Below the pieces are notes generated by a model, which saw only the letters and a list, made by a program, of their open reading frames with translations, was not told where the DNA came from and ran no database searches. Of a DNA stretch of 64,000 nt, positions 1 to 64,000 are shown piece by piece. Source of the stretch: Mesoflavibacter zeaxanthinifaciens DSM 18436 (GTDB taxonomy: Bacteria; Bacteroidota; Bacteroidia; Flavobacteriales; Flavobacteriaceae); the NCBI RefSeq assembly GCF_000422365.1, contig NZ_AULQ01000002.1:1-64000 (forward strand), written 5' to 3'. Positions within the stretch are counted from its first letter, which is position 1, and every line of letters begins with the position of its first letter. The translations under genes and the position numbers were made by a program.

Positions 1-1049
1 ATATCCCAGTTACCATTACTATCTGCAAAAGTTGTTCCTGTCCATCCTGATGGTACATAGTTTGTATCATTTCCAAAATCTTCTGTAAAGATAAATGTTG
101 ATGTTCCACTAGAACATGTTACACCTACTGGTGCTGGTGGTGGTGTGTTAAACGTTGTGAAGTTTACTGGTCCCACCCAGTTACTAAACCCATCAGTATC
201 ACAATCAGCTCTTACATAAACTTCATAAGCTGTACTTGGTGTTAAACCACTTGCTGGATAAGGGTTGTTAGTCGATGTTGTTGTACCATCTGTTGTTGGC
301 TCTCCTGTTCCTGCTGGTTGTATCCAAATTTGCCATTCAGTCTCTGATCCGCCTGCTAACCATGTTATATCTGCAGTGCTCTCACTTAAAGTTGTAACCG
401 ATAAATTTAATGGCTCAGGGCATGTCACATCAAAAATAGACACATCATCAAAAGCAAATCCTTCATCCTGAACAGATCCATCTGATCCAAAAGCTATTCT
501 TAGCTGAACACTACTTTCGCCTGCTAAGCCTACTAAAGCATGACGTGCAGTTACCCATCCATTAGACCCAGAACCATTTCGTCCTGTCCATCCTTCTTGT
601 TGCCCTCCTGGATTACCATTAATTGTAGTATCTGTATACCAATTATTAGGGTCTCCAAAAGCACCAACATTTTGCCATGTTGCTCCACCATCAATAGATG
701 ACTGTAATACAGTTCCATCCCAACTAAACTCTGATTCCCACCAAATACTCATTTCAATGCTTGGTGATGACAATGTTGATAGATCAAAAATTGGACTACT
801 TACAAAAGAGTCCTCATTACTATTATAATTTCCGGTTAGATTTGTTACCCATGAGTTACTACCAGATGCTGCACTATTTATAATAGTAGCTGCTGGCGTT
901 CCTAAAGCCCATGTTCCTGTACCGTTTGCTGTCCAGCCACCATCTCCAGATTCAAAATCTTCTGAGTAAGGATAACTGGTAATTTGTGAAAATGATTGTA
1001 TGCTCGAAAATAAAGCAATCAAACAAATTAGTAGAGTAGTTTTTTTCAT
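1..1049 (-). CDS. Secreted fibronectin type III / MAM-like domain protein (partial, C-terminus missing)
   Basis: This reading frame opens at an ATG at 1049 and runs off the left edge after 349 codons without a stop, so only the N-terminal part is present. It starts with a classical signal peptide (about 22 residues, ending SFSQ). A jelly-roll-like adhesion region of the MAM/choice-of-anchor-J kind follows at roughly residues 25-175, with the 'EDFESG' opening, Trp-rich strands and a 'GFAFDDVSI' ending. A fibronectin type III-like module follows (Pro-Glu-Pro start, 'YEVYVRADC' core), and then a second adhesion-type domain begins. In Flavobacteriaceae such proteins are large, exported and usually T9SS-sorted. 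The sorting domain would lie outside the window. Its substrate or partner is unknown. Confidence 0.85.
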   Translation of the reverse strand, partial: MKKTTLLICLIALFSSIQSFSQITSYPYSEDFESGDGGWTANGTGTWALGTPAATIINSAASGSNSWVTNLTGNYNSNEDSFVSSPIFDLSTLSSPSIEMSIWWESEFSWDGTVLQSSIDGGATWQNVGAFGDPNNWYTDTTINGNPGGQQEGWTGRNGSGSNGWVTARHALVGLAGESSVQLRIAFGSDGSVQDEGFAFDDVSIFDVTCPEPLNLSVTTLSESTADITWLAGGSETEWQIWIQPAGTGEPTTDGTTTSTNNPYPASGLTPSTAYEVYVRADCDTDGFSNWVGPVNFTTFNTPPPAPVGVTCSSGTSTFIFTEDFGNDTNYVPSGWTGTTFADSNGNWD

Positions 1050-1060
1050 ATTAATTAATG

Positions 1061-1084
1061 AGATGTTTAGTTTTAGAAACATCT
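1061..1084 (-). other. Perfect 8-bp inverted repeat in the leader of the secreted protein gene
   Basis: AGATGTTT and AAACATCT flank an 8-base loop about 12 bases upstream of the ATG at 1049. It could form a 5' leader hairpin or be a regulator site. Function is not determined. Confidence 0.35.
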
Positions 1085-1194
1085 AAGCTATTAAAAAAAA
1101 CCTACTACTACTTACCCTAAATAGTTAATATAGATAAAATGTTTTAATTTATCGTTTAAAAGAAAACAGCGACTAATCCCTTAATGACTATCGA

Positions 1195-2232
1195 TTAAGG
1201 AGCAGGATTAGGTATTATGGAATGAATTTGATTTATTTTTTCTAAAATTTCTGAAGATAATTCAATATTAATGCTTGAAATATTTTCTTTAAGTTGCTCT
1301 AAATTAGTTGCTCCAATAATATTACTAGTTATAAATGGTCTTTGATTAACAAAAGCCAATGCCATTTGCGCTAAGCTAAGATTATTAGCTTCTGCTAGCT
1401 CTAGATATTTTTTTGTTGCAATTGTTGAATTTTCACTACTGTATCTAGCAAATCTTGGAAACAATTTTAATCTAGAGTTTTCTCCTGCAGTTCCTTTAAT
1501 ATATTTACCAGATAACACACCAAATGCCATAGGCGAATAAGCTAATAATCCTATATTTTCTCTTATTGAAATTTCAGCCATGTCTCCTTCAAAAACTCGG
1601 TTAATTAAAGAGTATGCATTTTGAATGGTTATCGGTCTTATTAAATTATGCTTTTTAGATTCTTCTAAATAGCGCATTGTTCCCCATGCTTTTTCGTTAG
1701 AAAGTCCTGCAAAACGAATTTTTCCTTCTTTTTTTACAGCCTCTAACTGCTCTAAAACGTCTTTAAAATTATCTTCCCATTTGTCGTTTGGATTATGATT
1801 ATAATCTCTTACCCCAAACGTATTAGTTTGTCGTTCTGGCCAATGTAATTGAAACAAATCTATATAATCTGTTTGTAGTCTTTTTAATTCTTTTTCTACA
1901 GCATCTTTAATTGATCCTTTTTGAAATCCTGATGTACGTATGTGTGCGGTATAATCGCCTGGCCCAGCTATTTTGGATGCGATAACAACTTTTTCTCTAT
2001 GTCCTGTTTTTTTAAGCCATGTCCCTATTATTTCACTAGTTCTTCCTTGCGTTCTTGCTTCAGCAGGTACAGGATATAATTCTGCTGTATCTATAAAATT
2101 CACACCTTGTTCTATTGCATAATCTAATTGTGCATGACCTTCTTCTTCTGTATTTTGATTTCCCCAAGTCATAGTACCTAGGCAAATTTTACTCACTTTT
2201 ATATCTGTGTTTGGAAGCGTTGTATATTTCAT
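1195..2232 (-). CDS. tas: Tas-like NADP(H)-dependent aldo/keto reductase
   Basis: This 345-residue protein is a cytoplasmic aldo/keto reductase that reduces carbonyl groups with NADPH. Its sequence closely follows E. coli Tas from end to end, including the 'GTMTWG' start, the 'AELYPVP' active-site loop, 'LKRLQTDYIDLFQLHWP' and the final 'PNPAP'. The catalytic tetrad is visible as Asp48, Tyr53, Lys87 and His130. The length is normal for the subfamily. The gene stands alone: a -7 box lies 24 bases upstream of the ATG, and the preceding ompA-like gene ends in its own terminator. The physiological substrate of Tas proteins is not firmly known, so the role in this organism is open. Confidence 0.93.
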   Translation of the reverse strand: MKYTTLPNTDIKVSKICLGTMTWGNQNTEEEGHAQLDYAIEQGVNFIDTAELYPVPAEARTQGRTSEIIGTWLKKTGHREKVVIASKIAGPGDYTAHIRTSGFQKGSIKDAVEKELKRLQTDYIDLFQLHWPERQTNTFGVRDYNHNPNDKWEDNFKDVLEQLEAVKKEGKIRFAGLSNEKAWGTMRYLEESKKHNLIRPITIQNAYSLINRVFEGDMAEISIRENIGLLAYSPMAFGVLSGKYIKGTAGENSRLKLFPRFARYSSENSTIATKKYLELAEANNLSLAQMALAFVNQRPFITSNIIGATNLEQLKENISSINIELSSEILEKINQIHSIIPNPAP

Positions 2233-2255
2233 TTTTTGGATAGTTTACTTTTTAA

Positions 2256-2263
2256 CAAATATA
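2256..2263 (-). promoter_or_regulatory. -7 promoter box of the aldo/keto reductase
   Basis: On the minus strand this reads TATATTTG, a perfect match to the Bacteroidota -7 consensus TAnnTTTG, upstream of the ATG at 2232. No clear -33 TTG is visible at the usual distance. Confidence 0.5.
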
Positions 2264-2299
2264 AAAAGACCTTTAATTAAATAATTTAACTAAAGGTCT
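2262..2299 (-). terminator. Rho-independent terminator after the OmpA-like gene
   Basis: Minus-strand arms AGACCTTTA (2299-2291) and TAAAGGTCT (2275-2267) pair perfectly, with additional AT pairing inside, and are followed by five T residues. A second inverted repeat, TTGTTAAG/CTTAACAA, lies at 2306-2337. Confidence 0.6.
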
Positions 2300-2340
2300 A
2301 AATGTTTGTTAAGAATTTTATACTCAAAACTTAACAATTT

Positions 2341-2383
2341 GCGCTAAGTATAACTCAAGACTGTGCTAACGCCCTAATTATTT
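2341..2383 (-). repeat. Short or degenerate copy of the GGGCGTTA-type intergenic repeat
   Basis: Immediately at the ompA-like stop codon the minus strand reads AATAATTAGGGCGTTAG. Downstream of hflX, at 57430, it reads AAAATAACTTGGGCGTTAC. The same motif in the same position relative to a stop codon suggests two copies of one dispersed element. This one is short and lacks the far end. Confidence 0.4.
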
Positions 2384-3330
2384 AACAACTCTGTGATTTT
2401 GTCTAATTTTGGTGTTAAAATAACCTCTATACGACGGTTTTTTGCTTTTCCTTCAGCTGTGTCGTTAGTTGCAACAGGAGCATACTCGCCACGACCTGCA
2501 GCTGTTAAACTTTCTGGATTGATATTTTTATTTTCTTGAAGGATATTTACTATTGCTGTAGCACGTTTAGTTGATAAATCCCAGTTGTCTTTTACGTTTC
2601 CGTTACCAGAAAATGGGTCGTTATCTGTGTGTCCTTCTATCAATACTGAAATGTCTGGATTATCTGCCAACACTGTTCCTAACTGCTTTACTGCTTGTTT
2701 ACCTTGTGTTCCTACTGCCCAACTACCTGATTGGAATAACAGTTTATTTTCCATAGATACATAAACTTTTCCGTTACGTTTTTCTACGGTTAATCCTTTA
2801 CCTTCAAAATCTACTAACGCACTTGAAATGGCGTCTTTTAACGCATTCATTTCGGCTTCTTTTGCAGATATTATAGCCTCTAGATCTGCTACACGTTGCG
2901 ATCTTGCTTCAAGTTCTTTTTTTAACTGCTCTAATCTAGCGTTTTCTGTAGCTAATGCTTGCTCTTTAGCTTCTAATTGCGCTAATAATTCTCTGTTCTT
3001 TTTTGTGTTTGCCGCAATTGCAGAACTACTATTAGCTTCTAAAGCGTCATATGATGCTTTTAAAGTATCATAATTAGTTTTTGTTGCTGCTAGATCTGCT
3101 TGTAATTGGTCGCGTTTTGCTACAGCTTCGTCATATTTTGCTTGTAATGAAGCTAAGTCATTTTCAGCTTGGTTTTTTGCTTTTTGTAAATCCTTATTTT
3201 GATCTTTTAACGATCTATTTTCTTTTTTTAAGTCTGCATATTTACTTTCTAGCTCTTTGTACACTTTTGGCGATACACAACTTGATAATACAAAAGTTGA
3301 AAGCATTAAAGTTAAAAAGGTGTTTTTCAT
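2374..3330 (-). CDS. OmpA family outer-membrane lipoprotein with coiled-coil stalk
   Basis: This 318-residue envelope protein has a type II signal peptide with lipobox LSSC (Cys18), so it should be lipid-anchored. A long, charged Ala/Lys/Glu-rich coiled coil spans about residues 25-170 and could bridge the periplasm. The C-terminal OmpA-like domain (about 195-312) has the peptidoglycan-binding signatures 'IEGHTDND', 'NWDLSTKRA' and 'NRRIEV', so it should bind the cell wall non-covalently. The architecture (lipid anchor, coiled coil, OmpA domain) is common in Flavobacteriaceae and suggests a structural tether. It lies 27 bases downstream of the exonuclease III gene on the same strand and is probably co-transcribed with it. 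The stop codon sits inside a dispersed repeat motif. Confidence 0.9.
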   Translation of the reverse strand: MKNTFLTLMLSTFVLSSCVSPKVYKELESKYADLKKENRSLKDQNKDLQKAKNQAENDLASLQAKYDEAVAKRDQLQADLAATKTNYDTLKASYDALEANSSSAIAANTKKNRELLAQLEAKEQALATENARLEQLKKELEARSQRVADLEAIISAKEAEMNALKDAISSALVDFEGKGLTVEKRNGKVYVSMENKLLFQSGSWAVGTQGKQAVKQLGTVLADNPDISVLIEGHTDNDPFSGNGNVKDNWDLSTKRATAIVNILQENKNINPESLTAAGRGEYAPVATNDTAEGKAKNRRIEVILTPKLDKITELLNN

Positions 3331-3357
3331 TTTTTATTTATTTGGGATTGTTGTTTA

Positions 3358-4119
3358 TTAGTTTTCTAGTTCTAGCAAAATTGGACAATGGTCACTATGT
3401 TTTGCTTCTTGTAATATAACTGCTCTTTTTATTTTTTGTTGTAATGGCTCGCTAACCATTGCGTAATCTAAACGCCAACCTTTATTGTTTGCTCTTGCAT
3501 TGGCGCGGTAGCTCCACCACGAATATTCTTGTCTTTCTGGATGAAGATATCTAAAGGAATCAATAAAACCGCTATCTATAAAGCTTGTTAACCACTCGCG
3601 CTCTTCGGGTAAAAAACCTGAAACGCCTTTCATTTTTGGGTTATGAATATCTATTTCTTCATGACAAATATTGTAATCTCCACAAACAACTAGATTAGGT
3701 CTTTCTTGACGTAAATCATTTAAATATTGATGAATCATGTCCATATATTCAAATTTGTGCGATAATCTAGCATCGTTTGTTCCAGAAGGCAAATACATAC
3801 TCATCACCGATAAATGTCCAAAATCTACACGCAAGTTTCTACCTTCAAAATCCATAGATTCTATTCCTGTTCCAAACTCGACATGATCTGGTTCGGTTTT
3901 ACACAACACAGCTACACCGCTATAGCCTTTTTTTTGTGCGCTAAACCAATAATTATAATGGTAACCAGCGTCTTTAAACAAGTCTAAATCTAGCTGTTCT
4001 TCCATTGCTTTTATCTCTTGCAAACACAAAATATCTGGATTTGCACTTTTTAACCAATCTATAAATCCTTTGTTTATTGCTGCTCTAATTCCGTTAACGT
4101 TGTATGAGATAATTTTCAT
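3358..4119 (-). CDS. xth: Exodeoxyribonuclease III
   Basis: This 253-residue Mg-dependent enzyme cleaves DNA at abasic sites and degrades 3' ends during base-excision repair. All signature blocks of the endonuclease/exonuclease/phosphatase fold are in order: 'NVNGIRAA' near residue 8, 'LCLQEIKA' with metal ligand Glu35, 'GYSGVAVL', 'CGDYNICHEEIDIHNP', 'WRLDYAMVS' and the C-terminal 'KHSDHCPIL' with the catalytic Asp-His pair. Length is typical of XthA. The start at 4119 gives a full N-terminal beta strand. It is first in a probable two-gene unit with the OmpA-like lipoprotein and is divergent from the large outer-membrane protein gene at 4238. Confidence 0.96.
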   Translation of the reverse strand: MKIISYNVNGIRAAINKGFIDWLKSANPDILCLQEIKAMEEQLDLDLFKDAGYHYNYWFSAQKKGYSGVAVLCKTEPDHVEFGTGIESMDFEGRNLRVDFGHLSVMSMYLPSGTNDARLSHKFEYMDMIHQYLNDLRQERPNLVVCGDYNICHEEIDIHNPKMKGVSGFLPEEREWLTSFIDSGFIDSFRYLHPERQEYSWWSYRANARANNKGWRLDYAMVSEPLQQKIKRAVILQEAKHSDHCPILLELEN

Positions 4120-4237
4120 CTTAATTATTAATTTCTGCTAAAATAAATAATGCGTTACTTTTACAAGATGAATTATAGCCTTTTTAACTAAAAAATATTA
4201 ACAAAATAAAGTAACCATTTTACTGTTATAGTTGTAG

Positions 4238-7200
4238 ATGAAAAATTGCTTTACCTTTTTTATTTTCTTGTCAGTCTTTTTTGCTTTTGGGCAAGACCAA
4301 GACGATTTATTGGTAAAGAAAACCATCGCCGTTAAAGACACTATAAAAGTAGATAGCGTAAGTATAAATTCTAATTTTTTTGAACTAAAAACTAATAGCA
4401 ATCAGGTTTTAGATACTACGTATTACACTATTGATTTTGCAACGTCAACGCTTCAACTTTTAAAACCTATTGAAGGAGATTCTGTAATAGTAAGTTACCA
4501 AAAATATCCTGAATTTTTAACTAGAACTTACCAACAATTTGACAAAAGCGTTATTGTAGAAAGTATTGCAAACATTGACAAACTTGTACAACTTAAACAA
4601 CCCAATATTACAAACACTTTTACACCTTTTGATGGTTTAACCACTACAGGTAGTATAAGTCGCGGCGTAACTATTGGTAACAACCAAAATTCTGTTTTAA
4701 ATAGCGAATTAGATTTACAAATCACTGGTAAACTAAACGATAAAGTCTCACTGCGCGCCAGCATACAAGATGCCAACATACCATTACAAGAAAGTGGTTA
4801 CTCACAACGTTTAGACGAGTTTGACCAAGTGTTTTTAGAGCTTTTTAGTGACCGTTGGGCAATACGCGCAGGAGATATCGACTTACAAAATAACAACTCT
4901 TATTTTGCTAGTTTTTCTAAGCGTGTGCAAGGCTTACAAATAAGAGCGAACTTGGGTAACGACAACCATCAAACCAATCTTTTTGCGTCTGGCGCTTTGG
5001 TACGCGGGCAATTTACCAACTACCAATTTACCGCTCAAGAAGGTAATCAAGGTCCGTACAAACTGCAAGGTCCAAGTGGCGAGTTGTTTATACTTATCGT
5101 TTCCGGAAGTGAAACCGTTTACGTAAATGGCGTACCGTTAAAAAGAGGAGAAAACGAAGATTATATTATAGATTACAATGCAGGTGAAATTATTTTCAAC
5201 CCTACGTATCCTGTAACTTCAGAAATGAGAATTAGTGTTGATTTTCAATATTCTGAACGAAATTATTCTAGAATTGTCGCTTTTGGAGGTGGAAATTACA
5301 GTAGCGACAAACTGAAAATTGGCGCTTCTGTCTATTCTGAAAACGATTCTAAAAACAATCCATTACAACAAAATATCTCTCAAGCACAAGCTGAAATTTT
5401 AAGCAACGCAGGTGATGATCAAAACCTAATGACAGCGCCTTCTGAAGTCCCAGAAGCATATAATGAAAATAGAATTTTATACAAAAAAGAAATTTTTAAC
5501 GGAGAAGAGATTTACATATTCTCCAACAATCCAGATGACGAGCTTTACAGCGTTACCTTTACTTTAATTGGAGAAAATCTAGGTGATTATATACTATCAT
5601 CGTCAAATGCCATTAATAATATTTATGAATACGTTGCGCCAATAAATGGTATACCACAAGGTAATTATGCACCTGTAGTACAATTAGTAGCGCCAACGCT
5701 TTTACAAATTGCAGTAGTAAATGGTGAATACACACCAAATGAAAAAACAAACATTAGTTTTGAATTAGCCGGTAGCAAAAACGACCTTAACCTGTTTTCT
5801 AATTTAGATGATGAAAACAATAATGGTTATGCAGGTAAATTAACCGTAGAACAGTCCATAATCAAACAAGATAGTCTTTGGAATCTTAATGCAATTGCAG
5901 ATATAGATTACATCAATCAAGATTTTAAAACTATACAACGTTTATACCGACCAGAATTTAATCGTGACTGGAATTTAAGCCAAAACAGCACCAATCTTCA
6001 AAATACAACCTTAGGAAATCAAGCTTTAATTTCAGCAGGTTTTGAGGCTGTTCACCCAGAAAAAGGAAATGCAAGTTACAACTTTCAGCATTTAAACTAC
6101 TCAGGAACATTTAGCGGAAGCAAACACAATTTAAACACCAATTTAAGACTTAAAAAACTTAATATTTCATCACAAACAAGTCTATTAAATTCGGATGCAA
6201 CTTTTAACAAATCTAGATTTTTCAGAAGTTACAACAAAGCCATTTACGCCTTAAAAAAGCAATGGTTTGGGGCTGGTTTTTCAGCTGAAGAAAACAAAGA
6301 GCGCATTAAAGAAACACAAGCTTTTACAGACCTATCTCAACGTTTTACAGCTTATCAAGCCTTTACAGGAATTGGTGATAGCACCAATGTTTTTGCAGAA
6401 GTTGGTTATAAATTTAGAGTTAATGACAGTATTCAAAATCAAAAATTAACTCGTGTTAATACCTCAAAAACATACTATTTAGATTCGCGTTTGATAAGTA
6501 ACAAAAACACCAATCTATCAATGTATGTTAATTACCGTACGCTGACTTATGAAGATGAAGACATTGCAGACGAAAACTCTCTAAACTCGCGTATATTATT
6601 CAATCAAAAGTTTCTAAAAAATGGTGTTATTTGGAATACTGCTTTCGAGACTAATTCTGGCTCTTTACCTCAACAAGATTTCACTTACGTGCAAGTAGAA
6701 CCTGGTCAAGGCGCATACACTTGGATTGATTATAATAATAACGGTATACAAGAATTAGAAGAATTTGAAATTGCTCAATTTACCGATCAAGGTGAATATA
6801 TTCGTGTGTTATTACCTAATCAAGTTTATATAAAAACACATCAAAACAGATTGAGTCAAACCCTAACTTTAAACCCAATAAATTGGGTGAATTCAGAGCA
6901 AAAAGGAAAAAAATTATTATCTAAATTTTACAATCAAACCAGTTATTTAATTGATAGAAAAATTAGAAGAAACGGTGATAATTTTGATTTAAATCCTTTT
7001 AAAAAAGACGAAGACAATCAATTGGGACTTAACCAAAACTTTAGAAATGTACTGTTTTTTAACCGAGGCAAGCAACGCTATACAACGTCTTACACGTATT
7101 TAAACAATCAATCTAAAAGCACACTAAGTTTTGGGTTTATAGAAAACAAATTGAAAAGTCACCAATTAAATTTCACGCACAAAATAGCTAATAGTTGGCT

Positions 7201-7681
7201 AGTTACTTTAACCTCTACTTTAGAAAATCAATTTAATAAAAGTCAAAACTTTAGCAGTAAAAATTTCGATTTAGATACTGAAGCTTTCAACCCAAAAATA
7301 TCATATTTATTAAATGATAATGTTCAATTTGACGTGTTTTATCAATATACAAACAAAGAAAATACAATTAATAATTTAGAAACTTTACAGCAGCAAAAGT
7401 ATGGTTTATCATTTGCGTTTTCGCCTAAAAGCAATGCACAATCTGGCGCAATTTCTGCTGAATTTAACGTATTCAATAACGACTTTACAGGCAACGCCAA
7501 CAGTCCTGTAGCTTATCAATTATTAGAAGGTTTACAACCAGGAAAAAACTTTACTTGGACACTTTTAGCGCAAAAAAAACTAACCAAATTTTTAGATTTA
7601 AATCTTAATTATTTTGGTAGAAAAACTGAAACCTCAAAAACCATTCATACCGGTAACGTACAGTTAAAAGCTTATTTTTAA
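4238..7681 (+). CDS. Large outer-membrane beta-barrel-like protein, function unknown
   Basis: A signal peptide (about 18 residues) precedes 1147 residues rich in alternating polar/hydrophobic strands, Asn and aromatic residues, ending 'GNVQLKAYF', as expected of an outer-membrane barrel closing on an aromatic. A strongly structured block at about residues 125-220 runs through 'GSISRGVTIGNNQ', 'LDLQITGKL' and 'FLELFSDRWAIRAGDIDL'. I recall similar wording in conserved, uncharacterised Bacteroidota outer-membrane proteins. A segment with 'IDYNNNGIQELEEFE' around residue 830 looks like a calcium-binding DxDxDG-type loop. It is monocistronic between xth and the metal-efflux region. I cannot assign a substrate. 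A distant relationship to SprA-like barrels is a guess only. Confidence 0.8.
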   Translation: MKNCFTFFIFLSVFFAFGQDQDDLLVKKTIAVKDTIKVDSVSINSNFFELKTNSNQVLDTTYYTIDFATSTLQLLKPIEGDSVIVSYQKYPEFLTRTYQQFDKSVIVESIANIDKLVQLKQPNITNTFTPFDGLTTTGSISRGVTIGNNQNSVLNSELDLQITGKLNDKVSLRASIQDANIPLQESGYSQRLDEFDQVFLELFSDRWAIRAGDIDLQNNNSYFASFSKRVQGLQIRANLGNDNHQTNLFASGALVRGQFTNYQFTAQEGNQGPYKLQGPSGELFILIVSGSETVYVNGVPLKRGENEDYIIDYNAGEIIFNPTYPVTSEMRISVDFQYSERNYSRIVAFGGGNYSSDKLKIGASVYSENDSKNNPLQQNISQAQAEILSNAGDDQNLMTAPSEVPEAYNENRILYKKEIFNGEEIYIFSNNPDDELYSVTFTLIGENLGDYILSSSNAINNIYEYVAPINGIPQGNYAPVVQLVAPTLLQIAVVNGEYTPNEKTNISFELAGSKNDLNLFSNLDDENNNGYAGKLTVEQSIIKQDSLWNLNAIADIDYINQDFKTIQRLYRPEFNRDWNLSQNSTNLQNTTLGNQALISAGFEAVHPEKGNASYNFQHLNYSGTFSGSKHNLNTNLRLKKLNISSQTSLLNSDATFNKSRFFRSYNKAIYALKKQWFGAGFSAEENKERIKETQAFTDLSQRFTAYQAFTGIGDSTNVFAEVGYKFRVNDSIQNQKLTRVNTSKTYYLDSRLISNKNTNLSMYVNYRTLTYEDEDIADENSLNSRILFNQKFLKNGVIWNTAFETNSGSLPQQDFTYVQVEPGQGAYTWIDYNNNGIQELEEFEIAQFTDQGEYIRVLLPNQVYIKTHQNRLSQTLTLNPINWVNSEQKGKKLLSKFYNQTSYLIDRKIRRNGDNFDLNPFKKDEDNQLGLNQNFRNVLFFNRGKQRYTTSYTYLNNQSKSTLSFGFIENKLKSHQLNFTHKIANSWLVTLTSTLENQFNKSQNFSSKNFDLDTEAFNPKISYLLNDNVQFDVFYQYTNKENTINNLETLQQQKYGLSFAFSPKSNAQSGAISAEFNVFNNDFTGNANSPVAYQLLEGLQPGKNFTWTLLAQKKLTKFLDLNLNYFGRKTETSKTIHTGNVQLKAYF

Positions 7682-7725
7682 GCATTTACGTATTTTAAAA
7701 ACTTCCATTTGCTAAAACCCTTTAA

Positions 7726-7761
7726 AAAACGTATACTATGACAATAACCACAATACGTTTT
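7726..7761. promoter_or_regulatory. 9-bp inverted repeat abutting a start codon (possible operator)
   Basis: AAAACGTAT (7726-7734) and ATACGTTTT (7753-7761) form a perfect 9-bp inverted repeat with an 18-base spacer, ending one base before the ATG at 7763. A third related half, ACGTATTTT, lies at about 7688. The arrangement could be a repressor site or an RNA hairpin that masks the start. Confidence 0.4.
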
Positions 7762-7762
7762 A

Positions 7763-8797
7763 ATGAAAGATTTTATAATTATTGGTGCAGCACAAGCAGG
7801 ATTATCTATGGCTTATCACTTAAAGAAAAATCAAAAAGATTTTTTAATAATTGATAAAGAGGATGAAATTGGTGCTTCTTGGCTTAACCGTTGGAACTCG
7901 TTAAAACTATTCACACCAACCGAGTTTAATCATCTTGCAGGAATGCCTTTTCCTGCACCTAAAGGACATTATCCTGACAAATACGAAGTCGCAGATTACT
8001 TTAAAGCTTATGTAGAAAAATTTGACTTCCCAGTGCAATTAAACACGCTTGCAGAACGCATTGAAAAGAAAGACAATCATTTTATTGTAAAAACAAATAA
8101 AGGTGATTTAAAGTGCAAAGAAGTTATTGTAGCAACTGGACCGTTTCATATTCCTTACACGCCAAAATTTCATAATAATCTTTCCGAAGATATTTTTCAA
8201 ATACATAGTAATTACTACAAAAATCCGGAACAACTTAAAGATGGCGCAACACTGGTTGTTGGTGGCGGTGATAGCGGATTTCAGATTTTAGATGAAATTT
8301 CAAAACAAACCAATAATAAAACTTATTTCTCAGGAAATACAGACATCAAAACTTTACCACAAGAAATCTTAGGAAAAACACTTTGGTGGTGGTTTACTAT
8401 AACAGGCTTTTTAAGTTTTAGTAAGGACTCTTGGCTTGGAAAAAAGATTAGTAAATCTAAACAGCCAATTATTGGCACAGATGTAAAATCTATAATTAAA
8501 AGAGATAACGTTATACCTGTCGGATACACACTTGACGCCGAAAAAAACACTATTAAAACATCAAAAAAAACACTTAACGATGTAAAAAATATTGTTTGGG
8601 CAACCGGTTATAAACCCAACTTTAATTGGATAAAAAATATTGAGTTAACCCAAAATGGTTATCCAAAACATCATCGTGGTATTAGCACAACAAACGGACT
8701 ATATTTTATTGGTTTACCATGGTTACACACACGTGGATCTGCTACTTTAGGCGGCATAAAAAAAGACGCCAATTACCTAGCTAATAATATTTTATAA
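7763..8797 (+). CDS. Flavin-containing monooxygenase-like NAD(P)/FAD oxidoreductase (CzcO-like)
   Basis: This 344-residue cytoplasmic oxidoreductase has two dinucleotide-binding Rossmann motifs. One is N-terminal for FAD ('IIGAAQAGLSMAYHL', a degenerate GxGxxG, then 'IIDKEDEIGASW'). The other is central for NAD(P)H ('LVVGGGDSGFQI', near residue 165). 'VIVATGPFH' and 'IVWATGYKPNFNWI' are the ATG motifs typical of this class. Length and order fit the small flavin monooxygenase group that includes CzcO, YpdA and trimethylamine monooxygenase relatives. CzcO-type proteins are often encoded near heavy-metal resistance genes, and a metal efflux operon starts about 90 bases downstream, which suits the CzcO reading. 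The substrate cannot be told from sequence. An inverted repeat touches the start codon. Confidence 0.8.
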   Translation: MKDFIIIGAAQAGLSMAYHLKKNQKDFLIIDKEDEIGASWLNRWNSLKLFTPTEFNHLAGMPFPAPKGHYPDKYEVADYFKAYVEKFDFPVQLNTLAERIEKKDNHFIVKTNKGDLKCKEVIVATGPFHIPYTPKFHNNLSEDIFQIHSNYYKNPEQLKDGATLVVGGGDSGFQILDEISKQTNNKTYFSGNTDIKTLPQEILGKTLWWWFTITGFLSFSKDSWLGKKISKSKQPIIGTDVKSIIKRDNVIPVGYTLDAEKNTIKTSKKTLNDVKNIVWATGYKPNFNWIKNIELTQNGYPKHHRGISTTNGLYFIGLPWLHTRGSATLGGIKKDANYLANNIL

Positions 8798-8847
8798 ATA
8801 AAAATCCTTAATTAAAAACGTTCTATATTAACAGTCATATGTAACTT

Positions 8848-8875
8848 TTGTAACAGTTTAATTCCTTTAATTTTG
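8848..8875 (+). promoter_or_regulatory. Promoter of the heavy-metal efflux operon
   Basis: TTG at 8848-8850, a 17-base spacer and a perfect -7 box TAATTTTG at 8868-8875 match the Flavobacterium promoter consensus. The first gene starts 14 bases later at 8890. Confidence 0.7.
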
Positions 8876-8889
8876 TAATTTCGTAAGGC

Positions 8890-9279
8890 ATGAACAAAAT
8901 ATTGGCATTAACATATTCGTTTCTGATTCTTATTCAAAGTTTCAATATTAACTTAGACGACATTTCTAAGATTAATGCCTTGATTGATCATGCTCAATTT
9001 CATAAAGAAATGTATGGCGATTCTTTTTTTGATTTTTTAGCTGAACATTATGGTGAAGCTAGAGATGATCATGAAAGCGACCATAAAGAACATAAAGATT
9101 TACCGTTTAAAGACAATCACCACATGTGCACACATATTAACTTGTCTTTTATAAGTCCTAATATTTCATTTAAAATAAGCAATGAAGTCTTCATTGAAAT
9201 CCCTTTCAACTTCTTCTATAAAGAATCCTTTACTTCTTTCGAAAAACCATCTGTTTTTCAACCACCAAAACACGCATAA
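8890..9279 (+). CDS. Small His-rich exported protein of the metal efflux operon
   Basis: This 129-residue protein has an N-terminal hydrophobic segment (about residues 4-20), likely an uncleaved or weak signal sequence. A strongly acidic and His-rich stretch follows at about residues 50-82, with repeated His-Glu/Asp-His patterns and 'DNHHMCTH', a plausible metal-binding site. The C-terminus ('FEKPSVFQPPKHA') is conserved-looking and ends in Pro and His. It has its own well-formed promoter and lies 66 bases before the RND pump gene, so it is probably the first gene of that operon. A periplasmic metal chaperone or sensor role is inferred from the histidines and the location. I do not recognise a named family. 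Confidence 0.7.
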   Translation: MNKILALTYSFLILIQSFNINLDDISKINALIDHAQFHKEMYGDSFFDFLAEHYGEARDDHESDHKEHKDLPFKDNHHMCTHINLSFISPNISFKISNEVFIEIPFNFFYKESFTSFEKPSVFQPPKHA

Positions 9280-9345
9280 TTCATTTTAAAATTCATCCTG
9301 TTTTTAATTATAGACAGGTACTTTTCAATTTTATCATTATGAATT

Positions 9346-12300
9346 ATGTTAGAAAAAATCATAAAATCAAGCTTAAATAATAAGCTAATTATTTTCCTTT
9401 TTACAGCATTTATTATTGGTTTCGGAATTTTCTCTTTAACCCAAATTCCTATTGGCGCTGTACCAGATATTACCAATAACCAAGTCCAAGTGATTACCAC
9501 ATCTCGCAACTTATCAACCCAAGATGTTGAGCAATTTATCACCTATCCTGTTGAGCTAGAAATGGCAAATTTACCAGGCGTAGAAGAGATCAGATCTGTC
9601 TCAAAATTTGGACTTTCGGTAGTCACCATTGTTTTTAAAGATGAAAAGGGCACATATCTACCAAGACAATTAATTGCAGAAAAAATCAAGTCAGCTTCTG
9701 AGAAAATTCCAGACGGTTTTGGCTCGCCAGAAATGGGACCAATTACCACTGGTTTGGGTGAAATATTCCAATACATTTTAGATGTAAAACCTGGTTACGA
9801 AGACCAATATTCCATTACCGATTTGCGCACCATCCAAGACTGGATTGTAAAACGACAACTCTCTGGTATTCCTGGTGTAGTAGAGGTTAATACTTGGGGC
9901 GGATATTTAAAGCAATACGAAGTTGCCATTAACACAAACAAGTTAAATGCTATGAATATTTCGGTGTCCGAGATTTACGATGCATTAGAAAAAAACAACA
10001 GTGTTGCTGGTGGTGGTTATATCGAAAAAACTGATGAAGCCTATTTTATTCGTGGCGAAGGCTTGGTTAAAAACCTTGAAGATATTGAGCAAATCGTAGT
10101 CAAAAATGAAGGCGCGCCAATTTATATTAAAGACGTTGCTAAAGTTGGTTTTGGAAGTGCCACGCGTTTTGGTGCTATTACCGGTAATGGCGAAGGCGAA
10201 AAAGTGCTTGGGCAAATTATGATGCTTAAAGATGGTAACTCTAAAGCCATTATTGATGCTGTAAAAGAACGCGTAAAAAGCATTGAAAAAAGTTTACCTG
10301 AAGGTGTTTACATCAACGGATTTTTAGAACGTAGTGAACTGATTGGGAAAACCACCTTTACCGTGTCCGAAAACCTAATTTTAGGATCACTCATTGTCAT
10401 ATTCGTTGTAGTGTTATTGCTTGGCAATTTGCGTTCAGGTTTGGTCGTTGCGTCTGTTATTCCGTTGAGTTTATTATTTGCCATTTCAATGATGAATATT
10501 TTTGGTGTAGATGCCAATCTAATGAGTCTTGGCGCGATAGATTTCGGAATTATTATTGATGGCGCAGTGATTATTGTCGAGTTTATTGCTTTTAGAATTA
10601 TTACGGAAAGTGAAAAACTAAAATCACTCACAAAAGAAGCAAAACAGTCAGAAATCGATCAAATTACATTAAAAAGTGCCTCAAAAATGATGAATTCTGC
10701 CATTTTTGGACAATTAATCATCTTAATTGTTTTCATTCCAATTTTATCATTAAGCGGTGTAGAAGGCAAAATGTTTAAGCCTATGGCATTAACATTCAGT
10801 TTTGCGTTAGTTGGTGCAATGTTACTTTGTCTCACTTATGTTCCAGTAGTATCATCATTGTTTTTGAAACCTAAAGCACCAAGCGAAAAAAATGTTTCCG
10901 TTAGGTTAATGAAAGTGCTTAACTCTTGGTACAGACCTACTATTAATTGGGCTTTACATCGTAAAAAAACAGTAGTAAGTATAGCCGGAATTCTACTCGC
11001 TATCAGCATCTTTTTATTTAGTAAAATGGGTGGTGAATTTGTACCAACTTTAGACGAAGGCGACTTCGTAATTCAACCTGTTTTAAAAACAGGAACATCA
11101 CTTGGAAAAACCATCGAAATCACGACTAAAATTGAGAATATTCTATTAGAAAATTTCCCGGAAGTTGACCAAGTTGTTAGTCGTATTGGTGCTGCCGAAG
11201 TCCCAACAGATCCAATGTCTATGGAAGAAAGCGATGTCATCATAAAACTAAAACCAAAAAACGAATGGGTAAGCGCGAAAAGTAAAGACGAACTAGCAGA
11301 TAAATTTAAAGAAGCATTAAGCATCATTCCTGGTATGGAAGTGGAATTTACACAACCTATCGAAATGCGTTTTAACGAGCTAATCACAGGTGTTAGAGCC
11401 GATGTGGCTATTAAAATATTTGGCGAAGATTTATCCATTTTAGCCAATAAAGCAGACGAAGTCAAAGAACTAATTAAAAATGTAGAAGGTGCTTCAGATA
11501 TAATAATTGAAAAAGTTGAAGGTTTACCTCAAATGAGTGTGTCTTTCAACCGAAGTAAAATTGCACGTTACGGACTTAATATTTCCGATGTTAATCAAGT
11601 AATTTCAATGGGATTTGCTGGCGGAACTGTTGGTCAAGTTTTTGAAGGCGAAAAGCGCTTTGATTTAGTGATGCGTTTAGACCAAAACAATAGAAAAAAC
11701 CTAGCCAGTCTTCAAAATTTATATGTCGATACACCAAGTGGAACAAAAATTCCGCTTAGCGAATTAGCAGAAATCACATACACCACTGGACCTGCAAAAA
11801 TTTCAAGAGACGACACCAAACGTCGTATAGTCGTTGGGATTAATGTACGTAACCGCGATTTGCAATCGGTAGTAGATGATGTCAGATCCATTCTAGACCA
11901 GCAACTAAAATTACCTGTTGGTTATAATGTAACTTATGGTGGACAATTTGAAAATTTACAAAGTGCCAAAGCACGTTTAATGATTGCGGTACCAATTGCT
12001 TTAGCCTTAATTTTTTTACTGCTGTATTTTGCATTTAGCTCAGTAAAAGAAGCCTTATTAATATACTCTGCTATTCCATTATCTGCTGTTGGTGGCGTAT
12101 TGCTTTTATGGTTACGCGATTTACCGTTTAGTATCTCGGCAGGTGTTGGTTTTATTGCACTTTTTGGTATTGCCGTACTTAACGGTATTGTACTTATAGA
12201 GCATTTTAAAGAACTAAAAGAACACGGTATGGATGATATTGAAGAACGCATAAAACGTGGTACTTCAGAGCGTTTGCGACCTGTTTTACTAACCGCAGCA

Positions 12301-13665
12301 GCAGCAGCTTTAGGATTTTTACCTATGGCGGTTTCGACCAATGCTGGTGCCGAAGTGCAGCGTCCGTTAGCAACGGTAGTGGTTGGTGGACTAGTCTCTG
12401 CAACCGTATTAACCCTAATCGTGTTACCTGTTTTATACGCTTGGTTTGAAACTAAAAAAGACATAAAAATGAATAAAACAGCAATCGTTAGCATAATTGG
12501 TTTCTTTTTTATGATGAATGCTAACGCACAAAATCCATTAACTATTGAAGAAACTTTGGATTTAGCAATAGATAACAATGCCAGCTTAAAAGCGTCGAGT
12601 CTTAAGGTAGACGAAAGTAATGCTTTAATAGGAAGCGCATTTAGTTTTGATAAAACGTCTATTTATTACAGTTATGACGAAAATAATTTAGCCATAAACA
12701 ATCAACCATTAAAGGTGTTTGGTATTGCTCAAGATTTTAAATTTCCAACGGTATATTTTGCGGAAAAGAAAACGAATAAAGCAAAAGCTAGTTTAGAAGA
12801 AACACATTACAATCTTCGATTTCTGCAATTACAGCAAGCGATTTACGCCAACTATTATCAGTTGAGTTATGCTAAAAACAAGGCAAAAACTTACAAATAT
12901 TTAGATAGTCTGTATCAAGATTTTGCCAGTAAATCAAAACGCCGTTTTGAACTTGGCGAAACCAATTATTTAGAAATGATTACCGCTAAATCCAAACAAA
13001 AACAGTTAGAAACCTTATACAAACAAGCACTTAAAGAAGTTGAATTTTCTAAAGAGCAATTAAAAAGTGTTGTGCAAGTTGATAGTTTAGATATAGTAGA
13101 CCAACCGCTTGAACAGTTACAAATTGAAACTATTTCAACACAAAACAATGTTGGTTTTCAATACTTTGAACAAGCTAAAAACTATCAAAACGCCATCTAT
13201 CAACAGGAAAAACAAAACCTGTTACCAGACATTAGTGTAGAGTATTTTCAAGGTACAAATGACCAATTAAATACCAATTTAAAAGGGTATCAATTCGGGT
13301 TAAAAATTCCGTTGTTGTTTTCTGGCAATGCTTCAAAGATAAAAGCTTCAAAAATTGCTAAAGACATTATTACAGAGCAACAGCAAGATTACAAAACCAA
13401 ATTAAATACTAAATACAATGCGCTTTTGGCGACTTTAGCGCAATATGAAGAAGCTGTAAACTACTATAATAATGAAGGTGAAGAGCTGAAAAATCAAATT
13501 ATAAAAACCGCAAACCGTACCTTTAAAGAAGGTGAAATTGACTTTTTTCAATACATACAAAGTCTTGAAACCGCTAGCGAAATTGAATTATCGTACCTAG
13601 AAAATTTAAACGCTTACAATCAAACCGTAATACAAATTAACCACCTTACTCTAAATATTTTTTAA
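9346..13665 (+). CDS. CzcA/CusA-type heavy-metal RND efflux pump fused in frame to a TolC-like outer-membrane factor
   Basis: This 1439-residue frame holds two proteins. Residues 1 to about 1040 are a complete proton-driven HME-RND pump. Transmembrane segment 4 carries Asp399, Asp405 and Glu412 in 'DFGIIIDGAVIIVE', the pattern of CzcA-type pumps for divalent metals rather than the single Asp-Ala-Ala pattern of copper/silver CusA. From Met1042 a signal-peptide-like stretch ('MNKTAIVSIIGFFFMMNANAQ') leads into about 400 residues of TolC/CzcC-like coiled coil ('LTIEETLDLAIDNN', 'ANYYQLSYA', 'RFELGETNYLEMITA', ending 'LTLNIF'). No stop codon separates the two parts. With the adaptor at 13759 this would form a complete tripartite efflux complex. 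I recall similar long fusions in other Flavobacteriaceae. Zn/Co/Cd/Ni is likelier than Cu, but the metal is inferred. Confidence 0.93.
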   Translation: MLEKIIKSSLNNKLIIFLFTAFIIGFGIFSLTQIPIGAVPDITNNQVQVITTSRNLSTQDVEQFITYPVELEMANLPGVEEIRSVSKFGLSVVTIVFKDEKGTYLPRQLIAEKIKSASEKIPDGFGSPEMGPITTGLGEIFQYILDVKPGYEDQYSITDLRTIQDWIVKRQLSGIPGVVEVNTWGGYLKQYEVAINTNKLNAMNISVSEIYDALEKNNSVAGGGYIEKTDEAYFIRGEGLVKNLEDIEQIVVKNEGAPIYIKDVAKVGFGSATRFGAITGNGEGEKVLGQIMMLKDGNSKAIIDAVKERVKSIEKSLPEGVYINGFLERSELIGKTTFTVSENLILGSLIVIFVVVLLLGNLRSGLVVASVIPLSLLFAISMMNIFGVDANLMSLGAIDFGIIIDGAVIIVEFIAFRIITESEKLKSLTKEAKQSEIDQITLKSASKMMNSAIFGQLIILIVFIPILSLSGVEGKMFKPMALTFSFALVGAMLLCLTYVPVVSSLFLKPKAPSEKNVSVRLMKVLNSWYRPTINWALHRKKTVVSIAGILLAISIFLFSKMGGEFVPTLDEGDFVIQPVLKTGTSLGKTIEITTKIENILLENFPEVDQVVSRIGAAEVPTDPMSMEESDVIIKLKPKNEWVSAKSKDELADKFKEALSIIPGMEVEFTQPIEMRFNELITGVRADVAIKIFGEDLSILANKADEVKELIKNVEGASDIIIEKVEGLPQMSVSFNRSKIARYGLNISDVNQVISMGFAGGTVGQVFEGEKRFDLVMRLDQNNRKNLASLQNLYVDTPSGTKIPLSELAEITYTTGPAKISRDDTKRRIVVGINVRNRDLQSVVDDVRSILDQQLKLPVGYNVTYGGQFENLQSAKARLMIAVPIALALIFLLLYFAFSSVKEALLIYSAIPLSAVGGVLLLWLRDLPFSISAGVGFIALFGIAVLNGIVLIEHFKELKEHGMDDIEERIKRGTSERLRPVLLTAAAAALGFLPMAVSTNAGAEVQRPLATVVVGGLVSATVLTLIVLPVLYAWFETKKDIKMNKTAIVSIIGFFFMMNANAQNPLTIEETLDLAIDNNASLKASSLKVDESNALIGSAFSFDKTSIYYSYDENNLAINNQPLKVFGIAQDFKFPTVYFAEKKTNKAKASLEETHYNLRFLQLQQAIYANYYQLSYAKNKAKTYKYLDSLYQDFASKSKRRFELGETNYLEMITAKSKQKQLETLYKQALKEVEFSKEQLKSVVQVDSLDIVDQPLEQLQIETISTQNNVGFQYFEQAKNYQNAIYQQEKQNLLPDISVEYFQGTNDQLNTNLKGYQFGLKIPLLFSGNASKIKASKIAKDIITEQQQDYKTKLNTKYNALLATLAQYEEAVNYYNNEGEELKNQIIKTANRTFKEGEIDFFQYIQSLETASEIELSYLENLNAYNQTVIQINHLTLNIF

Positions 13666-13728
13666 CATGAAAGCCCATAATGGGCATTTGGCAAATAAAG
13701 ACCAACAACTTTAGAAAAGTAAATAACC

Positions 13729-13741
13729 GAACCAATGGTTC
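13729..13741. other. Small hairpin between pump and adaptor genes
   Basis: GAACC-AAT-GGTTC lies 17 bases upstream of the chosen adaptor start, and GCCC-ATAAT-GGGC lies at 13673-13685. Neither is followed by a T-run, so they look like intercistronic RNA structures rather than terminators. Confidence 0.3.
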
Positions 13742-13758
13742 TTGAAAATTTTAAATCT

Positions 13759-14907
13759 ATGAAACATATATACATACTTCTTTTTTCGCTTTTATTTTTA
13801 ACCTGCGGAAATAAAGAAAACAACTCAGAAACAGTCGAAAACACAGCAACAAAAAACAATATTATAACCGTAACTAAAGCTCAATTTAAAAGCGAGCAAA
13901 TGGTTTTAGATACGTTGAAAACACTTGATTTTTCAGCAGGAATTGCCGTTACCGGAATGATAGACGTGCCACCAAAAAACAAATCGAGTATCACGACATT
14001 TATTGGCGGATATATTACAAACACACCACTATTAGTTGGTGACGAAGTTAAAAAAGGACAACTTTTAGTGAGCTTAAAAAATCCTGAGTATGTTGAAATT
14101 CAGCAAAACTATTTAGAAATCGCAGAGCAACTTAATTATTTGAAAGCTGAATTTAACAGACAAAAAACGTTGTTTGATGAAAAAATAACTTCAGAAAAAA
14201 ACTACCTAAAAGCACAAAGCACTTACAAAAGTAGTTTGGCTACTTACAACGGACTAAAGAAAAAATTACAAATGATGAATATTAGTCCAGCTGCTGTAGA
14301 ACAAGGAAACATTACCTCAACCATTAGTTTATATGCACCAATTAATGGAAACGTCACTAAAGTAAATGTAAGTAATGGCGCTTATGTTGCGCCAAACGAT
14401 GTGATATTAGAAATTGTAGATATTGACCATATTCATTTGGAATTATCAGTCTTTGAAAAAGACATTATGCACATTAAAAAAGGTCAAAAAATACTCTTTA
14501 AAATTCCTGAAGCTTCAGAAAAAACTTTTGAAGCAGACGTGCATTTAGTTGGCACTACCATTGATGAAACTACAAGACGTGTTAAAGTTCACGGACACGT
14601 AGATAAAGACTTAGCCAATTTTATTGTTGGTATGTTTGTAGAAGCTAACATTATTACAGACAGTAAAAAAGGTCTTGGCTTACCAAACGAAGCTATTGTA
14701 AGTGAAGACAAAAACAATTATGTGCTTGTTTTAGATGAAACAACTACTGATGGCTATCAATTTAAAAAGCTAAAAGTAAACATAGGTCAAGAAGACGAAA
14801 ATGCTACAGAAATTTTAAATCCTGAAGCATTACAAAACAAACAAATATTAGTTAAAGGTATAGGAATGTTACTAGAAGAAGGTGGCAAAGGTGGACATAG
14901 TCATTAA
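13759..14907 (+). CDS. Periplasmic adaptor (membrane fusion) lipoprotein of the metal efflux pump
   Basis: This 382-residue adaptor links the inner-membrane RND pump to the outer-membrane channel. I start it at the ATG at 13759 rather than 13735 because this places a clean type II signal peptide (MKHIYILLFSLLFLTCGNKE, lipobox Cys16) at the N-terminus. The order is typical of the HlyD/CusB/CzcB family: beta-barrel entry, lipoyl half ('GGYITNTPLLVGDEVKKGQLLVSL'), an alpha-hairpin rich in Lys/Glu, the second lipoyl half ('LYAPINGNVTKVNVSNGAYV') and a C-terminal beta-barrel ('RRVKVHGHV'). The C-terminus ends in Gly and His ('GGKGGHSH'), a plausible metal-binding tail. It is the last gene of the operon, before a strong terminator. 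Confidence 0.92.
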   Translation: MKHIYILLFSLLFLTCGNKENNSETVENTATKNNIITVTKAQFKSEQMVLDTLKTLDFSAGIAVTGMIDVPPKNKSSITTFIGGYITNTPLLVGDEVKKGQLLVSLKNPEYVEIQQNYLEIAEQLNYLKAEFNRQKTLFDEKITSEKNYLKAQSTYKSSLATYNGLKKKLQMMNISPAAVEQGNITSTISLYAPINGNVTKVNVSNGAYVAPNDVILEIVDIDHIHLELSVFEKDIMHIKKGQKILFKIPEASEKTFEADVHLVGTTIDETTRRVKVHGHVDKDLANFIVGMFVEANIITDSKKGLGLPNEAIVSEDKNNYVLVLDETTTDGYQFKKLKVNIGQEDENATEILNPEALQNKQILVKGIGMLLEEGGKGGHSH

Positions 14908-14910
14908 ACT

Positions 14911-14950
14911 AAAACGCCCAAAACATAAAGTTTTGGGCGAATTTTATTTA
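14911..14950. terminator. Bidirectional terminator between adaptor and glyS
   Basis: A perfect 10-bp stem (CGCCCAAAAC / GTTTTGGGCG) with a 5-base loop is followed by AATTTTATTT on the plus strand and preceded by an A-rich run. It lies between convergent genes. Confidence 0.85.
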
Positions 14951-14974
14951 TAAATTTCTGTTTTTACAGGAATT

Positions 14975-16519
14975 TTACATCTTCATTAACCATTCTTTTA
15001 CATCAACTTCTTTTTTAATGATGTCGCGTAATTCTTCAACTTTAACACGTTTTTGCTCCATAGTATCTCTATGACGTATCGTTACAGTGTTATCTTCTAG
15101 ACTTTCGCCATCTACAGTGATACAAAATGGCGTACCTGCTGCATCTTGACGACGGTAACGTCTACCAACTGCATCTTTCTCGTCATAGGTAACGTTAAAG
15201 TCCCATTTTAAATCGTCTACAATATCTTTTGCCATTTTAGTTAAACCTTCGTCTTTTTTAACTAATGGTAAAATTGCTGCTTTTGTTGGTGCTAAAACTG
15301 CTGGTAATTTTAAAACGGTTCTTTCGCTTCCGTCCTCTAAAGTTTCATCTTGTAAACTGTTAGAAAACACTGCTAAAAACATACGATCTAAACCAATTGA
15401 GGTTTCTAAAACATAAGGCGTATAACTTGTATTGTCTTCGTTATCAAAATACTGAAGTTTTTTACCAGAATACTCTTCGTGTTGTTTTAAATCGAAATCT
15501 GTACGAGAATGAATTCCTTCTAATTCTTTAAATCCGAATGGGAATTTAAACTCGATATCTGTAGCTGCATCTGCATAATGTGCTAATTTTTCGTGATCAT
15601 GGAAACGGTAATTATCTTCGCCTAAACCAAGCGATTTATGCCATTTAAGACGTGTTTCTTTCCAGTAATCAAACCATTCTTTTTGTGTTCCTGGTTTGAT
15701 AAAGTATTGCATTTCCATTTGTTCAAACTCGCGCATTCTAAAGATAAATTGCCTTGCAACAATTTCGTTTCTAAAAGCTTTTCCTGTTTGAGCAATACCA
15801 AAAGGAATTTTCATACGTCCTGTTTTTTGAACGTTTAGGAAGTTTACAAAAATACCTTGTGCTGTTTCTGGACGTAAGTATAAATCCATTGCGCTGTCTG
15901 CACTTGCACCTAATTTGGTACCAAACATTAAGTTGAATTGCTTAACGTCTGTCCAGTTTTTACTTCCGCTTAATGGACAAGCAATTTCTAATTCTTCAAT
16001 TAAGGCTTTTACGTCTACTAAATCTTCATTTTCTAAAGATTTACCTAGACGTTTTAGGATGGTATCAATTTTTTCTTGATAGCCTAAAACACGACCGTTT
16101 GTGCTTAAAAATTCTTCTTTATTAAAAGCATCGCCAAAACGTTTTTCGGCTTTTTTAACTTCTTTATCAATTTTAGCTTCGATTTTTAAGCAATAATCTT
16201 CAACTAAAACATCTGCACGGTAACGTTTTTTTGAGTCTTTATTATCAATTAACGGATCGTTAAAAGCATCTACGTGTCCAGACGCTTTCCAAGTGGTTGG
16301 GTGCATAAAAATTGCAGCGTCTAATCCTACAATATTATCGTGCATTTGCACCATTGCGCGCCACCAATAGTCGCGTATGTTTTTCTTTAATTCTACACCG
16401 TTTTGTGCGTAGTCGTAAACTGCGCTTAGTCCATCGTAAATTTCGCTACTTTGGAATACGTAACCATACTCTTTTGCGTGAGAGATTACTTTTTTAAATT
16501 GATCGTCGTTGTTTGCCAT
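14975..16519 (-). CDS. glyS: Glycine--tRNA ligase (alpha2 type)
   Basis: This 514-residue class II aminoacyl-tRNA synthetase charges tRNA-Gly with glycine using ATP. It is the single-chain dimeric form. Visible class II motifs are motif 2 ('FRNEIVARQFIFRMREFEQMEMQYF' region) and motif 3 ('ETSIGLDRMFLAVFS'), with the typical 'LRPETAQGIF' and 'HYADAATDIEF' blocks between. The C-terminal anticodon-binding domain begins near 'LPAVLAPTKAAILPLVKKDEG' and ends with 'VTIRHRDTMEQKRV'. Length fits the family (about 510). A near-consensus promoter lies just upstream, with its -7 box ending only 7 bases before the ATG, so the transcript should have a very short leader or none. It is monocistronic. Confidence 0.97.
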   Translation of the reverse strand: MANNDDQFKKVISHAKEYGYVFQSSEIYDGLSAVYDYAQNGVELKKNIRDYWWRAMVQMHDNIVGLDAAIFMHPTTWKASGHVDAFNDPLIDNKDSKKRYRADVLVEDYCLKIEAKIDKEVKKAEKRFGDAFNKEEFLSTNGRVLGYQEKIDTILKRLGKSLENEDLVDVKALIEELEIACPLSGSKNWTDVKQFNLMFGTKLGASADSAMDLYLRPETAQGIFVNFLNVQKTGRMKIPFGIAQTGKAFRNEIVARQFIFRMREFEQMEMQYFIKPGTQKEWFDYWKETRLKWHKSLGLGEDNYRFHDHEKLAHYADAATDIEFKFPFGFKELEGIHSRTDFDLKQHEEYSGKKLQYFDNEDNTSYTPYVLETSIGLDRMFLAVFSNSLQDETLEDGSERTVLKLPAVLAPTKAAILPLVKKDEGLTKMAKDIVDDLKWDFNVTYDEKDAVGRRYRRQDAAGTPFCITVDGESLEDNTVTIRHRDTMEQKRVKVEELRDIIKKEVDVKEWLMKM

Positions 16520-16526
16520 AATACAG

Positions 16527-16556
16527 CAAAGATAAACGTTTATAAAAAGTTTACAA
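16527..16556 (-). promoter_or_regulatory. Promoter of glyS
   Basis: On the minus strand TTG (16556-16554), 19 bases, then TATCTTTG (16534-16527) match the Bacteroidota consensus exactly. The ATG follows after 7 bases. Confidence 0.7.
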
Positions 16557-16598
16557 TATAATTTTTGGCTGATTTAAGCCTAATAATTAAGAAGAAAA

Positions 16599-17504
16599 TT
16601 AGTCTAACAATATTGAAGTACTAGCTAAACGGTTGTCTTGGTTAAAAACGTTTACAAAATAAACACCTTGTTTAAAAGGTTCATCTTTATCAGCATCTAT
16701 AAAAGTTGAAACTGCTAAATCTTTATTGTTAAAATTAACATCTAGTTTTTTACTGTAAATTAAGGTTTGTTTACCAAACTTAGCTTCGTCTTTGTTTGAC
16801 ACCACATTATTATTTGGATTAACTATTTGTATATAAATATCTTTTTTACCCTTAGTAATTAAATCATTTTTTGGTATTACAAATTCGACTAAAAGTTTGT
16901 TTGTTCTTTTTGCTTTATCTGTTGTTACAACCTTATTTTTACTAACACGTTTTACTGCTTTTGCATCTAACATGGTAATTTGCATTTGACTTGCCTTAAC
17001 AATGTGTTTATTTAAGGTTTCATTACGTTTTTTAAGCTTTACATTTGTTTCTTTTAATGTATTGGCTTTAACTTTTATACTGCTTAATTGTTGTTTAGAT
17101 TGAGTAACTTCTGTTTGTAAAGTTTTATTTTGAGTCTCTAAACTATTAACTAAGTTAAGAATACGCGCCTTTTCTTCCTTAAGTAATTGTACTTTGGACT
17201 TATAATGAGTTAATAAATTGGCTGTGACTTTTAGTGTTTTTATAGAGTCTAACGCTTGTTCTAGTTTTAGCTTAGAAGCTTCTAATTGTAAACTTAATTC
17301 TTCATTCTCAATATCTAAAGTATCAAATCTAGATATCATCTCTGACAACTCATTTTGAATTAAGCTTTTTTCTTGAGCTAAGTATGCATTATACTCTTCT
17401 AACTTATTTTGATTTTGAAATGTAAATACTCCTAAAACGGATAACGCTATTATCAATGAACCAATAATTAACTTGTAGTTATATGTTTGAGGGAAAACTA
17501 TCAT
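16599..17504 (-). CDS. Membrane-anchored coiled-coil protein, function unknown
   Basis: This 301-residue protein has one N-terminal transmembrane segment (about residues 12-30). A long Lys/Glu/Leu/Asn coiled coil follows (about 33-175), then a compact beta-rich C-terminal domain (about 200-301; 'LVEFVIPKNDLITKGKKDIYIQIVNP', 'GVYFVNVFNQD'). I chose the ATG at 17504. A longer frame exists to 17549, but that extra stretch contains an A/T-run and a promoter-like TTTACTTTGC, so it is probably not translated. Similar coiled-coil proteins in Flavobacteriaceae are sometimes labelled ParA-like in databases, but no ATPase motif is present here. A scaffold or sensor role is possible but unsupported. It is monocistronic, between glyS and comF. 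Confidence 0.75.
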   Translation of the reverse strand: MIVFPQTYNYKLIIGSLIIALSVLGVFTFQNQNKLEEYNAYLAQEKSLIQNELSEMISRFDTLDIENEELSLQLEASKLKLEQALDSIKTLKVTANLLTHYKSKVQLLKEEKARILNLVNSLETQNKTLQTEVTQSKQQLSSIKVKANTLKETNVKLKKRNETLNKHIVKASQMQITMLDAKAVKRVSKNKVVTTDKAKRTNKLLVEFVIPKNDLITKGKKDIYIQIVNPNNNVVSNKDEAKFGKQTLIYSKKLDVNFNNKDLAVSTFIDADKDEPFKQGVYFVNVFNQDNRLASTSILLD

Positions 17505-17708
17505 TGTTAATTTTTTTTTTGCAAAGTAAACAAGAAGAATAAAGACCATCAATAATTATCGATAAAACGAAAAAATAATTGATTAACTATGTTAATTGAT
17601 TATCAAATTATAATTATTAAAACCTAAATTTAGAAATATGTTTAATCATAGGTTTTTAATATTAAACATTTATTCATTATTTTCATTGAAGAATAAAATG
17701 AATATTCG

Positions 17709-18398
17709 ATGCAAAATTTAATAAGAGATTTTATTAATGTTTTCTTCCCTTCAGTTTGTAACGCTTGTAAAAACTTACTTTATGATAATGAAGATTTTAT
17801 ATGTACAGATTGTAGACATAAATTACCAAATACAGAGTTTCATTTTAATAATGATAAAAGTATTGATAATGTTTTATACGGTCGTGTTGCTATAGAAAAC
17901 GGTACTGCTTTACTTAGGTTTGAAAAACAAGGCACGGTACAATATTTAATACATCAACTTAAATACGGTGGCAATGAAAAAGTAGGTGAATTTTTTGGAA
18001 AATGGATAGGCACAGAACTTAAAACTATAAAAAGTTATAATGATGTAGATATAGTAATACCAGTACCCTTACATCCAAAAAAACTAAAAAAACGTGGTTA
18101 TAATCAAGTTGAAAAATTTGGAAAAGAAATTGCTTACGCATTGCAAGCTGAATTTATAGATGATATTTTGATAAAAATTAGTGGTTCTTCAAAATCTCAA
18201 GCATCAAAAAAACGTCTTGAAAGATGGCAACTTAATAACGAACTTTTTTCTACTAAAAACATAGAAAAATTGAACAATAAACACATTTTATTAGTTGACG
18301 ATATAATTACTACTGGAAATACAATAGAGTCTTGCTGCATACAACTTCAAAAAGCAAATAATATAAAAATAAGCATTGCTTGTATGGCAATAGCATAA
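17709..18398 (+). CDS. comF: ComF family phosphoribosyltransferase-like protein
   Basis: This 229-residue cytoplasmic protein is related to the competence protein ComF. The N-terminus has a four-cysteine zinc-ribbon (Cys17, Cys20, Cys32, Cys35). The C-terminal half is a type I phosphoribosyltransferase fold with the PRPP loop 'HILLVDDIITTGNT' and the upstream 'VIPVPLHPKKLKKRGYNQ' block that is diagnostic of ComF/GntX proteins. ComF acts in natural transformation in Gram-positive bacteria. In Bacteroidota the gene is widespread, and a DNA-uptake role is presumed but not shown. The next gene starts 57 bases downstream on the same strand and may share the transcript. Confidence 0.92.
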   Translation: MQNLIRDFINVFFPSVCNACKNLLYDNEDFICTDCRHKLPNTEFHFNNDKSIDNVLYGRVAIENGTALLRFEKQGTVQYLIHQLKYGGNEKVGEFFGKWIGTELKTIKSYNDVDIVIPVPLHPKKLKKRGYNQVEKFGKEIAYALQAEFIDDILIKISGSSKSQASKKRLERWQLNNELFSTKNIEKLNNKHILLVDDIITTGNTIESCCIQLQKANNIKISIACMAIA

Positions 18399-18455
18399 AG
18401 GATTTTTCGTTAAGACATAAATATGTTGTTAATTTGTGCTTCTATTTGATTTTTT

Positions 18456-20066
18456 ATGCAAAAACGTTGGATAAATTTTAGTTTTTATTTAATACTAGCA
18501 CTTACTGCTATTAACTGTGCCAACCGTGGATCTATTGGTGGCGGACCAAAAGATGTAACTCCACCTGAAATAGTAAAAACTGTACCTGAAAATTACTCGA
18601 CTAACTTTAACGCAAACGAAATAAGAATCTACTTTAATGAATATGTAAAAGTTAAAAATTTACAGAAGCAGTTAATTATTTCGCCTCCAATGGATATTCA
18701 ACCAGAAATAACACCTTTAAGTTCTGCTAGTGAGTATATAAAAATTAAAATTTACGACATTTTAAAACCTAATACAACATACGCCTTTAATTTTGGTAAT
18801 AGTATTGTAGATAACAACGAAGAAAACCCTTACGAGTATTATCGTTACGTCTTTTCTACCGGAGACTATATTGATTCTTTAAATGTTAAAGGAAGTGTGG
18901 TAGATGGATTAGACCGAATAACAGAATCTTTCATATCTGTTCATCTTTACGAAGTAGATTCTACTTACACAGACTCAATCATATATAAAGAAAAACCTAA
19001 ATACGTCACCAACACATTAGATAGTACAACAAATTTTACTATCGAAAACTTAAAAGCTGGTACATACCGCTTAATTGCTTTAAAAGACAATAACAACAAT
19101 AATTTATACGAGCAAAAAAGTGATAAAATTGGCTTTTTTGAAGATTACATTACCGTACCAGATACTTCTGCTAATTATCAACTTAAAGTGTTTAAAGAAG
19201 ATTTAGATTATAAAGCATTTAAACCAAGATTAGTTGCAGGCGAAAAAATAGCATTTGGTTACCAAGGTGATTATACAAAAACTAAAATAGATGTATTATC
19301 CAAAGTACCTGAAGATTTTAAATTTAGAATTGTAAAAGAGCAAGACACAGATACTTTAAATTATTTTTACTACCCAAAATTAGAAGACACAGACTCTTTA
19401 ATTTTTAAAGTACAAAACGATAAAATAATAGACACATTTACTGTTAAGCTTAAGGATAATTTAAAAGACTCTTTAAATCTAAGAGCAGAACCTATAAATA
19501 CTATTGCTATAAACGAAAGTTTTAAATTAAAAGCTAATATCCCTATTACTAAAGTAAATAAGGATAACATTAGCATTATGGATAAAGACTCTGTATTTAT
19601 TGATTTTGATACTAAACTTGACACATTACTAAATCATCTGGAAATCAAATTTGCAAAAGAAGAAAAAAGCCAATATAAAATAACAATTTTACCAGAAACA
19701 GTAACAGACTTTTTTGAAAACACTAACGACTCTTTAAATTACAATTTGCAAACTCCAGATCCTGATGCGCTAGGAGAAGCAAGAGTTTTAGTAAAAAATG
19801 CAACTTATCCTATTTTAGTACAACTTGTTAATGATAAAAGTGAAGTTAAATACGAAAAGTATAGTACAAAACCAGAACCATTAGATTTTTTCTATTTAAA
19901 ACCAGGAAAATACTATTTAAGAGTTGTTTTTGACAGCAATAAAAACGGAAAATATGACACAGGTGATTTTTTAAGAAAAATTCAGCCAGAACGTGTAAGC
20001 TACCGTAAAAAAGAAGTCGAAATTAGGGTTGGTTGGAGTAATGTTGAAGAGTTTATTCTAAACTAA
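18456..20066 (+). CDS. Ig-like domain lipoprotein (Big_5 type)
   Basis: This 536-residue envelope protein has a type II signal peptide ending at Cys21 ('ALTAINC'). The mature start has the signature 'SIGGGPKDVTPPEIVKTVPEN', which opens a bacterial Ig-like domain with 'NEIRIYFNEYVKV' and 'LKPNTTYAFNFGNSIVDNNE' (about residues 40-145). Further beta-sandwich repeats follow ('LKAGTYRLIALKDNNNNNLYE', 'LKPGKYYLRVVFDSNKNGKYDTGDFL'), two of which resemble carboxypeptidase-regulatory or Cna-B folds with Asn/Asp-rich loops. I recall this family next to comF in many Bacteroidota. The role is unknown, perhaps envelope structure. The last 14 bases overlap the end of the convergent omega-amidase gene. Confidence 0.85.
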   Translation: MQKRWINFSFYLILALTAINCANRGSIGGGPKDVTPPEIVKTVPENYSTNFNANEIRIYFNEYVKVKNLQKQLIISPPMDIQPEITPLSSASEYIKIKIYDILKPNTTYAFNFGNSIVDNNEENPYEYYRYVFSTGDYIDSLNVKGSVVDGLDRITESFISVHLYEVDSTYTDSIIYKEKPKYVTNTLDSTTNFTIENLKAGTYRLIALKDNNNNNLYEQKSDKIGFFEDYITVPDTSANYQLKVFKEDLDYKAFKPRLVAGEKIAFGYQGDYTKTKIDVLSKVPEDFKFRIVKEQDTDTLNYFYYPKLEDTDSLIFKVQNDKIIDTFTVKLKDNLKDSLNLRAEPINTIAINESFKLKANIPITKVNKDNISIMDKDSVFIDFDTKLDTLLNHLEIKFAKEEKSQYKITILPETVTDFFENTNDSLNYNLQTPDPDALGEARVLVKNATYPILVQLVNDKSEVKYEKYSTKPEPLDFFYLKPGKYYLRVVFDSNKNGKYDTGDFLRKIQPERVSYRKKEVEIRVGWSNVEEFILN

Positions 20067-20838
20067 AACTATCTTTATCATCTAAAAAACGAAGTTTACT
20101 TCTTACATCATCAATATGTTTTTTGTTTAAAACTATTACTTCTACACCTTCAAAATTTGGCTGTATGGTTGAAAGTTTTTTACCTAAAGCATCATAGACT
20201 GCAGAGTGACCAGAATATTCATAGTTATTAGCATCTAAACCAACACGGTTAACACCAATACAATAACTCATGTTTTCTATTGCTCTAGCTTGTAACAAAG
20301 TATTCCAAGCATGTACTCTTATTTTTGGCCAATTAGCAACGTAGATTAATACATTATAATCTTCTTCAGCTATTCTTGTCCAAACAGGAAATCTTAAATC
20401 GTAACAAATTAGAGGTTGTATTTTAAAACCTTTATAATTTACGATGACTTTAGAATTTCCTCTTTTGTAAACCTTGTCTTCGCCTGCTAAAGTAAACGTG
20501 TGCTTTTTATCGTATGTGTCTACCAAACCATTTGGATGCACAAAAAATAATCTATTGTAATAATGGTTATTATCTTTAATTGCAACACTTCCGACAATAG
20601 CTGCTTGTTTTTGAAAAGCCATTTTCTTCATCCAAATAATGGTCTCTCCTTCTTCAGTTTCGGCAATATGTTCTGGCGTCATTGTAAAACCCGAAGTAAA
20701 CATTTCTGGTAATACAATTAGATCTACATCTTGTGTAATTTCTTCAATTTTTTTGGTGAAATTTTCTCTGTTTTGATTGGGATTTTCCCACACCAAATCT
20801 GCTTGAATTATCGCAACATGTAGAGTATTTTGTTCCAT
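20053..20838 (-). CDS. Nitrilase-superfamily omega-amidase (YafV-like)
   Basis: This 261-residue cytoplasmic amidohydrolase of the carbon-nitrogen hydrolase family probably hydrolyses alpha-ketoglutaramate or alpha-ketosuccinamate to the keto acid and ammonia (metabolite repair after glutamine transamination). The catalytic triad is visible: Glu45 in 'VLPEMFTSGF', Lys111 in 'YDKKHTF' and Cys145 in 'LICYDLRFPVW'. The 'FTSGF' and 'DLRFPVW' wording matches the omega-amidase branch rather than true nitrilases. Its ATG overlaps the TAA of the upstream Lys-rich gene by one base (TAATG), so translation is probably coupled. The 3' end overlaps the convergent Ig-like gene by 14 bases. Confidence 0.9.
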   Translation of the reverse strand: MEQNTLHVAIIQADLVWENPNQNRENFTKKIEEITQDVDLIVLPEMFTSGFTMTPEHIAETEEGETIIWMKKMAFQKQAAIVGSVAIKDNNHYYNRLFFVHPNGLVDTYDKKHTFTLAGEDKVYKRGNSKVIVNYKGFKIQPLICYDLRFPVWTRIAEEDYNVLIYVANWPKIRVHAWNTLLQARAIENMSYCIGVNRVGLDANNYEYSGHSAVYDALGKKLSTIQPNFEGVEVIVLNKKHIDDVRSKLRFLDDKDSFSLE

Positions 20839-21359
20839 TACAATTTTTTTAATTTCTTTTCTGCTTTGGCTACTTTATCATTAAGTTTTTCAATTTTTTT
20901 TAGCCATTTAGCTTCATCTTCTGTACTTAATTTTCCTTTTTTACTAAGTTTTTCATATTTAGATTGTGCTTTTTTAGCTTCTTTTTCGGCTTTTGCTAAT
21001 TGTTTTTCTGCTTTAGCTTTTTTAGCAATTGCATTTTCTTTCTTTTTTAATGCTTTTTGCGTCTTTTTTTGTTGTTTTTCAAGCTTTTTTAATTGTTTTG
21101 CTTGTTTTTTGGCTTGTTTTTTAGCTTTTTCAGATGCCTTTTTCTCTAATTCAATTTGTTTTAATGCGTTTTGCTTTTCTTCAGCTAAATTGTATATTTT
21201 TTGCTGCTGCTCTTCATTTAAAGCATTAGTAATATCCTTACCATTAGACAATATTGTTTTATCATCTACTTGGTATTTTTTATCGTCTAAAGTAACCTCT
21301 TGTGCAAATGTAAAACCTGCACCAAATAGGATAATAATTAAAGTAATTATTGATTTCAT
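20838..21359 (-). CDS. Exported Lys/Ala-rich coiled-coil protein
   Basis: This 173-residue protein begins with a cleavable signal peptide (about 19 residues, ending TFAQ). A short acidic region follows ('EVTLDDKKYQVDDKT'), then about 115 residues made almost only of Lys, Ala, Glu, Gln and Leu, which should form a very basic coiled coil (about residues 48-173, with 'KKAEKEAKK'-like runs and 'KKLKKL' at the end). Such a basic rod could bind polyanions such as DNA, LPS or capsule, but that is only inference. It is translationally coupled to the omega-amidase gene downstream. I know of no functional link between the two. The opposite strand is also open over this region, an effect of the biased composition. 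Confidence 0.75.
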   Translation of the reverse strand: MKSIITLIIILFGAGFTFAQEVTLDDKKYQVDDKTILSNGKDITNALNEEQQQKIYNLAEEKQNALKQIELEKKASEKAKKQAKKQAKQLKKLEKQQKKTQKALKKKENAIAKKAKAEKQLAKAEKEAKKAQSKYEKLSKKGKLSTEDEAKWLKKIEKLNDKVAKAEKKLKKL

Positions 21360-21427
21360 TTATAAAATATTTAATACCTAAATATAAGTAATTGATGTTT
21401 GCTGGCTTACGCCTTTAACTAATTTTT

Positions 21428-21435
21428 TATATTTG
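21428..21435 (+). promoter_or_regulatory. -7 promoter box of the S46 peptidase gene
   Basis: TATATTTG matches TAnnTTTG exactly and ends 21 bases before the ATG at 21457. An upstream in-frame TTG lies inside the box, which rules it out as the start. Confidence 0.55.
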
Positions 21436-21456
21436 AGTTTTAATAAACTAAATACA

Positions 21457-23550
21457 ATGAGACTTATAAAATTTTTACTGCTTTTTATCACTTTTAGTGT
21501 ATCTGCACAACAAGGTGGAATGTGGATTCCTTCGCTTTTGGATGGAATGAATGAAACCGAAATGGCTAACCTTGGAAGCATGCTTACTGCTGATGATATA
21601 TACAGCGTTAACAAATCTAGTTTAAAGGATGCTATCGGTCATTTTAATGGTGGTTGCACTACCGAAGTGATCTCTCCAAAAGGATTAATTTTAACTAATC
21701 ATCATTGTGGTTACAGTCAAATACAATCGCACTCTTCTTTAGAAAACGATTATATTAAAAATGGTTATTGGGCAATGAATTTAGATGAAGAATTGCCAAA
21801 CGAAGGTCTTTTTGTCGAATTTATTGTACGTATTGAAGATGTTACTAACGATGTTTTAGCTGGTGTAACTGATGAAATGTCTGAGAAAGAAAAACAATCT
21901 GTAATTGACAAAAACAGCAATAAAGTTCAGACTTACTACGATATAGAACCTTGGCAAGACACTAAAGTTAAGGCGTTTTATAAGGGTAATCAATATTTTT
22001 TATTTATTACAGAACGTTTTGAAGATATTAGATTAGTTGGTGCGCCACCAGCAAGCATAGGTAAATTTGGTAGCGATACAGATAATTGGGTATTCCCGAG
22101 ACATACCGGCGATTTTTCTTTATTTCGTATTTATGCAGATAAAAATAACAGACCAGCAAAATATAGTACAGACAACGTACCATACACACCAAAACATTAT
22201 TTACCAATATCTTTAGATGGTATAGAAGAAGACGATTTTACCATGGTATTTGGTTTTCCTGGTCGTACAAACGAATATCTTCCTGCAGTAGCTATACAAC
22301 ACATCACACAAGAATATAACCCAAGCAATATTGCAATACGCGAAGCTGCTTTAAAAGTTATTGACGCCAACATGAAAGCTAACGATGAGGTACGTATTAA
22401 ATACGCCTCTAAACAAGCAAGAATTGCTAACGCGTGGAAAAAATGGATTGGAGAAAATCTTGGTATCGAAAAAAGTAATGCAATAGCAGAACGACGTGCT
22501 TTTGAAGCTGAATTTACAAAAGCTTTAAAAGACAAAAATTTAGAAAGTAAATACGGAAACATTCTTCCTGAATTTGATCGACTTTATAAAGATTTTGCAG
22601 CAATAAACATTAAAAGAAGAAATTTTATTGAAGTATTTATTGTTACCAACGAGTTAATGACCATGACGCTTAGAGCTTATCAAATGGAGCAAGCTATTAA
22701 ACAAAATCCTGATAATTTTGAAAAAGCTAAAGCGCGTTTTGCTTCAACTTTAAAAAGTATTCATAAAAATTATGATGTAAATGTAGATAAAGGTGTTTTT
22801 AAAAACGTTATGCCTTTTTACACACAAAAAGTAGACGCTTCTATTTATGATAAAACAGCTCTTACAGATTTAAACGACGCATTAAAACTTCTTGATGGTA
22901 AACCAAAAGACGTCCTTAAAAAGTTAAATAAAGACGTTGCTTATAAATATGCAAAAGCATTTATTGATGAGTTTTACAGCACAATAAACCCAGAATTTGA
23001 AACTAAAAACGCACCGATCACTGCTTTAGAAAAACAATACATGAAAGCTTTGATGGAAGCGTTACCTGATGCTAGATATTTTCCTGACGCTAACAGTACA
23101 ATGCGTGTAACTTACGGGAAGGTAAAAGGCTATTCGCCTAAAGACGCAGTTTACTATATGCCAGTAAGCTACTTAGATGGTGTGATTGAAAAGTATGTAC
23201 CTGGTGATTACGAGTTTGATGTACCACAAAAACTTTTAGACCTATACGCTGCAAAAGATTTTGGACAATATGCAGATGCAAACGGTAAAGTACCTGTTTG
23301 CTTTTTAGGCACCAATCATACCACTGGAGGAAACTCTGGTAGTCCTGCAATAGACGCAAATGGTAATTTAATCGGACTAAATTTTGATCGCGTTTGGGAA
23401 GGTACAATGAGTGATATGAATTACGATCCAGAAATTTGTCGTAACATAATGGTTGACGCTAGATATGTTTTATTTATCATAGATAAATTTGCTGGTGCGA
23501 AACACTTAATTGAAGAGATGGAATTAGTGCATCCTAAAAAAAATAAATAA
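21457..23550 (+). CDS. S46 family dipeptidyl-peptidase, DPP11 type
   Basis: This 697-residue exported serine exopeptidase removes dipeptides from peptide N-termini in the periplasm. A signal peptide (about 17 residues, ending SVSAQ) is followed by the trypsin-like catalytic region split around a helical domain. His83 lies in 'LTNHHCGY', Asp in 'TDNWVFPRHTGDFSLFRIYAD', and the nucleophile Ser627 in 'TGGNSGSPAID'. Eighteen residues after the serine is Arg645 ('GLNFDR'). That position is Arg673 in Porphyromonas DPP11 (Asp/Glu preference) and Gly in DPP7, so I predict acidic P1 specificity. The ATG at 21457 is preferred over an upstream TTG, which lies in the promoter. The gene is monocistronic with a strong terminator. 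Confidence 0.95.
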   Translation: MRLIKFLLLFITFSVSAQQGGMWIPSLLDGMNETEMANLGSMLTADDIYSVNKSSLKDAIGHFNGGCTTEVISPKGLILTNHHCGYSQIQSHSSLENDYIKNGYWAMNLDEELPNEGLFVEFIVRIEDVTNDVLAGVTDEMSEKEKQSVIDKNSNKVQTYYDIEPWQDTKVKAFYKGNQYFLFITERFEDIRLVGAPPASIGKFGSDTDNWVFPRHTGDFSLFRIYADKNNRPAKYSTDNVPYTPKHYLPISLDGIEEDDFTMVFGFPGRTNEYLPAVAIQHITQEYNPSNIAIREAALKVIDANMKANDEVRIKYASKQARIANAWKKWIGENLGIEKSNAIAERRAFEAEFTKALKDKNLESKYGNILPEFDRLYKDFAAINIKRRNFIEVFIVTNELMTMTLRAYQMEQAIKQNPDNFEKAKARFASTLKSIHKNYDVNVDKGVFKNVMPFYTQKVDASIYDKTALTDLNDALKLLDGKPKDVLKKLNKDVAYKYAKAFIDEFYSTINPEFETKNAPITALEKQYMKALMEALPDARYFPDANSTMRVTYGKVKGYSPKDAVYYMPVSYLDGVIEKYVPGDYEFDVPQKLLDLYAAKDFGQYADANGKVPVCFLGTNHTTGGNSGSPAIDANGNLIGLNFDRVWEGTMSDMNYDPEICRNIMVDARYVLFIIDKFAGAKHLIEEMELVHPKKNK

Positions 23551-23560
23551 TCCTAATTTA

Positions 23561-23598
23561 AAAAAAAGCCGAAACTAAAAGTTTCGGCTTTTTTTTTA
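23561..23598. terminator. Bidirectional terminator between the peptidase and mutS-like genes
   Basis: AAAGCCGAAAC / GTTTCGGCTTT form a perfect stem with loop TAAAA, flanked by A-run and T-run, between convergent genes. Confidence 0.9.
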
Positions 23599-25365
23599 AA
23601 CAATATTCATCTTCTTTAACAAGAAGCTAGCATTCATGTTTTGACAAATTCCCTTTTTAAAGGTGTAATCAAAAAATAGCTCATCATTAACTATTTGAGC
23701 ATCGAAATAATAGTTTTTAACTGCTTGTAACTCTTTTTCTATTTCGCACAAACTTAAGTCGTGTGTAGCAATTATTCCTGTTGCTTTACTTGCCACCAAT
23801 TTCTCTACAAACTTTTTACTACCAATAGCTTTATCTGTACTGTTTGTTCCTTTTAATATTTCATCTAAAATGATAAAATAATCGTCGGTTTTAATAGTTT
23901 CAACTATATATTTAAGTCTGGTAAGCTCACTAAAAAAGTAGGAACTATCATCTGTTAAAGAGTCTGTTGTGCGCATACTTGTTATTAACTTTACGGGACT
24001 ATATTGACTTGACTTTGCGCAAACGGGCAAACCTACATTTGACATTACAATATGCAAAGATACAGTGCGTAAAAAAGTACTTTTACCAGCCATATTAGCG
24101 CCTGTAATTATAAAAAATTGTTGATTTTTAATTTCAAAGTCATTATCAACTCGCTTTTCTGACTTTAATAAAGGATGACCTAATTGCTCAACTTTAGTCG
24201 TTTGCTTGGTATCTAATATTTCAGGAAAAATATAATCTGGATTATTAAAAGTATAATTACCAAAACTGTTATAAGCATCAAAAAAACTAACCACTTCAAA
24301 CCACTGTTCTACGGTATCATGATAATTTTCTATCCATTTTTCTATGGAGAAACTGTGTTTAATATCTGTCAAAAAATAACCGTTACCAAAAATGGCAGAA
24401 ATGAAGTTATTACGATTATCTAATGCATCCATTGCTTTAGATAATTCTGTTAAAATCTCAGAAGCTTTTTTTGACTCTTGTTTTATTTTTTGTTGTTTAT
24501 CTTTTAGTAAAGAGGCGTTAAATTTTTCGTTTTCAATTAACTTAAGTAGCAACGCGTATTGTCTAAACGTATCTCTTATTTTATCTGTGCTTGAAGCTAA
24601 ACTGCTTAATTTTTTTAAATATTTACCAGTAATAAAAAAGCCAACAAAAATCCAGTATCCAAAATATTGTGGTTGTAAAATTTTAAAAATGACTAGTGCT
24701 AATAACACTAAAGATGAAATTCCGAAAACTAATGGAATATGCTTCATCCATTTTGGTAAAAAATTTTTATGATTATTTAAAAAATAAACGACTTGATTAA
24801 CATCGGTTTCTACGTGTATTAAACTTGCTGTTGCTTGATATTCTTGACGCCAACTAGGTTTTTCGGCTAACTCTTTTATAGCTTGTTGTCTATCTTTTAT
24901 ATTTGTTATTTGATTAGCTTTTAACGCATTTGCTAGTTTTTCCTGTCCTTGTTTTGTTGCTGTTCTATCTAAAAACTGAAAAAATGATCCTCTACCAAAC
25001 AAATCAATATCTAATGCATAATTATGATTAACATTTTGATATTGTTCTCCTTTGTCTTTATAGAAAAAATCTCCTGATATAATTCTAATTTCTTCCTCAT
25101 TAATTGAAACTAACTGTTTATATAACAACAGTTGTTTTTTTATATTGGTATATTTAGATAATAGCAATAAAAACAGGCTCAATCCAAGTGTAGTTATAAT
25201 TGAAAAAAATATCCATTCTCCAAAAAAACTATACAATCCAATTGTGGTAAGAATAAAAATCGAGAAGCGTAATAGACTTAAACCAAATAATTGCTTACTT
25301 AGTTTTGACACCTGATTAGAATAGTTTGTAATATTTTTTTGGTAAAAAGCAGAAGGTTGTTGCAT
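23596..25365 (-). CDS. Membrane-associated MutS-family ATPase
   Basis: This 589-residue protein combines an N-terminal membrane region with a C-terminal MutS ATPase domain. Hydrophobic pairs at about residues 28-70 and 205-250 look like four transmembrane segments. Canonical MutS has none and is also longer. The ATPase has Walker A ('ITGANMAGKSTFLR', near residue 420), a MutS-type 'SMRTTDSLTDDSSYFFSEL' block and Walker B ('YFIILDEILKGTNSTDKAIGS'). The mismatch-recognition domain I is absent. I start at the ATG at 25365. The longer frame begins at a TTG inside the sdhB terminator, and a -7 box lies directly before this ATG. I recall the family in Bacteroidota as 'MutS-related protein'. A DNA-repair role is not demonstrated. 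Confidence 0.88.
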   Translation of the reverse strand: MQQPSAFYQKNITNYSNQVSKLSKQLFGLSLLRFSIFILTTIGLYSFFGEWIFFSIITTLGLSLFLLLLSKYTNIKKQLLLYKQLVSINEEEIRIISGDFFYKDKGEQYQNVNHNYALDIDLFGRGSFFQFLDRTATKQGQEKLANALKANQITNIKDRQQAIKELAEKPSWRQEYQATASLIHVETDVNQVVYFLNNHKNFLPKWMKHIPLVFGISSLVLLALVIFKILQPQYFGYWIFVGFFITGKYLKKLSSLASSTDKIRDTFRQYALLLKLIENEKFNASLLKDKQQKIKQESKKASEILTELSKAMDALDNRNNFISAIFGNGYFLTDIKHSFSIEKWIENYHDTVEQWFEVVSFFDAYNSFGNYTFNNPDYIFPEILDTKQTTKVEQLGHPLLKSEKRVDNDFEIKNQQFFIITGANMAGKSTFLRTVSLHIVMSNVGLPVCAKSSQYSPVKLITSMRTTDSLTDDSSYFFSELTRLKYIVETIKTDDYFIILDEILKGTNSTDKAIGSKKFVEKLVASKATGIIATHDLSLCEIEKELQAVKNYYFDAQIVNDELFFDYTFKKGICQNMNASFLLKKMNIV

Positions 25366-25368
25366 ATT

Positions 25369-25376
25369 CAAAATTA
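25369..25376 (-). promoter_or_regulatory. -7 promoter box of the membrane MutS gene
   Basis: On the minus strand TAATTTTG lies three bases before the ATG at 25365, just downstream of the sdhB terminator. The transcript would be leaderless or nearly so. Confidence 0.55.
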
Positions 25377-25390
25377 AAAAGTAAAGAAAC

Positions 25391-25423
25391 AAAAAAATCT
25401 CAAGAAGCAAGCCTCTTGAGATT
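25391..25423 (-). terminator. Rho-independent terminator of the sdhCAB operon
   Basis: On the minus strand AATCTCAAGA and TCTTGAGATT (a perfect 10-bp stem, 8-base loop) are followed by a run of seven T residues, 31 bases after the sdhB stop codon. Confidence 0.88.
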
Positions 25424-25454
25424 TTACTAATTATATCTTATTTTAGGTTATAAA

Positions 25455-26201
25455 CTAACCTTTAAGACTTGCTTTTAAGTATTCGCTATTCATACGAGCT
25501 ATGTTTTCTAAAGAGATTCCTTTAGGACACTCAACCTCACATGCTCCTGTATTTGTACAGTTACCAAAACCTTCTTCGTCCATTTGCTTCACCATGTTCA
25601 TAACACGGTCTGTAGCTTCTACTTGTCCTTGTGGTAATAAAGCAAACTGAGATACTTTAGCACCAACAAAAAGCATTGCACTAGAGTTTTTACAGCTAGC
25701 TACACATGCACCGCAACCAATACATGTTGCTGCAGAAAATGCATCGTCTGCATCATGTTTATTTACAGGTATTGCATTAGCATCTATAGTATTACCAGAT
25801 GTATTTACAGAGATAAATCCTCCTGCGTGCTGTATACGATCAAAAGCACTTCTATCTACAACTAAATCTTTAATTACAGGGAACGCTTTTGCTCTAAATG
25901 GCTCTATAAAGATTGTGTCACCATCTTTAAACATACGCATATGTAATTGGCATGTTGTTACGCCTCTATCTGGTCCATGTGCTTCTCCATTAATATATAA
26001 AGAACACATACCGCAAATACCTTCACGACAGTCATGATCAAACGCAACAGGCTCTTCACCTTTGTTAATCAACTGTTCGTTTAATACGTCTAACATTTCT
26101 AAAAAAGACATATCTGGAGAAATATCGCTGACTTGATAGTCAACCATTTTTCCTTTATCGTTGGCGTTTTTTTGACGCCATATTTTTAATGTTAAATTCA
26201 T
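25455..26201 (-). CDS. sdhB: Succinate dehydrogenase / fumarate reductase iron-sulfur subunit
   Basis: This 248-residue subunit passes electrons from the flavoprotein to the membrane quinone through three iron-sulfur clusters. The N-terminal ferredoxin-like domain has the [2Fe-2S] cysteines in '[12 protein letters not shown]' and 'TCQLH'. The C-terminal domain has '[11 protein letters not shown]' and '[14 protein letters not shown]' for the [4Fe-4S] and [3Fe-4S] clusters. Sequence and gene order (C-A-B on one strand) are those of the B-type quinol:fumarate reductase-like complex usual in Bacteroidota, which works as complex II of the TCA cycle. It is the last gene of the operon, separated from sdhA by 78 bases that contain an intercistronic hairpin, and ends before a strong terminator. 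Confidence 0.97.
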
Positions 26202-26214
26202 ATATTCAGATTTT

Positions 26215-26275
26215 AGTATTGAGTATTGAGTATTGAGCGTTTAAATCTGTGTCTAACATCTCTTACCTCAATACT
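26215..26275 (-). repeat. sdhA-sdhB intercistronic tandem repeat with inverted partner
   Basis: TATTGAG is repeated three times head to tail at 26217-26237. Its complement CTCAATACT stands once at 26267-26275, so the mRNA can fold a hairpin in three alternative registers between the sdhA stop and sdhB start. Confidence 0.5.
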
Positions 26276-26279
26276 TAAT

Positions 26280-28292
26280 CTATTTATAACTTCTTTGTTT
26301 TAACTCAATATCGTTAAATTCTAATTCTTCTTTATGTAGTTGAGCTTCACTTGGTTGCCCTTTGTATTCCCAAGCAGCAACATAAGCAAAGTTTTCGTCA
26401 TCACGTTTTGCTTCACCTTTTTGTTCTCCACTTTCTTCAACAAAATCTTCTCTAAAGTGTCCACCACAAGATTCTTCACGATGTAATGCATCTTTAGCAA
26501 ATAACTCTCCTAATTCTAAGAAATCTGCTACACGACCAGCTTTAGCTAACTCTTCATTAAATTCGTTAGCAGTTCCTGGTACTTTAACTTCTTTCCAAAA
26601 TTCTTCACGTAAGGCTTTAATTTCTGAAATAGCTTCAGTTAATCCTTTTACGTTACGTGCCATTCCTACTTTATTCCACATGATTTTTCCTAATTTCTTG
26701 TGGAAATAATCTACAGAGTGCTTTCCTTCATTGTTTACAAAAAACTCTATACGTTCTCGAACGTTTTTTTCTGCTTCTTCAAATTCTTTAGATTCTGTAG
26801 AAATAGGTCCTGTTCTAATATCGTCTGCTAAATAATCACCAATTGTATAAGGCAATACAAAGTAACCATCTGCTAATCCTTGCATTAATGCAGACGCACC
26901 TAAACGGTTAGCTCCGTGATCAGAGAAATTAGCTTCACCAATTGCATATAATCCTGGTACTGTTGTTTGTAAATTATAGTCTACCCAAAGTCCACCCATT
27001 GTATAGTGTACTGCAGGATAAATCATCATTGGTGTTTCGTATGGATTTTGATCTACAATTTTTTCGTACATCTGGAATAAGTTACCATATTTAGTTTTGA
27101 TAACTTCTTGCCCTAATTTTTTTACTAAAGCAGCATCGTTTTCGTCTAATCCTTTAACGTGTGCTTGCTCTTTACCGTAACGTGTTATTGCAGAAGCAAA
27201 ATCTAAGTACACTGCTTCTCCTGTTGCGTTTACACCGTAACCTGCATCACAACGTTCTTTAGCTGCACGAGAGGCAACATCACGAGGTACAAGGTTACCA
27301 AATGCTGGGTAACGACGCTCTAGGTAATAATCTCTATTTTCTTCAGCAATTTCTGTTGGTTTTAATCGTCCTTCTCTAATTGCTTTTACATCTTCTATAT
27401 TTTTTGGTACCCAGATACGTCCATCATTACGTAATGATTCTGACATTAACGTTAGTTTAGACTGATGATCACCTGAAACAGGAATACAGGTTGGATGTAT
27501 TTGAGTATAGCATGGGTTTGCAAAGTATGCACCGCGTTTGTGTGCTTTCCAAGCTGCTGTTACATTACTTCCCATTGCATTTGTTGATAAGAAAAATACG
27601 TTTCCGTATCCTCCTGATCCTAAAACTACTGCGTGTGCCGAATGACGTTCTATTTCACCTGTAACTAAGTTACGTGTTATGATACCTCTTGCTTTACCAT
27701 CTACTACTACAACATCAAGCATTTCATGACGGTTGTACATCTTTATCTTTCCACGTCCTATTTGACGGTTCATTGCAGAGTAAGCTCCTAATAATAATTG
27801 CTGACCTGTTTGTCCTGCAGCGTAAAATGTACGAGATACTAATACACCACCAAAAGAACGGTTGTCTAATAATCCTCCATATTCACGAGCAAAAGGTACT
27901 CCTTGAGCTACACATTGGTCAATGATATTTGCAGAAACTTCTGCTAAACGATATACGTTTGCTTCTCTAGAACGGTAATCTCCTCCTTTTACAGTATCGT
28001 AAAACAAACGGTAGTTAGAATCACCATCTCCTTGATAATTTTTGGCAGCATTAATACCACCTTGTGCTGCAATAGAGTGCGCACGTCTTGGTGAATCTTG
28101 AAAGCAAAATGCTTTTACGTTATAACCTAACTCTGCTAAAGTAGCAGCAGCAGATCCACCAGCTAATCCAGTACCAACAACAATAACATCAATAAGACGC
28201 TTGTTAGCTGGGTTAACTAAATTAATATTATTTTTATGATTAGTCCATTTGTCTGCAATTGGACCCTTAGGTACTTTTGAATCTAAACTCAT
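26280..28292 (-). CDS. sdhA: Succinate dehydrogenase / fumarate reductase flavoprotein subunit
   Basis: This 670-residue catalytic subunit oxidises succinate to fumarate at the cytoplasmic face of the membrane. The N-terminal FAD site ('[19 protein letters not shown]') and the covalent-flavin histidine block '[15 protein letters not shown]' are clear. Substrate-site blocks follow ('[13 protein letters not shown]', '[11 protein letters not shown]', '[19 protein letters not shown]'). The length and the roughly 20-residue insertions match B-type SdhA. I chose the ATG at 28292. The frame also extends two codons upstream to a TTG, which is less likely. The gap to sdhC is only 13 bases, so they are co-transcribed from the promoter upstream of sdhC. 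Confidence 0.97.
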
Positions 28293-28305
28293 AGTCAACT
28301 ATTTT

Positions 28306-28980
28306 TTAGTGATTAAAATGGTGAAACAATGCAATAAAAATAAATCCTAACGGAATTAATATAGCATAGGCTTTACCAAAACCTTTTAATCCTTTTGTAT
28401 ATTTATTGTTAGCTCCAACTGACTGGAATGCCGAGTTAAAACCGTGAAGTAAATGCAGTGCTAAGAATACAAAACCTAAACAGTATAAAGCAACTCTCCA
28501 GATTGGTTCAAATTTATGCACTAACTCTTCGTAATATCTAAACTCACCATTAGGTAATGTTCCAGACATATCACCAACAATATACTTAGTATTGATTTCT
28601 GGAAACCAAAAATCGATAAAGTGAATAATTAAGAATACTAAAATGAAGCCTCCACTCCAGATCATATTTCTACTCATCCAAGTAGAATTTGCACTACCAT
28701 TGTTTTTAGCATAGCTAATTTGACGTGCTTTCTTATTTTTAATTTCTAAAACAAATCCCATGATGAAGTGAAAAACTACCCCAAAAATTAAAACAGGCTG
28801 CAATACAAACTGTATTAACCAAAACGTACCCATGAAGTGTGATACTTCATTAAACGTATCTGGGCTAAAAACAGATAAGATATTGATTGCGAAGTGTTGA
28901 AGAATAAAAATCATAAGAAAGAATGCCGAAAGTGCCATAGCAACCTTTCTTCCTATTGAAGAATTTAAAATTCCGCTCAT
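28306..28980 (-). CDS. sdhC: Succinate dehydrogenase cytochrome b subunit
   Basis: This 224-residue integral membrane subunit anchors SdhAB and carries the quinone and heme sites. Five hydrophobic segments are visible, beginning with 'KVAMALSAFFLMIFILQHFAIN' and ending 'GKAYAILIPLGFIFIALFHHFNH'. His residues placed in the helices (for example 'LQHFAIN', 'VVFHFIMG', 'FLIIHFIDF' and 'LALHLLHGF') are candidates for the two b hemes. A single five-helix anchor instead of separate SdhC and SdhD marks the B-type complex of Bacteroidota. It is first in the sdhCAB operon, with a good promoter 27 bases upstream of the ATG. Confidence 0.95.
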   Translation of the reverse strand: MSGILNSSIGRKVAMALSAFFLMIFILQHFAINILSVFSPDTFNEVSHFMGTFWLIQFVLQPVLIFGVVFHFIMGFVLEIKNKKARQISYAKNNGSANSTWMSRNMIWSGGFILVFLIIHFIDFWFPEINTKYIVGDMSGTLPNGEFRYYEELVHKFEPIWRVALYCLGFVFLALHLLHGFNSAFQSVGANNKYTKGLKGFGKAYAILIPLGFIFIALFHHFNH

Positions 28981-29007
28981 TGTGTATATGGTTATTTTTT
29001 CTTTTTA

Positions 29008-29039
29008 CAAAGATAAGCCTCAGAGCAATTTATAACAAA
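29008..29039 (-). promoter_or_regulatory. Promoter of sdhCAB
   Basis: On the minus strand TTTG (29039-29036), a 20-base spacer and TATCTTTG (29015-29008) match the Bacteroidota -33/-7 consensus. Confidence 0.7.
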
Positions 29040-29088
29040 TTAAAAGCTTTATTTACGCTATTTAGAATGAGTTTAATTAACCTGAGTT

Positions 29089-31932
29089 TTACTTTACTTC
29101 AAACGTTTTAGATGTATTATTGATTTTTACAAAATACTTACCTTTAGGCAAATAAAATTTTCCGTTTTTAGCTTTATTAATAACAAGGGAAGCGTTTTCC
29201 TTTAAAAGCTTTTTCTTTGCTTTTTCTGTAATCTCTAAACCATAATCTACATAATTAAATCCTTTATTTAATTTAACATTATCACTATGTAGAACTGTAC
29301 CTTTTTCTGTTACTATATTAAAATCTGCTTGACCTGAATTATTACTATAAAACTCGACAACTACTTTTGGTTCAAACGGTTTAGCCCATTTATTCCAACT
29401 ACTTCCCCAACGTCCAGAATATCTAATATTATTTATATCAAAAATTGAAATGTTTTGAGATGCACTTTCAACATCATCATATTTTTGAAGATTAGCCACA
29501 TTGGTTTTATAAATACTTCTTCCGTGTGTTGCCAACAACAAATCATTAGTGTCTTCATGAATCACTAAATCATGTACAGCAACTGCTGGTAAACCTTCAG
29601 AAAACGCTTGCCAAGTTTCACCTTTATTAAAAGATACATATGCACCGTTATCGGTTCCTAAATACAATATATTTTGATTTACTGGATCTTCTTTAATCAC
29701 GTTTACTGGAGACATTGGTACGTTTGAAGAAATATTTTTCCATGTTTGACCATAATCATCAGATCTATAAATATAGACTGAGAAATCATCCCAACGGTAA
29801 CCGTTTAATGTAGCATAAACACGTTCTTTTTTATGCGAAGATGCTATAACACGACTTACCCATAGATCTTTAGGAAAAGATGTAGAAATATTTTGCCAAG
29901 ATGCTCCTCCATTTTTTGTTATATGAAGTAAACCATCATCGCTACCTGCATAAATTAACCCAAATTGAAATGGTGATTCACTAATACTAGTTAATGTGCC
30001 ATAGGCTACGTTTCCTTTTTTACCACCTTTAGTTAAATCGTCGCTAATAGCTTCCCAAGTATTCCCTTGATCTAAAGAACGCATTAATTTATTACCTCCT
30101 AGATACAAAATATCCTGATTATGACTTGATAGTTGTATTGGAGTTTGCCAGTTAAAACGATAAGGGCTTTCGCCTAATTGATGCTTTGGTTGTATGTAAG
30201 TTTGCTCTTCGGTATCTAGATTTAGACGGTAATAATTCCCAAACTGATAACCTGTATAAACGATATTTGGATTACGGTTATCAATTTCAATTTGCATACC
30301 ATCTCCTCCCATAATCATTTCCCAAGGGTATTGTCCATATTGTTGCCAACTTCTGTCTTCTGGTGCGTTGTTTGCACCTTTCCATACACCATTATCCTGC
30401 AAACCTCCATATACATTATATGGTGTTTGATTATCTACATTAATAGCATAAAATTGCCCAACGGATGGTGAGTTATTTTTTATCCAAGTTTCACCATCAT
30501 CATATGTAATATTTACCCCACCATCGTTACCATTAATTAAATGATTTGGATTCTTTGGATTAATCCAAAGCGCATGATGATCTGCATGTACATTTTCTGC
30601 AGAAATCGAAGTAAATGTTTTACCTCCATCCTTAGATTTTAAAATAGGCACACCATAAATATATAGGTGTTCTTTATTAGCAGGTGATACATAAATATGT
30701 CCAAAATAGTATCCGTAACTATAATATAAATCTTCTATATAATCATCGTGAGTTTTACTCCAAGTTATTCCGCCATCAGTACTTTTATATACTTCTGCAC
30801 CAATAACAGGCGTATCAAACAACATAGAGTTTGCATCTTCTAGATATGTTGCTATATCTGCAGGTTTTACATTACCGCTGCGCACCATTTGTTTAACGTT
30901 TTCTGCTCTGTATTTTTCTTGAAATCCGTTAGTCTTTAAAAAATTATTCAGCTTCTTATCTTCTAATTTTAAAAACACATCTGTAGTCATCGATTTAAAA
31001 TCGTCTTTCTGCAAGCCGTTACTTTCATCTTTTTTACCTTCAGAAGGTCTTCTAAATTGACTATCATGTATAGCATAAACAATATTACTGTCGTAAACTG
31101 CTAATCCTATTCGACCAACACCATTCCCAGTAGGAAAACCACTTTTTTCTGTAGATACTTTTTGCCAAGTTTCACCTGCATCGGTACTTTTATAGATTGC
31201 TGAGTTATTTCCGCTTCCATCAAAATTCCAAGCTTTTCTATCTTTAGTCCAAGACGTAGCAAACATGATATTATAATCGTTTGGAGCATGTTGCATGTCA
31301 ATAATTCCGCTAACATCATCTATATACAATGTTTTGGTCCATGTTTTACCTCCATCTTTAGTTTTGTAAACACCTCTATCTACGCTTTTAGAATACAAAC
31401 TACCCGTTACACCAACAACCACTTCTTCTGGATTATTAGGATTAATTAATATACGTCCAACGTGTTGCGAGTTTGGTAAACCAACATGTTGCCAAGATTT
31501 TCCGTTATCAGTAGATTTAAGTATTCCTATACCAGCGTAAGACGATCGTGAGGCATTGTTCTCTCCAGTTCCTACCCAAATAGTTCTAGTGTTCCAATCT
31601 ACAGCAATATCACCAACATTTTGGGTTTGCGCGTTGTCTAAAATAGGCGTAAAAGACGTACCATTATTTGTAGTGTGCCAAACGCCACCAGATGCGTAAC
31701 CAACATAAAATTCGGTTGGATTTTCTGGATTTACAGCCAAATCTACCACGCGACCACTCATAACTGTAGGTCCAATATTTTCAAAAGGTACATTTTTAAC
31801 TAAAGAAGCGTTTACAAGTTCTTTTTTATTAATTAAAGCTTGTTGTACCTCTCTTGAAGTCGTTAAGTTTTGTTGTGCTTCAGCACTAAAAGTAAAAAGT
31901 GCTGTTAAGATTAACAGAAGTTTAAGTTTCAT
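29089..31932 (-). CDS. Exported BNR/VPS10-type beta-propeller protein
   Basis: This 947-residue protein has a signal peptide (about 19 residues, ending SAEAQ) and a long array of Asp-box motifs (S/T-x-D-x-G-x-T-W). Examples are 'STDNGKSW', 'TKDGGKTW', 'STDAGETW', 'STDGGITW', 'SLDQGNTW', 'SDDYGQTW' and 'NKGETWQAF', spread over residues 130-800 and implying one or two large propellers of the sialidase/sortilin type. Databases often call this family 'glycosyl hydrolase' or 'VPS10 domain protein', but no sialidase catalytic Arg triad or acid/base is evident, so an enzymatic role is doubtful. The C-terminal 90 residues form a small beta domain ('KAKNGKFYLPKGKYFVKINN'). It has no T9SS sorting domain. 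It is monocistronic and divergent from pepP. Confidence 0.85.
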   Translation of the reverse strand: MKLKLLLILTALFTFSAEAQQNLTTSREVQQALINKKELVNASLVKNVPFENIGPTVMSGRVVDLAVNPENPTEFYVGYASGGVWHTTNNGTSFTPILDNAQTQNVGDIAVDWNTRTIWVGTGENNASRSSYAGIGILKSTDNGKSWQHVGLPNSQHVGRILINPNNPEEVVVGVTGSLYSKSVDRGVYKTKDGGKTWTKTLYIDDVSGIIDMQHAPNDYNIMFATSWTKDRKAWNFDGSGNNSAIYKSTDAGETWQKVSTEKSGFPTGNGVGRIGLAVYDSNIVYAIHDSQFRRPSEGKKDESNGLQKDDFKSMTTDVFLKLEDKKLNNFLKTNGFQEKYRAENVKQMVRSGNVKPADIATYLEDANSMLFDTPVIGAEVYKSTDGGITWSKTHDDYIEDLYYSYGYYFGHIYVSPANKEHLYIYGVPILKSKDGGKTFTSISAENVHADHHALWINPKNPNHLINGNDGGVNITYDDGETWIKNNSPSVGQFYAINVDNQTPYNVYGGLQDNGVWKGANNAPEDRSWQQYGQYPWEMIMGGDGMQIEIDNRNPNIVYTGYQFGNYYRLNLDTEEQTYIQPKHQLGESPYRFNWQTPIQLSSHNQDILYLGGNKLMRSLDQGNTWEAISDDLTKGGKKGNVAYGTLTSISESPFQFGLIYAGSDDGLLHITKNGGASWQNISTSFPKDLWVSRVIASSHKKERVYATLNGYRWDDFSVYIYRSDDYGQTWKNISSNVPMSPVNVIKEDPVNQNILYLGTDNGAYVSFNKGETWQAFSEGLPAVAVHDLVIHEDTNDLLLATHGRSIYKTNVANLQKYDDVESASQNISIFDINNIRYSGRWGSSWNKWAKPFEPKVVVEFYSNNSGQADFNIVTEKGTVLHSDNVKLNKGFNYVDYGLEITEKAKKKLLKENASLVINKAKNGKFYLPKGKYFVKINNTSKTFEVK

Positions 31933-32000
31933 AGTTAGTATAATTTTCTTTAAAGATAATTAATCTTCTTATTTTTGAAGTAAATAAATAGATAATAACT

Positions 32001-32016
32001 TTTCGCTTTCGCGGAA
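32001..32016 (+). repeat. 16-base dispersed repeat, copy 1
   Basis: TTTCGCTTTCGCGGAA is identical to 55367-55382. It can fold as a 6-bp hairpin (one G-T pair) with loop TTTC. Here it lies 17 bases before the pepP start codon. Confidence 0.6.
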
Positions 32017-32033
32017 AGTAAAACAATATCATA

Positions 32034-33326
32034 ATGAAATACCATAAAATAGAGAAAGAACTTTTTATAAAAAACCGTAAAAATTTTGCTGCAAAAATGC
32101 TTCCTAGCAGTTTAGCAGTTTTTAATTCTAACGATATTTATCCGATTGGTGCAGATAGCACGTTACCATTTCAGCAAAATCGAGATCTTTTTTATTTAAG
32201 CGGCGTAGATCAAGAAGAAAGTGTACTTGTTATTTTTCCTGATTGCCCAAACCCAAAACATCGCGAAATCTTATTTTTAAAAGAAACTAACGAACATATT
32301 GCTGTTTGGGAAGGCGAAAAATTAACCAAAGAAAAAGCGTTTGAAACTAGCGGTATCAAAACCGTATACTGGTTACAAGATTTAGATAAAATCTTATTCG
32401 AAATCATGACGCAATGCGATACTGTTTACATTAATACTAATGAGCATTACCGTGCTAATGTTGAAACCGAAACACGCGAAGACCGTTTTACAAAAAAACT
32501 TAAAGACCGTTTTCCTGCACATCGAGTAGCAAAAAGCAACCCTATTTTACAACGATTACGCTCTGTAAAAGATCAAATTGAAATTGACTTAATACAAAAC
32601 GCTTGTAATATTACCGAAAAAGGTTTTAGACGTATTTTAGAGTTTGTAAAACCAGGTGTTATGGAATTTAACATTGAAGCCGAGTTTATGCATGAGTTTT
32701 TAAACAATCGCTCTCGTGGTTTTGCATACACGCCAATTGTTGCATCTGGAAACAATGCTAACGTATTACACTACATAGAAAATAATCAAGAGTGTAAAGC
32801 TGGTGATTTAATCCTTTTAGATGTTGGTGCAGAATATGCTAATTACAGTAGTGACATGTCTCGTACTATACCTGTGTCTGGTAAATTTACAGCACGTCAA
32901 AAAGAAGTTTACAACGCTGTAAACCGTGTAAAAAATGAAGCTACAAAACTACTTACACCAGGAACCATTTGGGCAGATTACCACGTAGAAGTTGGTAAAT
33001 TAATGACTAGCGAGTTAATAGGTTTAGGCTTATTAGACAAAGCAGATGTACAAAACGAAAACCCAGATTGGCCAGCTTATAAAAAATACTTTATGCACGG
33101 TACGTCTCACCACATGGGATTAGACACACATGATTACGGTATTTTAACCGAGCCTATGCAAGCTAATAATGTTTTTACTGTAGAGCCTGGTATTTATATA
33201 CCAGATGAAGGTTTTGGTATTAGATTAGAAGATGATGTAGTTATCCAAGAAACAGGAGAACCTTTTAACTTAATGAGAAATATCCCAATTGAAGCAGATG
33301 AAATTGAGGAGATTATGAATAAATAA
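32034..33326 (+). CDS. pepP: Xaa-Pro aminopeptidase (aminopeptidase P)
   Basis: This 430-residue cytoplasmic M24B metallopeptidase releases an N-terminal residue next to proline. The N-terminal domain ('PIGADSTLPFQQNRDLFYLSGVDQEES') is typical of aminopeptidase P. The pita-bread catalytic domain carries the dinuclear-metal ligands in the expected order: Asp in 'LLDVGAEYANYSSDMSRTIPV' (two ligands), His in 'HGTSHHMGLDTHD', Glu in 'FTVEPGIYIP' and Glu in 'IRLEDDVVI'. Length fits bacterial PepP (about 430-440). It has no signal peptide. A near-consensus box TAACTTTT and a 16-base dispersed repeat precede the gene. It ends before a strong terminator shared with lysC. Confidence 0.95.
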   Translation: MKYHKIEKELFIKNRKNFAAKMLPSSLAVFNSNDIYPIGADSTLPFQQNRDLFYLSGVDQEESVLVIFPDCPNPKHREILFLKETNEHIAVWEGEKLTKEKAFETSGIKTVYWLQDLDKILFEIMTQCDTVYINTNEHYRANVETETREDRFTKKLKDRFPAHRVAKSNPILQRLRSVKDQIEIDLIQNACNITEKGFRRILEFVKPGVMEFNIEAEFMHEFLNNRSRGFAYTPIVASGNNANVLHYIENNQECKAGDLILLDVGAEYANYSSDMSRTIPVSGKFTARQKEVYNAVNRVKNEATKLLTPGTIWADYHVEVGKLMTSELIGLGLLDKADVQNENPDWPAYKKYFMHGTSHHMGLDTHDYGILTEPMQANNVFTVEPGIYIPDEGFGIRLEDDVVIQETGEPFNLMRNIPIEADEIEEIMNK

Positions 33327-33346
33327 TAGTCTTTAGTAAAGATTTT

Positions 33347-33377
33347 AAAAAGCGAACCGAATGGTTCGCTTTTTTTT
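33347..33377. terminator. Bidirectional terminator between pepP and lysC
   Basis: AAAAAGCGAACC / GGTTCGCTTTTT form a 12-bp stem with loop GAAT, with T-runs in both directions, between convergent genes. Confidence 0.9.
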
Positions 33378-33386
33378 CAAATCAAC

Positions 33387-34715
33387 TTAAACTAAAACTT
33401 GGTTATTTTCAAAGACATAGCGTTGTAGTTTTTTAAGGGTTTCTACTTTATCGCTAGTATTAATTAATAGTGAGATATTATTATTGCTTCCGCCGTAAGA
33501 AATCATTCTTACATTAACATCTTGTAAAATTTGAAACAGATTAGGTGTATCAGGATGATAAACAATTGCGTTTCCTACCAAACATACAATACTCATAAAA
33601 TCGTCTACCTCAACATGCGCAAAAGCATTAAGCTCATTTACAATGTCTTGTAAATAGGTAGTGTTGTCTATGGTTAATGACACTGCAATTTCAGACGTGG
33701 TAATCATGTCTATAGAAGTCTGATAGCGCTCAAAAATTTCAAAAACTTTCTTTAAAAAACCGTGCGCTAATAACATTCTTGCCGACTTAATTTTGATTGC
33801 CGTAATACCATCTTTTGCAGCTATAGCCTTAATACCTTCGCCATGTACTTGATTAGTAATTAACGTACCGTGTGCATTTGGCGACATGGTGTTTTTTAAT
33901 CGCACAGGTATATCATAAGCGCTAACTGGCATTACCGTTTGCGGATGTAAAATTTTAGCTCCAAAATATGCCAACTCAGCAGACTCGTCAAAAGACAAAT
34001 TAGAGATTGCTGTTGTGTTTTCTACAAAACGCGGATCGTTGTTATGAAATCCATCAATATCAGTCCAAATTTGTACTTCTTCGGCTTTTAATATTGCACC
34101 AATTATAGTTGCGGTGTAATCGCTTCCGCCACGTTGTAAATTTGCAATATTCCCATCTGCATCACGACAAATAAAACCTTGTGTGATGTAGATTTGAGAT
34201 TCGGAATTCTCAAAAAGGATGCGGTTTAAATTTTGTTGAATATAAAAATTATCAGGCTCGTTAGTTTTATCAATTCGCATAAAATCTAATGCCGAAATCA
34301 AACAAGCATCGATACCTTCTTGATGTAAATATCTAGTAAAGATATAGGTTGATAATCTTTCGCCTTGCGCTACAAATGTATTGTATGTTAAGCGATTATA
34401 TTCATTATTGGTATTTTGCGTTAAAACCTCAAAAATATTAGATACATACGCATTAACTTCTGCATTAAATGTTGGATTAGTTATTAACTGATCTATAGTA
34501 TTTTTATATGTTTTATGTAATTGATCAAGTAACACTATTGCTTCTTCGGCATTATTTTGCTTCAATTGCTCAGAAATATTAACCAACGCATTTGTTGTGC
34601 CAGACATTGCAGATAATACAACCACTTTTTTCTTACCATCATTAATAATGTTTTTTACATTAATCATGCTTTCTACACTACCTACAGATGTACCACCAAA
34701 TTTTAATACTAGCAT
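33387..34715 (-). CDS. lysC: Aspartate kinase (monofunctional)
   Basis: This 442-residue cytoplasmic enzyme phosphorylates L-aspartate, the first step to lysine, threonine, methionine and diaminopimelate. The N-terminal kinase domain has 'VLKFGGTSVGSVESM', 'RGGSDYTATIIGAILKAEEVQIWTDIDG' and 'AELAYFGAKILHPQTVMP'. Two C-terminal ACT domains (about 300-442; 'KIKSARMLLAHGFLKKVFEIFER' and 'VRMISYGGSNNNISLLI') should bind an inhibitory amino acid. No homoserine dehydrogenase is fused to it. A separate ACT-like protein is encoded divergently 102 bases away. The end converges with pepP at a shared terminator. Confidence 0.95.
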   Translation of the reverse strand: MLVLKFGGTSVGSVESMINVKNIINDGKKKVVVLSAMSGTTNALVNISEQLKQNNAEEAIVLLDQLHKTYKNTIDQLITNPTFNAEVNAYVSNIFEVLTQNTNNEYNRLTYNTFVAQGERLSTYIFTRYLHQEGIDACLISALDFMRIDKTNEPDNFYIQQNLNRILFENSESQIYITQGFICRDADGNIANLQRGGSDYTATIIGAILKAEEVQIWTDIDGFHNNDPRFVENTTAISNLSFDESAELAYFGAKILHPQTVMPVSAYDIPVRLKNTMSPNAHGTLITNQVHGEGIKAIAAKDGITAIKIKSARMLLAHGFLKKVFEIFERYQTSIDMITTSEIAVSLTIDNTTYLQDIVNELNAFAHVEVDDFMSIVCLVGNAIVYHPDTPNLFQILQDVNVRMISYGGSNNNISLLINTSDKVETLKKLQRYVFENNQVLV

Positions 34716-34817
34716 TTTTTTATTATTTAGACTGCTAAACTACTATTAACCTTAGCAATAGCCTTAAAAATGAAAAAATTATACTACTTTTACACAAATT
34801 GTTAAATAATTAACATT

Positions 34818-35474
34818 ATGAAAACCATTTCATCTTGCGTTGAAGATATCTTAATTGCACAACCATTTTTAGAAGAAGCTTTAACACGCAGTATTATAAA
34901 TTATTCTGCTTTAGCAGAAGAGCTACGCGAACCTATTAGCAATATGCTAAGAAAACCCGTAAAATCTGGCGCTATTATGATGGCATTAAGACGTTACAAT
35001 ACACCAAATAATTTACGTCATTCTTTAAAACTAAAAACGACGCTTCAAAAACTTGGTGATATTACGGTACGTTCTAACCTTAGTGATTTTACGTTTCAAA
35101 ACTCGGAAACCTTAATACAATGTCACACCAAAATTTTAGAACAAGTCGAAACGAACAAAGACATTTTTTATGCGTTTACCAGAGGAATTTACGAAAGCAA
35201 CATTATTATTTCTAGCTCTGAAAACAAGAAAGTTTTAAAACGTTTTAAAGATGAAATTCAAATTGGATTGCAAGAAGGTTTGTCTGCAATAAGTGTACGA
35301 TTACCTAAAGACAACTCTAAAGTATCTGGTTTGTATTATCAAATTTTTAAGCGCTTAGCTTGGGAAAACATCCCAATTTACGAAGTGGTTTCTACTACCA
35401 ATGAGTTTACTGTATTGGTTGAAGATCACGTGGTAGACAAAGCGTTTTCTGTGATTAAAAATTTGAAGAATTAA
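34818..35474 (+). CDS. Stand-alone ACT-domain regulatory-type protein next to lysC
   Basis: This 218-residue cytoplasmic protein has no kinase or other catalytic motif. Residues 1-60 are helical ('SIINYSALAEELREPISNMLRKPVKSGAIMMALRRY') and could be a winged-helix or dimerisation region. The C-terminal 65 residues ('GLYYQIFKRLAWENIPIYEVVSTTNEFTVLVEDHVVDKAFSVIKNL') read like the second ACT domain of aspartokinases, where amino acids bind at a dimer interface. It is divergent from lysC. An amino-acid-responsive partner or regulator of aspartate kinase is a reasonable hypothesis but rests only on fold and location. A short inverted repeat (GTTAA-ATAA-TTAAC) precedes the start. I do not know a named family. 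Confidence 0.75.
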   Translation: MKTISSCVEDILIAQPFLEEALTRSIINYSALAEELREPISNMLRKPVKSGAIMMALRRYNTPNNLRHSLKLKTTLQKLGDITVRSNLSDFTFQNSETLIQCHTKILEQVETNKDIFYAFTRGIYESNIIISSSENKKVLKRFKDEIQIGLQEGLSAISVRLPKDNSKVSGLYYQIFKRLAWENIPIYEVVSTTNEFTVLVEDHVVDKAFSVIKNLKN

Positions 35475-37025
35475 CTATTCTGTCCTTTTTAAAAACAAAT
35501 CTTCAAAATCGTAACTAAAATCTGTTATAGGTGCAATTGGTTTTAGGGTAGCACTTTGTGCTTTTCCTTTTTCATCAAAAGTAAATTGCATAAAGCAATC
35601 GGCATCATAACTACGATTATCCCATTTTACTACAAATGTTGTGGCGTTATATGGTAATAATTGACCTTTAATAGTTTTAGAGTTTTCCGATGAAATTAAC
35701 AAATCTTCACCTTCTTCTTTAATCACCATATCACCAAACCAAGCATCGGTAAACGTACCTGTAATTTGTTCTGGACTAGGTATGATTGGGTTTGATGTCA
35801 TCATTTCAACTTTATTAAATACTTCGGTTTTGATACTATCGTTGTACTTATACCAATCTTTGTTGCTTTGTCCTAATTTGTCCAACCAATCTCTATCTTC
35901 GTAACCTAAATACGTGTCTTTAATGGTGTTGGTTATAGTGGTAAATGCAGAACCATTCATTTGATTAGTTAAGACAACTATTCCTAAATTTAGTTCTGGA
36001 ATGATAGTAAATTGGGTCACTGTTCCTAATAACCCGCCAGTGTGATACACTTGTTTATATCCGCCTTTTACATCGGTTACAAACCAACCTAAACCATACC
36101 CTCTAAAATTAGAATTGTAACTGTCATTGGCTCTAACTTTTAATGGTGTTTGTAGTTGCCAAAGCTCGTGTAATTGATCTTCACTTAATAATCGTGTTCC
36201 GTTTTCGGTTACAGCATCATTCATTAAAAATTTTGCCCAAGTTAGCATATCGGTAACGTTACTTACAATTCCTCCAGCAGCATTAGCAGTATCATCCCAA
36301 TCATGCGGAATTTCTTCTAATTTACCATCAGCCATCGTATGTGCTTCGATTATATTAGACTTATCTGTCACACGACTGTAAGCAGCTTTACTGTTAGTCA
36401 TCCCAACAGGTTTTAAGATTTTAGTTTCTATAAAATCTTCCCAAGATAATCCGCTTACACGTTTTAAAACTTCACCAGCAACGATAAACATATTGTTATT
36501 GTATTCAAACGTACTTCTAAACGAGGTACTTGGCTCGATATACTTTAAATTATCAATTACTTTTTGCACATCAAAATGGTCGTTTTCTGGAAAAAACATT
36601 AAATCTCCTGCACCTAAACCTAGTCCACTTCTGTGCGTAACCAAATCTCTAACCGTAAAATTTTGGGTTACCCAAGCATCGTATAATCTAAATTCAGGAA
36701 TGTGTTTTGTAACTTTATCGTCCCAACTTAATTTACCTTGGTCTACCATCATTGCTAATGCAAAACAGGTAAACCCTTTACTGTTTGACGCTATACCGAC
36801 TAAGGTGTTTTCATTCATTTCTTTTTGGTTAGACAATGCTCTAACACCATGTCCTTTTGCGTAAACCACTTTTCCATCTTTTAAAATCCCAACAGAAATA
36901 CCAGGAACATCAAAGGTTTTTAAAGTTTTTTCTACTAATTTATCTAATTGCTTTTCTTCGATTTGAGCTTGTAAAAACAAACATGTAAAAAAGGCAAAAA
37001 TGAAAGTGATTTTATTAATTTTCAT
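35475..37025 (-). CDS. Exported serine hydrolase of the beta-lactamase / class C family
   Basis: This 516-residue protein has a signal peptide (about 20 residues, ending LQAQ) and a penicillin-binding/beta-lactamase-like domain (about 24-370). It carries the catalytic SxxK as Ser80-Lys83 ('ASNSKGF'), a Tyr-Asn-Asn motif ('FEYNNNMF') in place of YxN, and the third motif 'HTGGLLG'. The 'LVTHRSGLGLGAGDLMFF' block is typical of esterase/D-aminopeptidase-like members. The C-terminal 100 residues ('ITGTFTDAWFGDMVIKEEGEDLLI') are a lipocalin-like DUF3471 domain. Peptidase or esterase activity is likelier than antibiotic resistance. A -7 box 26 bases upstream is divergent from that of the alpha/beta hydrolase. 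The stop codon abuts the ACT gene end. Confidence 0.9.
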   Translation of the reverse strand: MKINKITFIFAFFTCLFLQAQIEEKQLDKLVEKTLKTFDVPGISVGILKDGKVVYAKGHGVRALSNQKEMNENTLVGIASNSKGFTCFALAMMVDQGKLSWDDKVTKHIPEFRLYDAWVTQNFTVRDLVTHRSGLGLGAGDLMFFPENDHFDVQKVIDNLKYIEPSTSFRSTFEYNNNMFIVAGEVLKRVSGLSWEDFIETKILKPVGMTNSKAAYSRVTDKSNIIEAHTMADGKLEEIPHDWDDTANAAGGIVSNVTDMLTWAKFLMNDAVTENGTRLLSEDQLHELWQLQTPLKVRANDSYNSNFRGYGLGWFVTDVKGGYKQVYHTGGLLGTVTQFTIIPELNLGIVVLTNQMNGSAFTTITNTIKDTYLGYEDRDWLDKLGQSNKDWYKYNDSIKTEVFNKVEMMTSNPIIPSPEQITGTFTDAWFGDMVIKEEGEDLLISSENSKTIKGQLLPYNATTFVVKWDNRSYDADCFMQFTFDEKGKAQSATLKPIAPITDFSYDFEDLFLKRTE

Positions 37026-37051
37026 TTTAAAAATTTTAAGTTGAAAGTCTT

Positions 37052-37059
37052 CAAATATA
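37052..37059 (-). promoter_or_regulatory. -7 promoter box of the serine hydrolase gene
   Basis: On the minus strand TATATTTG, a perfect TAnnTTTG, lies 26 bases before the ATG at 37025. Confidence 0.5.
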
Positions 37060-37093
37060 ATAAATCCTTGAGCTACTTTTTACGCTCTTAACT

Positions 37094-37101
37094 TATATTT
37101 G
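37094..37101 (+). promoter_or_regulatory. -7 promoter box of the alpha/beta hydrolase gene
   Basis: TATATTTG ends six bases before the ATG at 37108, with a TTG at 37068-37070 (23-base spacer). An in-frame TTG at 37099 is part of the box and is not a start. Confidence 0.6.
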
Positions 37102-37107
37102 CAAACT

Positions 37108-37887
37108 ATGACAACAACCTACAAAAACATTACGGTTTCTTATAACGATATTGGCAAAGGTGATACAATAGTATTAATCCATGGATTTTTAGAAAACAGC
37201 ACCATGTGGAATGCTTTAGTTGACACATTAAAATATACTAACAGAATAATAACTGTAGATTTATTAGGTCATGGTCAAACCGATTGCTTGGGTTACATTC
37301 ATACTATGGAAGATAATGCAGACATGATACATGCATTAATTACCCAATTAAATATTAAAAACTTTACAGTAATAGGTCACTCTTTAGGCGGTTACGTTGC
37401 TTTGGCTTTCGCCGAAAAACATCCAGAATACATTAATGGGTTATGCTTAATGAACTCGACACCATTTGCTGATAGTCAGTTACGTTATGATACTAGAACA
37501 CGAGCTATAAAAGCAGCAAAGAGAAACTACGAAAGCTTGGTTAGTATGTCTATTAGTAATTTATTTTACGAAAAAAATAGAGAATTATTTAGTGAAGACA
37601 TTGAAGCCTTAAAAACAGAAGCTTTAAAAACACCTTTGCAAGGTTACATTGCTACTCAAGAAGGTATGAAGCTAAGAAAAGATAGAACCAAAATTTTAAA
37701 ACATCTTAACTGCAAGAAACTAATTATTGCTGGTAAAAACGACCCAATTTTAAGCTTAGAAGACCTTGAATCTTTAAAACCTATTAATCTTCTAGATATT
37801 AGCATTTTAGAAGGCGGACACATGTCTTATATTGAAAATGAAAGTGATTTCTTACAAGAAACAGTGTATTTCATCGAAAAAATATAA
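37108..37887 (+). CDS. Alpha/beta hydrolase
   Basis: This 259-residue cytoplasmic hydrolase has the canonical fold. The oxyanion loop is 'LIHGFLENSTMW', and the nucleophile elbow is 'VIGHSLGGYVALAFA' with Ser92. The acid is probably in 'LIIAGKNDPILS' and the catalytic His in 'LEGGHMSYIE' near the C-terminus. No signal peptide is visible. Length and wording resemble the many uncharacterised esterase-like members such as the MhpC/RsbQ group. The substrate cannot be inferred. The ATG at 37108 is used because the longer frame starts at a TTG inside the -7 promoter box. The transcript would have almost no leader. Confidence 0.9.
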   Translation: MTTTYKNITVSYNDIGKGDTIVLIHGFLENSTMWNALVDTLKYTNRIITVDLLGHGQTDCLGYIHTMEDNADMIHALITQLNIKNFTVIGHSLGGYVALAFAEKHPEYINGLCLMNSTPFADSQLRYDTRTRAIKAAKRNYESLVSMSISNLFYEKNRELFSEDIEALKTEALKTPLQGYIATQEGMKLRKDRTKILKHLNCKKLIIAGKNDPILSLEDLESLKPINLLDISILEGGHMSYIENESDFLQETVYFIEKI

Positions 37888-37893
37888 CTTTTT

Positions 37894-37990
37894 ATCGGTG
37901 TTTTAGATTTTATTATTTACATTCGAAATGTTAACTACTACATTTTTAATCTTTTAGCCCCAAAGCTATCTAAAACAAACATACACCGAT
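37894..37990 (+). other. Split inverted repeat spanning the leader of the small zinc-finger-like gene
   Basis: ATCGGTG+TTTTAGAT (37894-37908) pairs with ATCTAAAA (37968-37975) and CACCGAT (37984-37990), leaving an 8-base bulge (CAAACATA). Inside is a second stem, AAATGT/ACATTT (37926-37945). The outer 3' arm covers the first two bases of the ATG at 37989. Confidence 0.55.
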
Positions 37991-38267
37991 GAGAAAAGTA
38001 GACAACCAAACAACTAATCGCAGTAGTCTATACTGCGCTATTTTTGGACACAACTTTCAGGTGAGTAAAAATATCACCTATCATGTTAAAGAGTACAAAT
38101 GTTGCAATTGCAAAAAAGAAATGACCACCAATAGCAATGGTGACTTAACAGAATTAACTCCTAAATTTAAAGAAATTAATTCCGTTTTAGAACGAATACA
38201 TAACAACAAACTAATTAGGTTGTCTAGACAAAGGATTGATTATCCTCAATTTAAAATGACGTCCTAG
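37989..38267 (+). CDS. Small zinc-ribbon-like protein, function unknown
   Basis: This 92-residue protein has no signal peptide. It has a Cys-x3-Gly-His motif ('YCAIFGHNF') followed about 20 residues later by 'YKCCNCKKEMT', a CxxC arrangement suggesting one zinc site, similar in layout to the phage-type DUF1660 family. The C-terminal 40 residues are helical and basic. It could bind nucleic acid, but this is not shown. Its start codon lies in the 3' arm of a long split inverted repeat, so translation may be controlled by RNA structure. The last four bases overlap the convergent thiL gene. Confidence 0.65.
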   Translation: MRKVDNQTTNRSSLYCAIFGHNFQVSKNITYHVKEYKCCNCKKEMTTNSNGDLTELTPKFKEINSVLERIHNNKLIRLSRQRIDYPQFKMTS

Positions 38268-39319
38268 TCCTCTGTAGATTTAAAACTTTTCCATCCTTGC
38301 GCTTGCAATTCAATTTTTTGATCTGCTCTTGTAACTAAGTGTGCTCCTGAATTTTTTTCAGTAATATATCCTATTACTGTTAGGTTTGGATTGGCCTTAA
38401 TTTTCGGGAAATCTTCTTGGCTTATCGTCATTAAAAGCTCATAATCCTCACCTCCGTTTAAAGCTATTGTTGTACTATCGATATTAAATTCTTCACAAGT
38501 AGCAATAACTTGAGGATCTAAAGGTATTTTGGTTTCGTATAGATCGCAACCTACTTCACTATTTTTACATATATGAAGTATTTCTGAAGATAAACCATCA
38601 CTAATATCAATCATAGATGTAGGTTTTACATCTAACTCCTTTAATAACTTAACAATATCCTTTCTTGCCTCTGGTTTAAGTTGTCTTTCTACCAAATAAG
38701 TATACTGATCTAAATCTGGTTGATTTTGAGGGTTTACTTTAAACACTTCTTTTTCGCGTTCTAAAACTTGAAGTCCTAAATAAGCAGCTCCTAAATCTCC
38801 GGTAACCACAAGCAAATCGTTTGGTTTAGCTCCACTACGATATACCTCATTATCTTTATCTACATGACCTATTGCTGTAACAGAAATTACTAGTCCAGAT
38901 GTTGAACTTGTAGTATCTCCTCCTACTAAATCTACGCCATAAATATTGCAAGCAGTTTGTATACCTGCGTAAAGCTCTTCTATAGCTTCTAACGGAAACC
39001 TGTTAGAAACCGCAATAGACACAGTAACTTGAGAAGCTTGTGCATTCATTGCATAAATATCAGATAAATTAACCATAACTGCTTTGTAACCTAGGTGCTT
39101 TAAAGGCATGTAGGACAGATCAAAATGCACACCTTCAACTAAAAAATCTGTTGATACTACAACTTTATCTCCTTTAAAATCTAAAACAGCAGCGTCATCG
39201 CCAATTCCTTTAATAGTTGATGATTGTTTGATTTCAAAATTTTTAGCTAAATGGTCTATCAAGCCAAATTCTCCTATTTGACCTAAATCTGTACGTTGTT
39301 GATTTTTATCTTCTATCAT
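38264..39319 (-). CDS. thiL: Thiamine-monophosphate kinase
   Basis: This 351-residue cytoplasmic enzyme phosphorylates thiamine monophosphate to thiamine diphosphate, the last step of vitamin B1 cofactor synthesis. The N-terminal PurM-like ATPase fold shows 'SSTIKGIGDDAAVLDFKGDKVVVSTDFLVEGVHFDLSYMP', with the Asp residues for magnesium. 'LGYKAVMVNLSDIYAMNAQASQ', 'VGGDTTSSTSGLVISVTAIG' and 'SMIDISDGLSSEILHICKNS' follow in the order expected for ThiL. Length is typical (about 330-350). It stands alone with no other thi gene in the window, and no TPP riboswitch was recognised upstream. Confidence 0.95.
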   Translation of the reverse strand: MIEDKNQQRTDLGQIGEFGLIDHLAKNFEIKQSSTIKGIGDDAAVLDFKGDKVVVSTDFLVEGVHFDLSYMPLKHLGYKAVMVNLSDIYAMNAQASQVTVSIAVSNRFPLEAIEELYAGIQTACNIYGVDLVGGDTTSSTSGLVISVTAIGHVDKDNEVYRSGAKPNDLLVVTGDLGAAYLGLQVLEREKEVFKVNPQNQPDLDQYTYLVERQLKPEARKDIVKLLKELDVKPTSMIDISDGLSSEILHICKNSEVGCDLYETKIPLDPQVIATCEEFNIDSTTIALNGGEDYELLMTISQEDFPKIKANPNLTVIGYITEKNSGAHLVTRADQKIELQAQGWKSFKSTED

Positions 39320-39439
39320 AGTGCAAAAATACTAAGGCTATTTTAAAAGGTAGGTAAAAAGTAAGATTAATTGTTATAATTAATAGTTAGCATAAATCTA
39401 AATTAACTACAAATTTTATTTAATTGTTAGTATTTCTGT

Positions 39440-39447
39440 TAAATTTG
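39440..39447 (+). promoter_or_regulatory. -7 promoter box of the choice-of-anchor-B / MbnP-MbnH operon
   Basis: TAAATTTG, a perfect TAnnTTTG, lies 30 bases before the ATG at 39478. A -33 element is not clear. It is the only such box seen in front of the five-gene run. Confidence 0.55.
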
Positions 39448-39477
39448 CTAAAATCTCAATATCAGAACTTAACCTAA

Positions 39478-41028
39478 ATGAATTATTTAAAAAAATTACC
39501 ATTTATAGCTTTTAGTCTTTTTTATTATTTAACTAATGCTCAAAGTCCATGTGAAAATGGATTTGCTTCCCATACAATAAATGGCGTAACAACATCTTAC
39601 CCTTGCAACGGTTACGACTTGCTATCTAGAGTACCTATTTCTGTTTTAGCAACTACACTAGGGACAGAAGAAGGTAGTGATATTTGGGGATGGACCGATC
39701 CTTTAGACGGAAAAGAATATGCTATTATTAGCACAACAAACAGCACTGCTTTTGTTGACATTTCTGACCCTTTAAATCCAACTTTTTTAGGAAGAATAGA
39801 AACTGCAAACGGAAACACATCCTATTGGCGAGATGTAAAAGTGTATAATAATCATGCTTACATAGTTGCTGATGGCGTAGGTAATCATGGCATGCAAGTT
39901 TTTGATTTAACCAATTTAAGAAATGGTCCAAATCCGGATTTAACATTTACTAGTGCTATAAATGATGGTGGAGTTGTGGTATTTAGTGGCGATAACGGAA
40001 TTAACATTGGCAGCTGTCATAATATAGTTATTAATGAAGAAGACGCAACCGCTTATCTGGTAGGCTGTAACGCAGTTAGTGGCGGACCTATATTTGTAGA
40101 CATTTCTAACCCTAGCGCACCAACTATTAGTGGTAGTTACGCCGCAAGCGGATATACACATGACGCACAAGTTATAACTTATAATGGACCAGACACAAAC
40201 GCTAGTAATGTTACTGGAGTTTCTAGTTATATAGGTAGACAAATTTTAGCAGCTAGTAATGGAGGATCTAATGATAAAGTTGTGTTTTTAGATGTTACAG
40301 ACAAAAGCAATCCGCAGTTTATTTCAGAAATTACATATCCAAGTCCAGGTTACGCACATCAAGGTTGGTTTACAGAAGATCATAAATATTTCATTTTTGG
40401 AGACGAAACAGACGAAATGAATTTTGGAAACAATACACGAACTTTAGTGTTTGATGTTAATGATTTAGATAACCCATCATTGTTATCAACATATTATGGA
40501 CCTTCAGATGCAATAGACCATAATGGCTACATTAAAGGTAACAAGTTTTACTTAGCAAATTATCGTGCTGGCATGCGTGTAGTAGATATTTCAACAGTAA
40601 ACACAACTTCTAACTCTATGACAGAAATTGGTTATTTTGATACTTACCCATCTAGCAACAGCACAGCTTTTAATGGCGCTTGGAGTATATATCCTTATTT
40701 TGCAAGCGGAAATATTATTATTAGTGATATAGAAAGCGGCTTATTCGTAGTTAGAGAAAGTGATAATGCATTAAATAATAAAGAATTTGAAATTGCTAAT
40801 AATTTTTCAATGTCTCCCAACCCAACAAAAGGTAAAAGTAAATTAACAAGTAACAGCACAAAAAAAATAATGACTGTTCAAATATTTAATGTACTTGGTA
40901 AAAAGGTATTTGATAAAAACAATATCAATGCCAGAAGCTTCGTTTTACCAACAGACAATTATAATAATGGGATTTATATTGTCCGAATAAACGATAGAAT
41001 ATCTAAAAAATTGATAATCAATAAATAA
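39478..41028 (+). CDS. Choice-of-anchor-B family protein, T9SS-sorted form
   Basis: This 516-residue surface or secreted protein has a signal peptide (about 21 residues, ending TNAQ) and a propeller domain of LVIVD-type repeats (about 25-435). Repeats include 'AIISTTNSTAFVDISDPLNPTFLG', 'AYIVADGVGNHGMQVFDL', 'PIFVDISNPSAPTISGSY' and 'VVFLDVTDKSNPQFISEI'. The C-terminal 75 residues are a type A T9SS sorting domain ('SMSPNPTKGKSKL', 'VQIFNVLGKKVFD', 'YIVRINDRISKKLIINK'). Choice-of-anchor-B (TIGR04312-type) proteins are known for sharing one body but ending in different anchors. It is the first gene of a five-gene run and lies 6 bases from a paralogue with a lipid anchor. Molecular function is unknown. 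Confidence 0.9.
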   Translation: MNYLKKLPFIAFSLFYYLTNAQSPCENGFASHTINGVTTSYPCNGYDLLSRVPISVLATTLGTEEGSDIWGWTDPLDGKEYAIISTTNSTAFVDISDPLNPTFLGRIETANGNTSYWRDVKVYNNHAYIVADGVGNHGMQVFDLTNLRNGPNPDLTFTSAINDGGVVVFSGDNGINIGSCHNIVINEEDATAYLVGCNAVSGGPIFVDISNPSAPTISGSYAASGYTHDAQVITYNGPDTNASNVTGVSSYIGRQILAASNGGSNDKVVFLDVTDKSNPQFISEITYPSPGYAHQGWFTEDHKYFIFGDETDEMNFGNNTRTLVFDVNDLDNPSLLSTYYGPSDAIDHNGYIKGNKFYLANYRAGMRVVDISTVNTTSNSMTEIGYFDTYPSSNSTAFNGAWSIYPYFASGNIIISDIESGLFVVRESDNALNNKEFEIANNFSMSPNPTKGKSKLTSNSTKKIMTVQIFNVLGKKVFDKNNINARSFVLPTDNYNNGIYIVRINDRISKKLIINK

Positions 41029-41034
41029 CAAAAA

Positions 41035-42303
41035 ATGAACAACTTTAAGCTTAAAATAAAACACTATTACAAAACATTAAGTTTAATAGTTATTCTTTTA
41101 TTAAACCTTAGTTGTTCAGAAAATGAAGAGATTACCTCAACACAGCCTAACAATAGTACACAAAGCTCTCAATCACCCTGTATTGATGGATTAGCAGGAA
41201 ATTATCCCTGTAATGGCTTTGATTTAATGGGAGAAATAGATGTTCTAACTTTAAGCGGATCTACTGCAGCAAGAGGTAATGACATTTGGGGATGGACAGA
41301 CCCATCAACCCAAAAAGAATATGCAATAGCCGCTTTAACTAACAGCACAGCATTTATAGATGTTACTGATGCAACAAACCCTATATTTTTAGGTAGACTT
41401 GAAACAAACACAACTTCAAGTATATGGAGAGATGTTAAAACTTATAATAACTATGCTTTTATTGTTGCTGATAATGCAGGCACGCATGGGATGCAGGTCT
41501 TTGATCTTACTAGGCTAAGAAACCTTACTTCTATACCAGTAACATTTACTGCAGATACAACCTTTAACGGTGTAGATAGCTGTCACAACATAGTCATTAA
41601 TGAAGAGGAAGGTGCAGCATACCTTGTTGGATGTACCAATAATAATGGAGGTCCTATATTTGTAGACATTACTGACCCTTTAAATCCGACATACTTAGGC
41701 GAATATAACTCAGCAGGCTACTCTCATGATGCGCAAGTTGTAACTTATAACGGACCAGACAGCGACTACACTGGACATCAAATATACATAGGTAGTAATG
41801 GCAATACAGATCAAGTTGTAATTTTAGACGTTACAGATAAGTCTAACATCACTCAAATAAGCAGTATATCTTATCCTCAAACAGCCTACGCACATCAAGG
41901 TTGGTTTACAGAGGATCAAGCCTATTTTATTTTAGGTGATGAGGTAGACGAAATCACCTATGGCTTTAACACAAAGACTTTAGTTTTTGACTTTAACGAT
42001 TTAGACAACCCTTCATTATCTTCAACATATTTTGGACCAACACCTGCAATTGATCATAACGGTTATGTAAAAGGAAACGAATATTATTTAGCCAACTATC
42101 GTGCAGGTCTAAGAGTATTAGACATCAGTAATGTGTCTGCAGCATCCAACGCTCTTGTTGAAACTGGTTTTTTTGATACTTATCCTGCAGATGACAATCC
42201 TGATTTTAATGGTGCATGGAGTGTATATCCTTATTTTGAGAGTGAAAATATTATAATAGGAGATATTGATGCTGGACTTTTAATTATTAGAAAAAGTAAT
42301 TAA
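41035..42303 (+). CDS. Choice-of-anchor-B family protein, lipoprotein form
   Basis: This 422-residue paralogue of the upstream gene has near-identical blocks throughout the propeller ('GNDIWGWTDPSTQKEYAIAALTNSTAFIDVTD', 'DSCHNIVINEEEGAAYLVGC', 'YAHQGWFTEDQAYFILGDE', 'AIDHNGYVKGNEYYLANYRAG'). It differs at both ends. The N-terminus is a type II signal peptide with Cys27 ('LLLNLSCSEN'), and the protein stops right after the propeller, with no T9SS domain. It should sit lipid-anchored in the outer membrane. The conserved Cys pair near the start of the mature domain ('PCIDGLAGNYPCNGFD') is also present in the other copy. The stop codon touches the next ATG (TAAATG), so the genes are tightly coupled. 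Confidence 0.9.
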   Translation: MNNFKLKIKHYYKTLSLIVILLLNLSCSENEEITSTQPNNSTQSSQSPCIDGLAGNYPCNGFDLMGEIDVLTLSGSTAARGNDIWGWTDPSTQKEYAIAALTNSTAFIDVTDATNPIFLGRLETNTTSSIWRDVKTYNNYAFIVADNAGTHGMQVFDLTRLRNLTSIPVTFTADTTFNGVDSCHNIVINEEEGAAYLVGCTNNNGGPIFVDITDPLNPTYLGEYNSAGYSHDAQVVTYNGPDSDYTGHQIYIGSNGNTDQVVILDVTDKSNITQISSISYPQTAYAHQGWFTEDQAYFILGDEVDEITYGFNTKTLVFDFNDLDNPSLSSTYFGPTPAIDHNGYVKGNEYYLANYRAGLRVLDISNVSAASNALVETGFFDTYPADDNPDFNGAWSVYPYFESENIIIGDIDAGLLIIRKSN

Positions 42304-43659
42304 ATGAAACATATTTATCTAAAAATAATTGCCTTAGCTTTCGTTTTAACTTCTTGTAAAACTGAAGATGACACACTTCAATCTCAACAAGAACAAGAAA
42401 CTCCAGAAGTTACAACAACAGGCAGTATAGAAAACATATCAACTTTTGGCGGTTCAAAAAATGATAGCGCAGAAGCAGTAATCAAAACATCTGATGGCGG
42501 ATACGCTGTTGTTGGATATACACAATCTGTAAATGGCGATATCACAAACAAGTCTGACGAAAGTTATGATGCATGGTTATTAAAATTTGACGCTAACAAC
42601 AATTTACTATGGAACAAAACTTACGGAGGTAGTAATGATGAAAAAGCTAATGATATTATCCAAACTAACGATGGTGGATTTATTGTAATAGGATACACTT
42701 TTAGCAACGATGGAGACGTAAGTAATAATGCTGGTCAACAAGATTTTTGGGTATTTAAAACAGATCCTCAAGGTAATATTGAATGGGAAAAAACTTATGG
42801 CTATTCTGGTTTAGATTACGGATTATCAATAATACAAACAAATGACAACGGTTATTTTTTAACAGGTGTTTTAGACGTTACTGCTTCTGGAGGAGAAGGT
42901 AACACCAGAAGTAATCAAACCTTACATGCTGGCGGCGACTATTGGGCTTTAAAAATAGATGAAACAGGTAACCTTCAATGGAGTAAATATTTTGGCGGTT
43001 CCTTCTCAGATACGCCTTACGACACAATACAAACAGAAGATAATGGCTTTATTATTATAGGATCCTCAGATAGCACCGATTTTGACGTTACAAATAACAT
43101 CGGTTCTTACGATTTTTGGGTTATCAAAATAAATAGTCAAGGTATTTTAGAATGGAAAAAAAATTATGGAGGCTCTCAAATAGACGAAGCACGTAAGATA
43201 ATAAAAACAAATAATGGTAATTATCTAATTGTTGGTGACACAAGAAGTGAAGATGCAGATATCTCAAACAGTTTAGGTGCTGCAGATGTATGGTCTATTA
43301 TAATTGATGATTCTGGTCAACTTCTACAAGAAACCAATTATGGAGGAGAAAGTTTTGATGTTGGTCGGGCTGTTATTTCTGATTTAGAAAACGGATATCT
43401 TTACTGCGGAAGCTCTAGAAGTGGCACAGGACAACTCACTCAAAATAATGGACAAAATGATATTTGGGTATTTAAAACTAATTCTAATGGTGATTTAAAT
43501 TGGCAAACATCAATTGGAGGAAGCAACATAGATTACGGACATGGAATTACTCAATTAGACAATGGTAAAATTGTAGTTGTTGGCGTCTCTAGCAGTAACG
43601 ATATTGACATACCAGAAAACAAAGGTTTTGAAGACTTAATTATAACAACATTAAATTAA
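42304..43659 (+). CDS. Seven-repeat beta-propeller lipoprotein
   Basis: This 451-residue lipoprotein (lipobox Cys18, 'FVLTSCKTE') is built of seven tandem units of about 55 residues. Each follows 'GGS-x4-D-A-x2-I-x-T-x-D-G-G-Y/F-x-V-x-G-x-T-x-S-x-D-G-D-I' and ends with 'D-x-W-x-x-K-x-D-x-x-G-N-x-x-W-x-K-x-Y'. Seven repeats fit a closed seven-bladed propeller, with the first and last strands ('ENISTFGG', 'EDLIITTLN') available for closure. Asp/Asn-rich loops in each blade could bind calcium. It follows the anchor-B lipoprotein without a gap and is followed without a gap by the MbnP-like gene, so it belongs to the same unit. No enzymatic motif was found, and the role is probably binding. Confidence 0.8.
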   Translation: MKHIYLKIIALAFVLTSCKTEDDTLQSQQEQETPEVTTTGSIENISTFGGSKNDSAEAVIKTSDGGYAVVGYTQSVNGDITNKSDESYDAWLLKFDANNNLLWNKTYGGSNDEKANDIIQTNDGGFIVIGYTFSNDGDVSNNAGQQDFWVFKTDPQGNIEWEKTYGYSGLDYGLSIIQTNDNGYFLTGVLDVTASGGEGNTRSNQTLHAGGDYWALKIDETGNLQWSKYFGGSFSDTPYDTIQTEDNGFIIIGSSDSTDFDVTNNIGSYDFWVIKINSQGILEWKKNYGGSQIDEARKIIKTNNGNYLIVGDTRSEDADISNSLGAADVWSIIIDDSGQLLQETNYGGESFDVGRAVISDLENGYLYCGSSRSGTGQLTQNNGQNDIWVFKTNSNGDLNWQTSIGGSNIDYGHGITQLDNGKIVVVGVSSSNDIDIPENKGFEDLIITTLN

Positions 43660-44433
43660 ATGAAGAAAATAGCAACATTAATAGCTTTATTTTTAACCCT
43701 AACTGCATGTAGCGAAGATGCAGACGACAATGCTGTAGCAGAAACAAATGCTAGTGTTAGTTTTAAATTTACACACAATTGGAATGACCAATTATTAGAT
43801 AGTTCTAATTTTGAAAACTTAGATCTTACAAACGAAAACGGAGAAGTAATAAACATTGACAGAATAAGATACCTTATCTCTCGTATTGAATTAATTAATA
43901 CCGACAACAACCTTAGCTATGTATTTGACGGTTATAAATTTACAGATTTATCAAACGAAGATACATATGATTTCTCTCCAGAAACCAATGCCGTTCCACT
44001 AGGTAATTATCAACTTAAATTTATTTGGGGATTTAACGAACAAGATAATATAAACGGTGCTTATCCAGATTTAAATATTGCTTCTTGGAATTGGCCAGAC
44101 ATGCTTGGTGGCGGTTATCACTTTTTACAATTTGATGGCATGTATAATGTTAACACAACTAACCCTGCTCCTTTTAATTATCATAACGGAACTGCAAGAG
44201 TAAGCGAAGGTGTTTTTGAGCAAAATTTTGCAACAATAACATTTTCAGAGTCATTCACTATTTCAAACAATGCAACGATTGAAGTTAAAATGAATATTGC
44301 CCAATTTTTTACCAATCCAAACACTTGGGATTTAAACGTATTAGACACACCACTAATGCCTAATTATACCGCACAAAAAATGATGCAAGAAAATGTATTA
44401 TCTGTATTTAGCTTAGGTGAAATTATACAATAA
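43660..44433 (+). CDS. MbnP-like lipoprotein (metallo-mystery-pair protein)
   Basis: This 257-residue lipoprotein (lipobox Cys17, 'TLTACSED') matches the MbnP family. The start 'VSFKFTHNW' gives a beta strand with His39. 'NGEVINIDRIRYLISRIELI' and the family hallmark 'ASWNWPDMLGGGYHFLQFDGMY' (Trp143, Trp145) follow. The C-terminal half is beta-rich ('TIEVKMNIAQFF'). In the characterised Methylosinus pair, MbnP binds copper after its partner MbnH converts one Trp to kynurenine. The extra Cys motif of the proteobacterial four-Cys group is not visible here. The MbnH-like gene follows 6 bases later. Copper is inferred from relatives only. Confidence 0.88.
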   Translation: MKKIATLIALFLTLTACSEDADDNAVAETNASVSFKFTHNWNDQLLDSSNFENLDLTNENGEVINIDRIRYLISRIELINTDNNLSYVFDGYKFTDLSNEDTYDFSPETNAVPLGNYQLKFIWGFNEQDNINGAYPDLNIASWNWPDMLGGGYHFLQFDGMYNVNTTNPAPFNYHNGTARVSEGVFEQNFATITFSESFTISNNATIEVKMNIAQFFTNPNTWDLNVLDTPLMPNYTAQKMMQENVLSVFSLGEIIQ

Positions 44434-44439
44434 ATATTA

Positions 44440-45519
44440 ATGAAATATTGGATTACATATTGCCTATTAACAATTATTATTTGTTCGTGTTCAAAATCTG
44501 AAGACACAATAAACAATAATGATGCTTATGTACCTATACCTTATCAATTAGAAGTACCGCAACATTTTGACCAATTGTTAATAGATCCAATTATTCCTTT
44601 TGACAATCCAATGACAGAAGAAGGTGTTTCTTTAGGAAAACGCTTATTTTACGATCGTATTCTATCTGTAGATAACACAAAAGCTTGTGCAAGTTGCCAT
44701 ATGCCACAAAATGGATTTTCAGACTCTAATAAATTTAGCATAGGTGTTTCAGGAAATTTTGGTAATCGCAATAGTATGCCTTTAATTAACTTAGCATGGA
44801 ATTTTGATGACAAATACTTTTGGGACGGACGCGCATTAGGACTAGAACATCAAGCATTAGAACCAGTTACCAATCCAATTGAGCTAGAAAATCCTTCATG
44901 GAGTGATGTAGAAGACAGACTTAACAACCATCCAGAATATCCAAATTTATTCAACCAAGCGTTTGGTACTTCAACTATTACAAAAGACTTAGTAACAAAA
45001 GCAATTGCACAATTTGAGCGTACTTTAATTTCTGGTAATTCAAAATTTGATAAATTTCTAAATGGAGGAGCCACCTTAACTGCTCAAGAACAAGAAGGTT
45101 TAAATGTGTTTATGGATGAAGAACGTGGTGATTGTTTCCATTGTCATGGTAATCCTAACAATCCGCTTTGGACAGACAATCAATTTCACAACAATGGTTT
45201 AGATGCTACTTTTACAGACTTAGGCTTGGGTGCAGTTACAGGCAATCCTAATGATAATGGTAAGTTTAGGTCACCAACACTACGTAATTTAGCTTACACT
45301 GCACCATATATGCACGACGGTAGATTTCTAACTTTAGACGATGTTATAGAACACTACAGTAGCGGTCTTCAAAATTCTTCAACTATTGATCCTTTAATGA
45401 AAAAAGTAGAGCAAGGTGGCGTTCAACTTTCAGAAGAAGACAAGAACAACTTAAAAGCTTTCTTGTTATCACTTTCTGACCCTTCATTTATAAACAATCC
45501 CGCATTTCTTCCTCAATAA
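44440..45519 (+). CDS. MbnH-like di-heme enzyme (MauG / cytochrome c peroxidase family)
   Basis: This 359-residue periplasmic or lipid-anchored (Cys17) protein has two c-type heme sites: Cys83-x2-Cys86-His87 ('ACASCHMPQNGFSD') and Cys232-x2-Cys235-His236 ('DCFHCHGNP'). Between them lies 'YFWDGRALGLEHQALEPVTNPIEL', and after the second heme 'FRSPTLRNLAYTAPYMHDGRFLTLDDVIEHY', both standard for the di-heme peroxidase/MauG superfamily. Adjacent to an MbnP-like gene it is best read as MbnH, which oxidises a Trp in MbnP rather than acting on bulk peroxide. A plain cytochrome c peroxidase function cannot be excluded. It is the last gene of the five-gene run. No clear terminator was seen after it. 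Confidence 0.9.
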   Translation: MKYWITYCLLTIIICSCSKSEDTINNNDAYVPIPYQLEVPQHFDQLLIDPIIPFDNPMTEEGVSLGKRLFYDRILSVDNTKACASCHMPQNGFSDSNKFSIGVSGNFGNRNSMPLINLAWNFDDKYFWDGRALGLEHQALEPVTNPIELENPSWSDVEDRLNNHPEYPNLFNQAFGTSTITKDLVTKAIAQFERTLISGNSKFDKFLNGGATLTAQEQEGLNVFMDEERGDCFHCHGNPNNPLWTDNQFHNNGLDATFTDLGLGAVTGNPNDNGKFRSPTLRNLAYTAPYMHDGRFLTLDDVIEHYSSGLQNSSTIDPLMKKVEQGGVQLSEEDKNNLKAFLLSLSDPSFINNPAFLPQ

Positions 45520-45584
45520 GAAAAATCAATCTGCCTATTTATTAATATAATGTTACTAAATATGGTAAACAGAGACTTAAATTG

Positions 45585-45592
45585 TATCTTTG
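45585..45592 (+). promoter_or_regulatory. -7 promoter box of the suf operon
   Basis: TATCTTTG, a perfect TAnnTTTG, lies 32 bases before the sufA-type start codon at 45625. Confidence 0.6.
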
Positions 45593-45624
45593 CATTCTAT
45601 TTAGATAAACTCTAATAAACAGGT

Positions 45625-45954
45625 ATGATAAAAGTTTCTGATACAGCAAAAAAGAAAGTCATCGAATTAATGAATGATGATGGCTTTAATCCTAGCACTG
45701 ACTACATAAGAGTTGGTGTAAAAAGTGGTGGTTGCTCTGGTTTATCTTACGATTTAAAGTTTGACAAAACCAAAGCAGAAGAAGATAAAGTTTTTGAAGA
45801 TAATGAGGTTAAAATTATTGTTGACAAAAAAAGTTTTTTATACCTAATAGGTACCACTTTAGAATATTCAGGAGGATTAAACGGAACTGGATTTGTGTTT
45901 AATAACCCTAATGCCAACCGTACTTGCGGTTGCGGAGAAAGTTTTTCACTTTAA
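45625..45954 (+). CDS. sufA: HesB/IscA/SufA-type iron-sulfur cluster carrier
   Basis: This 109-residue A-type carrier takes newly built iron-sulfur clusters from the SufBCD scaffold to target proteins in the cytoplasm. The three invariant cysteines are present: Cys37 in 'SGGCSGLSYD', and Cys101 and Cys103 in 'RTCGCGESFSL'. Length and order match the family. It is first in the suf operon, 21 bases before sufB, with a good -7 box upstream. The choice between SufA, IscA and ErpA names rests on this location, since no isc genes are seen. Iron or oxidative-stress control is usual for suf, but I see no recognisable regulator site here. Confidence 0.93.
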   Translation: MIKVSDTAKKKVIELMNDDGFNPSTDYIRVGVKSGGCSGLSYDLKFDKTKAEEDKVFEDNEVKIIVDKKSFLYLIGTTLEYSGGLNGTGFVFNNPNANRTCGCGESFSL

Positions 45955-45975
45955 AAAAAGAAGACAAAAATTACT

Positions 45976-47424
45976 ATGTCAAAATATACTGAAGACGATT
46001 TAAGAGAAGAATTAAAAACTAAAGAATACGAATACGGTTTTTACACAGATATTGAATCTGACACCTTTCCTGTTGGTTTAAACGAAGACATTGTTCGTGC
46101 CATTTCGGTTAAAAAAGAAGAACCTGAATGGATGACCGAGTGGCGTCTTGATGCCTTCAAAACTTGGAAAGAAATGGTAGAACCAGAATGGGCAAACGTA
46201 CATTACGAAAAACCAGATTTTCAAGCTATTTCTTATTACTCGGCTCCAAACAACAAACCTAAATACGATAGTTTAGACGAAGTAGATCCAGAATTATTAG
46301 ACACTTTTAATAAACTTGGAATTTCTTTAGACGAACAAAAAAAATTAGCAGGTGTTGCTATGGATGTTGTTGTAGACTCTGTTTCTGTTGCAACAACATT
46401 TAAAAAGACATTAGCAGAAAAAGGTATTATTTTCTGTTCTATCTCTGAAGCTATTCGCGAATATCCAGATTTAGTAAAAAAATATATTGGTACCGTTGTA
46501 CCTAAAAAAGATAATTTTTACGCAGCATTAAATAGCGCAGTATTTAGTGATGGTAGTTTTTGCTACATCCCTAAAGGTGTAAAATGCCCAATGGAATTAT
46601 CAACATACTTCCGTATTAATCAAGCAGGAACAGGACAGTTTGAGCGTACATTAGTTGTAGCAGATCAAGGTAGTTATGTAAGCTATCTTGAAGGTTGTAC
46701 AGCACCAAGTCGTGACGAAAACCAATTACACGCTGCTGTTGTAGAGCTTATAGCATTAGATGATGCCGAAATAAAATACAGTACCGTACAAAACTGGTTT
46801 CCTGGAAATGCCGAAGGAAAAGGTGGTGTTTATAACTTTGTAACCAAACGTGGTTTATGTGAGAAAAACGCAAAAATTTCTTGGACTCAGGTAGAAACAG
46901 GTAGTGCTGTAACTTGGAAGTACCCAAGCTGCGTATTAAAAGGAGATAACAGTGTTGGCGAGTTTTATTCTATTGCAGTAACTAATAATTTCCAGCAAGC
47001 AGATACAGGGACTAAGATGATCCATCTTGGTAAAAACACAAAATCTACAATTATTTCTAAAGGGATTTCTGCAGGTAAATCTCAAAACTCTTACCGCGGA
47101 TTAGTACAAATAGCAGGTCGCGCAGAAAATGCACGTAACTTTTCACAGTGTGATAGTTTACTAATGGGTAACGAGTGTGGCGCACATACATTCCCATACA
47201 TTGAAGCAAAAAACAAATCGGCACAAATAGAACACGAAGCTACAACCAGTAAGATTGGAGAAGATCAAATCTTTTATTGTAATCAACGTGGTATTGATAC
47301 CGAAAAAGCAATTGCTTTAATCGTCAACGGTTTTAGTAAAGAAGTATTAAATAAATTACCTATGGAGTTTGCTGTAGAAGCGCAAAAACTTTTAGAAATT
47401 TCATTAGAAGGTTCTGTAGGATAA
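45976..47424 (+). CDS. sufB: Fe-S cluster assembly scaffold subunit SufB
   Basis: This 482-residue cytoplasmic scaffold forms the SufB-C-D complex on which iron-sulfur clusters are assembled. Sequence blocks are those of SufB throughout: '[19 protein letters not shown]', '[24 protein letters not shown]', 'FVYIPKGV'-like '[21 protein letters not shown]', '[22 protein letters not shown]', and the beta-helix core ending '[17 protein letters not shown]' and '[18 protein letters not shown]'. Conserved cysteines in the core, including the one in '[15 protein letters not shown]', are candidates for cluster or sulfur relay sites. Between sufB and sufC this operon has two extra genes for exported proteins, which is unusual. 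Confidence 0.97.
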
Positions 47425-47437
47425 TCAATATTTAACT

Positions 47438-48310
47438 ATGAAAAAACTAATCATTCTTCTTATTACCCTTTCATTATTTGTTGCTTGTAAAAAAGACAAA
47501 AAAGAAACTAGTGTAGAGCAAACAGAAACTGAGGTTAAAAAAGAGCCTATTAAAATGTTTATGTTTGATGGTGGTACTGTTCAAGTTAACATGCTTGAAA
47601 TTTTTTCTCAAGATGATGCTTACAAAGGACAATCAAAAACCTTTGCAGATGCTTTTTATTTAATTCAGCATCCAGACGGTAACTTATTATGGGACGCAGG
47701 ATTGTCTGAAGATTTAATAGGAAAAGAACCATTTACAACTCCAGAAGGCGCTTTTACTGTAAGTAGAAAAACTGGAATTGAAGAACAACTAAAGTCAATA
47801 GGCTTATCAACCAATGATGTAAAATATATTGCCCTATCGCATACACATTTTGACCATTCTGGATCTGCATCTAAATTACCAAACGCCATTTGGATCGTTC
47901 AAGAAAACGAGTATAACTTTGTAACTAGCGAAGAACAAAAAAAACAAAGTCCAGACAACTTTAACGCGATAAAAAACTTAAAAGCTTTAAAGAAAATAAA
48001 TGGTAATTATGATGTTTTTGGTGACGGAAGAGTTGTTATAGTATCAACTCCAGGTCATACGCCAGGTCACCAATCTTTATTTGTAGATTTAGAACAAGAA
48101 GGACCATTAATGCTTACAGGAGACATGTATCACATGGAAGAAAGCAGAGAAAACTCTAGAGTACCAATCTTTAATCATGATGTTGACCAAACTTTAGCAT
48201 CAATGGAAGTTTTTGAAACATTTGCAAAAGAAAAAGAAGCACGTGTTATTATACAACATTCAACAAAAGATTATAACAGTTTAAATCCAGCACCAGAACC
48301 AATTCAATAG
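47438..48310 (+). CDS. Metallo-beta-lactamase-fold lipoprotein, N-acyl homoserine lactonase-like
   Basis: This 290-residue lipoprotein (lipobox Cys17, 'LSLFVACKKD') has an MBL-fold hydrolase domain. The zinc motif is His135-x-His137-x-Asp139-His140 ('LSHTHFDHSGSASKLPNA'). Other ligands are in 'STPGHTPGHQSLF' (His211), 'MLTGDMYH' (Asp229) and 'VIIQHSTKD' (His274). The 'HSGSASKLPNAIWIVQENE' and 'TPGHTPGHQS' wording is typical of the AiiA/AHL-lactonase group. As a lipoprotein it would act in the periplasm or at the surface, and lactone or ester hydrolysis is plausible. It sits between sufB and sufC, 13 bases after sufB, in a place where no such enzyme is needed for cluster assembly. Quorum quenching is not shown. 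Confidence 0.85.
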   Translation: MKKLIILLITLSLFVACKKDKKETSVEQTETEVKKEPIKMFMFDGGTVQVNMLEIFSQDDAYKGQSKTFADAFYLIQHPDGNLLWDAGLSEDLIGKEPFTTPEGAFTVSRKTGIEEQLKSIGLSTNDVKYIALSHTHFDHSGSASKLPNAIWIVQENEYNFVTSEEQKKQSPDNFNAIKNLKALKKINGNYDVFGDGRVVIVSTPGHTPGHQSLFVDLEQEGPLMLTGDMYHMEESRENSRVPIFNHDVDQTLASMEVFETFAKEKEARVIIQHSTKDYNSLNPAPEPIQ

Positions 48311-48316
48311 TAAAAA

Positions 48317-48703
48317 ATGAAAAAAATAATTCTTATTTGTACTATCATATTAGCTTTTGGTTGTAAAGACGAAAAGAAACACACCGAAACCACTTCAACA
48401 GATAAAAAAGTTGAAACCAAAAGATTAGTTGGAGAGTTTGTATACTATGCAGACGCAGCAGTTTTTCAAGTAAAAAATGATATTTACGGTGTTATTTTAG
48501 ATGAAAAATCTAAAGCTTTAAATAAAGAAGCAGAGCCTTACAAAAAAGAAGCTACAGATATGGTTATAGCAGATGTAGAGGCACAAATTATCCCAAAAGA
48601 TAAAAATGAAGAAGGCTGGCCATACAAACTAAAAATAGAAAAAATACATAGTGTTAAAGCACTAGACCCGAATAAAAACGACGTTATTAAATTAGGAAAA
48701 TAA
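48317..48703 (+). CDS. Small lipoprotein encoded within the suf operon
   Basis: This 128-residue lipoprotein has lipobox Cys16 ('[11 protein letters not shown]'), a charged linker rich in Lys/Thr/Glu (about 18-37), and a compact domain ('[39 protein letters not shown]', then '[36 protein letters not shown]'). The domain reads like a small beta barrel, perhaps OB-like, similar in feel to the C-terminal part of NlpE-type proteins. That similarity is a guess. It lies 6 bases after the lactonase-like gene and 5 bases before sufC, so all are on one transcript. Pairing with the lactonase-like lipoprotein is likely. Function is unknown. Confidence 0.75.
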
Positions 48704-48708
48704 ACAGT

Positions 48709-49461
48709 ATGTTAAAGATAAATAACTTACACGCAAGCGTAGAAGACAAATCTATATTAAAAGGTATTAACCTAGAAGTAAAACCAGGTGAAGTACACGC
48801 CATTATGGGACCAAACGGTTCTGGTAAAAGTACATTAGCTTCTGTAATTGCTGGTAAAGAAGATTACGAAGTTGAGGATGGAGATATCTTTTTAGAAGGA
48901 GAAAACATTAACGAGCTTGCAGCAGAAGAGCGCGCACATAAAGGTGTATTTTTATCGTTTCAATATCCAGTAGAAATTCCTGGAGTTTCGGTAACCAACT
49001 TTATGAAAACTGCTATAAACGAATCTAGAAAAGCAAAAGGGCTAGAAGATATGCCAGCTAACGAGATGTTAAAGCTAATTCGTGAAAAATCAGAATTACT
49101 AGAAATAGATCGTAAATTCTTATCTCGTTCTTTAAACGAAGGGTTTTCTGGAGGAGAAAAAAAGCGTAACGAAATTTTCCAAATGGCAATGTTAGAACCA
49201 AAATTAGCTATTCTTGACGAAACTGATTCTGGTTTAGATATTGACGCTTTACGTATTGTTGCAAACGGTGTAAATAAATTAAAAAACAAAGATAACGCTG
49301 TTGTAGTAATTACGCACTACCAACGCTTATTAGATTACATCGTACCAGATTATGTACACGTGTTATTAAATGGACGTATTGTTAAATCTGGAACTAAAGA
49401 ATTAGCACACGAGCTAGAAGAAAAAGGTTACGATTGGATTAAAGAAGAAGTTGGTGCATAA
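48709..49461 (+). CDS. sufC: Fe-S cluster assembly ATPase SufC
   Basis: This 250-residue ABC-type ATPase powers the SufBCD scaffold in the cytoplasm. Walker A is 'GPNGSGKST' (residues 34-42), the Q-loop is '[15 protein letters not shown]', the signature is '[14 protein letters not shown]' and Walker B is '[12 protein letters not shown]', followed by the switch His in '[11 protein letters not shown]'. The '[13 protein letters not shown]' and '[10 protein letters not shown]' wording is specific to SufC among ABC ATPases. It follows the two inserted lipoprotein genes and precedes sufD by 92 bases that contain no gene. Confidence 0.97.
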
Positions 49462-49553
49462 GCACTTTCTAGCAAATTAAAATTATGTAGAATAATACAG
49501 CTTTAAGCAGCATTTACAAATGCGTTGAAGACTGAATACTGAAAACTTAACAA

Positions 49554-50867
49554 ATGAGTTTAAAAGAAAAATTAGTTTCATCTTTCATGGCTTTTGAAGA
49601 CCATGTAGACGTTGATACTAAAATACATGATATTCGTACAGAAGCTATAAAACTTTTCGAAGATAAAGGCTTTCCTACAAAAAAAGATGAAGCTTGGAAA
49701 TACACATCTTTAAACAGCATATTAAAACATGACTATAGCGTATTCCCTAAACAAGAAAACGCTATAGAATATAGTGATATAAAACAATATTTTATTCACG
49801 ATATAGATACTTACAAGATTGTTTTTATCGACGGTAAATACTCATCTCATTTATCTCAAACTACACACGAAGGTCTAGATGTTTGTTTAATGTCTGCTGC
49901 ATTAACAAAACCAAAATACCAATTGGTTATAGAAAATTACTTTAACAAAGTAGCAGAAAAAGATGGCTTATCATCTTTAAACACAGCATTTTCTCAAGAA
50001 GGCGCGTTTATTCACGTCCCAAAAAACAAAGTAGTTAACAAACCTATTCAAATTGTACATTTTTCTACAGGTAACGAGTCTGCACTTATGCTTCAACCTC
50101 GTAACTTAATTGTAGTTGACGAGAATAGTCATGTACAAATTATAGAACGTCATCAAAGTCTTACAGACAATCCTGTATTAACCAATAGTGTTACAGAAAT
50201 ATTTGCCAACAAACGCGCAATTGTTGATTATTATAAAATTCAAAATGATAATCTAAATGCCTCTTTAATAGACAACACTTTTGTAGAGCAAAAGCAAGAA
50301 AGTTTTGCTTCTGTTCACACCTTTAGTTTTGGTGGTAAATTAACCAGAAATAACCTTAATTATTATCAAAACGGAGAGCGTATAGATTCTACATTAAAAG
50401 GAGTAACAATTATTGGTGAAAAACAACATGTAGATCATAACACATTAGTACATCATATAGAACCAAATTGCGAAAGTCACCAAGATTACAAAGGTATTTT
50501 TGACGATAACGCAACCGGCGTATTTAATGGTAAAGTAGTTGTTGAAAAAGAAGCACAAAAAACAAATGCTTTTCAATCTAACAACAATATTTTAGTTAGC
50601 GATAAAGCTACAATTAACACCAAACCTCAACTAGAAATTTTTGCAGACGATGTAAAATGCTCTCACGGTTGTACAATTGGTCAGTTAGACGAAAGTGCTT
50701 TATTCTATTTAAAATCTAGAGGTATCCCAGAAAAAGAAGCAAGAGGATTATTAATGTTTGCATTTAGTAACAACGTATTAAGTTCGGTAAAAATACCAGA
50801 ACTCAAACAAAGAATAACAAAACTTATTGCTCTTAAATTAGGCGTCAATATAGGATTTGATCTATAA
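49554..50867 (+). CDS. sufD: Fe-S cluster assembly scaffold subunit SufD
   Basis: This 437-residue partner of SufB in the SufBCD complex is recognised by 'EAWKYTSLNSILKHDY', the central beta-helix ('VQIIERHQSLTDNPVLTNSVTEIFANKRAIVDYYKIQNDN') and the conserved C-terminal block 'LEIFADDVKCSHGCTIGQLDESALFYLKSRGIPEKEARGLLMFAF'. That block contains the conserved His and Cys thought to take part in cluster building. Length fits SufD. A strong terminator begins right at its stop codon, so downstream sufS needs its own promoter, which is visible. Confidence 0.96.
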   Translation: MSLKEKLVSSFMAFEDHVDVDTKIHDIRTEAIKLFEDKGFPTKKDEAWKYTSLNSILKHDYSVFPKQENAIEYSDIKQYFIHDIDTYKIVFIDGKYSSHLSQTTHEGLDVCLMSAALTKPKYQLVIENYFNKVAEKDGLSSLNTAFSQEGAFIHVPKNKVVNKPIQIVHFSTGNESALMLQPRNLIVVDENSHVQIIERHQSLTDNPVLTNSVTEIFANKRAIVDYYKIQNDNLNASLIDNTFVEQKQESFASVHTFSFGGKLTRNNLNYYQNGERIDSTLKGVTIIGEKQHVDHNTLVHHIEPNCESHQDYKGIFDDNATGVFNGKVVVEKEAQKTNAFQSNNNILVSDKATINTKPQLEIFADDVKCSHGCTIGQLDESALFYLKSRGIPEKEARGLLMFAFSNNVLSSVKIPELKQRITKLIALKLGVNIGFDL

Positions 50868-50901
50868 AAAAAAGCAGCTATTAAATAGCTGCTTTTTTTT
50901 A
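50866..50901 (+). terminator. Terminator after sufD
   Basis: AGCAGCTA (50873-50880), loop TTAAA and TAGCTGCT (50886-50893), followed by eight T residues and preceded by an A-run. It separates sufABCD from the downstream genes. Confidence 0.9.
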
Positions 50902-50956
50902 TACAACAATTTAAAAATACGACAATTGCCTAATGTTATATGATATTCTTGTCTCT

Positions 50957-50964
50957 TAAATTTG
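50957..50964 (+). promoter_or_regulatory. -7 promoter box of the YD-like exported protein gene
   Basis: TAAATTTG ends 15 bases before the ATG at 50980. An in-frame TTG at 50962 lies inside the box and is not a start. Confidence 0.55.
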
Positions 50965-50979
50965 ACAAAAAATAATATC

Positions 50980-51789
50980 ATGAAAAACATTATTACTCTT
51001 CTATGTCTATTTATCACAACGTTATTAATAGCACAAAAAAATCCTCCAATTAAAGAAGCGCCTTTAAACCCAATAATTTTAAAATACAAACTAGAACATT
51101 TCAATTTAGTAGGAAATATTCAAACCGTAACACTTAATAATTCATGGCAATTACAATTTAATGAAGATGGGTTACTTGTTAAAGAATATAATGATGTTTA
51201 CGATGCAAATAAAAAACTGGTTAAGGAATATAAGTATCCAGATAATACAACAATATTAGAAACGAAATATGAAGGCGAAAATGGTGTAATAAACTCAAAA
51301 TATATACTTAACGACGATCTAAATATTATTCAATACGAAGTATTAGACACTAAAAACATACCTGATTATTATATTCTAGATCCAATTACATACGAGTATA
51401 AAGACCAATTACTTATAAAAGCCACTACAGATAAAAGTAAACACAACTACAACTTTAAAAGCGAAATAACAACATACAAATACGATAACAAAAAAAGGCT
51501 TATACAAACCAGTTTATTGTACGATAATGAAGAAGACATAAAATTTAGAAACACCTACGATTACTCTAAATTTAATGAAGGAAAAATTCTATTTTTAAAA
51601 AACAACGGATATTATCAAATAAGCCAAGACTACAATAACAAAGGAACATTAACTTACGAAGTAGTTAAAGAAAACGGTAACAAAGCCAACCCATTATCGA
51701 TAATCTATCGTAGTCCAAAGTATGATGAATATGGTAATTTATCTACTTTTAGTGATGGAGAATATAGATATACTTATTTCAAAAAATAA
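50980..51789 (+). CDS. Exported protein with YD/RHS-like strand repeats, function unknown
   Basis: This 269-residue protein has a signal peptide (about 19 residues, ending LLIAQ). The mature part has recurring short strands with Tyr, Lys, Asn and Asp such as 'LLVKEYNDVYDANKKLVKEYKYP', 'TTYKYDNKKRLIQTSLLYDNE' and 'PKYDEYGNLSTFSDGEYRYTYF'. These resemble the YD units of RHS/wall-associated proteins but are few and degenerate. The predicted form is an elongated beta structure in the periplasm or at the surface. It has its own -7 box and lies between the sufD terminator and sufS. No link to cluster assembly is apparent. I do not recognise a named family. Confidence 0.7.
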   Translation: MKNIITLLCLFITTLLIAQKNPPIKEAPLNPIILKYKLEHFNLVGNIQTVTLNNSWQLQFNEDGLLVKEYNDVYDANKKLVKEYKYPDNTTILETKYEGENGVINSKYILNDDLNIIQYEVLDTKNIPDYYILDPITYEYKDQLLIKATTDKSKHNYNFKSEITTYKYDNKKRLIQTSLLYDNEEDIKFRNTYDYSKFNEGKILFLKNNGYYQISQDYNNKGTLTYEVVKENGNKANPLSIIYRSPKYDEYGNLSTFSDGEYRYTYFKK

Positions 51790-51834
51790 TCACTAAATAA
51801 ATTATAAAAATTCCATTTTAAGCGTTACAAGTAG

Positions 51835-51842
51835 TAAATTTG
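51835..51842 (+). promoter_or_regulatory. -7 promoter box of sufS
   Basis: TAAATTTG ends four bases before the sufS ATG at 51847, implying a leaderless or near-leaderless transcript. Confidence 0.55.
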
Positions 51843-51846
51843 TAGC

Positions 51847-53061
51847 ATGTTAGAAATAAATAAAATAAGACAAGATTTTCCTATACTTAATAGACAAGTA
51901 AATGGTAAACCTTTAGTGTATTTTGATAATGCTGCAACGTCGCAAACACCACAACAAGTTATAGATGTAATAGTAGATTATTATTCTAATTATAACGCTA
52001 ATATACATCGCGGTGTACACACACTAAGTCAAGAAGCCACAGATAAGTACGAAGCTGCACGTAAGACTATTCAAAATCATTTTAATGCTAAACATACTTA
52101 TGAAGTTATTTTAACTTCAGGAACAACACACAGCATTAACTTAGTTGCTAATGGTTTTGCTTCACTTTTAAATGAAAAAGATGAACTTTTAGTCTCTGCA
52201 TTAGAGCATCACAGTAATATCGTTCCTTGGCAAATGCTTTGCGAAAAAACAGGAGCAACGCTTAAAGTGATCCCTATGACTAATGAAGGCGAATTAGACA
52301 TGAATGCCTATGTTAATTTACTTTCTGAAAATACTAAATTAGTCTTTGTTAATCATATTTCTAACGCATTAGGCACCATTAATCCTATTGAAACAATTAT
52401 TGAAAAAGCACATCAAGTTGGCGCTGCTGTTTTAATAGATGGTGCGCAAGCTTGTCCACATATAAAACCAGATGTACAAGCATTAGATGTAGATTTTTAT
52501 GTAACCTCTGCTCACAAAATGTGTGGACCAACAGGTGTTGGTATGCTTTATGGTAAAGAAGAATGGTTAAAAAAACTTCCGCCTTATCAAGGTGGTGGAG
52601 AAATGATTGACCAAGTTACTTTTGAGAAAACAACGTACGCAGGTTTACCACATAAATTCGAAGCAGGAACACCAAATATTTGTGGAGGCATTGCTTTTGG
52701 AACCGCAATAGATTATATGAATGCTATTGGCTTTGATAACATTGCTACTTATGAGCATGAGCTTTTAAAATACGGTACTAAAAAACTTTTAGAAATTGAA
52801 GGATTAAAAATCTACGGAACTTCTAAAAACAAAACATCTGTAATATCATTTAACTTAGATGGTATACATCCTTATGATGTTGGTACATTATTAGATAAAA
52901 TGGGGATTGCTGTTCGTACTGGTCATCATTGTACGCAACCAATAATGGATTTTTATAAAATACCAGGTACAGTAAGAGCTTCGTTTGCATTCTATAATAC
53001 TAAAGAAGAAATAGACGCTTTAGTTACTGCTGTAAAAAAAGCAAAGATGATGTTAAGTTAA
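51847..53061 (+). CDS. sufS: Cysteine desulfurase SufS
   Basis: This 404-residue PLP enzyme releases sulfur from cysteine as a persulfide for cluster assembly in the cytoplasm. The PLP lysine is Lys224 in 'VTSAHKMCGPTGVGMLYG'. The persulfide cysteine is Cys362 in 'VRTGHHCTQPIMDFY', in the short-loop position typical of group II (SufS/CsdA) enzymes. 'LTSGTTHSINLVA', 'EHHSNIVPWQ' and 'ISNALGTINPIE' are further family blocks. It partners with SufE, encoded about 1.9 kb downstream. It has a -7 box directly in front and a terminator behind, so it can be transcribed alone. Confidence 0.96.
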   Translation: MLEINKIRQDFPILNRQVNGKPLVYFDNAATSQTPQQVIDVIVDYYSNYNANIHRGVHTLSQEATDKYEAARKTIQNHFNAKHTYEVILTSGTTHSINLVANGFASLLNEKDELLVSALEHHSNIVPWQMLCEKTGATLKVIPMTNEGELDMNAYVNLLSENTKLVFVNHISNALGTINPIETIIEKAHQVGAAVLIDGAQACPHIKPDVQALDVDFYVTSAHKMCGPTGVGMLYGKEEWLKKLPPYQGGGEMIDQVTFEKTTYAGLPHKFEAGTPNICGGIAFGTAIDYMNAIGFDNIATYEHELLKYGTKKLLEIEGLKIYGTSKNKTSVISFNLDGIHPYDVGTLLDKMGIAVRTGHHCTQPIMDFYKIPGTVRASFAFYNTKEEIDALVTAVKKAKMMLS

Positions 53062-53085
53062 ACATGATTTACATATATTTTTTTT

Positions 53086-53116
53086 AAAGCACTTCATAAA
53101 AGAGGTGCTTTTTTAT
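53086..53116 (+). terminator. Terminator after sufS
   Basis: AAAGCACTTC / GAGGTGCTTT (10 bp with one G-T pair, loop ATAAAA) runs into TTTTTT. Confidence 0.75.
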
Positions 53117-53226
53117 TGAATAAAATTGTCATTTTGTCTAATAATTAATATTTTGTTTGAAAAATATTTAATAATTTATGATTTATACCGTATATTAACT
53201 AACATAAACTGATTAAATATAGCAAA

Positions 53227-54297
53227 ATGAAAAAATTATTTTTAGGAATAGCTAGTGTAGCACTGCTGTTTATGTCTTGTAACGACAATCAAAGTGAATC
53301 ATTAAACGAAGAACAAGCTAAAGTAGACATGTCAGATTTTTATTTGTATACAGATGCAGATAATGATGAAACTGCAAGAGCAGCACAAGGAAAAGCCGTT
53401 TGCTACTCGATGGTAAACCTAAACCGTCTATTAAACGAAAATCCTGGTTTAGATAAAAAAATGTATGACATAGAATACAATACTAGAAGTTTTATTGCTT
53501 CAAAAAAACCTGATGGTGCAGGTAACGGAAATGGAAATGGCGGCGGATCTGGAGGATCTGGCGGCGGTGGTGGAGACACTTCCGACAATTTAGGCGTGGT
53601 AAATATTCCTGTTTACGTACATGTAGTTTACAGTAATTCTGCTCAAAATGTTAGTGATCAACAAATTAATGCTCAAATCGCTGTGTTAAATGATGATTTT
53701 AGAGCTTCAAATAACGATGTTAACCAAGTCCCTTCAGAATTTGCTAATTTAGTAGCTGACACTGAAATCAACTTTACATTAGCTGGTACATTTAGACACT
53801 CAAACTCTACATCTGCTTGGAGTACTAATGATGCTGTAAAAGCTGCTTACCCACCAGTAACACCTTCTACTCACTTAAATATTTGGGTATGTAACATTAG
53901 CGGTGGTATTTTAGGATATGCACAATTCCCAGGTGGACCATCTGCAACAGATGGAGTTGTAGTATTATACTCTAGTTTACCAGGAGGATCGTCAGCACCT
54001 TACAACCAAGGAAGAACATTAACTCATGAAGTTGGACACTATTTAAACTTACGTCATATTTGGGGAGACGGAAGATGTAAGCAAGACGATTTTGTTGCAG
54101 ACACTCCATCATCAGATGGACCAAATTATGGTTGTCCTTCTTATCCAACTGTTAATTGTCGTTCTAATGATATGACTATGAATTACATGGATTATGTAAA
54201 TGATGAGTGTATGTATATGTTCTCTCAAGGTCAAAAAGAAAGAATGAGAGCTATCTTCCAAGCTGGCGGATCAAGATCTGCTTTAGTAGGAAACTAA
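53227..54297 (+). CDS. M43-family zinc metalloprotease lipoprotein
   Basis: This 356-residue lipoprotein (lipobox Cys18, 'LLFMSCNDN') has a short N-terminal domain, a natural Gly/Ser/Asn linker at about residues 97-117, and a metzincin-type catalytic domain of the pappalysin/cytophagalysin (M43) group. The zinc site is His267-Glu268-x2-His271-x5-His277 ('TLTHEVGHYLNLRHIWGD'), with the Met-turn 'MNYMDYV' (Met321). Conserved cysteines ('CKQDDF', 'YGCPSYPTVNC', 'DECMYMF') probably form disulfides. It should cleave proteins at the cell surface or in the periplasm. It stands alone between two terminators inside the suf region and looks like a later addition. Confidence 0.92.
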   Translation: MKKLFLGIASVALLFMSCNDNQSESLNEEQAKVDMSDFYLYTDADNDETARAAQGKAVCYSMVNLNRLLNENPGLDKKMYDIEYNTRSFIASKKPDGAGNGNGNGGGSGGSGGGGGDTSDNLGVVNIPVYVHVVYSNSAQNVSDQQINAQIAVLNDDFRASNNDVNQVPSEFANLVADTEINFTLAGTFRHSNSTSAWSTNDAVKAAYPPVTPSTHLNIWVCNISGGILGYAQFPGGPSATDGVVVLYSSLPGGSSAPYNQGRTLTHEVGHYLNLRHIWGDGRCKQDDFVADTPSSDGPNYGCPSYPTVNCRSNDMTMNYMDYVNDECMYMFSQGQKERMRAIFQAGGSRSALVGN

Positions 54298-54320
54298 TCC
54301 ATTAAAGTCATAAAATTCTA

Positions 54321-54347
54321 AAAGACGCCATATTTGGCGTCTTTTTT
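54321..54347 (+). terminator. Terminator after the M43 protease gene
   Basis: AAAGACGCCA / TGGCGTCTTT form a perfect 10-bp stem with loop TATT, followed by T residues. Confidence 0.9.
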
Positions 54348-54381
54348 GTATTATTATAGTAAATAATAAATTTCAATAAAG

Positions 54382-54861
54382 ATGAAAACCTATATTCTTA
54401 TTTTTTTAACCTTGTTTTTAAACGCATGTAATGCTTCTAAAAATATACAATCTGACTTAGCTAAAAGTAACACAGAAATATCAACAAACGCTAAAACAAC
54501 GCAATTAGACATTTCGTCATTTGAATATACTGCGGTTACAAGAGGCGGTTATTTAATGGTAAAATCTAATAAAGATAAAATTACATATAAATTATCTCGC
54601 ACGTCTAAAGAAGAAACAAAAGATTGCACAACTAAGAATTGGGAAACTTTAACCAACTTAGCTAGTAATTTTGACATTACAAAAATTAATGAATTTGAAG
54701 CTCCAAGCAAAGCACGTCAATATGATGGTGCTGCAATTGCTAACTTAAAAATTTTTATTGGAGAAAAAACTTATAATTCGCAATCTTTTGATGCAGGTAA
54801 TCCTCCAAAAGAAATTGCAGAACTAGTTAACTATCTTTTAAACTTAGTGCCAAAAAATTAA
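54382..54861 (+). CDS. Small lipoprotein, function unknown
   Basis: This 159-residue lipoprotein has lipobox Cys16 ('LFLNACNAS'), a Ser/Thr/Lys-rich linker (about 17-47) and a globular domain of about 110 residues ('FEYTAVTRGGYLMVKSNKDKITYKL', 'WETLTNLASNFDITKINEFEAPSKARQYDGAAIANLKIFIGEKTYNSQSFDAGNPPKEIAELVNYLL'). The pattern of strand, helix and a conserved-looking 'YDGAAIA' block suggests a small alpha/beta envelope domain. I recall similar uncharacterised proteins in Flavobacteriaceae but no function. It lies between the M43 protease terminator and the sufE promoter. Confidence 0.75.
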   Translation: MKTYILIFLTLFLNACNASKNIQSDLAKSNTEISTNAKTTQLDISSFEYTAVTRGGYLMVKSNKDKITYKLSRTSKEETKDCTTKNWETLTNLASNFDITKINEFEAPSKARQYDGAAIANLKIFIGEKTYNSQSFDAGNPPKEIAELVNYLLNLVPKN

Positions 54862-54907
54862 GAACGGTTTAACGACAAGTCAAGGCTTACAATAGAAGAA
54901 TATTCAT

Positions 54908-54915
54908 TAATTTTG
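54908..54915 (+). promoter_or_regulatory. -7 promoter box of sufE
   Basis: TAATTTTG, a perfect TAnnTTTG, lies 25 bases before the sufE start codon. Confidence 0.55.
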
Positions 54916-54940
54916 TAACTGAAAAAGACAGAAACGACTT

Positions 54941-55366
54941 ATGCCTAGTATAAAAGAAATACAAGAAGACATCATAGATGAATTTTCAATGTTTGAAGAT
55001 TGGGAAGAGCGTTACCAATATATGATAGACCTTGGTAAAACCTTACCATTAATTGACGAGCAATACAAAACCGACGATCATATAATTAAAGGTTGTCAAA
55101 GCAAAGTTTGGGTACATGCCCAAATGGACGAAGATAAAGTTGCCTTTACTGCAGATAGCGATGCTATAATTACCAAAGGGATTATAGCTATTTTAATTCG
55201 TGTGTTCTCAAACCAACACCCAAAAGATATTATCGAAGCAGATACCGATTTTATTGATAAAATTGGATTAAAAGAACACCTATCTCCTACAAGAGCAAAC
55301 GGATTAGTTAGCATGATTAAGCAATTAAAGATGTATGCAATTGCTTATCAAACACAATTAAAATAA
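54941..55366 (+). CDS. sufE: Cysteine desulfuration protein SufE
   Basis: This 141-residue cytoplasmic sulfur-transfer partner of SufS accepts the persulfide from SufS and passes it to SufBCD. The acceptor cysteine is Cys52 in 'HIIKGCQSKVWVHAQ'. 'WEERYQYMIDLGKTLPLI' and 'AIITKGIIAILIRVFSNQHPKDI' are the standard SufE blocks. Length is normal. It has its own promoter and is followed by the DUF59 and DUF2480 genes with small gaps, probably as one transcript. Confidence 0.95.
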   Translation: MPSIKEIQEDIIDEFSMFEDWEERYQYMIDLGKTLPLIDEQYKTDDHIIKGCQSKVWVHAQMDEDKVAFTADSDAIITKGIIAILIRVFSNQHPKDIIEADTDFIDKIGLKEHLSPTRANGLVSMIKQLKMYAIAYQTQLK

Positions 55367-55382
55367 TTTCGCTTTCGCGGAA
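55367..55382 (+). repeat. 16-base dispersed repeat, copy 2
   Basis: TTTCGCTTTCGCGGAA starts right after the sufE stop codon and is identical to 32001-32016. It can fold as a small hairpin between sufE and the DUF59 gene. Confidence 0.6.
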
Positions 55383-55400
55383 TAACAAAAGAAAAAGAAA

Positions 55401-55721
55401 ATGAGCACAATAGATACAGCCGAATTAGGAGAAAAAATAGTAAAGGTTTTAAAAACCATTTACGATCCAGAAATACCAGTAGATATTTACGAATTAGGAT
55501 TAATTTACGATGTATTAGTAAACGAAGATTACGAAGTAAAAATCCTAATGACCTTAACAACACCAAACTGTCCAGTTGCAGAAACTTTACCTCTTGAAGT
55601 AGAAGAAAAAGTAAAATCTCTTAACGATATTAAAGACGCTGAAGTAGAAATTACTTTTGATCCACCATGGTCACAAGACTTAATGAGTGAAGAAGCAAAA
55701 CTAGAATTAGGAATGCTATAA
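55401..55721 (+). CDS. SUF-system DUF59 (MIP18/SufT-like) protein
   Basis: This 106-residue cytoplasmic protein of the DUF59 family helps iron-sulfur cluster maturation or delivery. The hallmark 'YDPEIPVDIYELGLIYDV' and the cysteine block 'LTTPNCPVAETLP' (Cys57) are present, along with 'VEITFDPPWSQDLMS'. It follows sufE by 34 bases and precedes the DUF2480 gene by 11. This is the gene order seen in Bacteroidota suf clusters, which supports a role in the same pathway. Whether it is equivalent to SufT of other bacteria is not certain. Confidence 0.93.
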   Translation: MSTIDTAELGEKIVKVLKTIYDPEIPVDIYELGLIYDVLVNEDYEVKILMTLTTPNCPVAETLPLEVEEKVKSLNDIKDAEVEITFDPPWSQDLMSEEAKLELGML

Positions 55722-55732
55722 AAGCAATCAAA

Positions 55733-56236
55733 ATGGCAGACGAAATTATAAACCGCGTAGCCAATAGCAAGCTGCAAGTAATAGATCTAGAAGATTATTA
55801 TCCGTCTGGTAAACGTGTAGTTTTTGACATTAAAGATTGGCTTTATGAAGGATTAGTCCTTAGAGAAAAAGATTTTAGAGAACAAGTAAAAGCATATGAC
55901 TGGTCTCAATATAAAAACCAGTACGTCGCAATAAATTGTAGTACAGATGCTATAATACCAGATTGGGCATTTATGTTGTTGGTCGTTAATTTAGAACCTT
56001 TTGTCGAAAAGTGCCATATCGGAACTTTAGAGGAATTAGAAACTTCAATCTACCAAGATAAAATCGATCAACTAGACACCTCAATTTACCAAGATAAACC
56101 AGTAATCGTTAAAGGCTGTAGCAACAAGCCAGTCCCTATAAACGCTTACACTATGCTTACTTCTAAACTAAAAAAACACGCCAAATCAATAATGTATGGA
56201 GAAACATGTTCTTCTGTGCCATTATTTAAGCGTTAA
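55733..56236 (+). CDS. DUF2480 family protein
   Basis: This 167-residue cytoplasmic protein of a Bacteroidota-specific family is recognised by 'NRVANSKLQVIDLEDYYP', 'FDIKDWLYEGLVLREKDFREQVKAYDWSQYKNQYVAINCSTDAIIP' and 'KPVIVKGCSNKPVPINAYTMLTSKL'. Two conserved cysteines (in 'INCSTD' and 'KGCSNK') are candidates for metal or sulfur chemistry. Location directly after the DUF59 gene in the suf region suggests a role in iron-sulfur metabolism, but no function is established. A near-repeat of about 26 bases (TSIYQDK twice, residues about 105-122) is visible inside. Confidence 0.88.
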   Translation: MADEIINRVANSKLQVIDLEDYYPSGKRVVFDIKDWLYEGLVLREKDFREQVKAYDWSQYKNQYVAINCSTDAIIPDWAFMLLVVNLEPFVEKCHIGTLEELETSIYQDKIDQLDTSIYQDKPVIVKGCSNKPVPINAYTMLTSKLKKHAKSIMYGETCSSVPLFKR

Positions 56237-56317
56237 TAACTTTGTTAATTATTTAAATTACTGAATAATAGACTTTTAAGTTGTTTTGATAATTTCACAT
56301 AAATCAAAAGTAAAACT

Positions 56318-56325
56318 TACCTTTG
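56318..56325 (+). promoter_or_regulatory. -7 promoter box of the DUF3078 gene
   Basis: TACCTTTG, a perfect TAnnTTTG, lies 33 bases before the ATG at 56359. Confidence 0.6.
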
Positions 56326-56358
56326 CATCCGTTTTATTAAAAACTAAAATAATTAGAA

Positions 56359-57264
56359 ATGAAAAAAGTATTACTTATTGGAGCTATATTTTTAGGAATC
56401 GTTTCCGTAAATGCTCAAACAAAAGAAGAATTAAAAGCTGAAAAAGCTGAAAAACAAGCACAAGCTGATAAGTTTCAAGCAGAAGCAAATGCTATACAAG
56501 CTCAAATAGATGCGTTACCAGGTTGGAGAGTTGGTGCTTTTGGTACCATTGGAGGAAGTATCTCTGAATTTAACAATTGGTATGCTCAAGCAGCACCTAA
56601 CAACAGTTCTGGTAATATTGGTTTTACTGTAAATGGTTACGCAAATTTAATTGAAGAGAAATTTTTCTGGCGTAATAACTTAAATGTGAATTTAGGTTGG
56701 GTAAAATTAGATGATAAAGACGATCCTACAGACAGCGATAAGTTTAGAGAAAACACAGACGTTTTTAATATCACATCTCTTTATGGTAGAAAATTAAGTG
56801 ATAAGTGGGCAATTTCTGGATTAGGAGAATACAGAACAACACTTTTAAACAATTTTAATAACCCTGGTTATTTAGACCTTGGTGTTGGTGCAACTTGGAC
56901 ACCTATAGAAAACTTAGTAGTTGTAATACATCCATTAAACTACAACTTTGTTTTTGCTGATGAAGGTACTGTTTTTGAATCTTCTTTAGGAGCTAAATTT
57001 GTAGCAGACTATACTAGACAAATTGGTAAAGTAAACTTTAAATCTAACTTCTCTGGTTTTGCTAGCTATAAAAGCGGTGACTACTCTAACTGGACTTGGA
57101 TTAACAGTTTTGGGTATACATTATGGAAAAACATAGGTGTTGGTTTTGACTTTGGTTTAAGAAGTAACAAACAAGAAGCTGCAGCTTACCAAGGTGTAAG
57201 TTTAGATAATGCAGATAATGATTTACAATCTTACTGGTTATTTGGTTTAAACTATAAACTATAA
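56359..57264 (+). CDS. DUF3078 family outer-membrane protein
   Basis: This 301-residue exported protein has a signal peptide (about 20 residues, ending VNAQ). A short Lys/Glu/Ala-rich coiled coil follows (about 22-52), then a beta-barrel-like domain ('GWRVGAFGTIGGSISEFNNWYAQ', 'FFWRNNLNVNLGWVKLDD', 'NFKSNFSGFASYKSGDYSNWTWINSFGYTLWKNIGVGFDFGLRSN') closing with 'YWLFGLNYKL'. The alternating aromatic strands and final Leu/Phe-like end suggest an outer-membrane barrel. DUF3078 proteins are common in Bacteroidota, and I recall them downstream of suf genes, but no function is established. It has its own promoter and a strong terminator. Confidence 0.88.
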   Translation: MKKVLLIGAIFLGIVSVNAQTKEELKAEKAEKQAQADKFQAEANAIQAQIDALPGWRVGAFGTIGGSISEFNNWYAQAAPNNSSGNIGFTVNGYANLIEEKFFWRNNLNVNLGWVKLDDKDDPTDSDKFRENTDVFNITSLYGRKLSDKWAISGLGEYRTTLLNNFNNPGYLDLGVGATWTPIENLVVVIHPLNYNFVFADEGTVFESSLGAKFVADYTRQIGKVNFKSNFSGFASYKSGDYSNWTWINSFGYTLWKNIGVGFDFGLRSNKQEAAAYQGVSLDNADNDLQSYWLFGLNYKL

Positions 57265-57286
57265 TAAACACTCTAGATTTAGATAT

Positions 57287-57322
57287 AAAAAAAGTGCTTC
57301 CCAAAAAGGAAGCACTTTTTTT
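57287..57322 (+). terminator. Terminator after the DUF3078 gene
   Basis: AAAAGTGCTTCC / GGAAGCACTTTT with loop CAAAAA, followed by T residues. Confidence 0.9.
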
Positions 57323-57324
57323 AT

Positions 57325-57421
57325 GCGTTAGGGATTGAGCTATTGTTGGAGCACATCTTTGATTGCGACTAGCGAAAGCCCGACGCACTTTTGTCATTAA
57401 AAACAAAAGTGGGTAACGCCC
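57325..57421 (-). repeat. Intergenic repeat element bounded by GCGTTA/TAACGC
   Basis: The element has inverted ends GCGTTA (57325-57330) and TAACGC (57414-57419). It contains an internal 9-bp hairpin, CACTTTTGT/ACAAAAGTG (57386-57411), and on the minus strand the block GGGCTTTCGC. It starts just after the hflX stop codon. I recall similar elements in flavobacterial genomes. A related short copy lies at 2341-2383. Confidence 0.55.
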
Positions 57422-57429
57422 AAGTTATT

Positions 57430-58659
57430 TTACTCTTCTTCTCCTAAATTTTCATAATCGTAATCTGGATATAAGAAGTGATTATAAGGAAAACGTGTAA
57501 CGTGTATTTCTCTTACTTCATTATATACACGCTTTTTAAATTCTTCTAAATTCCTTTTGTTTAGCGCAGAGATAAATAAAGCATTGTCTTCTCCTACTCT
57601 ATTCATCCAAGTCCTTTTCCATTCAGCTAAACTATAATGATCTGTGGTACGTTCAGCAGTTAAATCGGTTTCATCAAATGGTTCTGCCTTATAAGCATCA
57701 ATCTTATTAAACACCATAATTGTAGGTTTGTCTGCGCTATCAATTTCACCTAAAATTTTATTTACAGAAGCAATATGCTCTTCAAAATTTGGATGCGAAA
57801 TATCTACAACATGAAGCAATAAATCTGCTTCACGTACTTCATCTAGCGTACTTTTAAAACTTTCTACCAATTGTGTTGGCAGCTTGCGTATAAAACCAAC
57901 AGTATCGGTTAATAAAAATGGTAAATTCTGAATTACAACTTTTCTAACTGTAGTATCTAAAGTTGCAAATAGTTTGTTTTCTGCAAAGACTTCAGATTTA
58001 CTAATAGTGTTCATCAAAGTAGATTTACCTACGTTTGTATAACCAACTAAAGCTACACGCACCATCTTACCACGGTTACCACGTTGCACAGCCATTTGCT
58101 TATCAATAGTCTTTATTTTAGCTTTTAACAATGCTATTTTATCACGTACAATACGTCTATCTGTTTCAATCTCGGTTTCACCAGGTCCACGCATACCAAT
58201 ACCTCCTTTTTGACGCTCAAGGTGTGTCCACATTCCTTTAAGTCTTGGTAACAAGTATTCGCATTGTGCTAATTCTACCTGCGTACGTGCATAACTAGTT
58301 TGAGCACGTTGTGCAAAAATATCTAAGATTAAGTTGGTACGGTCTAATACTTTAACACCTAAAATCTTACTAATATTGCGTTCTTGTGCTGCGCTTAACT
58401 CGTCATCAAAAATGGCTGTCCCAATTTCATTATCATCAATAAACTGCTTTACCTCTTCCATTTTACCTGTACCAATAAATGTTTTGGGATTAGGCATCTC
58501 CATTTTTTGGGTAAAACGTTTTTTTACTTCTCCGCCTGCTGTATAGGTTAAAAACTCTAGTTCATCTAAGTATTCTTTAGATTGTGCTTCGTCTTGTTCT
58601 CTTGTTACTACACCAATTAATACGGCGCTTTCTAATTTTATGTCTTTTTTCTCTAGCAT
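57430..58659 (-). CDS. hflX: GTPase HflX
   Basis: This 409-residue ribosome-associated GTPase splits stalled or hibernating ribosomes under stress. The N-terminal HflX domain ('ELEFLTYTAGGEVKKRFTQKMEMPNPKTFIGTGKMEEVK') and the glycine-rich 'RQKGGIGMRGPGETEIETDRRIVRDKI' block are diagnostic. The G domain has G1 'GYTNVGKSTLMN', G3 'LTDTVGFIRKLP' and G4 'VFNKIDAY', with G5 'FISALN'. The C-terminus carries a short tail ending in 'ENLGEEE'. A -7 box TAAATTTG lies 16 bases upstream. It is monocistronic and is followed by a dispersed repeat element. Confidence 0.96.
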   Translation of the reverse strand: MLEKKDIKLESAVLIGVVTREQDEAQSKEYLDELEFLTYTAGGEVKKRFTQKMEMPNPKTFIGTGKMEEVKQFIDDNEIGTAIFDDELSAAQERNISKILGVKVLDRTNLILDIFAQRAQTSYARTQVELAQCEYLLPRLKGMWTHLERQKGGIGMRGPGETEIETDRRIVRDKIALLKAKIKTIDKQMAVQRGNRGKMVRVALVGYTNVGKSTLMNTISKSEVFAENKLFATLDTTVRKVVIQNLPFLLTDTVGFIRKLPTQLVESFKSTLDEVREADLLLHVVDISHPNFEEHIASVNKILGEIDSADKPTIMVFNKIDAYKAEPFDETDLTAERTTDHYSLAEWKRTWMNRVGEDNALFISALNKRNLEEFKKRVYNEVREIHVTRFPYNHFLYPDYDYENLGEEE

Positions 58660-58675
58660 ATAAATATTTATATTG

Positions 58676-58683
58676 CAAATTTA
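58676..58683 (-). promoter_or_regulatory. -7 promoter box of hflX
   Basis: On the minus strand TAAATTTG matches TAnnTTTG and ends 16 bases before the ATG at 58659. Confidence 0.5.
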
Positions 58684-58738
58684 CATAATTGTAGCCACAA
58701 TAAATTTGCTATTTTTAGACTTTTAAAATTCTATCCTT

Positions 58739-59704
58739 TTGAAGTTTAATATATTTAAATCTAAAACTAATAAACAAACTGTTGCTTTTTATAATATCGA
58801 AAATCTTTTTGATATTTATGATGATGAATTTACTCGTGATGATGATTTTATCCCTACTTCCAAAAAGCGCTGGACAGTTAAACGTTATAAAAATAAGCTA
58901 CGTAAAATTGGTTATGCTATTTCTAACATTGGTAGAAAAGAAACCAACAGTCATCCAGCAATTATTGGGTTAGCAGAAGTAGAAAATGATGCTGTATTAA
59001 GGGATTTAATTGCTTCAAAACACCTTAAAGAGTATCCGTATCAATTTGTACATTATGATAGTCAAGATGAACGTGGTATAGACGTAGCATTTATTTACGA
59101 TAGTAAAAAGTTTGAGGTTTTACATTCTGAAATTTTCACCTTTACTTTAACCGATGAAGATGGATTACCCGACTACACAAGGGATATCTTATTAGTATCT
59201 GGTTTGTTTTTTGGTGAAAAAATACATTTTATAGTCAACCATTGGCCATCAAGAAGAACTGGTGATGTTGCTACAGAATTTAAACGTATTAAAGCATCAG
59301 AACAAGTACAAGCTATTATTTTAAGACTACAAGAAGATTATGACAATCCTAAAATTGTAGTAATGGGAGATTTTAATGATGATCCTTTTAGTAATAGTAT
59401 AAAACAGTTGGTAGATAATATAGGTTTGTTTAACCCGATGGACACTCTACTATCTATTGATAGAGGTACAACAAGTCATAATTTTGAGTGGAATTTATTT
59501 GATCAGATTATAATTACACACAATTTTTTTGAAAGAAAGCCAAAAACACTACGCTACGTAAAAGCAGATATTTATGATGCAGATTTTTTAAAACAATATG
59601 ACGGTAAGTATAAAGGTAGTCCTTATCGGACTTATGTTGGAAAAAATTATAAAGGTGGTTATAGTGACCATTTTCCTGTATATCTGATCTTAAATAAAAA
59701 ATAA
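58739..59704 (+). CDS. Endonuclease/exonuclease/phosphatase family protein (TTG start)
   Basis: This 321-residue protein has the EEP fold: 'VAFYNIENLFDIYDDE' (first motif, near residue 16), 'LAEVENDAVLRDLI' (catalytic Glu), 'HFIVNHWPSRRTGD', 'VVMGDFNDDPFSN' and C-terminal 'GYSDHFPVYLIL'. Substrate may be DNA or a phosphoester, which the family does not specify. No ATG occurs before or in the first domain. The reading frame opens with a TTG at 58739 followed by 'KFNIFKSKTNKQT', so a TTG start is required unless translation begins further up at another non-ATG codon. No signal peptide is visible. It is divergent from hflX and 9 bases upstream of the regulator gene, probably in one transcript. 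Confidence 0.88.
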   Translation: MKFNIFKSKTNKQTVAFYNIENLFDIYDDEFTRDDDFIPTSKKRWTVKRYKNKLRKIGYAISNIGRKETNSHPAIIGLAEVENDAVLRDLIASKHLKEYPYQFVHYDSQDERGIDVAFIYDSKKFEVLHSEIFTFTLTDEDGLPDYTRDILLVSGLFFGEKIHFIVNHWPSRRTGDVATEFKRIKASEQVQAIILRLQEDYDNPKIVVMGDFNDDPFSNSIKQLVDNIGLFNPMDTLLSIDRGTTSHNFEWNLFDQIIITHNFFERKPKTLRYVKADIYDADFLKQYDGKYKGSPYRTYVGKNYKGGYSDHFPVYLILNKK

Positions 59705-59713
59705 GTTTTTAAA

Positions 59714-62491
59714 ATGAAATTAAAAACACTTTTAGTCTTTATTTGTATTCTGGCAAGTCCTTTTGCTAACGCTCAATTTACACCATATTTTGAAAATTAT
59801 TCACTTTCAAAATATAATGCAAGTAACCAAAATTGGGGAATATCTAAAGGAGATGACGGTAAAATTTATGTTGCTAACAACAACGGACTTTTAATTTATA
59901 ATGGATTAAATTGGAAAATTAAATCGTTACCTAATAAAACAACTATAAGATCTGTTTTAGCGGTAAAAGACAAGATTTACACTGGTTCTTATGAAGAATT
60001 TGGATATTGGACTTACAATGACAAAGGTCAAATTATCTATCATTCATTATCACATTTACTAAATAAAACTAAATCAACAAGTGAAGAGTTTTGGCAGATA
60101 TTAGATTACAACGATAAGATCGTTTTTAGATCGTTTCAAAATATTTACGTTTATGAAAATGATAAAATCACTAAAATTAATTTACCATCTACAGTTATTT
60201 CTTGCAGTATAGTTAATAACACTTTATATGTTTCAACTTTAAACAAAGGTGTGTTTATACTTAACAATCAATTAAAATTAACTCCTTTCATTCAAGATGA
60301 TATTATAGCAGGAGATAGAATAATATCTATTTCTAACTATAAAAATCAATTGCTACTTACAACAGATTTAAAAGGTTGTTTTATTATTAAAAATAAAAAG
60401 TTAGAACCATTAAACTTACCCATAAACGAAACTTTAAAAAAATATCAACTTAATCGTTTTGGACAGCTTGATAACGGATATTTAGTTTTTGGAACTATCA
60501 AAAATGGACTTTATATAACCAATCATAATGGTGAAGTTGTTTATAATATAAACAAAGAAAATGGACTTGCTAACAATACTGTTTTAAGCATTTTAATTGA
60601 AAAAAATGAAAATATTTGGCTGTGTTTAGATAATGGACTTTCTAAAATTAACTTAAAAAACAATATCTCTTATTACAATGATGTAACGGGTAAATTAGGA
60701 GCTGTTTATGATGTTATAAATTTTAATAACACCATCTATATAGGAAGTAATACTGGTCTTTATTATCTAGACCAAGACCATAATCTTAAATTTATTGAAG
60801 GTACACAAGGACAAGTTTGGGATTTAAAAATAATTGATGATCAACTATTTTGTGGTCACAATAACGGTACATATCTGGTTTCAAAAGACAAAACTGAACT
60901 TATCTCTAACTTCACTGGTGGTTGGACTTTAAAAAAAATACCAGATACAGACATATATACCCAAGGTACCTATGGAGGTTTAGTTAAATTTAAAAAAGAG
61001 AATAATAAGTGGCAAGTTAACCATTTAGGTAAAACGACTAATCCTACGCGATTTTTAGAATTTGAAAACAAACAACAAGCATGGGCTGCAAACGCTTATA
61101 AAGGATTAAGTAAAGTTGTTTTTAATACTAATCATGATTCAATAACAAAAGTTGTAGACTATAATCATAAAGGTTTAGAAACAGATTATAACGTAAGAGT
61201 TTATAAACTTAAAAACACCATTTGTTTCAAGACAAATAATGGTTGGAAAAAATACGAGCCCTTATTAGATAGCATAGTACCATATCCTTTTTTAAATGAA
61301 AAGATAGGTAAAAACTCAGATGTAATTTCAGAAGCGTCAACAAATAGTATATTTTTTAAAAACAATAACGGAATTATTAAACTAGATGAAGATAATTCTG
61401 TAAGAGAAATTTTAACAAGAAACTACTATGACAACCGTATTATCTTAGGTTATGAAAACGTATCAAAATTAAACGACTCAACATACACATTAAATCTTAA
61501 CGATGGTTTTTTAATATTTAATCCTAATCATAACTTTTCTGCTCAATCACCAAAAACTCCAGCTATAGAGCAAATAAAAGTTAATGATACTTATGTGAGT
61601 TTAGAAAATAAAGTTATAGACATACCCAATAATGGTAATATCAATATTACTATATCATCACCTGGTTCAACTAGCCATAGTTTTGAATATAGCCTTACTA
61701 CAGATCCAAATAAATGGGAAAAAGTAGATAATGAAAACCTGGTACTATCTAATCTAAAAAATGGTGATTTTGGAGTGCTTTTTAGAACCACTAATAAATC
61801 TGGACAAACATCTGATGTAAAATCATTAAAATTACACGTACTTCCACCTTGGTATAAATCTAGTCTTGGATTTATACTATACTTTATTGCTGCATTAATC
61901 CTTACGGCTATTTTTTATTTTTTACACAAGCGTAAAATGTATAAAGAACAAAGAAGACTTGAAATTGAATTAAAAAAAGAACAACAGCACTTATTAAGAG
62001 AAAAAAACATAGAAAACGAACGCAAATTAGTAGAAATTAAAAATGAAGCTTTAGAAAGCGAAATTCAATTAAAGAGCAAACAACTAGCAAATACCGCAAT
62101 TGCACTAGTTAAAAAGAACGAAGCTTTACTAGAAATAAAAAAAGATCTTCAAATTAACGAAGGGCAGTTTAGCAATAAATTAATTAACAGAAGAATTCAG
62201 AAAAAAATAGATCAAACCATTGGTAACAAAGATCAATGGGAAATATTTGAATATAATTTTAACCAAGTACACAAAAAGTTTTTCAATCAGTTAAAAGAAA
62301 AACATCCAAAATTATCACCTAAAGATTTAAAGCTTTCTGCCTACATCAAAATGAATCTAACCACAAAAGAAATTGCACCTCTAATGAACATATCTACACG
62401 AGGTGTAGAAACGCATAGATATCGTCTTAAAAGAAAACTAAAACTAGATAAAGAAGACTCTCTTACCGAATATTTACACAGTTTTAATTAG
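59714..62491 (+). CDS. Membrane-spanning propeller/triple-tyrosine sensor with LuxR-type HTH output
   Basis: This 925-residue one-component regulator has a signal peptide (about 20 residues, ending ANAQ). A large periplasmic two-component-regulator-type propeller follows (about 22-610; 'WGISKGDDGKIYVANNNGLLIYNGLNW', 'ENIWLCLDNGLSKINLKN'), then a triple-tyrosine-like Ig domain (about 620-708) and one transmembrane segment (about 716-735). Next come a cytoplasmic coiled coil rich in Glu/Lys (about 738-815) and a C-terminal helix-turn-helix ('LSPKDLKLSAYIKMNLTTKEIAPLMNISTRGVETHRYRLKRKLKL') of the LuxR/GerE kind. It has no histidine kinase or receiver domain, unlike the hybrid regulators of many polysaccharide loci. 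Its position directly before a SusC gene suggests it controls that locus. Confidence 0.9.
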   Translation: MKLKTLLVFICILASPFANAQFTPYFENYSLSKYNASNQNWGISKGDDGKIYVANNNGLLIYNGLNWKIKSLPNKTTIRSVLAVKDKIYTGSYEEFGYWTYNDKGQIIYHSLSHLLNKTKSTSEEFWQILDYNDKIVFRSFQNIYVYENDKITKINLPSTVISCSIVNNTLYVSTLNKGVFILNNQLKLTPFIQDDIIAGDRIISISNYKNQLLLTTDLKGCFIIKNKKLEPLNLPINETLKKYQLNRFGQLDNGYLVFGTIKNGLYITNHNGEVVYNINKENGLANNTVLSILIEKNENIWLCLDNGLSKINLKNNISYYNDVTGKLGAVYDVINFNNTIYIGSNTGLYYLDQDHNLKFIEGTQGQVWDLKIIDDQLFCGHNNGTYLVSKDKTELISNFTGGWTLKKIPDTDIYTQGTYGGLVKFKKENNKWQVNHLGKTTNPTRFLEFENKQQAWAANAYKGLSKVVFNTNHDSITKVVDYNHKGLETDYNVRVYKLKNTICFKTNNGWKKYEPLLDSIVPYPFLNEKIGKNSDVISEASTNSIFFKNNNGIIKLDEDNSVREILTRNYYDNRIILGYENVSKLNDSTYTLNLNDGFLIFNPNHNFSAQSPKTPAIEQIKVNDTYVSLENKVIDIPNNGNINITISSPGSTSHSFEYSLTTDPNKWEKVDNENLVLSNLKNGDFGVLFRTTNKSGQTSDVKSLKLHVLPPWYKSSLGFILYFIAALILTAIFYFLHKRKMYKEQRRLEIELKKEQQHLLREKNIENERKLVEIKNEALESEIQLKSKQLANTAIALVKKNEALLEIKKDLQINEGQFSNKLINRRIQKKIDQTIGNKDQWEIFEYNFNQVHKKFFNQLKEKHPKLSPKDLKLSAYIKMNLTTKEIAPLMNISTRGVETHRYRLKRKLKLDKEDSLTEYLHSFN

Positions 62492-62524
62492 TACTTTTTT
62501 TAACAAAATAAGTCATTTTTAACA

Positions 62525-62633
62525 TACGTCAAAACTACGTCACTATAACGTTTTAGTTGCGTATTTGCTAATTTTTTAATAGTTTAACAGTACGTCATAC
62601 CTGTGTTTTTAACATTTTTACAATCATGACGTA
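62525..62633. promoter_or_regulatory. Cluster of four TACGTCA-type motifs upstream of the susC-like gene
   Basis: TACGTCA occurs at 62525-62531, 62536-62542 and 62591-62597, and its reverse complement TGACGTA at 62627-62633. The first three are spaced by 11 and 55 bases (one and five helical turns). They lie between the LuxR-type regulator and its likely target, so they are candidate operator sites. Confidence 0.55.
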
Positions 62634-62713
62634 ATCAAAATGTATTTCCAAATAAAAGATTTAGTTAAATAGCTGTTAATTTTACTTCACTAACATTTAA
62701 AAACTAAAAGTAA

Positions 62714-64000
62714 ATGAGAACAAAGATTAGCGTTTTATTCTTCTTCCTTCTTGGCATTACTTTATATGCACAAGACAGAACTATTACAGGTACTGTAACC
62801 AGTATGGAAGACGGATTGCCTATACCTAGTGCTAATGTCCTAATTAAAGGCACTAGTACAGGAACAAGTACAGACTTTGACGGCAATTATACAATTAGCG
62901 CCAAACAAGGTGATGTAATAGAATTTAGTTACATAGGCTTTAAAACAGTAGAAATAACTGTTGCAAACCAAAACACTTTAAACATAGCTTTAGAAACTCA
63001 AGTTTCAGACTTAGAAGAAGTTGTTATTATAGGATATGGTTCACAAAAAAAATCAGATTTAACCGGAGCAATAACAACTGTAGACTCAGAGGTTATTGAA
63101 AAAACACCTAACAGTAACGTAATGCAATCTTTACAAGGTAAAGTACCTGGTGTGCAAATTACAAGTGCAGGATCACCAGGAGATTCTCCTAATGTAAGAA
63201 TTCGTGGTATTAACACTTTAAACGGTAGTCAAAACCCACTTTACGTAGTTGATGGAAACTGGTATGATAACATTGACTTTTTAGATAATAGTCAAATAGA
63301 ATCTGTTTCTGTTTTAAAAGACGTTTCTTCTACAGCAATCTTTGGTCAAAGAGGTAGTAATGGTGTTATAATTATTAAAACTAAAGGCGGTAAAAAAGGT
63401 AGCAAACCTGTTATTACTTATAATGGATATACAGGTATTCAACATGCACAAAACGTATTAAAAATGGCTAACGCAGAACAGTTTGTAACTATGGTTTATG
63501 AGTCTGGATCTGCTGCAGATATACAATATGTAGAAAATGCTATACAACGTTTTGGTAGAAGTCGTGTTAATCCTAACATCCCTAACGTAAACACAGATTG
63601 GTACAGAGAAGTTTTAAGAGATGCACCAATTACAAACCATAGTTTAGGTATTACAGGTGGCGGAGAAAACTCTAACTACGGTATAAACACAAGTTATTTT
63701 GCCCAAGAAGGTATCTTAGACATGAAAAACGAATACGAACGTTTTAATATTCAAGGTAATATAGACATAGACGTATCAGATCGTTTTAAAGTAGGAGTAA
63801 ATAGTGCGTTTAGTAATGCTACCAAATATAACCCAGAAAACGGAGCATGGTTTCAAGCTTATTTTGCAGTACCTATTTTACCAAAATACGACTATACAAA
63901 CACAGCTGCAGACCCAATACCTTTTTCAGACGCTACTTTACTTGGTTATAGAGGATCACAAAACCCATTTCCGGCTATGACGTTTAATGATAATCAATTA
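62714..64000 (+). CDS. SusC/RagA-type TonB-linked outer-membrane receptor (partial)
   Basis: The gene runs off the right edge after 429 codons. A signal peptide (about 19 residues, ending LYAQ) is followed by a carboxypeptidase-regulatory-like domain (about 22-95; 'ITGTVTSMEDGLPIPSANVLIKGTSTGTSTDFDGNYTI'), then 'VVIIGYGSQKKSDLTGAITTV', which opens the plug domain. 'LQGKVPGVQITSAGSPGDSPNVRIRGINTLNGSQNPLYVVDG' is the SusC signature. Barrel strands begin near residue 230. Such receptors import oligosaccharides or peptides with a SusD lipoprotein, which should lie just beyond the window. Control by the propeller/LuxR-type regulator upstream is likely. The substrate is unknown. Confidence 0.95.
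   Translation, partial: MRTKISVLFFFLLGITLYAQDRTITGTVTSMEDGLPIPSANVLIKGTSTGTSTDFDGNYTISAKQGDVIEFSYIGFKTVEITVANQNTLNIALETQVSDLEEVVIIGYGSQKKSDLTGAITTVDSEVIEKTPNSNVMQSLQGKVPGVQITSAGSPGDSPNVRIRGINTLNGSQNPLYVVDGNWYDNIDFLDNSQIESVSVLKDVSSTAIFGQRGSNGVIIIKTKGGKKGSKPVITYNGYTGIQHAQNVLKMANAEQFVTMVYESGSAADIQYVENAIQRFGRSRVNPNIPNVNTDWYREVLRDAPITNHSLGITGGGENSNYGINTSYFAQEGILDMKNEYERFNIQGNIDIDVSDRFKVGVNSAFSNATKYNPENGAWFQAYFAVPILPKYDYTNTAADPIPFSDATLLGYRGSQNPFPAMTFNDNQL

Follow-up and report, generated by a model that had tools for sequence, protein, structure and literature searches.

The window, by which we mean the whole 64,000-nucleotide stretch of the Mesoflavibacter zeaxanthinifaciens DSM 18436 genome that was analysed, ends within the susC gene of a PUL. 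This gene is preceded by the gene for a predicted membrane one-component regulator, and the gap between the stop codon of the regulator and the ATG of susC (62492–62713), which has a GC content of only 23%, contains an array of short half-sites based on the word TACGTCA, followed by a predicted promoter. The features are as follows, with negative positions counted from the predicted transcription start discussed below:

59714–62491, + strand: gene for the membrane one-component regulator (925 aa), directly upstream of the array
62525–62531, + strand: half-site 1, TACGTCA, first of the distal direct pair, at about −164 to −158; exact match to the word
62536–62542, + strand: half-site 2, TACGTCA, 11 bp past site 1, at about −153 to −147
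62591–62597, + strand: half-site 3, TACGTCA, 55 bp past site 2 and 66 bp from site 1
62627–62633, − strand: half-site 4, the inverted copy (TGACGTA on the + strand), first of the promoter-proximal pair, at about −62 to −56
62638–62644, − strand: half-site 5, AAATGTA on the + strand (TACATTT on the − strand), 11 bp past site 4, at about −51 to −45
62677–62684, + strand: predicted −7 box, TAATTTTA (TAnnTTTG type), 50 bp from the start of site 4
62714–64000, + strand: susC gene of the PUL, which runs past the end of the window (whole gene L031:4714-7731, 1005 aa)

The array is thus laid out as a direct pair 11 bp apart, a lone direct site 55 bp further on, and an inverted pair that is again 11 bp apart; from start to start, the spacings are 11 and 55 bp, then 36 bp to the inverted copy, and sites 1 to 4 take up 109 bp in all. 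The initial annotation had recognised three direct copies and one inverted copy of TACGTCA here, and both the copies and the spacings of 11 and 55 bp between the first three are exactly as it described. Its count of four holds for TACGTCA itself; the half-sites, however, number five, AAATGTA at 62638–62644 having been missed. It had also placed the first three sites on the same face of the DNA. At 10.5 bp per turn, 55 bp corresponds to 5.24 turns, which puts site 3 about 85 degrees off sites 1 and 2; the phasing would be strict only at 11 bp per turn, and strict same-face phasing has therefore been dropped.

TACGTCA is not a common word: a genome-wide count gave 194 copies in the 2.97-Mb genome compared to 321 for the word read backwards, which served as the control. 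Outside the cluster, the window contains five copies, and shuffles predict 5.25 for the window as a whole. With 194 copies placed at random, around 1e-5 clusters of four TACGTCA in 109 bp would be expected. This genome has a single copy of the exact pair, TACGTCA-N4-TACGTCA. A search of the same genome for a wider regulon, allowing up to two mismatches in the pair, gave five matches compared to nine for the reversed control.

In Flavobacterium psychrophilum, a −7 box of the type TAnnTTTG is located at −12 to −5, according to the available part of PMC9723704. The position of the matching box in the window implies a predicted start of susC transcription near 62689 and, hence, a leader of 25 nt. 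With this start, the inverted pair occupies approximately −62 to −45, directly upstream of the −33 region. The distance between array and predicted promoter is fixed: a TAnnTT[TAG] box lies 49–51 bp from the start of site 4 at 33 of the 33 orthologous loci described below, even though its distance from the ATG varies.

The regulator comprises, in order, a signal peptide, two beta-propellers, a Y_Y_Y-like domain, a transmembrane helix, a coiled coil, and a C-terminal GerE helix-turn-helix (HTH). There is one transmembrane stretch, at about residues 713–735. The HTH is of the GerE/LuxR type, with a score for PF00196 of 28.4 bits (curated cut-off 23.5) at residues 867–913. No histidine kinase or receiver domain was found, GerE being the only domain detected by Pfam and long helices filling the space between the transmembrane stretch and the HTH in the AlphaFold model (mean pLDDT 82); the initial annotation had likewise described a C-terminal HTH and no kinase. 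The protein has the layout of SusR-like regulators, with a periplasmic sensor, one transmembrane helix, a cytoplasmic C-terminal HTH, and no kinase, and its gene lies beside susC, which starts 222 bp past the regulator stop and is followed by susD. The sensor itself is a two-propeller domain of the HTCS kind. The best Foldseek match of the periplasmic part is the BT4663 HTCS sensor (E 1.1e-33), and the matches to the BT4663 and BT3049 HTCS sensors lie between ~1e-33 and 2e-31 by Foldseek and between ~1e-34 and 1e-33 by sequence; a profile search gave 3v9f (3.6e-34) and 4a2l (2.4e-33), with 4a2m also among the best matches. The recognition helix reads R896-G-V-E-T900-H-R-Y-R-L, in which residue 900 occupies the aligned position of NarL Val189, a base-contacting residue of that protein's own recognition helix.

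Among 397 genomes of the family, 33 regulators were collected as orthologues (group A, 48–100% identity), the next relatives being only 41% identical. An 11-bp pair lies downstream of the regulator in 33 of 33, with no mismatch over its 14 bases in 22 cases, one in 10, and two in 1. The third site is found at 55 bp in 30 of the 33, at 54 and 57 bp once each, and is absent once (L066), and the inverted site lies 90–93 bp from site 2 in 29 and 102–104 bp in 4. Conservation is poor between the sites, and site 5 in many orthologues has only TAC in common with the consensus. The initial annotation had proposed the cluster as the operator of a membrane regulator without a kinase. That proposal is supported by the presence of the array beside every orthologue, by the rarity of the 7-mer, and by the distribution of the pair among genomes (see below). 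The neighbouring regulator, with its HTCS-like sensor and GerE domain, very probably has its operator here.

In four orthologues (L005, L006, L060, and L067), the position of the inverted pair differs by about 12 bp, or one turn (103 instead of 91 bp; 102 bp in L067). The shifted-pair orthologues for which susC was compared (G030 and G015; L005, L006 / L037, L038) have a different susC, with 33% identity. Because this is so at both of the loci compared, the jump from 91 to 103 bp probably reflects one or a few events, and it seems that the promoter was re-spaced when the transporter was exchanged.

Downstream of the array, the genes are, in order, susC, susD, a lectin-like gene, two genes for PF10091 proteins, GH3, GH2, a sulfatase, GH43, and a sugar transporter. 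The two PF10091 (GH144) proteins match the endo-beta-1,2-glucanase 5gzh with E-values of 3e-175 and 2e-150, so the substrate of the PUL is probably a beta-1,2-glucan. In all six of the orthologous PULs examined, GH3 is again present together with at least one PF10091 gene.

More distant regulators have the same kind of array with other words. Those of group B (~33–41% identity) retain the layout with the word TACATCA: a direct pair is followed, mostly at 88–93 bp from site 2, by TGATGTA with a partner that ends in GTA 11 bp on. The −7 box is found at 50–52 bp in 30 of the 33 loci that have the array, among 38 examined. The complete B array, with both the TACATCA pair and the inverted pair, gives 20 matches in the 397 genomes and none for the control, and all 20 adjoin a B regulator (19 within ~0.2 kb and 1 at 1.3 kb). 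In a further set from named organisms (Muricauda/Allomuricauda, Maribacter, Lutibacter, Leeuwenhoekiella, and others), for which 37 of 38 loci were used, one being too short, the exact pair is present in 25 of the 37; nine loci, all from Leeuwenhoekiella, match the pair exactly at one of its two sites, and three at neither. A different, conserved word, TACTGCA, occurs 43 or 44 bp past site 2 in group B (e.g., L008, L009, L073, L121-L137); it is found in 14 of the 38 loci of one B set, there at 43 bp, and in 23 of the 37 of the named-organism set, whereas group A has site 3 at 55 bp.

Group C contains more distant regulators of the laminarin-PUL type, with words of the type CACAACA and degenerate sites. 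One such paralogue is encoded in the window's own genome: a full-length regulator on contig 5 (G000; L033:4265-7084) precedes a laminarin-type PUL (SusCD, PKD, GH16) and has a C-type inverted pair, TGTATGTTTTTTGTAGCG. Group D (seven loci, L172-L178) is a second predicted operator layout for the same kind of regulator, with the genes in divergent orientation and, in six of the seven, two tandem pairs that point the same way and are separated by 32 bp, or about three turns.

The differences between these words could be related to the protein by a scan of 157 loci in which bases 4 and 5 of the word were left free (L029, L030, L144, L146, L152, and L158, which are short, unrelated, or without the array, were set aside). 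Thr is present at residue 900 in 41 loci. A perfect pair was found in 40 of them, and G occupies base 4 in 67 of their 80 sites, with at least one G in 39 of the 40 loci. Of the 115 loci with Ile, Leu, or Val, 66 have a perfect pair, and a single one of these 132 sites has G at base 4. A perfect pair was absent from 49 of these 115 loci in the same scan, and the one locus with Met has no pair. Exceptions are L176 (Thr), in which both sites of the perfect pair read TACTTCA and the other pair contains TACGCCA, and L095 (Ile), which has one TACGTCA. Nor is residue 900 alone in differing between the groups within the recognition helix; there are also G/S and H/K differences.

A tree was made from 120 of the 157 regulators, leaving out the DNA-binding end of the protein and the named-organism set (L121-L157). 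On this tree, parsimony gives three changes to Thr, which lead to group A (33 members, monophyletic), to group D (7, monophyletic), and to L186, a single C-type protein with Thr, one of whose sites is CACGACA. Residue 900 appears largely to set base 4, with Thr corresponding to G (TACGTCA) and Ile, Leu, or Val to A (TACATCA, CACAACA). That paralogous regulators have the same layout with other words, and that the word follows residue 900, is further support for reading the array as an operator.

The interpretation in which we have strong confidence is that the array is the operator of the upstream regulator, which would activate the susCD-GH144-GH3 operon from the promoter via two dimers, with its specificity set largely by residue 900. 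The regulator would be a dimeric protein of the inner membrane; its periplasmic double beta-propeller sensor would bind, as the inducer, an oligosaccharide from the substrate of the PUL, probably beta-1,2-glucan, and its cytoplasmic GerE domain would read the half-site TACGTCA, a unit defined by sequence conservation. One dimer would occupy the direct pair, sites 1 and 2, and another would occupy sites 4 and 5 directly upstream of the −33/−7 promoter, while site 3 would provide an additional contact. Since the two pairs face each other over ~100 bp, the intervening DNA is probably bent over the dimers. The array itself, its conservation, its constant spacing from the predicted promoter, and the way it co-occurs and covaries with the regulator are observed; binding, dimerisation, bending, inducer, and activation are inferred. 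This picture of two membrane-tethered dimers with bent DNA between their pairs would be the simplest. The change in spacing from 91 to 103 bp, roughly one turn, agrees with it; the 55-bp gap, at 5.24 turns, does not amount to whole turns.

Another possibility is that the same regulator on the same operator is a repressor, which would form a loop between the pairs when unliganded and be released by the ligand. Facing pairs of sites some 100 bp apart are indeed a typical geometry for a repression loop. However, a site just upstream of the −33 region is in the typical position for an activator, and this is where the proximal pair lies. Moreover, SusR is described as an activator in the available part of PMC3878776, and we consider repression unlikely.

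The control could also be exerted by another, unlinked transcription factor, such as a global regulator, that would bind the array while the neighbouring regulator acts elsewhere. This would be in line with the predicted Crp-type global sites that are also present at Bacteroides PUL promoters, according to the available part of PMC3878776. The genomic distribution of the exact group A pair argues against it. The pair is present in 28 of the 397 genomes, in 22 of them at the orthologue and in 6 elsewhere, compared to 7 matches for the reversed control. Of the 33 genomes with an orthologue, 22 have it beside the regulator, compared to 5 of the 364 others that have it anywhere at all (P ~2e-23, a value that ignores relatedness), which means that it is absent from 359 of the genomes without an orthologue. 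An unlinked factor might account for the few exact pairs away from such regulators (G202, G319, G185, and G375), but these look like chance matches, the six stray pairs being about as numerous as those of the control, and one of the six (G276) adjoins a group D regulator with Thr. The variation in the word with the recognition helix of the regulator is a further argument, and an unlinked factor is, in our opinion, very improbable. The remaining stray pair (G024; L040/L166, G024:C1:1231639) lies upstream of a predicted lipoprotein gene and 10 kb from a Thr-type regulator with the recognition helix RGVETARYRI; here, target and regulator may be separated.

Finally, it is scarcely credible that the inverted repeats act as RNA, in the form of a TACGTCA/TGACGTA hairpin in the leader transcript (an attenuator or riboswitch-like element): although sites 3 and 4 are complementary with a loop of 29 bases, and the change from the A word to the B word alters both arms, an Rfam search gave no match, the conserved −7 box downstream of all the sites puts them outside the susC leader, and neither the tandem 11-bp pairs, nor the lack of site 3 in L066, nor the TGAAGTA arm of L070 and L072, which does not pair fully, fits a hairpin.

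Several known systems resemble the proposed operator–regulator system in part. MalT of E. coli is a cytoplasmic, ATP-dependent activator of the GerE type that recognises asymmetric boxes, and these are grouped, as here, into direct and inverted boxes upstream of the promoter; unlike the present regulator, MalT is not membrane-bound, and its box differs. NarL also has a GerE domain and, in the available part of PMC4549865, asymmetric 7-bp half-sites that start with TAC and occur in several arrangements per promoter. However, NarL is cytoplasmic, is activated by phosphorylation, and prefers inverted 7-2-7 sites, whereas the pairs here are direct 7-4-7 pairs. The SusR-like regulators (BT3705 and SusR2, BT3091) share the absence of a kinase, the periplasmic sensor, the cytoplasmic C-terminal HTH, and the location beside susCD, to judge from the available part of PMC3878776. 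In that part of the same paper (Ravcheev et al. 2013), the operators predicted for SusR consist of direct repeats with a spacing of 67 or 77 bp. Here, direct sites with a comparably long spacing, 55 and 66 bp, occur alongside tandem 11-bp pairs at the ends of the array, the second of them inverted, which do not figure in the SusR description given there. Moreover, on a comparison of descriptions, the regulator here has a recognisable GerE domain, while that of SusR resembles no known domain according to PMC3878776 as available. The HTCS regulators (BT4663 and BT3049) have a periplasmic sensor with the same two-propeller fold; they differ in having an AraC-type HTH, whereas here there is GerE and neither a histidine kinase nor a receiver. 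Their operators, in the available part of PMC3878776, are predicted to be direct repeats ~21 bp apart. No published description of the present motif was found in a literature search of open-licence papers.

Marine flavobacteria degrade much algal polysaccharide, but to our knowledge, little is known of how PULs are switched on beyond the Bacteroides models. The array, whose layout is retained in many marine bacteria, offers a predicted operator, a promoter geometry, and a one-residue rule of specificity for a widespread regulator family (243 of the 397 genomes contain a relative at E<=1e-100). Together with the residue rule, it provides a way of assigning regulators to PULs from sequence, and the link between word and residue suggests how related sugar switches avoid cross-talk. 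A more general proposal, which we put forward tentatively as quite possible though short of probable, is that, in a large flavobacterial family, membrane one-component regulators of PULs recognise two tandem pairs of half-sites that face each other, looping ~100 bp of DNA, and that a simple code, in which the G/S and H/K positions serve bases 1 and 5 alongside residue 900 for base 4, keeps the paralogues of one cell insulated from one another. If this were true, operators and regulons could be predicted from the protein sequence.

In a genome of another genus (L037, G030:C7:90001-110000), GH3 is 98%, GH2 91%, and one PF10091 protein 93% identical to the corresponding proteins of the window's PUL (L031/L032). 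Despite these near-identical enzymes, the regulators are only 51% identical and the SusC proteins 33%. On these identities, the enzyme block in that genome is a recent transfer behind a different regulator and transporter.
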